Shown: positions 1 to 32,424 of the stretch, one piece after another
How positions within the stretch are numbered: the first letter of the stretch is position 1
How the letters are laid out: every line of letters starts with the position of its first letter
Virus record (IMG/VR): IMGVR_UViG_3300027708_001442
Location: 1 to 32,424 of that record
Length of the DNA stretch: 32,424 bases
Direction: 5' to 3' (one strand)
Origin: a virus
Position numbers and translations under genes: made by a program
The notes under the pieces: generated by a model
Databases searched by the model: none
Told to the model about the DNA's origin: nothing
The model's input: the letters and a program-made list of their open reading frames with translations, nothing else

Positions 1-249
1 ATCGCATTAATTAAATGGGTCGGTTATACAAATGACCAAATTATAACTATTCCAAAAGATAAAATTGTTACAATTACAAATGCCACTGACGAGATGTCTA
101 AGAGTTATTTAGAGGTATCTAAAAAGTATGAGAAGATTGTAACACCTAAACGAGGTGAATTAGAATATGAAGAATTGTCGGAAGAAGAAAATGATGAGTA
201 TAATAAACTGTGGGACTCATTTAGAGATCATAAAAAGTCCATCCATTAA
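1..249 (+). CDS. Hypothetical protein, 5' end outside window
   Basis: An open frame enters from the left edge in frame 1 and ends at TAA 247-249, giving the last 82 residues of a protein. The visible part has a short hydrophobic start (IALIKWVGY) and then a charged tail rich in Glu and Lys (ELSEEENDEYNKLWDSF). I recognise no family. It must be real rather than the overlapping 61-codon frame at 167-352, because its composition is protein-like throughout and it runs up to the promoter region before gp55. The 142 bases between its stop and the next gene hold no further gene that I can support, only the promoter at 357-385. Confidence 0.6.
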   Translation: MALIKWVGYTNDQIITIPKDKIVTITNATDEMSKSYLEVSKKYEKIVTPKRGELEYEELSEEENDEYNKLWDSFRDHKKSIH

Positions 250-356
250 CTTGGAGTATTACCATCAAAGAGGCTACACGCCTATTATATACAGAAAAGA
301 GAAAAAGTCAATACATCCTGGAACGAAATTTTTTTTAACAATAAGTAGATAAGTGA

Positions 357-385
357 TTGACAAATAACACAAACTATAGTATATT
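357..385 (+). promoter_or_regulatory. Sigma70-type promoter abutting gp55 start
   Basis: TTGACA (357-362), a 17-base spacer and TATATT (380-385). The expected transcription start, seven bases after the -10 box, is base 392, the A of the gp55 ATG. The mRNA would be leaderless, and no Shine-Dalgarno is present. Confidence 0.75.
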
Positions 386-391
386 TAAATT

Positions 392-976
392 ATGACAACA
401 TCAAAAAAATCAAAAGAACATTACGTTAGTAATAAAGAATTTTTAGCGGCAATGATTGTTTATAAAAAAATGTGTAAACAAGCAAAAAAAAATGGACAAT
501 CAAATCCTAGAGTACCAGATTATATTGGAACTTGTTTTTTAAAAATAGCAAATCATTTATCATATAGACCAAATTTTATTAATTATACGTTTAGAGACGA
601 CATGATATCGGATGGTATAGAAAACTGTTTACAATATTTGGATAACTTTGATCCTGATAAATCAAACAATCCATTTGCATACTTTACACAAATTATCTAT
701 TATGCTTTTATAAGAAGAATACAAAAAGAAAAAAAACAAACGACAATTAAACATAAACTATTGTTAGATTCTAATTTTGATGATATGGCTTTACAACCCG
801 GTGAAGATAGAGAATTTCATAATCAGTTTACAGAGTTTTTAAAAAAGAATTTGCCAATTGAAGAACCTAAGATTGAAAGTTTAACAACATATAGGGAAAT
901 AAAAAAAGAAAAAGAAAAGTTGAAAAAAAAGAAAGATAATAAAAAAGGAAAATTAGATTATTTTTTATTAAGTTAG
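392..976 (+). CDS. 55: Late-transcription sigma factor gp55-like
   Basis: 194 residues, close to T4 gp55 (185). The core FRDDMISDGIENCLQYLD followed by FDPDKSNNPFAYFTQIIYYAFIRR (about residues 70-113) is the region 2-like segment of the T4 late sigma family: a divergent sigma70 domain that binds host RNA polymerase and directs it to TATAAATA promoters. The lysine-rich stretch near the end leads to a final KLDYFLLS. This resembles the hydrophobic/acidic tail that lets T4 gp55 dock on the sliding clamp gp45, also encoded here at 12675; the tail comparison is inference. The gene is preceded by a strong sigma70-type promoter and has no ribosome binding site. It is followed after one base by gp47. 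TATAAATA matches before hsp20, speD and the genes at 25073 and 26594 are its likely targets. Confidence 0.9.
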   Translation: MTTSKKSKEHYVSNKEFLAAMIVYKKMCKQAKKNGQSNPRVPDYIGTCFLKIANHLSYRPNFINYTFRDDMISDGIENCLQYLDNFDPDKSNNPFAYFTQIIYYAFIRRIQKEKKQTTIKHKLLLDSNFDDMALQPGEDREFHNQFTEFLKKNLPIEEPKIESLTTYREIKKEKEKLKKKKDNKKGKLDYFLLS

Positions 977-977
977 T

Positions 978-2030
978 ATGAAAATTGCGTTGATAAATGA
1001 TACGCATTGGGGAGCCAGAAATGATTCTCCTGCGTTTATAGATTATTTTAACAAATTTTACAAGGAAGTTTTCTTTCCTTATTTACAAGAGAACAATATC
1101 AAAACTATAATTCATCTAGGCGATGTGGTTGATAGAAGAAAGTTTATTAATCACAATACAGCTTACAACTTTAAATTAAATTTTTGGAACAAGATAGAAG
1201 AATTAAATTTAAACATACATATTCTATTAGGTAACCACGACACGTATTATAAAAATACAAATGAAGTAAACGCATTACAAAATTTAAATATACCAAAAAA
1301 TACTAAAGTTTATACAAAATCAGAAACGGTTACATTTGATGGACTTGATATATTGTTTTTACCATGGATTTGTGATGATATTATGGAAGAATCTTTACAT
1401 GCAATAGAAAGTTCTACAGCACAAATAGTTATGGGACATTTAGAGATAAAAGGTTTCGAAATGCACAAAGGTCATGTTAACGAACAAGGATTAGATAAGT
1501 CTTTATTTAAAAGATTTGAAAAAGTATTATCAGGACATTTTCATAAGAAATCGGATGATGGACATGTTTACTATCTAGGTTCGCCTTATGAGATTACATG
1601 GTCTGATTATAAATGTCCAAAAGGTTTTCATATATTTGATACAGAGACAAGAGAACTTATAAGAGTGCCTAATCCATTAAGAATACACAAGAAATTAATT
1701 TACAATGATAAACAAGAAGATTATTCTAAAAAAGATTTAACGCAGTTTGAAAATACATTTGTTAAGTTGTTTATATCAAATAAAACAGATGTAGATATGT
1801 TTGATAAGTTGGCCGACAGATTTCATAACGAAATAAACGTATATGAATTAAATATTATAGAAGATTTAACTTCTGATATAACAGCCACAGTCAAAGAAGA
1901 TATATTAGATCAAGGAGAAGATACATTAACATTTTTAGGTAATTATATTGATCAAATAGATACAACATTAGATAAAACTAAATTAAAAAAATTTGCAAAA
2001 GAATTATATGTAGAGGCTAGTGAAACGTGA
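978..2030 (+). CDS. 47: Recombination endonuclease subunit gp47 (SbcD/Mre11-like)
   Basis: 350 residues (T4 gp47 is 339). Metallophosphoesterase motifs appear in order: D8-x-H10 (NDTHWG), G48-D49 (HLGDVVDRR), N86-H87-D88 (LLGNHDTY), GH near 154 and SGHFHK near 186-191. Together they form the two-metal site of Mre11/SbcD nucleases. With gp46 it makes the nuclease/ATPase that resects DNA ends for recombination-dependent replication and helps degrade host DNA. The ATG lies one base after the gp55 stop with no clear Shine-Dalgarno, so translation is probably coupled. The stop overlaps the GTG start of gp46 (GTGA), which fits equimolar subunits. Confidence 0.93.
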   Translation: MKIALINDTHWGARNDSPAFIDYFNKFYKEVFFPYLQENNIKTIIHLGDVVDRRKFINHNTAYNFKLNFWNKIEELNLNIHILLGNHDTYYKNTNEVNALQNLNIPKNTKVYTKSETVTFDGLDILFLPWICDDIMEESLHAIESSTAQIVMGHLEIKGFEMHKGHVNEQGLDKSLFKRFEKVLSGHFHKKSDDGHVYYLGSPYEITWSDYKCPKGFHIFDTETRELIRVPNPLRIHKKLIYNDKQEDYSKKDLTQFENTFVKLFISNKTDVDMFDKLADRFHNEINVYELNIIEDLTSDITATVKEDILDQGEDTLTFLGNYIDQIDTTLDKTKLKKFAKELYVEASET

Positions 2031-3742
2031 TAGTATTTAAAAAAATTAAATGGAAAAACTTTTTATCCACTGGTAATACTCCAATAGAAATAGAATTGAA
2101 CAAAGCACCAACAACACTTATTATAGGAACAAATGGTAGTGGCAAATCAACATTACTTGATGCCTTATGTTTTGTTTTATTTAACAAACCATTTAGAATG
2201 ATTAAGAAAGAACAGATAGTTAATACTATTAATGATGCTGATGCCGAAGTAACTGTAGAATTTACAGTAGGAACAAAGAATTATGTTATAACAAGAGGCA
2301 TCAAACCAAATAAATTTGAAATATATTCAGATGGCGAATTAGTAAATCAAGATGCTTCTAGTATTGATTATCAAAAATATTTAGAGGCTAATATAATGAA
2401 ATTAAACTACAGATCGTTTATACAAGTTGTTATATTAGGTTCTTCTTCGTATGAACCATTTATGAAAATGAAACCAAGATACAGACGTGAGGTTGTAGAA
2501 GAAATTTTAGATATCAGAGTGTTTGGTTTAATGGATTTAATATTAAGAAGTCAACAATCAGATTTGCAAAAGAATATAACAGAGATAAGACACAAATGTG
2601 ATTTAATTACTTCCAAATACGAATTAGAAACAAAACACTTTAAAGAATTACAAGGTCGTAACATAGATGATAAAGATTATAAAAAAAATACATTAGATAA
2701 AAATAATAAAGATTTACAAGAGTATCTTAAAAAAATTACTTTATTAAATGTTGAAATAGAGAACAATAAAAACAACTTGGTAGAAAGAGATACAGTTAAT
2801 GCAAAAGCCAATCAATTATCTAAGTTAGAAGCAAAAATTGAAAACAATCTATTAAAACATAAAAGAACATTAGAGTTTTTTCATAATAATGATACATGTC
2901 CAGAGTGTACTCAATCTATTAATGAAGAATTTAAATCTACTAAAATAGATAATGAAAGTAAAATAATACACAAATTAGAAGGTGGATTGAAAGATTTGTT
3001 ATCTGAAATAATAAAAACAGAAACAAAAGTAAACGAACTAAATGAAGTATCACAAAAAGTAAATGAATTGAACGTAGAGATTGCAAAGATCAATACTTCT
3101 GTAGATGAACTTAAAAAATATAGTGATAAAATACATGAAGAAATATTATTGTTAGAAAACAAAGAATCGGATGGTAAGAATATACAACAACAGTTAGATA
3201 AATTAAAGGTAGAACTAGAAGAATCAAAAGTATCGTTAGATAAAGTAACTGAAGAAAAACAATATGTAGATGTAGTAAGAGAGATATTAAACGACAAAGG
3301 AGCAAAAGCCAAAATTATTAAAAAGTATTTGCCTATTATGAATACATTAATCAATCAGTATTTACAATCAATGGATTTTTTTATATCTTTTCATTTGGAT
3401 GAAGAATTTAATGAAACAGTCAAAAGCCGACATAGAGATACATTTGATTATAATAATTTTAGCGAAGGAGAAAAGATGAGAATAGATTTAGCATTACTAT
3501 TTACATGGAGAACAATCGCTAAAATGAAAAATAGTACCAATACAAATCTATTAGTACTGGATGAAATATTTGATGGTAGTTTAGATGGTCAAGGAACAGA
3601 TGACTTTTTTAAGATTATCAAATCAATGCCAAAAGAAAACATCTTTATTATATCTCATAAAGGAGATATTTTATTTGATAAATTTACAAACATAATCCGC
3701 TTTGATAAAGAGCATAATTTTACGAGGTTACAGAATGCCTAA
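2027..3742 (+). CDS. 46: Recombination endonuclease subunit gp46 (SbcC/Rad50-like)
   Basis: 571 residues (T4 gp46 is 560), GTG start overlapping the gp47 stop, with GAGG about ten bases upstream. Walker A is GTNGSGKS (residues 34-41). A coiled-coil middle carries a zinc hook CPEC (291-294). The ABC signature FSEGEKMRID lies near 478-487, followed by Walker B LLVLDE ending at D512-E513 and a His switch in IISHKGD. This is the standard Rad50/SbcC layout: ATP-driven dimerisation of the heads and hook-mediated tethering, opening DNA to the gp47 nuclease. The 3' end overlaps the peptide deformylase start by eight bases. Confidence 0.93.
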   Translation: MIVFKKIKWKNFLSTGNTPIEIELNKAPTTLIIGTNGSGKSTLLDALCFVLFNKPFRMIKKEQIVNTINDADAEVTVEFTVGTKNYVITRGIKPNKFEIYSDGELVNQDASSIDYQKYLEANIMKLNYRSFIQVVILGSSSYEPFMKMKPRYRREVVEEILDIRVFGLMDLILRSQQSDLQKNITEIRHKCDLITSKYELETKHFKELQGRNIDDKDYKKNTLDKNNKDLQEYLKKITLLNVEIENNKNNLVERDTVNAKANQLSKLEAKIENNLLKHKRTLEFFHNNDTCPECTQSINEEFKSTKIDNESKIIHKLEGGLKDLLSEIIKTETKVNELNEVSQKVNELNVEIAKINTSVDELKKYSDKIHEEILLLENKESDGKNIQQQLDKLKVELEESKVSLDKVTEEKQYVDVVREILNDKGAKAKIIKKYLPIMNTLINQYLQSMDFFISFHLDEEFNETVKSRHRDTFDYNNFSEGEKMRIDLALLFTWRTIAKMKNSTNTNLLVLDEIFDGSLDGQGTDDFFKIIKSMPKENIFIISHKGDILFDKFTNIIRFDKEHNFTRLQNA

Positions 3743-4292
3743 AGAACTTAAATTAATACCGCCAACAGATCCAAGAGTACAATCAGCAATAGCACCATTT
3801 ACAGATGATATGTTGAAAGAACACGATTTTAAAGATAGAAAAGAATTAACAAATACCATGTTTGTTACTATGTTCAAGTACGGTGGATTAGGACTATCTG
3901 CCAATCAAGTTGGTTTACCTTTTAATATGTTTGTATTTGGAGGGCATCCACAACTAGAACAAGGCAAAAAAGTTGCAGTATTTAATCCAGTCATTATTCA
4001 AAAAAGCGAAGAAGAAGTATTAATGAAAGAAGGTTGTTTAACTTTTCCTTTTCTATTTTTATCATTAAAAAGACCAAGAAAAATCGTTGCAAAATTTGAA
4101 GATGAAGATGGTGTATTAAAAGAAGCACATTTAGATGGTATGATGAGTAGAATTTTTCAACACGAATATGACCACATGTTTGGCTTTTTATTCACTGAAA
4201 AAGCAAGTAAGTTAAAATTGGATTTAGCTTATGAAAAAGCACAAAAAGAAATAACCAAAGTACAAAAAAGAAAGGAGAAGTCTAATGGCTAG
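3735..4292 (+). CDS. def: Peptide deformylase
   Basis: 185 residues, full length for the family. All three PDF motifs are present: GLGLSANQ (51-58, family GxGLAAxQ), EGCL (99-102, family EGCLS, with Cys101 as metal ligand) and HEYDH (143-147, His143/His147 ligands and Glu144 catalytic base). The enzyme removes the formyl group from new N-termini. I chose the ATG at 3735 rather than an in-frame ATG at 3702: GAGG lies seven bases upstream and the overlap with gp46 shrinks to eight bases. Marine T4-like phages often carry def. In cyanophages it has been linked to photosystem protein turnover, but here it sits with other translation-related genes. A small unknown gene overlaps its 3' end. Confidence 0.9.
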   Translation: MPKELKLIPPTDPRVQSAIAPFTDDMLKEHDFKDRKELTNTMFVTMFKYGGLGLSANQVGLPFNMFVFGGHPQLEQGKKVAVFNPVIIQKSEEEVLMKEGCLTFPFLFLSLKRPRKIVAKFEDEDGVLKEAHLDGMMSRIFQHEYDHMFGFLFTEKASKLKLDLAYEKAQKEITKVQKRKEKSNG

Positions 4293-4506
4293 TTATACAG
4301 ACGAGATAGGTAAACCTAAAATGTCGCAAGAAGAACGAGACAAACTTATGCAAGAGTTTTTAGAAAAAGGCGGTAAAATTAAAGAACTAAAACCTGGTAT
4401 TGCAAAAGGCGCTGCCTCTATAAACAGAAGTAAAAATTTACAATGGTCTGAAAAAGAAGTAATACGACAAGAGCATGGTGAAAATTTCATACCAAGTAAA
4501 GAATAA
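4285..4506 (+). CDS. Small hypothetical protein
   Basis: 73 residues with a strong ribosome site (AAGGAG, seven bases before ATG), overlapping the deformylase stop by eight bases. Charged and soluble, with no membrane segment. The central stretch FLEKGGKIKELKPGIAKGA looks like a conserved short motif (a glycine- and lysine-rich basic loop), but I do not recognise the family. The tight coupling suggests expression with gp47-gp46-def. It closes this operon: a new promoter begins two bases after its stop. Confidence 0.7.
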   Translation: MASYTDEIGKPKMSQEERDKLMQEFLEKGGKIKELKPGIAKGAASINRSKNLQWSEKEVIRQEHGENFIPSKE

Positions 4507-4507
4507 T

Positions 4508-4536
4508 TTGACTTTTGAAATAAATTAGTATATACT
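4508..4536 (+). promoter_or_regulatory. Sigma70-type promoter abutting DruA-like gene 1
   Basis: TTGACT (4508-4513), 17-base spacer, TATACT (4531-4536). The expected start is base 4543, the A of the ATG, so the transcript would be leaderless. Confidence 0.72.
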
Positions 4537-4542
4537 TATATT

Positions 4543-5850
4543 ATGGCCGTTAAAAAAGAATTAGATCCATTTATAGAAAATCAATGGAAAGAATGGCAAG
4601 ATACCAATCCACTTGATAAAATACCAGATATAGATACAGATAAACTTAAAGATATAGTTATTAAAGATTTATCTTTTGTATCTGTTATGAATGTAAAAGA
4701 ATATACACTATATCAAAAATGGTGTGAAATACATCAAAAATATCCTACTATAGAAACAAATAGTTTTTTTGATGACAGGCCAGCATTAGCAGATCCTGAA
4801 CAAGGTGCCATCATACAAGAAGTAAAAAATAACTTTTGGAATCCACAGGATCCAATGGAGTATTTAAATTTAGAACCAGAACTTATTTACACAGAGGTCA
4901 ATAACGAGGGTAAAGTTGGTTCAGTAACAGGTAAGAAATTACCAGCCATTTGGAATACATTAAGAACATTTCTTTCTACAATGAAAAACAATAGTAACAT
5001 TGGTAGAAATTTATACTTTATTATAAGAGATAAAAAAACAGAAAAGTATCTAGGCGTTACTTGTATGTCCTCAGACTTTTTAGATTTAACACCAAGAGAT
5101 GATTATATAGGTTGGGATAGAGAAACAAAAACACAAAGAATGATCAATCATACTTGTATTGGTAGTACGATTGTACCTATACAACCACTAGGTTATAACT
5201 TAGTTGGTGGTAAATTATTAGCACTATTATGTTTATCAGATACAGTTGAGAAAACGTGGGAGAAACAATATGGTGATAAACTTGTAGGTGTTACAACAAC
5301 ATCTTTATATGGTAAAACAAAAACAATACCATTATCACAATACGATAGATTAGATCATTGGAAGAAAATGGGTTGGACAGCAGGTTCAGTATCATTTGAA
5401 ACAGAAAGATCAACAAGAAAACTTATACAACAATGGTTAATGAAAAATCATACTAGAAAATACTTTGAATGGTACATTGCAACGAAGCCAAGTGGACAAC
5501 CACACAAAAGAGATCATAGAAATAGAAGTCATACTTTTACATATAGTCAATTAGGTATAGATAAGAAACTTATTAAATCAGAACATGCAAGAGGCATTTA
5601 CTTTAGTGAACTATTTAAAAATACAAAAGAATATTTAAGAGAAGAAATTAAAGAAGATAAGTTAGTAAGAGCCTTTGATAACTCAACAGAAGCTTTAACG
5701 CATATATGGAAAACAAAATATGCAAAGAAAAGAATAGAATCTTTAATAGCACAAGGTAGAGTATCAAAAGAAAGTCATTTCTATGATGACATTATTTACT
5801 TAAATTGGGAAGAAACCAAGAAAAAATACCTTTTTCAAGTAGGCCGATAA
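4543..5850 (+). CDS. DUF4338/DruA-like protein, paralogue 1
   Basis: 435 residues. The central part (about 165-275) resembles DUF4338, the family of the Druantia defence protein DruA: a strand segment YLGVTCMSSDF, then IGWD, then NHTCIGSTIVPIQPLGYN, GGKLLALLC, a WEKQYG step, TTSLYGK and SQYDRLDHWKKMGW. The family assignment is from recalled motif patterns and is not certain; biochemical activity of DUF4338 is unknown to me. A second protein in this window (20395-21498) shares the same core, so the two are paralogues. The N-terminal 160 residues (acidic, Trp/Asp-rich) and a basic C-terminal third (HKRDHRNRSHTF) are specific to this copy. The gene stands alone between two promoters. No Shine-Dalgarno; a leaderless transcript is predicted. 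Confidence 0.6.
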   Translation: MAVKKELDPFIENQWKEWQDTNPLDKIPDIDTDKLKDIVIKDLSFVSVMNVKEYTLYQKWCEIHQKYPTIETNSFFDDRPALADPEQGAIIQEVKNNFWNPQDPMEYLNLEPELIYTEVNNEGKVGSVTGKKLPAIWNTLRTFLSTMKNNSNIGRNLYFIIRDKKTEKYLGVTCMSSDFLDLTPRDDYIGWDRETKTQRMINHTCIGSTIVPIQPLGYNLVGGKLLALLCLSDTVEKTWEKQYGDKLVGVTTTSLYGKTKTIPLSQYDRLDHWKKMGWTAGSVSFETERSTRKLIQQWLMKNHTRKYFEWYIATKPSGQPHKRDHRNRSHTFTYSQLGIDKKLIKSEHARGIYFSELFKNTKEYLREEIKEDKLVRAFDNSTEALTHIWKTKYAKKRIESLIAQGRVSKESHFYDDIIYLNWEETKKKYLFQVGR

Positions 5851-5856
5851 GCGACC

Positions 5857-5877
5857 TTGACACAATTTTGACACAAT
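5857..5877 (+). repeat. Tandem TTGACACAAT direct repeat
   Basis: Two perfect copies of TTGACACAAT (5857-5866 and 5868-5877), 11 bases apart. A third copy is at 8216-8225, upstream of the AAA+ gene, where it contains a -35 box. At 5857-5877 no good -10 box lies 16-18 bases downstream, so these copies may be an operator or decoy -35 elements. Confidence 0.7.
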
Positions 5878-5925
5878 CTTCCGTAAGTCATTGATTTTAA
5901 AGCGTTTTAAATTTAATCATAACCA

Positions 5926-5954
5926 TTGCGTTTTGTATTTAATGGTGTTATATT
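5926..5954 (+). promoter_or_regulatory. Sigma70-type promoter abutting vWA gene
   Basis: TTGCGT (5926-5931), 17-base spacer, TATATT (5949-5954). The predicted start is base 5961, the A of the ATG. The -10 box lies in an 18-base stretch (5945-5962) repeated exactly at 8229-8246. Confidence 0.65.
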
Positions 5955-5960
5955 ATATGT

Positions 5961-8171
5961 ATGGTTAAAATTAATAAAGTAAATATCGAATCAAAGTCTC
6001 AATTAGCAAAATTATTCGCTACAGAAAATTTATCAGTAGAACATAACAACGTAAAAACAGCTTCGTTTGATTTAGAAAATCGTATTGTTACTTTACCAAT
6101 ATTCAAAAAACCACAAGGTGATGTTTATGACATGTTAACAGCACACGAATGTTCACACGCTTTACATACACCTATGAAAGCATGGTCTAAGTTAGAAGAT
6201 CCAAAATACAGAGCTTACGTTAACGTTATTGAAGATACAAGAATTGATAAACTAATTCAAAAAAAATATCCAGGTATTATAAAAAATTATATTAATGCTT
6301 TTGAAGTATTAATGAAAGATAACTTTTTTGGTTTAAAAGGTAAAAATTTAAATACAGATTTAATGTTGATTGATAAAATTAATATGTATTATAAATCTTC
6401 TAAAAAATTAAAAATTAACTTCTCAAAAGAAGAGCAAGTATGGGTAGATAAAATTGATAACATTAAAACATTTAATGATGTATTAAAAATTGCTAAAGAA
6501 TTATATGGATGGCAAGAAAAACAATTACAACAATTATCTATGTTACCAGAATTTGATAAACACACAATAGCTAAAAATTATAAACTAGATAAAAATGGCA
6601 AAAAAATTAAAGTACAAGAATCACAAAATGGTGAAGGAAACGAATCAGATTTTAATAAAGATAAACAAGAAGGCAATTCTTCAGTTGGTAACCCTAACGG
6701 CGCTGGCGGCGATAATGTTAGAGTTGATACTGCTTTAGATTGTATTACTGATAAAACATTTGAACAGTCAAAAGAACAATTATTAGATAAAACAAAATCT
6801 TACAGATACGCTACATTACCTGAACCTAATCTTAAAAACGCATTAGTATCTTACGAACAATTTTTAAAAGATATGAGAAATAATAATAATTTTTATTTTA
6901 AACAGCCTAACGCTAAACATTATCAAATGTATTGGAATTGGATTAAACAAGATTTCTTAAAATTTAAAAAAGATAGTTCAAAAACTGTAATGTATTTGGT
7001 TAAAGAATTTGAAATGAAAAAAGCAGCTACTGCTTATAAGAGAGCAACTACCGACAAAACAGGTGTTATTGATTCTCTTAAATTAAAAAACTATAAATTC
7101 AGCGATGATATCTTTAAAAGATTAACAGTACTACCTAATAGTAAAAATCATGGTATGATTATGTTACTTGATTGGTCAGGATCAATGTGTGATCTTATGA
7201 ATAAGACAGTTCAACAATTATGTAATCTAGTTTGGTTTTGTCAAAAAATTAATATACCTTTTGAAGTGTATTTGTTTAAAGATGTACAAGACAAAAAAGA
7301 TGATACAAAAGAATATTTTAAATTCAAAAATGGCAATATGTATGCTGAAAAGTCTCATTTAGTAAATGTTGCTAGTCATAGAATGAAAAAAACAGTATTA
7401 CATGAAGCATTATTACACCTTTATAAAATGGCCAATTATTTTAACAGAGGTTTTCTTACTGCAAGAAGCGAAATTGAAGATAAAGGTTATCCAATTCCTG
7501 TAGACCAAGAATATCATTTAACATCTACACCTTTAAATGAAGCTATTATAATGTGTAATAAATTAGTACCTTTATTTCAATCAAAATATAAAGTAGAAAA
7601 ACTTTCATTTATTACTCTTACAGATGGTGAAACTAATTCAGAAGGTGCTGCTTATAATATAGATAACACTAAACCAGCTGGTAAAATTCATATTGATAAT
7701 TATAGAGCTATAACAATTATTAAAGATGGTAAGAAAAACTATACAACAGCATGTAATGAAACTCGTTATACTTCTAATAGAACAGCAATTACATCTACCT
7801 TATTAAAAATAATGCAATCAAAATATAATGTTACTACGATTGGTTTTTACTTATCTAAAAGAGTTAATAGAAATTCTTTTGAACAATTTGTAAATGAATA
7901 TATACAAGTTAATGGCAAATACCAACACAATCCAAATTTTGAAAAACTTAGAAAACAATTTTTAAAAGATAAAGTAATAGAAATATCTAAAGATGGTTAC
8001 AATTCTTATTATGTAGTTAATGCTAAAGATATGAATATTCAAAACTCAGATTTAAGTTCTATCAATAGCGACAATACCGCTAATGAAATTAAAAAAATAT
8101 TTACTCAATCTATGAAAGGAAGATTATATTCCAGAGTATTATTAAACAAATTTATAGAACAAATTGCTTAA
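5961..8171 (+). CDS. CobT-like HExxH metallopeptidase plus von Willebrand A domain protein
   Basis: 736 residues. The N-terminal part has a zinc-peptidase-like motif HECSH (62-66) with a downstream NVIEDTRID (88-96) whose Glu91 could be the third ligand; the same pair of motifs occurs in CobT/vWA-type proteins. A charged low-complexity linker (about 215-250, Asn/Gly/Glu/Lys) follows. A vWA domain begins near residue 398 with the MIDAS motif D404-W-S-G-S408 (LLDWSGSM), and later ITLTDGETN supplies the second MIDAS part. vWA proteins of this kind usually work with a MoxR/CobS AAA+ partner, and the next gene encodes one. Marine T4-like phages often carry this pair, with the AAA+ member named cobS. 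No chelatase large subunit (CobN) is present, so cobalt chelation is doubtful; a remodelling or protease role is as likely. A leaderless transcript is predicted. Confidence 0.75.
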   Translation: MVKINKVNIESKSQLAKLFATENLSVEHNNVKTASFDLENRIVTLPIFKKPQGDVYDMLTAHECSHALHTPMKAWSKLEDPKYRAYVNVIEDTRIDKLIQKKYPGIIKNYINAFEVLMKDNFFGLKGKNLNTDLMLIDKINMYYKSSKKLKINFSKEEQVWVDKIDNIKTFNDVLKIAKELYGWQEKQLQQLSMLPEFDKHTIAKNYKLDKNGKKIKVQESQNGEGNESDFNKDKQEGNSSVGNPNGAGGDNVRVDTALDCITDKTFEQSKEQLLDKTKSYRYATLPEPNLKNALVSYEQFLKDMRNNNNFYFKQPNAKHYQMYWNWIKQDFLKFKKDSSKTVMYLVKEFEMKKAATAYKRATTDKTGVIDSLKLKNYKFSDDIFKRLTVLPNSKNHGMIMLLDWSGSMCDLMNKTVQQLCNLVWFCQKINIPFEVYLFKDVQDKKDDTKEYFKFKNGNMYAEKSHLVNVASHRMKKTVLHEALLHLYKMANYFNRGFLTARSEIEDKGYPIPVDQEYHLTSTPLNEAIIMCNKLVPLFQSKYKVEKLSFITLTDGETNSEGAAYNIDNTKPAGKIHIDNYRAITIIKDGKKNYTTACNETRYTSNRTAITSTLLKIMQSKYNVTTIGFYLSKRVNRNSFEQFVNEYIQVNGKYQHNPNFEKLRKQFLKDKVIEISKDGYNSYYVVNAKDMNIQNSDLSSINSDNTANEIKKIFTQSMKGRLYSRVLLNKFIEQIA

Positions 8172-8211
8172 GCTTATGAATTTAAAGCATTTTTTCTTTA
8201 AAAAAAGACAT

Positions 8212-8246
8212 AATTTTGACACAATTGTGTGTTATATTATATGTAT
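8212..8246 (+). repeat. Upstream element shared with vWA gene promoter region
   Basis: AATTTTGACACAAT at 8212-8225 matches 5864-5877 exactly, and GTGTTATATTATATGTAT at 8229-8246 matches 5945-5962 exactly. The two blocks are separated by three bases here and by 67 bases upstream of the vWA gene. This suggests a shared regulatory module for the vWA and AAA+ genes. Confidence 0.75.
8216..8243 (+). promoter_or_regulatory. Sigma70-type promoter for AAA+ gene
   Basis: TTGACA (8216-8221), 16-base spacer, TATATG (8238-8243). The start would be near 8250, giving a leader of about 24 bases with an AAAAGG ribosome site before the ATG at 8274. The -10 box is weaker than in the leaderless set. Confidence 0.5.
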
Positions 8247-8273
8247 AAACAATAAAAAAAGGACTATTATATT

Positions 8274-9464
8274 ATGCTAAACAATAAACAACGTGAGTAC
8301 ATTAAATACGCTTATAGCCTATTTAATAAAGATGTGTTAACTAAAAAAGAGTTGATACAAGCAAACAAAAAATTTGGTTGTAAATACGCTCCACAATGGT
8401 TAATTAAAGATAAACAATACAAAGTTGATAAGGCGACTTTTAGATTACCTTTAGATGGTGATATTAAAAAAACTGTTGCCGTTGAATCAACTAATAATAC
8501 TGAGATTAAAAAAGAAGCCGCTTATATTGTATCTTCTTTAACAGGCGACATTGTGCCTAAAAAAGATCCAGTGTTTGTTCCATTTGGTAACTACCCAGAT
8601 ATTAAATCTATTATTAAATCTGGTAAATTTTATCCTATATTCATTACTGGTTTATCTGGTAATGGTAAAACAATGTCTGTAATGCAGGCATGTGCTGAGG
8701 CTAAAAAAGAATGTATCAGAGTAAACGTTACAATTGAAACCGACGAGGACGATTTACTTGGTGGTTACAGATTAAAAGACGGCCAAACTGTATGGCAAAA
8801 CGGTCCAGTTATTGAAGCCATGGAGAGAGGCGCTCTTCTTTTATTAGATGAGATTGATTTAGCTTCTAATAAAATTATGTGTTTACAACCTATCTTAGAA
8901 GGATCAGGAGTGTTTGTTAAAAAAATTAACAAATTTGTAAAACCAAAAGACGGTTTTAACGTAGTGGCAACTGCCAATACTAAAGGTCAAGGTTCCGAAG
9001 ATGGTAAGTTTATCGGTACTAATATCCTTAACGAAGCTTTCTTAGAGAGATTTCCGGTTACATTTGAACAAAGATATCCAAATGCTAAGACTGAGGAAAA
9101 AATTCTAAATAATACTTTAGAAGCTACTGGTAAAAAAGATACTAACTATGTTAACAAACTTGTTACATGGGCGGATGTTATCAGAAAAACTTACTTTGAT
9201 GGTGGTGTAGATGAGATTATATCTACCAGAAGATTAGTACATATTGTACAAGCTTACTCTATCTTTAGTAATAAACTTAAAGCAATTGAATTGTGTACAA
9301 ATAGATTTGATGAAGATACTAAAACTTCATTTGTAGATTTATACACTAAAGTTGATGCTGGCGCTACTGCTGATCAGATTATAGAATCTCAAAGACAGTC
9401 AGAAGTTGCGGCTCAATCTCAAACGGATTCCAATGATGGTGAGGAGGAAGCAGTAGCTATTTAA
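8274..9464 (+). CDS. cobS: MoxR/CobS-type AAA+ ATPase
   Basis: 396 residues. Walker A is GLSGNGKT (about 126-133), then TDEDDLLGG, then Walker B LLLLDEIDL (about 189-196), and sensor 1 region VVATANTKGQG. The ILNEAFLERF segment supplies the arginine-finger region typical of the MoxR/CbbQ/CobS clade. The first 80 residues are family-specific, and the end is an acidic Gln/Glu-rich tail. This is the gene usually called cobS in cyanophages. MoxR-type ATPases form rings that act with a vWA partner on a client protein; the vWA protein is the gene just upstream, with its own promoter but shared upstream repeats. The symbol follows phage custom and does not mean cobalt insertion is shown. The client is unknown. 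Confidence 0.85.
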   Translation: MLNNKQREYIKYAYSLFNKDVLTKKELIQANKKFGCKYAPQWLIKDKQYKVDKATFRLPLDGDIKKTVAVESTNNTEIKKEAAYIVSSLTGDIVPKKDPVFVPFGNYPDIKSIIKSGKFYPIFITGLSGNGKTMSVMQACAEAKKECIRVNVTIETDEDDLLGGYRLKDGQTVWQNGPVIEAMERGALLLLDEIDLASNKIMCLQPILEGSGVFVKKINKFVKPKDGFNVVATANTKGQGSEDGKFIGTNILNEAFLERFPVTFEQRYPNAKTEEKILNNTLEATGKKDTNYVNKLVTWADVIRKTYFDGGVDEIISTRRLVHIVQAYSIFSNKLKAIELCTNRFDEDTKTSFVDLYTKVDAGATADQIIESQRQSEVAAQSQTDSNDGEEEAVAI

Positions 9465-9500
9465 ATAGTTACTTTTCTAAAATCCATTAATAATAGTCCT

Positions 9501-9522
9501 GAGTGGCCAATAATGGCCACTC
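9501..9522 (+). other. Perfect 9-bp stem-loop upstream of rpsU
   Basis: GAGTGGCCA (9501-9509), loop ATAA, TGGCCACTC (9514-9522). No T tract follows, so it is not a typical terminator. It ends ten bases before the rpsU Shine-Dalgarno, a position suited to RNA processing, mRNA stabilisation or translational control. Its AGTGGCCA arm recurs in the hairpin at 12059-12089. Confidence 0.7.
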
Positions 9523-9531
9523 TAAACACCC

Positions 9532-9540
9532 TAAGGAGGT
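9532..9540 (+). promoter_or_regulatory. Perfect nine-base Shine-Dalgarno of rpsU
   Basis: TAAGGAGGT at 9532-9540 is fully complementary to the usual 16S anti-Shine-Dalgarno and sits eight bases before a TTG start. I noticed no stronger ribosome site in the window, and it decides the non-ATG start at 9549. Confidence 0.85.
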
Positions 9541-9548
9541 ATATTTAA

Positions 9549-9758
9549 TTGGGACTCAAAGTAGAAGTTAAGAATAACAATGTCGAAAAGGCAATGCGTA
9601 TTCTTAAAAAGAAAATGCTTAAAGAGGGCGTTCTAAGACTGTACAAAATGAAACAGACTTATGAAAAACCATCTGAAAAAAGAGTTAGGAAAGCAAAAGA
9701 AATGCGAGCTAACTATTTAAAGAAGCAAAAAGAACTAAGAAATCTAAGAGGTTACTAG
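9549..9758 (+). CDS. rpsU: Ribosomal protein bS21
   Basis: 69 residues, very basic, full length for bS21. It matches the family along its length: [18 protein letters not shown], then KEGVLRLYK, then the hallmark [14 protein letters not shown] (39-51). bS21 sits on the 30S platform beside bS18 and bS6 near the 3' end of 16S rRNA and assists initiation. Phage-encoded bS21 is known from pelagimyophages and other marine viruses, and is thought to enter host ribosomes. The start is TTG 9549, set by the perfect Shine-Dalgarno. I see no promoter between the AAA+ gene and this one, so it is probably read through from 8216. A hairpin (9501-9522) precedes it and a structured region follows. Confidence 0.93.
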
Positions 9759-9760
9759 TT

Positions 9761-9789
9761 TTAACATTATATTTGAAACTAAATATATT
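9761..9789 (+). promoter_or_regulatory. Possible promoter of structured RNA region
   Basis: TTAACA (9761-9766), 17-base spacer, TATATT (9784-9789). The predicted start near 9796 lies at the first stem of the structured stretch 9793-9897. Confidence 0.4.
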
Positions 9790-9792
9790 ATA

Positions 9793-9897
9793 GATTAGGC
9801 AACTCATAAGACCTGATCGGTGTTAAAAAGATTGATCCTACTTAAAGGATCAGCAAATCGGTGTTTGGTAGTTTACTCCGTGATAAACAAACTACCA
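9793..9897 (+). ncRNA. Candidate structured RNA with three stem-loops
   Basis: This gene-free stretch after rpsU can form three hairpins in a row: 9793-9799 with 9812-9818 (7 bp, one G-T), 9833-9839 with 9846-9852 (7 bp, loop ACTTAA), and 9866-9874 with 9889-9897 (9 bp, 14-base loop). The linkers carry a direct repeat, ATCGGTGTT at 9816-9824 and 9857-9865. A possible promoter lies just upstream and the hsp20 promoter begins two bases after the last stem. It has no open frame and matches no RNA family I know. It could be a small RNA, a riboregulator or the 3' part of the rpsU message. Confidence 0.45.
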
Positions 9898-9898
9898 C

Positions 9899-9931
9899 TT
9901 GACAAAGCATAGTCTAATGACTATATAAATA
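9899..9931 (+). promoter_or_regulatory. Overlapping sigma70-type and late promoter of hsp20
   Basis: TTGACA (9899-9904), 17-base spacer, TATATA (9922-9927), overlapped by the T4-type late box TATAAATA (9924-9931). Host polymerase and the gp55 form could both start here, with a leader of about 50-60 bases. Confidence 0.65.
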
Positions 9932-9990
9932 ATATTGAAAGTGCCAATAGTGGGCTTTTAATTTTAACTTGCTTAACAAAAGGAGAAAAA

Positions 9991-10434
9991 ATGACAAACA
10001 GACAATTAAGCATATTCAATCAACTAAGACCCTTATCTATAGGTTTCAATAATGTATTTGACCACTTTGAGTCAATGCTAAATGATGACTTTGGATTAAG
10101 AGTTCCAACAGTAAATTATCCACCATACAATATTGTAGAAACATCTAAGAACAAATACGATATCGAAGTGGCTCTTGCTGGTTACGGTAAAAAAGATATA
10201 GACGTAACCTTTGAAGATGGACAGTTAACTATCAAATCTAAAAAATCTGATAAAGAGGACGTTAAAGATAATACACTGTACAAAGGTATCGCTAAAAGAT
10301 ACTTTGAAAGATCATTTACAATTGCTGATGATGTAGAAATCAAAGGCGCTGAATTAAAAGATGGTCTATTGAAGGTATCGTTAGAGAAGATTATACCTGA
10401 AACAAAAAAACCAAGAACTATTGACATTCGATAG
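9991..10434 (+). CDS. hsp20: Small heat shock protein Hsp20 (IbpA-like)
   Basis: 147 residues, normal for bacterial and cyanophage Hsp20. The alpha-crystallin domain spans roughly 42-145: YPPYNIVETSKNKYDIEVAL, then GYGKKDIDVTFEDGQLTIK, then the conserved AELKDGLLKVSLEK segment. The N-terminal arm has the IbpA-like pattern FNQLRPLSIGFNNVFDHFE. It is an ATP-independent holdase that keeps unfolded proteins soluble; in T4-likes it is thought to help virion protein folding. The ribosome site AGGAG is five bases before the ATG. It is a single-gene unit with an overlapping dual promoter upstream and a terminator downstream. Confidence 0.93.
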   Translation: MTNRQLSIFNQLRPLSIGFNNVFDHFESMLNDDFGLRVPTVNYPPYNIVETSKNKYDIEVALAGYGKKDIDVTFEDGQLTIKSKKSDKEDVKDNTLYKGIAKRYFERSFTIADDVEIKGAELKDGLLKVSLEKIIPETKKPRTIDIR

Positions 10435-10447
10435 TTATAATTCACTT

Positions 10448-10473
10448 AAAGGCCGACTAAAATCGGCCTTTTT
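10448..10473 (+). terminator. Intrinsic terminator after hsp20
   Basis: AAAGGCCGA (10448-10456), loop CTAAAA, TCGGCCTTT (10463-10471), with the T run continuing to 10473. It is the clearest rho-independent terminator in the window. Confidence 0.88.
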
Positions 10474-10526
10474 GTGTTGTAAAAATAAGTAATTGATTTT
10501 ATTGCCTTATTTCTTTTCCACAAAGC

Positions 10527-10555
10527 TTGCATTTTTTAATAATGTATGGTATATT
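10527..10555 (+). promoter_or_regulatory. Sigma70-type promoter of DUF262-HNH gene
   Basis: TTGCAT (10527-10532), 17-base spacer, TATATT (10550-10555). The predicted start near 10562 gives a leader of about 107 bases, which is long for this window. Confidence 0.6.
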
Positions 10556-10560
10556 GGTAT

Positions 10561-10644
10561 TATCACTATCTAAAAATAGTGGTAAATGTGCGTTGACTTA
10601 TAGTAGTATAAGTTAACAAATTGAAACTGCTACCTACAGTAGCA
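10561..10644 (+). promoter_or_regulatory. Structured 5' leader with three hairpins
   Basis: Hairpin 1 pairs 10561-10569 with 10576-10584 (9 bp, one G-T) and starts at the predicted first base of the transcript. Hairpin 2 pairs 10592-10602 with 10607-10617 (11 bp, one G-T, loop GTAG). Hairpin 3 pairs TGCTAC 10628-10633 with GTAGCA 10639-10644 (loop CTACA). The ribosome site AAAGGAG at 10656-10662 lies after them. The layout suggests translational control or mRNA stabilisation of the downstream nuclease-like gene. No known riboswitch class is recognised. Confidence 0.55.
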
Positions 10645-10668
10645 AAAATAATATGAAAGGAGTTACCT

Positions 10669-12051
10669 ATGGTAATTCGTACAAATGGCCGTAGACCATT
10701 AATATCTACAAGCAAAGACTATACTCTAACAAGTTCTTTAGTTAGAGATTTAAAAAAACTAACAGCACTAGACCTAAGCTTTCAAAGTGAACAGCGATGG
10801 GATTTGGAACAAAAATCAAAATATATAAGCAGTCTAATACTAGGTATGGCACCTAGTAAGGTTATTCTTGCTAATATAGATGAATGTTTAAAAAATTCTC
10901 AATCAGATAGTTGGGACTTTATATACTTTAATAATTGGAAACAAAAAGGATTCCAAAAGATATCAATTGATGGTAATAACAGAACAATTACTATTGATGA
11001 ATATATGAATGGAAAAGTATCCATAATACATGATGATTATCAAATGCCAAATGGACAGATAGTTGTTATCGACAAAAATAATGATACTTGGTTTAAACAT
11101 CCTATTGTTTTTAGAAAATATATTGAAGAAAATATATTTTTAACAGTAACCGAATATACAAACGCAACAAGACAAGATTTAACTAACTTGTTTATTTGTA
11201 TTAATGATGGTTTTACATTAAACGCACAAGAATTAAGAAACGCTATCTTAGTTCCTTATGCTGAATGGGTAAGAAAAATGACTTTATTAACATATAATGA
11301 TATGTTAGTAAAAGTATTTCCTACTATCAAACAAAAAGTGAGACGAGTTATTGATGATTATATAGTATCAATGTCTATTTTCACAACTTATGGTACAGAA
11401 AAATCAATTCAAGGTGCTGAAAAAAATGCAGCTTATGAAGATGATTCTACCGTATCACAAAAAATATCTTTAGATAGAGCAGAAAAATTAATTAAATCTT
11501 TTGCTTCTTTTGTTAAAAAGAATTGTGGTGAAGAAATGAAAAACCATAGTACTCTTTTTAATCTTTTTATGGTATATACTTATCTTTTTGATAATGAATA
11601 TATTATAAAAAATGATAAAATTTTTTATGAATGGTTTATAAAAAGCGAAAATAAAAGAATATCTAATACTAATACTATAATGACAACTGCAGGAGGTGAA
11701 AGCAGAACTTACGAATCTTGTAATTCTACTATGTCATCACCTGAATTAAAAGCAAGATATAAATTATTAATTAAAGAACTTGCTTTGGTGGTTGATGTTC
11801 ATGCCGAGAAAAAAGACAAAATTCGTTTATTTTCTCCTCAAGAAAGGTATAAACTTTGGGAAAGACAAAATGGTATTTGTCCTGAAACAGGAAAAACTAT
11901 ACTCGAGTTTGAAATAAATGACGATACAAAATGGCATGCAGATCATATTATTCCTTATTCTAAAGGCGGTAAAACTACTTTAGAAAATGGACAGTTGATC
12001 GATAAGTTATCAAACTTAAAAAAATCAAATAAATTATCAATTATAAGATAA
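10669..12051 (+). CDS. DUF262-like protein with C-terminal HNH nuclease domain
   Basis: 460 residues. The N-terminal half resembles the ParB-like DUF262 domain of GmrSD-type proteins: QRW (42-44), KYISSLILGMAPSKVIL (51-67) and DGNNR (101-105), close to the family DGQQR, then a conserved NATRQDLTNLFICINDG. The last 70 residues are an HNH domain: ERQNGICPETGK (Cys404), then HADHIIPYSKGG (His423, Asp425, His426), then EN440GQLI and LSNLKKSNK. The ribosome site AAAGGAG is six bases before the ATG. In bacteria DUF262 proteins such as GmrSD and SspE are anti-phage nucleases. In a phage, roles in attacking host DNA or excluding rival phages are possible, and a solitary homing nuclease is an alternative. 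It has its own promoter, a structured leader and a hairpin downstream. Confidence 0.75.
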   Translation: MVIRTNGRRPLISTSKDYTLTSSLVRDLKKLTALDLSFQSEQRWDLEQKSKYISSLILGMAPSKVILANIDECLKNSQSDSWDFIYFNNWKQKGFQKISIDGNNRTITIDEYMNGKVSIIHDDYQMPNGQIVVIDKNNDTWFKHPIVFRKYIEENIFLTVTEYTNATRQDLTNLFICINDGFTLNAQELRNAILVPYAEWVRKMTLLTYNDMLVKVFPTIKQKVRRVIDDYIVSMSIFTTYGTEKSIQGAEKNAAYEDDSTVSQKISLDRAEKLIKSFASFVKKNCGEEMKNHSTLFNLFMVYTYLFDNEYIIKNDKIFYEWFIKSENKRISNTNTIMTTAGGESRTYESCNSTMSSPELKARYKLLIKELALVVDVHAEKKDKIRLFSPQERYKLWERQNGICPETGKTILEFEINDDTKWHADHIIPYSKGGKTTLENGQLIDKLSNLKKSNKLSIIR

Positions 12052-12058
12052 TATAAAA

Positions 12059-12089
12059 GTGGCCAAGGATGCTTGACTTCCTTGGCCAC
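12059..12089 (+). terminator. Strong 10-bp stem-loop after DUF262-HNH gene
   Basis: GTGGCCAAGG (12059-12068), 11-base loop, CCTTGGCCAC (12080-12089). It is GC-rich and follows the stop by seven bases, but no T tract follows. It may be a weak terminator or an RNase processing site before the tRNA. Its loop holds TTGACT (12073-12078), with only a poor -10 (TAGGTT, 12096-12101) at 17 bases. Confidence 0.5.
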
Positions 12090-12108
12090 CTATGTTAGGT
12101 TAATAATT

Positions 12109-12182
12109 GCGGATGTAGTATAAAAGTATTATTGTAGGTTTCCAACTTACAGAAATTGGGGCAGTACCAGTCATCCGCTCCA
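12109..12182 (+). tRNA. tRNA-Gly (anticodon TCC), atypical elbow
   Basis: Acceptor GCGGATG (12109-12115) pairs perfectly with CATCCGC (12172-12178), followed by discriminator T12179 and an encoded CCA (12180-12182). The anticodon stem GTAGG/CTTAC encloses the seven-base loop TTTCCAA (12139-12145), anticodon TCC, reading GGA/GGG. The T73 base and acceptor pairs fit glycine identity, and the overall layout resembles T4 tRNA-Gly. The T arm is odd: stem ATTGG/CCAGT with loop GGCAGTA (12160-12166) lacks T54, T55 and A58. The D loop has one G instead of GG. It may be a diverged working tRNA, a decaying one or a processing signal. Confidence 0.75.
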
Positions 12183-12189
12183 AAATTAT

Positions 12190-12375
12190 ATGATGAAATT
12201 AATTCACAAATTAGGCCACTATCATTCTAAATTATTTGCATACGTTGGTAGAAGAGCACAAGAATCTAAAGTTTGGGCAATACTATTAACAGTAATAATT
12301 ATATACGAATTTATAGAACATATAGTTTATCCTATATTAGTTCCTTATTTACTTTATATTCAATGGGTAAAATAG
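12190..12375 (+). CDS. Small single-span membrane protein
   Basis: 61 residues beginning at tandem ATGATG just seven bases after the tRNA CCA end. A basic N-terminus (HKLGHYHSKLFAYVGRRAQ) is followed by a long hydrophobic stretch (about 29-56: VWAILLTVIIIYEFIEHIVY and onward), predicting one membrane helix with perhaps a second short one. No ribosome site is visible. If the tRNA is cut out of a common transcript, the remaining mRNA would start almost at the ATG. Family not recognised; small size and hydrophobicity would fit a membrane-acting phage protein, but this is a guess. Confidence 0.55.
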   Translation: MMKLIHKLGHYHSKLFAYVGRRAQESKVWAILLTVIIIYEFIEHIVYPILVPYLLYIQWVK

Positions 12376-12376
12376 A

Positions 12377-12405
12377 TTGACTTTTAATAAAGTTTGTGAT
12401 ACATT
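12377..12405 (+). promoter_or_regulatory. Sigma70-type promoter abutting DUF3310-like gene
   Basis: TTGACT (12377-12382), 17-base spacer, TACATT (12400-12405). The predicted start is base 12412, the A of the ATG. It would drive the clamp and clamp-loader operon with a leaderless first gene. Confidence 0.7.
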
Positions 12406-12411
12406 AATATT

Positions 12412-12678
12412 ATGAAATACAATGAAGATAAAATTTTAAAAGAAATCTTAGATTACATTCAAGGTACTTATGGTCAACATTACTCTACGGGTAAAGATGG
12501 CTTTCAAGTGCAAGATTTATTTAAAACTTTAAAAATTGGAAAAGATTTTTGTCATGCAAACGCAATTAAGTATTTGTGTAGGTATGGTAAGAAAAACGGA
12601 TATAACCGTGCTGACTTATTGAAGGCAGTACATTATGTTATATTATTATTAAACTATGATAAGGAGAACGTGAAATGA
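12412..12678 (+). CDS. DUF3310-like small protein
   Basis: 88 residues. The stretch FCHANAIKYLCRYGKKNGYNRADLLKAVHYVILL matches the phage DUF3310 pattern (Cys, AIKY, R-x-GKK, DLxKAxxY), preceded by a YIQGTYGQHYSTGKDG segment common in T4-like relatives. Some databases label this family a nucleotide kinase, but no P-loop is present, so that label should not be trusted. The protein is predicted helical. The stop overlaps the clamp gene start (ATGA), so it is coupled with replication genes. First gene of the operon, predicted leaderless. Confidence 0.72.
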   Translation: MKYNEDKILKEILDYIQGTYGQHYSTGKDGFQVQDLFKTLKIGKDFCHANAIKYLCRYGKKNGYNRADLLKAVHYVILLLNYDKENVK

Positions 12679-13340
12679 ACCTAAGTACAGATACATTATC
12701 CATTTTAAAGAATTTTAGCGAGATCAATAACAACATTCTTTTTAAACCGGGTAGCAAGTTAAATACAATATCTGCTATGAAAAATATATTAGCAGAAGCA
12801 ACAATCACAGAAAAATTTGATACAGAATTTGGCATCTATGATCTAAATGAGTTTTTAAGAGCGGTAGAATTATTTGATAAACCTGCTGTTAAAGTCAATG
12901 GTGCAAACTACGCTTTAATCTCTGATGAAAAATCTAAACAAGTAATTAAATATTTCTTTGCTGATAAATCAGTATTAGTATCACCTCAAAAAGGTATTAA
13001 TATGCCAGATAAGACAGTAGCATTTACTTTGAAAAAAGAAGATTTTGCTAGAATACAAAAGGCAGCCACAACATTAAATTTACCAGATATCGCAATTAAA
13101 GGTAATGGTAAAATAATATCTTTTGTTGCAACAGATAAGAAAAACAAATCTTCAAATGATTACTCTTTAAATGTAGGTGAAACAGACAAAACATTTACAG
13201 CTTACTTTAAAGCAGATAACTTCAAGATTATTTCTGATGATTATGACGTTGCTATTTCTAAAGCAAAGATCAGCCACTTTATAAACAGAAGTAAACCAGT
13301 ACAGTATTGGATAGCATTAGAGCCAGATTCGGAGTTCTAA
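12675..13340 (+). CDS. 45: Sliding clamp gp45
   Basis: 221 residues (T4 gp45 is 228). The N-terminus MNLSTDTLSILKNFSEINNN and the following ILFKPGSKLNTISAMKNILAEA are characteristic of T4-type clamps, as is the EFGIYDLNEFLRAVELF segment. As a trimeric ring it tethers gp43 to DNA and, bound to gp55, activates late transcription. The ribosome site AGGAG lies about ten bases upstream inside the preceding gene. Position before gp44 and gp62 matches the T4 core order 45-44-62-regA-43, here with small genes inserted. Confidence 0.92.
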   Translation: MNLSTDTLSILKNFSEINNNILFKPGSKLNTISAMKNILAEATITEKFDTEFGIYDLNEFLRAVELFDKPAVKVNGANYALISDEKSKQVIKYFFADKSVLVSPQKGINMPDKTVAFTLKKEDFARIQKAATTLNLPDIAIKGNGKIISFVATDKKNKSSNDYSLNVGETDKTFTAYFKADNFKIISDDYDVAISKAKISHFINRSKPVQYWIALEPDSEF

Positions 13341-13341
13341 T

Positions 13342-13626
13342 ATGAAATTCTCCAGAACGGAATGGCATCAAGTCGCTTCTGAATTTCAATGTGATCTTCC
13401 TGATGAAGAAGTCATAAAGATATTTGGTTCAGTACAACGCTTAAAAGAAATCATATCACATCAAGAGCAACAATGGGGTAGTGATATAGAACCTATTGGC
13501 AAACCTCCAACAGAAGAAGAAAACGAGTTGTTAGACGAGGCTTGTGCTAATTATTCTGAAAGAGTTGATGATTGGTGGACAGATCGTAAAGGTGGTTACG
13601 AAGTTAGTTATAGTTATGAAAAATAA
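13342..13626 (+). CDS. Hypothetical acidic protein between gp45 and gp44
   Basis: 94 residues, acidic and Trp-rich (EWHQVA, QQWGSD, DDWWTDRKGGYE). The ribosome site GGAG is seven bases before the ATG, inside the end of the clamp gene. No family recognised and no membrane segment. Its place inside the clamp/clamp-loader operon suggests a replication-related role. Confidence 0.72.
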   Translation: MKFSRTEWHQVASEFQCDLPDEEVIKIFGSVQRLKEIISHQEQQWGSDIEPIGKPPTEEENELLDEACANYSERVDDWWTDRKGGYEVSYSYEK

Positions 13627-13641
13627 ATTGAGGATTATATT

Positions 13642-14586
13642 ATGTCAGACTTTTTGTGGGTTGAAAAATACCGACCAAAGAAGATACAAGATTGTATCTT
13701 ATCAGAAGATTTAAAACAAACTTTCTTAGAGTTCGTTAAGAAAAAAGAAATACCTAATCTGTTATTATCAGGTACAGCAGGCACAGGTAAGACTACTGTA
13801 GCTCGTGCTTTATGTGATGAAATAGGTGCCGACTATATTATCATAAACGGTTCAGATGAAGGCCGCCAGATTGATACATTAAGAAACAAAATCAAAAACT
13901 TTGCTTCTACTATTTCACTTACCAAAGATGCCAATCATAAAGTTGTAATTATAGATGAGGCTGATTATATGAACGCCGAATCGGTACAACCAGCATTAAG
14001 AAACTTTATTGAAACGTTTTTTAATAATTGTAGATTTATCTTTACTTGTAACTATAAAAACAAAATCATACCTGCTCTACATAGTCGTTGTACAGTAATT
14101 GATTTTAGAATTGTCAATGGTCAAAAGGTAAAAACGGCCACTCAATTAATGGATAGACTATCTATTATATTAAAAGATGAAGGCGTTGAATTTGATAAAA
14201 AGGTATTGGCAGAAGTAATACAAAAATATTATCCGGACTTTAGAAGAACTATAAACGAATTACAAAGATATTCAGTCCGTGGTAAAATTGACAGTGGTAT
14301 TCTTTTTAGTTTATCAGAAGAAAATAATAAAGACCTTATTGTAAAATTAAAAGATAAAGACTTTAATGGTATGAGAAAATGGGTTATACAAAACCTAGAC
14401 AAAGAACCTAGTGCTTTGTTTACAAGTATCTATGATGTACTTTACGAACATTTAGAACCTAAATCAATACCTCAAGCAGTATTAATTATTGCTGGTTATC
14501 AATATAAGGCGGCCTTTGTTGCTGACCAAGAAATTAATATGGTGGCCTGCTTAACTGAAATAATGGCTGGATGTAAATTTAAATGA
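13642..14586 (+). CDS. 44: Clamp loader large subunit gp44
   Basis: 314 residues (T4 gp44 is 319). It opens WVEKYRPKKIQDCIL as in all gp44/RFC-type loaders. Walker A is GTAGTGKT (44-51), Walker B VVIIDEAD (DEAD at 105-108), and the arginine-finger motif is SRC (148-150). With gp62 it uses ATP to load gp45. The translation start region is GAGG, eight bases, ATG, with the AT-rich ATTATATT before the ATG. In T4 the gene 44 start is a classic RegA operator of similar make-up (GAGG, then A/T, then ATG), so repression by the RegA encoded at 15316 is likely. The stop overlaps the next gene (ATGA). Confidence 0.94.
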   Translation: MSDFLWVEKYRPKKIQDCILSEDLKQTFLEFVKKKEIPNLLLSGTAGTGKTTVARALCDEIGADYIIINGSDEGRQIDTLRNKIKNFASTISLTKDANHKVVIIDEADYMNAESVQPALRNFIETFFNNCRFIFTCNYKNKIIPALHSRCTVIDFRIVNGQKVKTATQLMDRLSIILKDEGVEFDKKVLAEVIQKYYPDFRRTINELQRYSVRGKIDSGILFSLSEENNKDLIVKLKDKDFNGMRKWVIQNLDKEPSALFTSIYDVLYEHLEPKSIPQAVLIIAGYQYKAAFVADQEINMVACLTEIMAGCKFK

Positions 14587-14828
14587 CAATTATATTAAAA
14601 AACCTCATAAACAATTGGAAATTAAATAAGTCAGAAACGCCATTACGCAGTTTTGTTAAAGCTTACAGTTACAGATGTTGTGGTACCTTAGCAACAATAA
14701 TAATATCATATTGTATTACAGGCAAATTTATAGTTAGTTTAGGAATAGGAGCAGTTGAAATGATTGTTAAACCATTTATATATTGGTGCCATGAACGTGT
14801 ATGGAACAGGATTAAATGGGGAAGATAA
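14583..14828 (+). CDS. DUF2061-like small membrane protein
   Basis: 81 residues. The pattern PLRSFVKAYSYRCCGTLATI, then ISYCITG, then SLGIGAVEMIVKPFIYWCHERVWNRIKWG matches DUF2061, a family of short inner-membrane proteins with two hydrophobic helices and an ending HERVWNRIxWG. Function unknown; some bacterial homologues are fused to cysteine/sulfate assimilation enzymes. The start ATG overlaps the gp44 stop (ATGA). A tRNA gene begins six bases after its stop, so gp44, this gene, the tRNA and gp62 probably share one transcript. Confidence 0.82.
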   Translation: MTIILKNLINNWKLNKSETPLRSFVKAYSYRCCGTLATIIISYCITGKFIVSLGIGAVEMIVKPFIYWCHERVWNRIKWGR

Positions 14829-14834
14829 TAATAA

Positions 14835-14909
14835 GCGGGCATAGTTCAGTGGTAGAATAATAGTTTACCAAACTATAGGTCGTGGGTTCGAATCCCACTG
14901 CCCGCTCCA
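14835..14909 (+). tRNA. tRNA-Gly (anticodon ACC)
   Basis: A complete cloverleaf: acceptor GCGGGCA/TGCCCGC (14835-14841 with 14899-14905), D arm GTTC/GAAT with loop AGTGGTA, anticodon stem ATAGT/ACTAT (14860-14864 with 14872-14876) and loop TTACCAA. The variable loop is AGGTC and the T arm GTGGG/CCCAC has loop TTCGAAT. Discriminator T14906 and CCA 14907-14909 are encoded. The anticodon at 14867-14869 is ACC, glycine GGU. A34 is rare in bacterial tRNA-Gly, where GCC normally reads GGU and GGC. The discriminator T and GCGGG acceptor support glycine identity. Confidence 0.95.
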
Positions 14910-14926
14910 AAATTATCCAAAATTAT
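14907..14926 (+). repeat. Tandem CCAAAATTAT at tRNA-gp62 junction
   Basis: CCAAAATTAT is repeated directly (14907-14916, 14917-14926) between the tRNA 3' end and the gp62 ATG. The same ten bases plus ATG occur once at 12180-12192 after the other tRNA. The first copy contains the tRNA CCA end. Confidence 0.8.
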
Positions 14927-15316
14927 ATGTACGAATTAAAAGATTATTTAAAAGCGATTAATGAAACAAAAGAACCACTACTAGACAGTGATGATTCTAC
15001 GTGGGAAAAGAAGTATCCACCATATATTATAAATCGTTGTCTTTCTATGTTTTGGGACACATTAATGCCGGCCAATGAAATGAACGGGCTACACTTCTTG
15101 GATAAAAAGTTACAATTTCATTTTTTAATAAATAGTATCAGAAAAAAGAAGCGATTTGGTGGTAAGTGGTTATCACAAACCAGGTTGAAAGATTTAGAGT
15201 ATGTGAAAGAATACTATGGTTATAGCAATGAAAAGGCAAGAGAGGCCTTAACTTTATTGACCAAAGAACAACTTGAACATATTAAGAAAAAATTATACAA
15301 AGGTGGGAGAGAGTAA
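14927..15316 (+). CDS. 62: Clamp loader small subunit gp62
   Basis: 129 residues from ATG 14927 (T4 gp62 is 187; marine relatives are often shorter). The segments YPPYIINRCLSMFWDTLMPANEMN and HFLINSIRKKKRFGGKWL align by pattern with the T4 gp62 stretch around MPAVYAMN and RGKRYGKWAK. It is the stator subunit of the gp44/gp62 clamp loader. A longer frame beginning at a GTG inside the tRNA (14882) is rejected as start. No Shine-Dalgarno is visible; the leader left after tRNA removal would be 17 AT-rich bases. Gene order 44-62-regA supports the call. Confidence 0.85.
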   Translation: MYELKDYLKAINETKEPLLDSDDSTWEKKYPPYIINRCLSMFWDTLMPANEMNGLHFLDKKLQFHFLINSIRKKKRFGGKWLSQTRLKDLEYVKEYYGYSNEKAREALTLLTKEQLEHIKKKLYKGGRE

Positions 15317-15750
15317 TGGTAGATAATATTAAATGGTCAATAGAGGACATGTTAGAGGTAACAATCAAACAGCCTGATGACTTTTTAAAAGTAAGAGAAA
15401 CACTTACTAGAATTGGTGTAGCATCAAGAAAAGATAAGACTTTATTTCAGTCATGTCATATACTTCATAAACAAGGCAAATATTACATTGTACATTTTAA
15501 AGAGTTATTCGCTCTTGATGGTAAGACTGCTACATTATCTGAAAACGATATTCAAAGAAGAAATACAATTGCAATATTATTAGCAGATTGGAATTTAATT
15601 AATATAGTTAAAAAAGAGGCGGCTGAAAACAAAGCACCTTTAAGTCAAATTAAAGTACTACCTTTCAAAGAAAAGAAAGATTGGATACTATCGGCAAAAT
15701 ATAATATTGGTAAAAAAGTTACTAAAGATAATGAAACAAATGGTGAATAA
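15316..15750 (+). CDS. regA: Translational repressor RegA
   Basis: 144 residues (T4 RegA is 122). The diagnostic stretch LKVRETLTRIGVASRKDKTLFQSCHILHKQGKYYIVHFKE closely follows T4 RegA, as does IAILLADWNLINIV and the FKEKKDW segment near the end. RegA binds AU-rich start regions of early phage mRNAs and blocks initiation. Several genes here have WTATATTATG-like starts, which are plausible targets. The ATG overlaps the gp62 stop (TAATG) and has GGGAGAGAG upstream. Confidence 0.93.
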   Translation: MVDNIKWSIEDMLEVTIKQPDDFLKVRETLTRIGVASRKDKTLFQSCHILHKQGKYYIVHFKELFALDGKTATLSENDIQRRNTIAILLADWNLINIVKKEAAENKAPLSQIKVLPFKEKKDWILSAKYNIGKKVTKDNETNGE

Positions 15751-17238
15751 ATGCAAGTATCTAAGTTTAGAGACTTTATAAAAGAAGAAAGACAACAGGA
15801 TGAAAAAGATCCTATTACTGTTGTTATTATTAGTAAATCTTCTCCTAAAGTAAGACGACAAAAAACAGGTAATAAAAAGACCAAAAAAGAAATTACCGTA
15901 AGTTTTGTACAGAAATCTTGTGCTAAAAGAAAAATACCGTGTTACGTAATCAATACTAAATTCTCAATCATCACAGATAAAGACGAAGAAAAAAATACAT
16001 TAACAATTTATAATTATGACGGTGAAGATGGTGAACACACATTCATTGGTAAGAATACAGTAGTTATCACAAGAGCAGGTGCTATAGAGGACGAAGCAGG
16101 TCTTTCTTTGATATCAGCATTTCAAAATTCTGGTGCGTTTATGTTAAACACCAGATCAGCAATGTTAACATGCGATAACAAACTAACTTCAGCATTGTTA
16201 TTTGAAAAGTTTAATATACCAACTCCAAAAACTGCCTTCATATCAAACGAAAAGAATTTAGATAACGCATTAAAACTAGTAGGTAATAAATTTCCAGTAA
16301 TTGTAAAAACATTAACAGGCACACAAGGTATTGGTGTAGTTAAAGTAGATAGTTACGATTCATTAGTATCAGTAGTACAAGCATTGTTTAAACATGATGC
16401 TGAATTGTTATTACAAGAATACATGCCAACAGATTCAGATGTAAGAACATTCGTAGTAGATAATAAAATATTTGCATGTACTAGACGTGTTAAAAAATCT
16501 GGCGAATTTAGATCAAACGTTCATAGAGGGGCTATAGCAGAACCATATAAACTTTCAGATGAAGAAATAGAAATTGTTTTAAGAACAGCAAGAGCATCAA
16601 AAGCATATCTTGTAGGTATAGATCATATAAAATATAAAGGTAAAATTTACGTATTAGAAGCAAACGGTTCTCCAGGAACTGGTGCAGATTATGAAGGATA
16701 TCATTACGAAGATTATATTGATACACCAGATACTACAGGCCCAATTAAAGGTAGTCAATTGGTAGATAACGTTATAGAATATATTTCTGATAGAAAACAT
16801 TGGGATAGACAATCAATTGTAGAAGTAGGTTATTTAGAAACAATAGAATTATCTACAGTAGGAAAAGTAAGAGCAAAATTAGATACAGGTAATGGTGCAG
16901 AAACATGTGCCTTACATGCAGAAGAAGTGGAAGTTGTTGATGGTAAAGTTGCATGGAAATATAATGGTAAAAAGCATACAAGCAAGTTAGAAGGTTACCA
17001 TAAAATTTTTAGAGCCAATACAAATGATGGTGAAGGAGAAAAAAGACCAGTTGTTAAATTAGATTTAACATTTAATGGATTTACATATAAAGATGTATTG
17101 TTTGGTCTTGATGAACGTAAAAGATCAGCGTCAGACGTATTATTAAACAGAGACATCATTAGAAAAATGAATGCTTCGGTAAATCCAAATAGAGAATTTG
17201 TATTAAGTAGAAGAATAAAACCTATTGACAAAAAGTAA
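15751..17238 (+). CDS. RimK-like ATP-grasp ligase fused to RimB-like retropepsin-fold protease domain
   Basis: 495 residues, much longer than RimK (about 300). Residues 1-120 resemble a pre-ATP-grasp domain. ATP-grasp spans about 130-330: CDNKLTSALLFEKFNIPTPKT, FPVIVKTLTGTQGIGVV, LLQEYMPTDSDVRTFVV and YVLEANGSPG. From about 355 a second domain matches the RimB/ATP-dependent zinc protease family: KLDTGNGAETCALHA with the aspartic-protease-like D378-T-G, then RPVVKLDLTF and a LNRDIIRKMNASVNPNREFVL end. Family members extend or trim glutamate tails, best known on ribosomal protein bS6. A ligase and a hydrolase in one chain suggests self-limiting tail modification. The N-terminus MQVSKFRDFIKEE also resembles a capsid-targeting peptide. 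It directly follows regA. Confidence 0.85.
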   Translation: MQVSKFRDFIKEERQQDEKDPITVVIISKSSPKVRRQKTGNKKTKKEITVSFVQKSCAKRKIPCYVINTKFSIITDKDEEKNTLTIYNYDGEDGEHTFIGKNTVVITRAGAIEDEAGLSLISAFQNSGAFMLNTRSAMLTCDNKLTSALLFEKFNIPTPKTAFISNEKNLDNALKLVGNKFPVIVKTLTGTQGIGVVKVDSYDSLVSVVQALFKHDAELLLQEYMPTDSDVRTFVVDNKIFACTRRVKKSGEFRSNVHRGAIAEPYKLSDEEIEIVLRTARASKAYLVGIDHIKYKGKIYVLEANGSPGTGADYEGYHYEDYIDTPDTTGPIKGSQLVDNVIEYISDRKHWDRQSIVEVGYLETIELSTVGKVRAKLDTGNGAETCALHAEEVEVVDGKVAWKYNGKKHTSKLEGYHKIFRANTNDGEGEKRPVVKLDLTFNGFTYKDVLFGLDERKRSASDVLLNRDIIRKMNASVNPNREFVLSRRIKPIDKK

Positions 17239-17253
17239 ATAATAGTATATAAT
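17225..17253 (+). promoter_or_regulatory. Consensus sigma70-type promoter inside end of RimK-like gene
   Basis: TTGACA (17225-17230), 17-base spacer, TATAAT (17248-17253), a perfect consensus. The -35 box lies in the last codons of the upstream gene. The predicted start near 17260 is three bases before the ATG at 17263. Confidence 0.8.
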
Positions 17254-17262
17254 GATTGTATT

Positions 17263-17574
17263 ATGTCAGAAGTAAAAATCTTTAGATTAAGTACAGGTGA
17301 AGATGTTATCGGTCAAAAATCAGAAGATAGCGATTCAAATTTAACTAATATAAAACAACCGTTCGTGATTGTACCAATGCAATCAAAACCAGGTGGGCCA
17401 GTATCTTTGGCGCTAACACCATACATGCCTTATTCTGAATCTGAAACTATCGTGTTAAAAACAAGTAACATTATAACAGAAGTACAACCAAAATTAGAAA
17501 TCAAAAATTCTTATAATCAGCATTTAGGAACAGGAATAATTCAAGCAAAGAAACCTAAACTTATTATAGATTGA
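17263..17574 (+). CDS. Small beta-rich protein, possibly Sm/LSm-like
   Basis: 103 residues. VKIFRLSTGEDVIGQ at the start resembles the first strands of an Sm-like fold (x-L-x-x-G-E-x-I-x-G), followed by IKQPFVIVP and SLALTPYMPYSE, then alternating hydrophobic strands. Similar short proteins occur near DNA polymerase in marine T4-likes as far as I recall, but without known function; the Sm-like reading is inference from pattern only. No ribosome site; the transcript from the consensus promoter would be nearly leaderless. Its TGA overlaps the ferredoxin ATG. Confidence 0.65.
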   Translation: MSEVKIFRLSTGEDVIGQKSEDSDSNLTNIKQPFVIVPMQSKPGGPVSLALTPYMPYSESETIVLKTSNIITEVQPKLEIKNSYNQHLGTGIIQAKKPKLIID

Positions 17575-17912
17575 TGATTACAGTATATTTTGTTAGAAAC
17601 GGCCTGAAAATTAGGGTTGAAGTTCCTATTGGCATGACCTTAATGGAAGCCGCAAAGAAATATAGTAAAATAGATATACGAGAAATAACTGCTGATTGTG
17701 GTGGCTCTTGTGCTTGTGGTACTTGTCATGTTATAATAGATGATCGTTGGATTGGTAAGATTGCACCAATGAATGAAAATTATGCAGAATTGGATATATT
17801 AGAATTTGATAAACAATATAAAAAAGGATTGAGTAGATTAGCATGTCAAATACAATTAACAAAAGAACATGATGGTTTAATCGCTCATTTATTGGATGAA
17901 GATATTAGATAA
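17574..17912 (+). CDS. 2Fe-2S ferredoxin (adrenodoxin type)
   Basis: 112 residues from ATG 17574; the preceding in-frame TTG at 17571 is an alternative. The cluster motif is C42-x5-C48-x2-C51 (CGGSCACGTCH) with the fourth ligand C91 (LACQIQL), the adrenodoxin/Isc Fdx arrangement; C46 is extra. It has a beta-grasp fold with MITVYFVRNG at the start. It carries single electrons; partners could be a host reductase or a phage oxygenase or reductase outside this window. The start overlaps the previous stop (TGATG), and the stop overlaps the DNA polymerase ATG (TAATG). Confidence 0.92.
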   Translation: MITVYFVRNGLKIRVEVPIGMTLMEAAKKYSKIDIREITADCGGSCACGTCHVIIDDRWIGKIAPMNENYAELDILEFDKQYKKGLSRLACQIQLTKEHDGLIAHLLDEDIR

Positions 17913-20398
17913 TGAACTTTTACAAATCAGTTATAGAACATAGAGGTAAACTTCTTATTAGAGGTATACATAACGGCAAAGAATATAAAGAACGAATAGA
18001 CTTTGGGCCTACACTTTATTCATTAACACAACAACAAACAGAATTTAAAACCTTACAAGATCAGTATTTAAAACCTATTACTTTCAAAACTATAGATGAT
18101 GCTAGAAAATTTAGGAGAGAAGTAGTTACTGATAATTCTCCTATTTACGGCCTAGAACGATATCATTATCAATATATTAATAAATTTCATTCTGATAATA
18201 TAGATTGGGATAAAAAATTTATTAAAATTTTTACATTAGATATAGAGACTAGTTGCGAAAGCGGTTTTCCAGATGTTCAAAATCCTATAGAAGAAATACT
18301 TTGTATTACAGTTAAAAATCAATCTAATAAACAAATATTAACTTGGGGAACTGGTGAATATAAAACAGATAGAACTGATATAACTTATGTAAGATGTAAG
18401 TCTGAAAAAGAATTGATGTTTGAGTTTATGAAGTTTTGGATTAAAAACTACCCAGATGTTACAACAGGTTGGAATACAAAGTTCTTTGATATACCTTATT
18501 TACTTAGTAGAATTATATTAATTGCAGGTGAAAAAGTTGCACAAAAGATATCGCCTTGGAATTTAATTCAAAAAGAAGAAATATTAGTCAGAGGTAGGCC
18601 ACAAACAGTTTACAATATATTAGGTATTACAAACTTAGATTACTTAGACTTATATCAATGGTTTATTCCTACAAGGCAAGAAAGTTATAAGTTAGATTTT
18701 ATTGGCGAATTAGAACTTGGTCGTGGTAAAGATGAAATGAAACATGATACATTTAAAGATTGGTACACAAAAGACTTCCAATCATTTATAGATTATAATA
18801 TTCAAGACGTTGAAATCGTTGACGCATTAGAAGATAAACTTGGCCTGATTGACCTATCATTAACTGTTGCTTATGAATCTAAAGTAAACTATGGTGATAT
18901 CTTTTCACAAGTTCGAGTGTGGGATACCTTAATTGCAAATCATTTGTTAAGTAAAAATATTTGTATTCCTCCACGTGAAGATAATACTAAGGATGAAAAG
19001 TATGAAGGTGCTTATGTAAAAGATCCGATACTTGGCATGCACAAATGGGTAGTTTCTTTTGATATCAATTCACTATACCCTCATATTATTATACAGTATA
19101 ATATTTCACCAGAAAAGATTATTGGTTTAAATTCAGAAGGTATATCTGTTAATAAGATGTTAGATAAGTCAACATCTTTAGATTATTTAAAAGATAAGAA
19201 TGCTTGTATTACACCTAATGGTGCATTATTTAAAAACGATAGTCAAGGTTTTCTACCAGAGATGATGGAGACAATGTATAATGAACGTGTTATTTTTAAG
19301 AATAGAATGTTACTTGCAAAAAAAGAATATGAGAAAACAAAAGATCCAAGTTTAGTTAGAGAAATATCACGTTGTCATAATATTCAATGGGCAAGAAAGA
19401 TCGCCTTAAACTCAGCTTACGGTGCAGTAGGTAATGAATACTTTAGATATTATGATGTAAGACAGGCCAGTGCCATTACAACAGCAGGCCAATTTATTAT
19501 TAGATTTATAGAAGAAAAGGTAAATAGTTATTTAAATAAAATATTACAGACTGATAATATAGATTATATTGTGGCATCTGATACAGATTCTATCTATGTT
19601 ACATTAGATAAACTTGTAGAACAAACTTGTAAAGACAAAACAGAAGATCAAATATGTAATTTTTTAAATAAAGTTGTTGATAGTAGAGTTGAACCATTTT
19701 TAAATAAATGTTTTGAAGAACTTGCAGACTATACAAACGCATTTAAAAACTGTATGGTAATGAAACGAGAAGTAATCGCTAACAAAGGTATTTGGGTTGC
19801 AAAGAAAAGATATATGTTAAATGTATTAGATGAAGAAGGCGTTAGACTTTCGCAACCTAAATTAAAGATCATGGGTATAGAAGCGGTTAAATCTTCAACG
19901 CCACAAGTTTGTAGAGGTAGAATTAAAGAAGCCATTAAAATTATAATGAGTAAAGACGAAGATACTTTACAAAAGTTTATTGCTGATTTTAAAAAAGAGT
20001 TCTTTACTATGTCGGCTGAACAAATATCTTTTCCAAGATCATGTAATAACATGAAAAAATATTACGATAGTAATAATATCTTTATTAAAGGAACACCAAT
20101 ACATGTTAAAGGTGCTTTAATTTATAATTATCAAGTAAAAGAATTTAAACTTAAAAGTAAATATCCCTTAATACAAGAAGGAGATAAAATCAAGTTTCTT
20201 AAACTTGTAGAAGCAAATCCATTTAAGTTTGATGTGATAAGTTATATAACAACCTTACCTAAAGAATTTAATTTACAACAGTATATAGATTATGAAACTC
20301 AATTTGAAAAAACATTTTTAGATCCAATGAGATTTATATTACAATCTATTGGTTGGTCGCAAGAAAAGAAAGCAAACCTAGAGGCATTTTTTGCATGA
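17912..20398 (+). CDS. 43: DNA polymerase gp43 (family B)
   Basis: 828 residues (T4 gp43 is 898). Exonuclease motifs: Exo I FTLDIET (D110, E112), Exo II TTGWNTKFFDIPYL, Exo III YNIQDVEIVDALE. Polymerase motif A is SFDINSLYPHII (D384), motif B KIALNSAYGAVGN, and motif C ASDTDSIYV (D557, D559). All proofreading and polymerase acidic residues are present, so it is an intact replicase. The C-terminal end should bind the gp45 clamp. It starts at ATG overlapping the ferredoxin stop and ends overlapping the second DruA-like gene (ATGA). Like T4 gp43 it lies downstream of regA, here with three genes in between. Confidence 0.96.
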   Translation: MNFYKSVIEHRGKLLIRGIHNGKEYKERIDFGPTLYSLTQQQTEFKTLQDQYLKPITFKTIDDARKFRREVVTDNSPIYGLERYHYQYINKFHSDNIDWDKKFIKIFTLDIETSCESGFPDVQNPIEEILCITVKNQSNKQILTWGTGEYKTDRTDITYVRCKSEKELMFEFMKFWIKNYPDVTTGWNTKFFDIPYLLSRIILIAGEKVAQKISPWNLIQKEEILVRGRPQTVYNILGITNLDYLDLYQWFIPTRQESYKLDFIGELELGRGKDEMKHDTFKDWYTKDFQSFIDYNIQDVEIVDALEDKLGLIDLSLTVAYESKVNYGDIFSQVRVWDTLIANHLLSKNICIPPREDNTKDEKYEGAYVKDPILGMHKWVVSFDINSLYPHIIIQYNISPEKIIGLNSEGISVNKMLDKSTSLDYLKDKNACITPNGALFKNDSQGFLPEMMETMYNERVIFKNRMLLAKKEYEKTKDPSLVREISRCHNIQWARKIALNSAYGAVGNEYFRYYDVRQASAITTAGQFIIRFIEEKVNSYLNKILQTDNIDYIVASDTDSIYVTLDKLVEQTCKDKTEDQICNFLNKVVDSRVEPFLNKCFEELADYTNAFKNCMVMKREVIANKGIWVAKKRYMLNVLDEEGVRLSQPKLKIMGIEAVKSSTPQVCRGRIKEAIKIIMSKDEDTLQKFIADFKKEFFTMSAEQISFPRSCNNMKKYYDSNNIFIKGTPIHVKGALIYNYQVKEFKLKSKYPLIQEGDKIKFLKLVEANPFKFDVISYITTLPKEFNLQQYIDYETQFEKTFLDPMRFILQSIGWSQEKKANLEAFFA

Positions 20399-21498
20399 AA
20401 ACTTTAACTAAAGAACAAGCACTATATTGTGTTAAAATATTTAAAGATTATTTTGGTAGTTTTAATCGTATAGATGATTACATGAGAGATCAAAAACTGG
20501 CCTCTATACAAAACATTCCTGCTGGATTACCAGGCATGAGTTTAGAAGATGACTTGTTTTCCGATTTTGCAATGTCTCCTAATGATATGAAGTTAGAAGT
20601 ATTAGAAATAGATAATGTAACTTGGGACACTTGTATTAATATGATATCAAGCCATAGTAACATGGTAAGTATTCCTGGTAAAAATTTAAAACTAGCAGTT
20701 AAAGAAATGACAACAAATAAATTTGTAGGGTTTATAAGATTGGCATCACCAGTTATTAATATGAAACCTAGAAACGAAATGTTAGGTAATGTTCCCGATC
20801 TAAGTCATTTTAATAAAACGGCCATTATGGGATTTGTAATAGTACCATCTCAACCTTTTGGTTATAATTATCTTGGTGGTAAACTATTGGCAGCTATTTG
20901 TTGTAGTCATAAAGTAAGAGACATGATGAATAAGAAGTATGATATGAACTTATGTTTATTTGAAACTACAAGTTTGTATGGTAACAGTAAATCATCAAGT
21001 CAGTATGATGGTATGAAACCTTATGTTAGATATAAAGGCCTAACTGATAGTGATTTTATTCCTATGTTACATGGTAAACCTTATGAACAATTAAGAGACT
21101 ACGTTGAGAAAATAGTAGGCGATCTAGTAAAAGAAGATGCGTCAAGTAAGAAGTTAAAGTTAACCAATGCAATTATAGGGTTAATAAAACGATCTTTAAA
21201 AGATGACAAGACAGAATTGGAAGATTTTAATAAAGTTATCAACAACGCAAAAGACTTGACGGAACAGAAAAGATACTATATAAGTCATTATGGTATCAAA
21301 AATTATATTGATATAGTAAATGGTAAGACAGATACTATAATTAAAGATGATACCTATGATAAATTTGAACTAGAAAGTATCATAGAATGGTGGAGAAAGA
21401 AAGCGGCCATTCGTTATGAGACTTTAAAGAAAGAAAATAAGATAAGAAATGAACTTGAACTTTGGACTAAAAATTCTTCAATACAAATTATTCGATAA
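20395..21498 (+). CDS. DUF4338/DruA-like protein, paralogue 2
   Basis: 367 residues from ATG 20395, which overlaps the gp43 stop (ATGA); GAGG lies ten bases upstream. An in-frame start at 20353 would overlap gp43 by 46 bases and is less likely. Residues about 100-215 share the core of the protein at 4543: FVGFIRLASP, then VIVPSQPFGYN, GGKLLAAICCS, a KKYDMNLCLFETTSLYG step and SQYDGMKPYVRYKG. The core also recalls DruA of Druantia systems. The N-terminal part (KTLTKEQALYCVKIFKDYFG) is short and helical, and the C-terminal half is Lys-rich and predicted helical. Its coupling to DNA polymerase suggests a DNA-related role, but activity is unknown. Confidence 0.62.
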   Translation: MKTLTKEQALYCVKIFKDYFGSFNRIDDYMRDQKLASIQNIPAGLPGMSLEDDLFSDFAMSPNDMKLEVLEIDNVTWDTCINMISSHSNMVSIPGKNLKLAVKEMTTNKFVGFIRLASPVINMKPRNEMLGNVPDLSHFNKTAIMGFVIVPSQPFGYNYLGGKLLAAICCSHKVRDMMNKKYDMNLCLFETTSLYGNSKSSSQYDGMKPYVRYKGLTDSDFIPMLHGKPYEQLRDYVEKIVGDLVKEDASSKKLKLTNAIIGLIKRSLKDDKTELEDFNKVINNAKDLTEQKRYYISHYGIKNYIDIVNGKTDTIIKDDTYDKFELESIIEWWRKKAAIRYETLKKENKIRNELELWTKNSSIQIIR

Positions 21499-21510
21499 AG
21501 ATTTATTTTA

Positions 21511-21518
21511 TATAAATA
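21511..21518 (+). promoter_or_regulatory. Late promoter box upstream of speD
   Basis: TATAAATA at 21511-21518, the T4-type late consensus, in an intergenic region. There is no sigma70 -35 at the right distance. The leader would be about 48 bases, ending in AGAGAG before the ATG. All-A/T octamers occur by chance in AT-rich DNA, so the position between genes is the main support. Confidence 0.55.
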
Positions 21519-21572
21519 ACTTTATATATATTGATGTGATTGTGAGTAGTTAATTTTAAAATTTATAGAGAG

Positions 21573-22025
21573 ATGGAACAGAATAAACTTTTAATACACA
21601 AACATTTAATTATTAGAGCCGAAGTGAAAAACCCACCAAAAAACGAAGAACAACTAACAAACTGGTTAAAAGACTTTATATCTTTTATTGATATGAAAGT
21701 TTTAATGGGACCTTATGTTAAGTATTGTAACACTGAAGGTAACAGAGGTATTACAGGTGTGGCCGTTATTGAAACAAGTCATATAGCAATGCACGTATGG
21801 GACGAGACAGATCCTGGTATTATGCAATTTGACGTTTATAGCTGTTCAGAATTTGACCCTTATAAGATTGCAGACAAACTACAAGCAGACTTTGATGTAG
21901 TTAAATTAGACTATAAGTTCTTAAACCGTGAAACTGAATTGAAACCTATTAGATTAAAAAAAGATACTATGAATAAATATGCAAATAATTATATACAAGA
22001 GTCCTTCCAATTATCTAATACATAA
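21573..22025 (+). CDS. speD: SpeD-family pyruvoyl decarboxylase (AdoMet decarboxylase-like)
   Basis: 150 residues, about the length of bacterial class 1b AdoMet decarboxylase. The catalytic block is GVAVIETSHIAMHVWDE: Ser69 is the likely pyruvoyl-forming residue, with His74, and Cys91 in VYSCS. These three match the Ser/His/Cys set of the family. Two differences stand out: the residue before Ser69 is Thr instead of the usual Glu (E-T-S rather than x-E-S), and there are two extra residues between His74 and Cys91. The canonical product is decarboxylated AdoMet for spermidine synthesis; some phage and bacterial SpeD relatives instead decarboxylate ornithine or arginine. No other polyamine gene is in the window. 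Preceded by a late-promoter box. Confidence 0.85.
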   Translation: MEQNKLLIHKHLIIRAEVKNPPKNEEQLTNWLKDFISFIDMKVLMGPYVKYCNTEGNRGITGVAVIETSHIAMHVWDETDPGIMQFDVYSCSEFDPYKIADKLQADFDVVKLDYKFLNRETELKPIRLKKDTMNKYANNYIQESFQLSNT

Positions 22026-22042
22026 TTTTCCTCCAGAACAGC

Positions 22043-22071
22043 TTGACGAAATACGCCAAGTATGTTATAGT
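22043..22071 (+). promoter_or_regulatory. Sigma70-type promoter of uvsX
   Basis: TTGACG (22043-22048), 17-base spacer, TATAGT (22066-22071). The start near 22078 gives a leader of about 46 bases with GGAG at 22113-22116. Confidence 0.7.
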
Positions 22072-22123
22072 CTAGGAATAAAATATTATATAATTAATTA
22101 TAGAAAAACAATGGAGAATGTGG

Positions 22124-23146
22124 ATGAGTAATTTTTTAAAAGACATAATTAAAGATGTAGGTAACGAGTATGCAACATTAGTATCAGATGGTGTTGACAG
22201 TGCAGATATAACAAGTTTCATAGATACAGGTTCATATTCTTTTAACGCATTATTATCAGGCAGTATTTTTGGTGGTTTACCAAGTAATAAAATTACCGCA
22301 ATTGCAGGCGAAGCGGCAACAGGTAAAACATTTTTTGCTTTAGGTATTTGTAAAAATTTTTTAGATAAGAATAAAGAAGCAGGTGTAATTTATTTTGAAT
22401 CTGAAAGTGCAATCTCAAAAGAAATGATTATTAGTAGAGGCGTAGATGCAACAAGAATGGTAATAGTTCCTGTGGCTACAGTGCAAGAATTTAGAAATCA
22501 ATCAATAAAAGTATTAGACAAATACTTAGAACAACCAGAAGATAAAAGAAAACCTTTAATGTTTGTATTAGATAGTTTAGGCATGTTATCTACAACTAAA
22601 GAAATGGAAGATACAGCAGAAGGAAAAGAAACACGAGATATGACTAGAAGTCAAATCGTGAAATCAACATTTAGAGTTTTAACATTGAAACTTGGCAGGG
22701 CAAAAGTTCCAATGATAATGACTAACCACACCTATGACGTAATAGGTTCTATGTACCCACAAAAAGAAATGGGTGGTGGTTCCGGTCTTAAATACGCTGC
22801 CTCATCAATCATCTATCTCGGCAAAAGAAAAGAAAAAGATGCCGACAACGAAGTGATTGGTAATATTATCCACTGTAAAAACTACAAGTCAAGGTTAACA
22901 AAAGAAAATGCTCAAATAGATGTGAGACTAACATATAAAGAAGGATTAGATCGTCATTATGGTTTGTTAGAAATTGCAGAAGAAGCAGGCATTTTCAAAA
23001 AAGTATCAACAAGATATGAAATGCCAGATGGTACAAAAGTATTTGGTAAGTCTATCAATGATGAACCTGAAAAGTATTTTACAAAGGAAATATTAAAACA
23101 GATAGATGAAACAACAAAGAAAAAATTCCTATACGGAGCAGAGTAA
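22124..23146 (+). CDS. uvsX: Recombinase UvsX (RecA-like)
   Basis: 340 residues. Walker A is GEAATGKT (62-69), [12 protein letters not shown] follows, Walker B is [11 protein letters not shown], and [20 protein letters not shown] is the L2/ATP-coupling region of UvsX. It forms filaments on single-stranded DNA and drives strand exchange that primes T4-type recombination-dependent replication with gp46/47 and gp41. The start is taken as ATG 22124, seven bases after GGAG; an ATG at 22118 is only one base from that site and unlikely. The 3' end overlaps the next frame. Confidence 0.94.
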
Positions 23147-23426
23147 TATAAAATATCTCTTTGTACAAAAAGAAGGCGAAGAGCAAACTTATATTAAACT
23201 TGTAGAAGAAAAATACTTAGGTATTGTTTACAAGTATGGTAATGTACAATTTGCTAGTGAACCTAAAGAAGATGGTACACTACCAATGAGATTTACCTAT
23301 GAAATTATTAAGAATCCTGATGAAATCAAATTTGATGAACAAGAATTTATTAATTACATTGGTGATATATTAGTAGAACTATTAGAAAAACAATTGACAG
23401 ATGGAAAAGTTGAATTTAAACAATGA
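23106..23426 (+). CDS. Hypothetical protein between uvsX and gp41, start uncertain
   Basis: 106 residues if begun at ATG 23106, which overlaps uvsX by 41 bases and has no close ribosome site. The conserved-looking part begins after the uvsX stop with KYLFVQKEG (from 23151), then [32 protein letters not shown], an acidic alpha/beta protein. A GGAG in the uvsX end lies about ten bases before an in-frame ATA (23148), which could be a rare start giving 92 residues. There is no ATG, GTG or TTG in frame close after the uvsX stop. I do not recognise the family. The 3' end overlaps gp41 by 26 bases. Confidence 0.7.
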
Positions 23427-24783
23427 ACGAATAGAGATTACAATACTACGTAATTTTATATTCAATGAAGCTTTTACAAGAAAAGCCTTACCTTTTTGTA
23501 AAGAAGATTACTTTGCAAATCGTTCTGAAAGAATATTGTTTAGAGAAATAGATACATTTGTAAACAAATATAAAAACATTCCAACAAAAGAAGCATTACT
23601 TATAGAACTGGGTCAGAGAAAAGATATTAATGAAGATGAATTTAAATCTATAAAAGAATTACTATTATCTATCAGTGAAGAAAAGGTAGACTTACAATGG
23701 TTGTTTGATACTACAGAAAAATTTTGTAAAGATAGAGCAGTACATAATGCAGTATTAACTGGTATTAAAATATTAGATAAAAAAGATCCTAGACTTACAC
23801 CAGAGGCAATACCTGGTATTCTTGCAGACGCATTGGCCGTTTCTTTTGATAACCATATAGGGCATGATTACATAGAAGATGCAACTAGAAGATTTGATTT
23901 CTATCATACTAAAGAAAAGAAATATGAATTTGATTTATCTTATATGAATCGTATTACTAAAGGCGGCGTACCACCTAAAACTTTAAACATTGCATTGGCA
24001 GGTACTGGTGTTGGTAAATCTTTATTCATGTGTCATTGTGCATCCAGTTTCTTAACACAAGGTTTAAATGTATTATACATTACAATGGAGATGTCAGAAG
24101 AAAGAATTGCTGAACGTATTGATGCCAATTTACTAGATGTAAACATGGACGACCTACACAGCATGCCTAGACAAATCTATGATGATAAGATTACTAAGAT
24201 CAGAAACAAGACTGCTGGTAAATTAATTATAAAAGAATATCCAACAGCATCAGCACACGCTGGCCATTTTAGAGCATTATTAAACGAACTTGCATTGAAG
24301 AAATCTTTTAGACCTAATGTTATCTTTATTGATTATTTAAATATATGTTCTAGTAGTAGATTTAAAGGCGGAAATATATCATCATACTTCTTTATTAAAG
24401 CCATTGCAGAAGAATTAAGAGGATTGGCCGTAGAGTTTAATGTGCCAATCTTTAGTGCAACACAAACAACAAGAACAGGATTTGTAAGTACAGATATCGG
24501 ATTAGAAGATACTTCAGAATCGTTTGGTCTTCCAGCAACTGCCGATTTTATGTTTGCATTAATATCAAACGAAGAATTAGAAGCATTAGGCCAAATGAAG
24601 ATTAAACAATTAAAGAATAGATATAATGATCCATCTATTAACCGTTCTTTTATAGTAGGTGTAGATAGAGCAAAGATGAAATTATATGATGTGTCCGTTA
24701 ATGCACAAAATATAGTAGATAGCAACCAAAGGGAACCGACAGTTAAAACAAGTTATGATAAATTCTCGGACTTCAAAATATGA
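23401..24783 (+). CDS. 41: Replicative helicase gp41 (DnaB-like)
   Basis: 460 residues (T4 gp41 is 475). The N-terminal DnaB-type domain runs to about 150. The RecA-like motor has Walker A AGTGVGKS (G201 to S207), then LYITMEMSEERIAERID, and Walker B VIFIDYLN (D311). FSATQTTRTGF and an arginine-finger region KNRYNDPSINRSF follow. As a hexamer it unwinds the lagging strand and works with the primase, which is not in this window. The start at ATG 23401 lies inside the preceding gene; a TTG at 23410 is an alternative. The stop overlaps the next start (ATGA). Confidence 0.94.
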   Translation: MEKLNLNNERIEITILRNFIFNEAFTRKALPFCKEDYFANRSERILFREIDTFVNKYKNIPTKEALLIELGQRKDINEDEFKSIKELLLSISEEKVDLQWLFDTTEKFCKDRAVHNAVLTGIKILDKKDPRLTPEAIPGILADALAVSFDNHIGHDYIEDATRRFDFYHTKEKKYEFDLSYMNRITKGGVPPKTLNIALAGTGVGKSLFMCHCASSFLTQGLNVLYITMEMSEERIAERIDANLLDVNMDDLHSMPRQIYDDKITKIRNKTAGKLIIKEYPTASAHAGHFRALLNELALKKSFRPNVIFIDYLNICSSSRFKGGNISSYFFIKAIAEELRGLAVEFNVPIFSATQTTRTGFVSTDIGLEDTSESFGLPATADFMFALISNEELEALGQMKIKQLKNRYNDPSINRSFIVGVDRAKMKLYDVSVNAQNIVDSNQREPTVKTSYDKFSDFKI

Positions 24784-25037
24784 AAAGACAAAAAGTAAAG
24801 TTTCACAAGAGTGATAAGAGACCTGGTTTTCTAAGCGAAACATTATCTTATGAAAAGAAAATGGTTAAAAAAGGCAGAAGTATATTTTGGCAAGTTATTG
24901 AAAAACCAACAGGCACTATAGTAAAACAATCATTCTTTGAAGAAGATATAGAAGATTTAGTTAAGTTTCAAAATGAACACCGTCAATGGCAACGTAACGG
25001 TGGTATACCTAAATTTCTTTGCGACAATATTAAATAG
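24780..25037 (+). CDS. Small basic hypothetical protein downstream of gp41
   Basis: 85 residues, basic, coupled to gp41 by an ATGA overlap. The pattern GRSIFWQVIEKPTGTIVKQSFFEEDIEDLVKFQN suggests a small alpha/beta fold: two strands, then a helix, ending HRQWQRNGGIPKF. I do not recognise the family. Context suggests it is made with the helicase. No gene lies in the 35 bases to the next start, only a late-promoter box. Confidence 0.75.
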   Translation: MKRQKVKFHKSDKRPGFLSETLSYEKKMVKKGRSIFWQVIEKPTGTIVKQSFFEEDIEDLVKFQNEHRQWQRNGGIPKFLCDNIK

Positions 25038-25049
25038 TTGACACTTTCT

Positions 25050-25057
25050 TATAAATA
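25050..25057 (+). promoter_or_regulatory. Late promoter box upstream of 25073 gene
   Basis: TATAAATA at 25050-25057, with predicted start near 25064 and AGAGAG (25065-25070) just before the ATG at 25073. A TTGACA at 25038-25043 is too close to be its -35; at 17 bases it faces only TAAAAG. Confidence 0.55.
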
Positions 25058-25072
25058 TTGTAAAAGAGAGAT

Positions 25073-26494
25073 ATGTCATTTAATATAGACAAACATTCAG
25101 AATTAATAAGCCGTTTACCAAGCGAATTAAAAACCAACATAACATCATTAATTAAAATGATGAAAGAAGGAAGTTTTTTTGCTGATGATAGTCCTATTAA
25201 TAGAGGTTCAACATATCAAATAAAAGTATCTAAAGAAAATTTTGATAAGATACAAACAACAATCAAAACAAAATTTAAAGGCATTATTAAATTAGGTGCC
25301 AAAAGACAAGCAGATTTTTTAGTTAATAATTATAGAATTAGATTTATTGAAACAGGTAAGAAATCAGTAGGTCAATTAGATGCAGTTGCTACAGGTAAAC
25401 AAGAAAGAGCATCTTTATGGATTATAAAAAGAGTATTAAAAGATAAAAGAAAATACACAACAGCAAATGATATTAGAAAAGATCCAAAATATAAAGAACT
25501 AGTTAGTATCTATCCTGAAGTTGATGATGATCCTGAATGGTTAGATAACTTCTATGCACAACAAAAAAAAATGTTAGAAATATTTAGAAATATTAATTTC
25601 ACAGAATATAATAGAGATGGTGGTTTTATGGATTACATTTCTAAAATAATTAAAGATAAATTTAAGATTGCTAAAAAAGATAGTTGGAATCCAGCAGATA
25701 TATGGTTAATTCAAAATGAACAACAAGTAAGAAATTCTATTAATGAAGCATTAGAAAGCAAAACATCATCTATATCAAAATTAAATGATATAATGAAAAA
25801 TCTATTTGAAAAAAGAAAAGTAGTTGGTGTATCTTTAAAAAAAGTTTCAGGTAAAGAAGCCAGATGGGAAGAATTAAATACTAAAGATGCTCTAATGAAA
25901 CAAGATAAGTTTACAATGTCTTTAAACAAATCTGTTATAAACTTTACAAACAAAAAAGATGGTACATTAATTTCAGCTGATTGTAGAATAATAATTAAAG
26001 ATAAAGATGATGAAGTAGAATTTCAGATTAGACAAAATGGTAAAGGATTTATGCAGAATTTAAAATTTGACGGTAAAAGAAAGAAATCGGGTGCTGCTCG
26101 TATAGGTAAAGTACCAGTTGATTTGATGACTACATTGTTTAGAGAGAATGGAATAGGCAGTAGTAATTTATCTTATGTTAATAACCATACTTTATATCCT
26201 AAATCTTTAGACGCATTTAAAAAAGTGGCCAAAAGATATGAAGCCAAATTTAATTTTATAAGATCAAAGGTACAAACAGATACATCAACAGTTAATTTTA
26301 TTAAGAACATGATATCATCATATAATTCAGATGATTTAAAAAATGGTGTATCGCATACCAAACTAATGGAACTAGACTTTTTATTCTGTATCTATTCATT
26401 ACCAGAGAAAAAAAGAAATAAGATGTTAACGGATATGGTCTATCTAGCTGAAAAAAGAGGTTCTCAGTTTGGTCCTTTTGGTAAATTATACTAA
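25073..26494 (+). CDS. Hypothetical protein with possible PD-(D/E)xK-like motif
   Basis: 473 residues. The N-terminal 100 residues hold strand-rich basic sequence (FLVNNYRIRFIETGKKSVGQ). In the middle, SWNPADIWLI (204-213) is followed about 40 residues later by VVGVSLKKV (250-258). The Pro-x-Asp and Ser-x-Lys spacing resembles PD-(D/E)xK nucleases such as some restriction enzymes, but this is inference from two short motifs. The C-terminal part contains FQIRQNGKGFMQNLKFDGKR and GAARIGKVP, basic and nucleic-acid-binding-like. A late-promoter box and AGAGAG site precede it, and the next gene has its own promoter. A virion-associated or DNA-processing role are both open. Confidence 0.55.
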   Translation: MSFNIDKHSELISRLPSELKTNITSLIKMMKEGSFFADDSPINRGSTYQIKVSKENFDKIQTTIKTKFKGIIKLGAKRQADFLVNNYRIRFIETGKKSVGQLDAVATGKQERASLWIIKRVLKDKRKYTTANDIRKDPKYKELVSIYPEVDDDPEWLDNFYAQQKKMLEIFRNINFTEYNRDGGFMDYISKIIKDKFKIAKKDSWNPADIWLIQNEQQVRNSINEALESKTSSISKLNDIMKNLFEKRKVVGVSLKKVSGKEARWEELNTKDALMKQDKFTMSLNKSVINFTNKKDGTLISADCRIIIKDKDDEVEFQIRQNGKGFMQNLKFDGKRKKSGAARIGKVPVDLMTTLFRENGIGSSNLSYVNNHTLYPKSLDAFKKVAKRYEAKFNFIRSKVQTDTSTVNFIKNMISSYNSDDLKNGVSHTKLMELDFLFCIYSLPEKKRNKMLTDMVYLAEKRGSQFGPFGKLY

Positions 26495-26498
26495 AATC

Positions 26499-26534
26499 TT
26501 GACATTAACCTAAAGATGTGATATAGTATAAATA
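26499..26534 (+). promoter_or_regulatory. Overlapping sigma70-type and late promoter upstream of 26594 gene
   Basis: TTGACA (26499-26504), 17-base spacer, TATAGT (26522-26527), sharing one base with TATAAATA (26527-26534). It has the same two-in-one layout as the hsp20 promoter. The leader is about 53-65 bases, ending in GAGAGAG (26585-26591). Confidence 0.65.
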
Positions 26535-26593
26535 ATAGTATTGATATAGTTTATTGTAAGTTTGATTTTGTTTATGGGAACAATGAGAGAGAA

Positions 26594-27814
26594 ATGTTTA
26601 GTTTTAAAGGATTCGTAACAAAGGGTACTAATACCCATTTGGAACACTTAGAAGATAGTATTATAGACCAAGGCTCAAAAGGTGGTCGTAATGCAGTCAA
26701 TTTTTTAAAATCAATAAAAAAAATGCTTACAGGTAATGTAGGCGGCCGACTTAACGTAACAGTTAAATGGGACGGTGCGCCAGCAGTTATCTGTGGAATT
26801 AATCCTGAAAATGGTAAATTCTTTGTAGCAACTAAATCTTTATTCAACGTAAATCCAAAAATCAATTATTCTACAGGCGACATTATGAAAAACCATGATG
26901 GCGTTTTAGCACAGAAACTTATTGTTTGTTTAAGAGAGTTATCTAAATTAGGTATCAATGGTATTTTACAAGGCGATCTTTTATTTACAAAAGGTGATGT
27001 TAAGACTACAACAATAGATGATAAAGAATATTATACATTTACACCAAATACAATTACGTATGCAGTACCAGTTAACAGTGTAATAGGTCAAAGAGTTGCA
27101 CGTGCAAGATTAGGTATAGTTTTCCATACAATGTATTCAGGTAAAGATATTAAACATCTTTCAGCAAGTTTTGGAAGTGTTGCTGGGTTTCCTAAATCAT
27201 CTTCTATTTTTATTACAGATGCAACATACAAAGATACGTCAGGGGCTGCTACATTTAACAAATCAGAAATGGGCCAGTTTGATAATATCATTTCAATGGC
27301 AGAAGGCTCATTACAGAAAGCGGCACCAATGTTAGATATACTTAACGTTGCAGATTCTTTAGCAGTAGGTTATAAACTTAAATCATTTTTCAATCATTAC
27401 ATTAGAAATTCACAAGGCGATATGGCCAAAGTAAAAGATTTAGTAGATATGTTTAGAGTGTATTATAATAATATGTTGCAACAAGAAGTTGAAGCAGTAA
27501 GTAAAGAAGAAACAAAAAACAAATATAGAAAAATTAGAGATGATGGTTTAAACTTCATTGATAGGAATCAACAAGCATTATACTTTGCAATTGCAAGTTG
27601 GATATCATTACAACGTGCAAAGAATTTTTTAATAAGAAAAATGAATCAAATACAAAGCATTGGCCAGTTTATAAGAACACCAGATGGATTTAAAGTAACT
27701 AATCCTGAAGGATATGTGGCTGTTGATAGAGTTAAGGGTGCAGTTAAACTTGTAGATAGATTAGAATTTAGTAGAGCAAACTTTACAATAGCAAAAGATT
27801 GGCTTAAAGGATAA
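26594..27814 (+). CDS. Ligase-like nucleotidyltransferase candidate (KxDG)
   Basis: 406 residues. The N-terminus MFSFKGFVTKGTNTHLEHLED is followed by a motif VTVKWDGAPAVICG with K58-W-D-G61. This looks like motif I (KxDG) of the covalent nucleotidyltransferases: DNA/RNA ligases and capping enzymes. FFVATKS then GINGILQGDLLF follow, comparable with ligase motifs III/IIIa, where the strand carries an acidic residue. Similar proteins in marine T4-likes are annotated only as conserved unknowns (I recall a DUF6267 label, unverified). The C-terminal third is helical, with no OB-fold signature that I can see. If Lys58 is adenylylated it would be a ligase or an RNA/protein-modifying enzyme. First gene after a dual promoter; the following genes are closely packed. 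Confidence 0.65.
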   Translation: MFSFKGFVTKGTNTHLEHLEDSIIDQGSKGGRNAVNFLKSIKKMLTGNVGGRLNVTVKWDGAPAVICGINPENGKFFVATKSLFNVNPKINYSTGDIMKNHDGVLAQKLIVCLRELSKLGINGILQGDLLFTKGDVKTTTIDDKEYYTFTPNTITYAVPVNSVIGQRVARARLGIVFHTMYSGKDIKHLSASFGSVAGFPKSSSIFITDATYKDTSGAATFNKSEMGQFDNIISMAEGSLQKAAPMLDILNVADSLAVGYKLKSFFNHYIRNSQGDMAKVKDLVDMFRVYYNNMLQQEVEAVSKEETKNKYRKIRDDGLNFIDRNQQALYFAIASWISLQRAKNFLIRKMNQIQSIGQFIRTPDGFKVTNPEGYVAVDRVKGAVKLVDRLEFSRANFTIAKDWLKG

Positions 27815-27815
27815 T

Positions 27816-28025
27816 ATGATTAAACAATTGAATCCAGCTTTACCTATAATAACTCCTAAAGGAGAAGCCTACGTTCATTTTTTAATCGATTACGGCATGG
27901 AAGAACATCTACTATGGGTATGTTTTATTAATGAAACTGGAGAATGTTGGACTTTTAGAAATCCACAAATAAGATTAAAACCTAACGAGACTTTTAATAG
28001 ATCAAAAACAACGGAGATAGTATGA
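27816..28025 (+). CDS. Small conserved hypothetical protein
   Basis: 69 residues, starting one base after the previous stop. IKQLNPALPIITPKGEAYVHFLIDYGMEEHLLWVCFINETGECWTFRNPQIR is a compact strand-rich sequence with a Cys/Trp motif; similar proteins are frequent in cyanophages as I recall, function unknown. The stop overlaps the next start (ATGA), so it is translationally coupled. Confidence 0.75.
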   Translation: MIKQLNPALPIITPKGEAYVHFLIDYGMEEHLLWVCFINETGECWTFRNPQIRLKPNETFNRSKTTEIV

Positions 28026-28309
28026 AAACATTTAAACAATTTATAAAAGAAGCTGCTGTAGATTCAAAAGGACTTAAAAGTTCTACAGGAGGATTAACAC
28101 AAAAAGGTAGAGATTATTATAATCGTAAAGATGGTAGTAATCTAAAAGCACCTGTAACAAAAAAACCATCTGAATTAAAAAAAGGCAGTAAGGCATATAA
28201 TAGACGTAAATCATTCTGTGCTCGTATGTCTGGTAATCCAGGCCCAATGAAAGATGATAAAGGAAGACCTACTCGTAAAGCATTGGCATTAAGAAAGTGG
28301 AATTGCTAG
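28022..28309 (+). CDS. Small basic protein with capsid-targeting-like N-terminus (DUF6321-like)
   Basis: 95 residues, very basic. It begins MKTFKQFIKEA, nearly the T4 capsid-targeting peptide (MKTYQEFIAEA in T4 internal proteins), with I-K-E before Ala11 fitting the T4 prohead protease rule (L/I-x-E). The rest, GLTQKGRDYYNRKDGSNLKAP, then SKAYNRRKSFCARMSGNPGP and KGRPTRKALALRKWNC, is a strongly conserved phage module that I recall as DUF6321. It looks suited to binding DNA or RNA. Ribosome site GGAG; overlaps both neighbours. An internal head protein is the best guess. Confidence 0.72.
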   Translation: MKTFKQFIKEAAVDSKGLKSSTGGLTQKGRDYYNRKDGSNLKAPVTKKPSELKKGSKAYNRRKSFCARMSGNPGPMKDDKGRPTRKALALRKWNC

Positions 28310-28995
28310 TGAAATCATTTGAACAAATACTTTCAGAAGGTTTATACGATCAAGGTATATTTAAAGCTTTCTTTTTAGCAGGTGGGCCAGGTTCTGGTAA
28401 ATCATTTGTTACTAGAAATGTATTTGCTGGATCAGGTTTAAAGATTGTCAATTCAGATATTATATTTGAAAAGAGTTTAAAGACTGCTGGTTTATCTTTA
28501 TCTATGCCAGATGAAGAACAATATTTTAGAGATGTATTAAGAAATAAAGCAAAAGCAATAACCGAAAATCAATTAGATTTATATATCAAAGGTAGATTAG
28601 GTTTAGTAATAGATGCAACAGGCAGAGATTTTAACATAATACAAAGTCAGGCAGGACTATTAAAACAATTAGGTTATGATTGTTATATGGTATTTGTTAA
28701 TACCAGTTTACAAGTTGCAATGGAAAGAAATTCTAAAAGAGAAAGAGTTGTACCTGAATATATTACAAAAAAATCTTGGGAAGGTGTACAACTTAATATT
28801 GGTAAATTTCAAAACTTTTTTGGTATGCAAAACTTTATAGTAGTAGATAACAGCAGATCAGAACAAGAATTGGTTACATTAACAATGAATAAAATAAACA
28901 GTATTGTTAGAAGATTATTAAATACACCAATCAAAAGTTACATAGCAAAAAGATGGATGGCCAAAGAGAGAATGGCAAGGAGAACAAATGTTTAA
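28309..28995 (+). CDS. P-loop kinase, zeta-toxin/polynucleotide-kinase-like
   Basis: 228 residues from GTG 28309, which overlaps the previous stop (TAGTG); in-frame GTG 28297 and TTG 28303 lie further inside the upstream gene. Walker A is GGPGSGKS (25-32). NSDIIFE near 50 and LVIDATGRDF supply the base and Walker B-like parts seen in zeta-toxin and PNK kinases, and RNSKRERVVP is a lid-like basic segment. The substrate could be a nucleotide, a polynucleotide end or UDP-sugars. The N-terminus MKSFEQILSEG is capsid-targeting-like (L-S-E before Gly11). It overlaps the next gene by eight bases. Confidence 0.75.
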   Translation: MKSFEQILSEGLYDQGIFKAFFLAGGPGSGKSFVTRNVFAGSGLKIVNSDIIFEKSLKTAGLSLSMPDEEQYFRDVLRNKAKAITENQLDLYIKGRLGLVIDATGRDFNIIQSQAGLLKQLGYDCYMVFVNTSLQVAMERNSKRERVVPEYITKKSWEGVQLNIGKFQNFFGMQNFIVVDNSRSEQELVTLTMNKINSIVRRLLNTPIKSYIAKRWMAKERMARRTNV

Positions 28996-31303
28996 ATTAA
29001 TTAATGAAGCAGTTATAGATATACCTAGGCGTACTTACGCTAAAGATGTATTTGATAATGCAGATACAGAAAATCCAAAACTAAAACAATCCGTATTAGA
29101 TATCATTAATGCACAATTAAAAGAGTTTGAAAAACTTTATCCTATTAAAAAATATAGTTTAGTTGGTTCTAGTATTACAAAAAATTATAGAGATGATGCA
29201 GACCTAGATGTAAACGTTTTATTTGACGTTGCACCTGCTGATAGAGAAGCAGTTAGAATTAAATTAGCACATCAATTAAAAGGTATCAACGGTAAATTAA
29301 TTCCAGGAACAAAACATCCAATCAACTATTACATCATTACAGATCCAAATGTAAAAGAAACAAATGATAAAATGGCTGATGGTGTATTTGATATTAAAAA
29401 CAATACTTGGATAAGAAAACCAAAAGAATTTAAATTTGATGCTAATAGATATGCAGCTGATTTTGAAAAGAAAGTAAAAGAGATAGATGTGATAGAAGGA
29501 GAATTAAAAAGAGATATCATTGATTACAAAGAGTTAACAGAATTAAATCCTGATGATGTTTTAAATTTACAAGAAATTATAAATGAAAAAATATCTAAGA
29601 TAGAAGATGATATTAAGCATTTAGTTTCAATTGGTAATACAGTATTAAAAGATAGACAAGATGCTTTTGCTACTGATATGACACCAGAAGAAATAAGAAC
29701 ATTTGGTAAAAAGAATTTATTACCTAAAAATGTTATCTATAAGATGTTAGAGAAATATCATTATCTAAGATTGTATCATCAATTAAAAGATATATTAAAT
29801 GATGGTAAAATAACAGACGCAGAAATACGTTCTATTAAAACAGAAGGCGTAAACAAATCTATTGCATTTACTTTTGGTAGATTTAATCCACCAACAATAG
29901 GCCACGAAAAACTATTACAAAAAGTTGCAAGTTTAGGTTCAGACTATAAAATATTTTTAAGTAGATCGCAAGACGCAGTTAAGAATCCATTATCGCCATC
30001 AGACAAATTAAAATGGATGCAAACAATATTTAAACGTTATGCTAGTCATATATTTGTAATGCCTACAAATATGGTATTAGAATTAGCAGCAAAAATTTAT
30101 AGTTTAGGTTATACAAATGTAACTATGGTTGTAGGTAGTGATAGAGTAAGAGAATTTGATACTATACTAAACAAATATAATGGTGAAAGAAACAGACATG
30201 GTTTCTATAACTTTGAAAAGATAAATGTAGTATCAGCAGGCGAAAGAGATCCTGATGAAGAAGGTGTAACAGGAATGAGTGCAAGTAAATTAAGAAACTA
30301 TGCTTCAAGAGGAGATTTAAAGAATTTCAAAAGAGGAATACCAGGCAATTTAACAGAGAAACAAAAGAACGAGTTATTCTTTGATGTTAGAAAAGGTATG
30401 GGTTTATCGATTAGTTTGGCCGCAGAATTTGAACCAACCGAAATGCCTAAAACTTTACAACAATTTGAAACACAACAAGTAAGAGACTTATACATTAGAG
30501 AAATGATATTCAATATTGGCGAACAAGCACATAACGTCAATTTAGATGTAAAAGGAAAAGTAGTAAGACGAGGAACAAATTATATTGTATTAGAAGATAC
30601 AAATAACAATTTACACAAATCATGGATATGGGATTGTATTCCTATTGCCGCAGATAAAGAAGTAATGATAAGAGAATATAATTTAGATGTAGATTACGGA
30701 TTTAAAGCAGTATCAGAAATTAAAGAAACAAAAGAAGAACCAAAACTTATAGAAGAAAGACGCAAAAAAGTATTTGGTGAATTAAAAAAGGATTTGATTA
30801 AGATGACAAAAAAAGAAGCATACGATATAGGACATGATTATGCACAACACACTTCTAAGATAACACCAGGCGAACCTGGTTACGACCCCAATTATCAAGG
30901 TGGTGAATATGTGCCTAGTAATGCAGAAGATAATAAAGAGTTAGTAGCAACAACTAGAGTATATCCAGACGGCAAAAAGATACCTAATTCATTACCACCA
31001 AAATATATGGCTGCCAATTCTAAAGAGGTACCAGAAGGACAACATTGTGGTAATTGTGAATATTATGTAGAAAGTGATAGTTATTGTAAGAAATTTGACG
31101 CTAAGGTTAGAGATAATTATTGGTGTGCTAAATGGGAACCAAACAATAAGAAAGTGTCCATGCAAGATATAGAAGAATGGGCTGGTTCAAATGATACAAT
31201 AGATAAATATAGACAAAGATATGGTAATAACTATCAATCTAAGATTGACGAAGTTAAACAAAAAATGATGTCTTTCAAAGAATATAATAAGGATAAGAAA
31301 TAA
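28988..31303 (+). CDS. Three-module protein: Pol beta-like NTase, NadM-like adenylyltransferase, Cys4 tail
   Basis: 771 residues. Module 1: VGSSITKNYRDDADLDVNV (G60-S61, D72/D74), the GS...DxD motif of Pol beta-type nucleotidyltransferases. Module 2 (about 288-450): AFTFGRFNPPTIGHEKLL with the GRF-x4-TIGH signature ending at H306, then VVGSDRV and GMSASKLRNYA (from 429), equal to the second motif of NadM/RibF-type cytidylyl/adenylyltransferases. Module 3 near the end: C687-x2-C690-x9-C700-x12-C713, a likely Zn or Fe-S site. An amphipathic region lies between. The N-terminus MFKLINEA fits the L/I-x-E rule. NAD or nucleotide metabolism, or RNA modification, are possible; the combination is unusual. 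Ribosome site AAGGAG. Confidence 0.75.
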   Translation: MFKLINEAVIDIPRRTYAKDVFDNADTENPKLKQSVLDIINAQLKEFEKLYPIKKYSLVGSSITKNYRDDADLDVNVLFDVAPADREAVRIKLAHQLKGINGKLIPGTKHPINYYIITDPNVKETNDKMADGVFDIKNNTWIRKPKEFKFDANRYAADFEKKVKEIDVIEGELKRDIIDYKELTELNPDDVLNLQEIINEKISKIEDDIKHLVSIGNTVLKDRQDAFATDMTPEEIRTFGKKNLLPKNVIYKMLEKYHYLRLYHQLKDILNDGKITDAEIRSIKTEGVNKSIAFTFGRFNPPTIGHEKLLQKVASLGSDYKIFLSRSQDAVKNPLSPSDKLKWMQTIFKRYASHIFVMPTNMVLELAAKIYSLGYTNVTMVVGSDRVREFDTILNKYNGERNRHGFYNFEKINVVSAGERDPDEEGVTGMSASKLRNYASRGDLKNFKRGIPGNLTEKQKNELFFDVRKGMGLSISLAAEFEPTEMPKTLQQFETQQVRDLYIREMIFNIGEQAHNVNLDVKGKVVRRGTNYIVLEDTNNNLHKSWIWDCIPIAADKEVMIREYNLDVDYGFKAVSEIKETKEEPKLIEERRKKVFGELKKDLIKMTKKEAYDIGHDYAQHTSKITPGEPGYDPNYQGGEYVPSNAEDNKELVATTRVYPDGKKIPNSLPPKYMAANSKEVPEGQHCGNCEYYVESDSYCKKFDAKVRDNYWCAKWEPNNKKVSMQDIEEWAGSNDTIDKYRQRYGNNYQSKIDEVKQKMMSFKEYNKDKK

Positions 31304-32382
31304 TGAGTTTCATTAAAGAATCAAAAAACGCTTATAAACAAGTACAAGAAAATCATATTGCTATTGCTATGGGTAAAATGTTAGATGATGAAGGCAGTAT
31401 GGTATTAAATCAATTAGAAGAATTAGAACGTGCTATTAAAATGATTCGTGATTACGTTGGTACCGATTATGAAAAACAATTGCCAGCATGGGTTCAAGCT
31501 AAAGTTACATTAGCAAGTGATTATATATCTACAGTAGGCAATTATCTTTCTAGTAAAAATGAAAAAGTAACAGAAGAAGCTATTAAAGAAGAATTTGATT
31601 TAAAAGAAACATCATTAACAGCTATTCATAAAATGAAAGAAGATGGAAAAACAACAGAAGAAATAGCAAAAGAATTAAAACTAAACACAGGATTAGTTAA
31701 AAAAATTTTAGGTGAAGGAACAGAAAAAGATAATACAAAATATCCACAACATATACACGACATTATTAAAAAAGCAAAAGATAAAGAAATAGAGTTAGCA
31801 AGACAAAAACAATTATCTAACATAAAAGCTAAAGTAACAGATGTTAAAGTTCCAGGTTATACTGTTGAAGAAAAACCTAAAGTTAAAAAACAAAAAGATC
31901 AAACAAATAACATACCTCAGAACATAGAACCTTCAAATGCAGGTGGCGCTAATACACAAATTGGCCTTTCTATGGGAGAAGAAATACAATTAAAACCAGT
32001 TCCTAGTTTAGAAGATAGTGCTAAGAAACATAATGTAGATATTGAAGCATTAAAGAAACAATTAGAAAAAGGTATCAAATCAGAATCAGAACATACTGAT
32101 GATCCTAAAGTTGCTGAGAAAATAGCATTAGCCCATTTGGATGAAAGACCAGATTACTACGATCAATTGGATAAATTGGAAAACAAACCAGTTGAAAAAA
32201 TAACAGAAGTAAAAGAACCTACAGGAGAATTAAAAGATGCTTGTTGGACTGGTTATGTAGCAGTTGGAACTAAAATGAAAAATGGAAAACGTGTACCTAA
32301 TTGTGTACCAAAATCAGAAGCATATAAAGGTGCTAAATCTATAGTAGAAAAAGCATGGAAAAAATTAAAGGAGAAAAAATAA
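31303..32382 (+). CDS. Multi-motif, probably virion-associated protein with DUF5661-like segment
   Basis: 359 residues, highly charged. The N-terminal helical region (MSFIKESKNAYKQVQENHIA to about 88) contains LEELERAIKMIRDYVG. A short helix-turn-helix-like stretch follows (AIHKMKEDGKTTEEIAKELKL). A Pro/Lys/Gln-rich linker comes next, then GIKSESEHTDDPKVAEKIALAHLDERPDYYDQL, the DUF5661-like pattern. DACWTGYVAVGTKMKNGKRVPNCVPK near the end is a motif I recall from many phage head-region proteins. MSFIKES fits an I-K-E cleavage rule. It starts at ATG overlapping the previous stop (TAATG). Function unknown; low-complexity linkers suggest an internal head or scaffold-type protein. Confidence 0.7.
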   Translation: MSFIKESKNAYKQVQENHIAIAMGKMLDDEGSMVLNQLEELERAIKMIRDYVGTDYEKQLPAWVQAKVTLASDYISTVGNYLSSKNEKVTEEAIKEEFDLKETSLTAIHKMKEDGKTTEEIAKELKLNTGLVKKILGEGTEKDNTKYPQHIHDIIKKAKDKEIELARQKQLSNIKAKVTDVKVPGYTVEEKPKVKKQKDQTNNIPQNIEPSNAGGANTQIGLSMGEEIQLKPVPSLEDSAKKHNVDIEALKKQLEKGIKSESEHTDDPKVAEKIALAHLDERPDYYDQLDKLENKPVEKITEVKEPTGELKDACWTGYVAVGTKMKNGKRVPNCVPKSEAYKGAKSIVEKAWKKLKEKK

Positions 32383-32424
32383 TGTCAAGATATTTAGAAA
32401 TTAAACCAGGTAGTATATCAGAAG
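32382..32424 (+). CDS. Start of next gene, truncated by window end
   Basis: ATG 32382 overlaps the previous stop (TAATG) and has AAGGAG ten to fifteen bases upstream. Only 14 residues are visible, MSRYLEIKPGSISE, too few to assign. An I-S-E triplet again lies within the first 14 residues, as in the preceding genes. Confidence 0.55.
   Translation, partial: MSRYLEIKPGSISE

Follow-up and report, generated by a model that had tools for sequence, protein, structure and literature searches.

The window, a stretch of 32,424 nucleotides from an IMG/VR virus record, carries a gene for ribosomal protein bS21 (rpsU) between a cobS-like gene and a gene for an Hsp20 small heat-shock protein, with a hairpin ahead of it and a conserved structured RNA behind it (Table 1). 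The bS21 product scored 59.8 bits with the Ribosomal_S21 profile (PF01165), whose cut-off is 27, over positions 1-51 of 55, and was 45-61% identical to the bS21 proteins of HTVC008M and Mosig. The isolate with the closest DNA polymerase was Pelagibacter phage Mosig EXVC030M, at 77% identity to the window protein, with every other isolate at 51% or less, and the order peptide deformylase - DUF4338/DruA-like - CobT - CobS - bS21 - Hsp20 - gp45 - gp44 - RegA - RimK/glutathione synthetase-like was common to Mosig and largely to HTVC008M. With its core genes nearest to those of pelagimyophages and this common gene order, the window is, as judged by sequence comparison, a T4-like pelagimyophage (Kyanoviridae infecting SAR11), and its relatives make a SAR11-type alphaproteobacterium the likely host.

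Table 1. Features of the bS21 locus, in window coordinates.
Feature	Position	Strand	Basis or detail
cobS-like AAA ATPase gene, upstream neighbour of bS21	8274..9464	+	PF07728; syntenic with Mosig and HTVC008M
cobS 3'-end element, AGTCCT then hairpin GAGTGGCCA-ATAA-TGGCCACTC	9495..9522	+	covariation; stays behind cobS stop
Shine-Dalgarno TAAGGAGGT, pairing with all nine 3'-terminal bases of 16S rRNA (ACCUCCUUA)	9532..9540	+	
bS21 (rpsU) gene, 69 aa, TTG start, TAG stop	9549..9758	+	PF01165; tblastn to pelagiphage bS21
Conserved structured RNA downstream of bS21 (P1, P2, P3, H-type pseudoknot)	9759..9897	+	covariance model, covariation
TAAATATA, late-promoter-like box position in P1-P2 junction	9780..9787	+	predicted +1 at 9793
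P2 hairpin, near-invariant loop (GGCAAYUCRUAAGWCC in most relatives)	9793..9818	+	
H-type pseudoknot	9859..9897	+	S1 CGG 9859-9861 / CCG 9878-9880; S2 TGGTAGTTT 9866-9874 / AAACTACCA 9889-9897
TATAAATA, putative T4-type late promoter before hsp20	9924..9931	+	
Hsp20 small heat-shock protein gene	9991..10434	+	PF00011

Several other elements of the neighbourhood were recorded. The protein of a core neighbour (4543-5850; DUF4338 in the Mosig annotation) matched Druantia DruA (PF14236, 78 bits), and the gene adjoining RegA (15751-17238) encodes a fusion of a RimK-like ATP-grasp protein with a zinc-protease-like domain (PF05618). As ribosomal protein bS6 is a known target of modification by RimK enzymes, the latter may be another translation-directed gene. 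The sole tRNA or tmRNA found in the window by covariance models and ARAGORN was a tRNA-Gly (14835-14909) with the anticodon ACC, an unmodified A34 being unusual in a tRNA anticodon; in HTVC008M a tRNA whose anticodon stem is similar lies directly upstream of bS21 (L073:3913-3983). The gap between cobS and bS21 is an insertion hot spot in related loci (L002, L003, L005, L006, L012, L021-L030, L086), and an HNH query matched just upstream of bS21 in L086, L077, L080 and L138. Such inserts often extend right up to the bS21 Shine-Dalgarno, and in L003 and L030 the insert opens with a bS21-like Shine-Dalgarno, TTG and first codons.

The earlier note had described the gene as a phage copy of bS21 with a perfect nine-base Shine-Dalgarno, a TTG start and the best ribosome site seen, and this description held: the profile match, the Mosig-like DNA polymerase and the conserved gene order identify it as phage bS21, every base of the Shine-Dalgarno is complementary to the 16S tail, and the duplex with that tail, at -13.4 kcal/mol, was the best among 37 window genes (gp45 was second, at -11.6 kcal/mol). 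The spacing from TAAGGAGGT to the TTG is 8 nt. The motif occurs as a single copy in the window, against a chance expectation of about 0.14 copies per window on this strand (first-order Markov shuffle) and of far fewer at the correct spacing before a gene. An in-frame TAA directly precedes the TTG, so that no earlier bS21 start is possible, and the first ATG that follows in frame, at codon 16, already falls within the conserved domain.

Among 30 close IMG/VR relatives TAAGGAGGT was almost invariant, even where the adjacent upstream DNA had been replaced (L002, L005, L006, L012, L021 and others), and the bS21 Shine-Dalgarno reached -11 kcal/mol or lower in 71 of the 87 relatives' loci. In a tally of 51 distinct initiation regions, median energies were -13.0 kcal/mol for bS21, -12.1 for hsp20, -9.3 for gp45 and -5.3 for cobS; the shares at or below -11 kcal/mol in the same tally (51 distinct bS21 regions) were 73% for bS21, 58% for hsp20, 9% for cobS and 0% for gp45. 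When the 186 genes of Mosig were ranked by Shine-Dalgarno, bS21 came first and hsp20, an ATG gene, second. The start codon of bS21 was non-AUG in 64 of the 87 loci, and the tallied neighbour-gene starts were ATG almost throughout. This combination across 87 relatives, the strongest Shine-Dalgarnos of the neighbourhood on bS21 together with mostly non-AUG starts, is new. The bS21 genes of HTVC008M (which starts with ATG), L047, L078/L107, L099, L113 and L143 were without a strong Shine-Dalgarno, and on a tree built from bS21, Hsp20 and gp45 there were at least 8 changes in Shine-Dalgarno strength (gains or losses) and at least 11 in start codon. Compensation between Shine-Dalgarno and start codon was considered and rejected: strong Shine-Dalgarno and non-AUG start were associated in raw counts (Fisher p 0.0016), but not significantly after tree correction (8 independent pairs). 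In another bS21-bearing phage group (L035-L045, L071), bS21 has ATG, no Shine-Dalgarno and, in the records searched, no downstream RNA.

The reading that we favour, with a probability of about 0.68, is that of an ordinary pelagimyophage bS21 gene between cobS and hsp20, whose extended Shine-Dalgarno gives strong, Shine-Dalgarno-dependent translation and whose product is most likely found in the host 30S subunit. The extended Shine-Dalgarno would compensate for the weak UUG start of a short ribosomal-protein mRNA, and phage bS21 would most likely enter host 30S subunits beside the SD/anti-SD helix. This is supported by the PF01165 match, the synteny with Mosig and HTVC008M, the top-ranking Shine-Dalgarno in both the window and Mosig, and general Shine-Dalgarno use: initiation regions of Mosig (n=136) had a median of -4.8 kcal/mol, compared with -1.0 and -0.7 for control stretches (p 4e-15), and those of the window (n=33) were likewise enriched (p 2e-4). 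Such genome-wide use indicates that the host anti-SD is evidently available to these phages and not sequestered. We infer high expression, replacement of host bS21, and a Shine-Dalgarno that works normally rather than as a sensor of bS21 depletion. The bS21 of HTVC008M was incorporated into E. coli 70S ribosomes, and E. coli ribosomes carrying it showed about 5% of wild-type translation in vitro (PMC6375957); with activity that low, plain replacement of host bS21 is not established.

For output alone, ATG with a strong Shine-Dalgarno, as in hsp20, would be simplest, yet the prevalence of non-AUG starts at bS21 hints at tuning or regulation. It is conceivable, if unlikely, that through its extended Shine-Dalgarno and UUG this mRNA would respond to SD/anti-SD pairing more strongly than any other of the phage, with phage bS21 tuning its own synthesis via that pairing. 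The excess of non-AUG starts over the neighbour genes and their co-occurrence with strong Shine-Dalgarnos would fit, but the association disappears on the tree, some relatives combine ATG with a strong Shine-Dalgarno and others ATG with none, and the proposal is drawn purely from sequence. The earlier note had instead proposed a self-adjusting switch as in Flavobacterium, in which ribosomes lacking bS21 expose the anti-SD and favour phage rpsU until bS21 is supplied. Autoregulation of this kind has been demonstrated for F. johnsoniae rpsU, where essentially only rpsU has a Shine-Dalgarno and bS21, bS18 and bS6 sequester the anti-SD (McNutt et al. 2023, PMC9976891), and it would be served by an extended Shine-Dalgarno kept in most relatives through replaced upstream DNA and by a weak UUG start that makes the site Shine-Dalgarno-dependent. 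Against it stand the genome-wide Shine-Dalgarno use by the phages, which speaks against sequestration, and the closest relatives, which are SAR11 phages and not Bacteroidota phages. Homologous phage rpsU genes lacking the long Shine-Dalgarno, named in the earlier note as evidence that would count against the switch, do exist in HTVC008M and the other loci listed above, although 71 of 87 keep a strong one. Nor does phage bS21 clearly have an aromatic residue where the stacking Tyr54 of Flavobacterium lies: residues 9-59 of the F. johnsoniae bS21 chain (7jil) align to profile positions 9-58, which would place Tyr54 near R53/A54 of the window protein, and the phage aromatic is Y56. What stood of that interpretation was thus a phage bS21 with an exceptional Shine-Dalgarno; the Bacteroidota-type logic did not carry over, and we consider the switch unlikely here.

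Autogenous control by the leader hairpin was a further candidate, in which an upstream UCCU would mask the Shine-Dalgarno and so mimic the SD/anti-SD helix that is bound by bS21 in OLE RNA (PMC12054373). The hairpin (9501-9522) is a perfect one of 9 bp that covaries in relatives, and folding of hairpin-bearing leaders predicted the Shine-Dalgarno to be mostly paired (0.05-0.52 unpaired), with UCCU as its partner. Attractive as this was by folding, it was refuted by the placement of the element, since AGTCC and the hairpin remain directly behind the cobS stop even in loci with genes inserted before bS21; the hairpin is therefore a cobS 3' element and not a bS21 leader, and masking of this kind can hardly be credited. 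In some pelagimyophages the AGTCCT and hairpin behind cobS are followed by a T-run, as in a terminator.

The downstream RNA is a more novel discovery than the bS21 Shine-Dalgarno. That this structured RNA is real and missing from Rfam we hold very probable. The covariance model, built with the window sequence included, scored the window RNA at 165 bits, the region 9756-9990 folds better than its shuffles (z -3.4), and both-side changes were seen in 14 of 32 predicted pairs across 21 sequences. P1 is formed by UUUUAACAUU paired with GGUGUUAAAA. When the arms of P2 are defined by position only, 93.8% of cells pair, versus 72.9% after shuffling (maximum 82.7%), and P3 is variable among relatives. 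In the pseudoknot S2 covaries, and S1, which lies outside the covariance model, gave 28 distinct helices in 29 sequences with a mean length above that of all 5000 shuffles, the rows having been partly re-anchored by hand; the S1 of the window consists only of CGG/CCG and adjoins a mismatch. A search of the window and related loci with Rfam 15 gave no match to the 9759-9897 RNA, tRNA/tmRNA covariance models and ARAGORN gave none at these positions, and manA (RF01745), at E<=1, matched neither the window nor any of eight loci with the RNA. The RNA families found near the loci were only tRNAs, chance-level matches and one glutamine riboswitch, and no description of the downstream RNA was found in the literature searched. 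The riboswitch aptamer (RF01739) lies between hsp20 and gp45 of a pelagimyophage contig (L083:2499-2547).

The RNA was present in more than 120 pelagimyophage contigs (for example at L072:6205-6352 and L073:4525-4638), with model R1 matching in Mosig and HTVC008M, in all 51 further contigs of the first pattern scan and in 71 of 76 of the second; no match came from Aegir, Kolga, the Salicola phage or a further eight IMG/VR records that carry bS21. In nearly all loci it lies 0-112 nt downstream of bS21, and in the HTVC008M-like clade, where an ORF intervenes, the distance is about 430-500 nt. In L265 the RNA follows a cobS match after 83 bases and precedes hsp20, which leaves no space for bS21. 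In L285 and L295 it stands before gp45; bS21 was not detected in either, and the single hsp20 match is on the opposite strand, 5.2 kb upstream. These three loci show the RNA to be independent of bS21, and a strictly bS21-bound 3' UTR was rejected on their account. An hsp20 5' leader was also rejected, as R1 had no match near five cyanophage-type hsp20 genes and the RNA of L285 and L295 adjoins gp45; a relative of manA was set aside on the same cyanophage result together with the failed manA search.

The P1-P2 junction of relatives holds a box that reads ATAAATA, with ATATATA as its form in the freshwater group and in some marine relatives. Five bases separate the box from a predicted +1, which coincides with the first nucleotide of P2 or lies at most a few bases from it. 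TATAAATA is the T4 late-promoter box; in Mosig the strand with most genes carries 27 copies of it and the other strand 3. In the window the box reads TAAATATA, so that promoter activity there is uncertain. Taken from its sequence features, the RNA looks like a free-standing, late-expressed pelagimyophage ncRNA, in which P1 would be formed only in read-through transcripts. That an RNA so composed (late-type promoter, hairpin at +1, variable hairpin and H-type pseudoknot) might act in trans on the host ribosome or translation late in infection, often together with phage bS21, is a speculation to which we give little weight.

SAR11 bacteria and the phages that infect them rank among the most abundant on Earth. 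The bS21 data make it testable whether an extended Shine-Dalgarno with a UUG start is regulatory or only strong, and the role of the conserved pseudoknotted RNA beside bS21 can now be tested as well; as this RNA is present in the cultured phages Mosig and HTVC008M, it can be searched for directly in infected cultures.

Compared with known systems, rpsU of Flavobacterium johnsoniae has an extended Shine-Dalgarno as in the window, but nearly all other F. johnsoniae genes are without one, in contrast to the general use seen here. The bS21 reported from Bacteroidetes phages of lakes (Chen et al. 2022, PMC9723584) is phage-encoded too, but belongs to other phages, hosts and gene neighbourhoods. The manA RNA motif (Rfam RF01745) of T4-like cyanophages, found in 5' UTRs including that of ibpA (PMC2864571), is likewise structured and, in marine phages of the T4-like kind, lies close to an hsp20/ibpA gene, but differs in that its covariance model matched neither the window RNA nor eight related loci. 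For the freshwater pelagimyophages PMP-D ('fonsimyophages', with Ca. Fonsibacter as proposed host), a divergent S21, a peptide deformylase and a polyamine gene have been described (Zaragoza-Solas et al. 2020, PMC7029224); S21, peptide deformylase and an ORF resembling SpeD all occur in the window, which by this published description, rather than by genome comparison, would fit a phage of the freshwater kind. Phage bS21 in pelagimyophages is thus already published, and as the window matches that description its bS21 is a known kind of gene. The HTVC008M locus is of the same family and place and has the downstream RNA, but its bS21 has ATG and no strong Shine-Dalgarno, unlike the window, whereas the Mosig locus, of the same family and in the same place (cobS-bS21-hsp20-gp45), has the strong Shine-Dalgarno, the TTG start and the downstream RNA as in the window.
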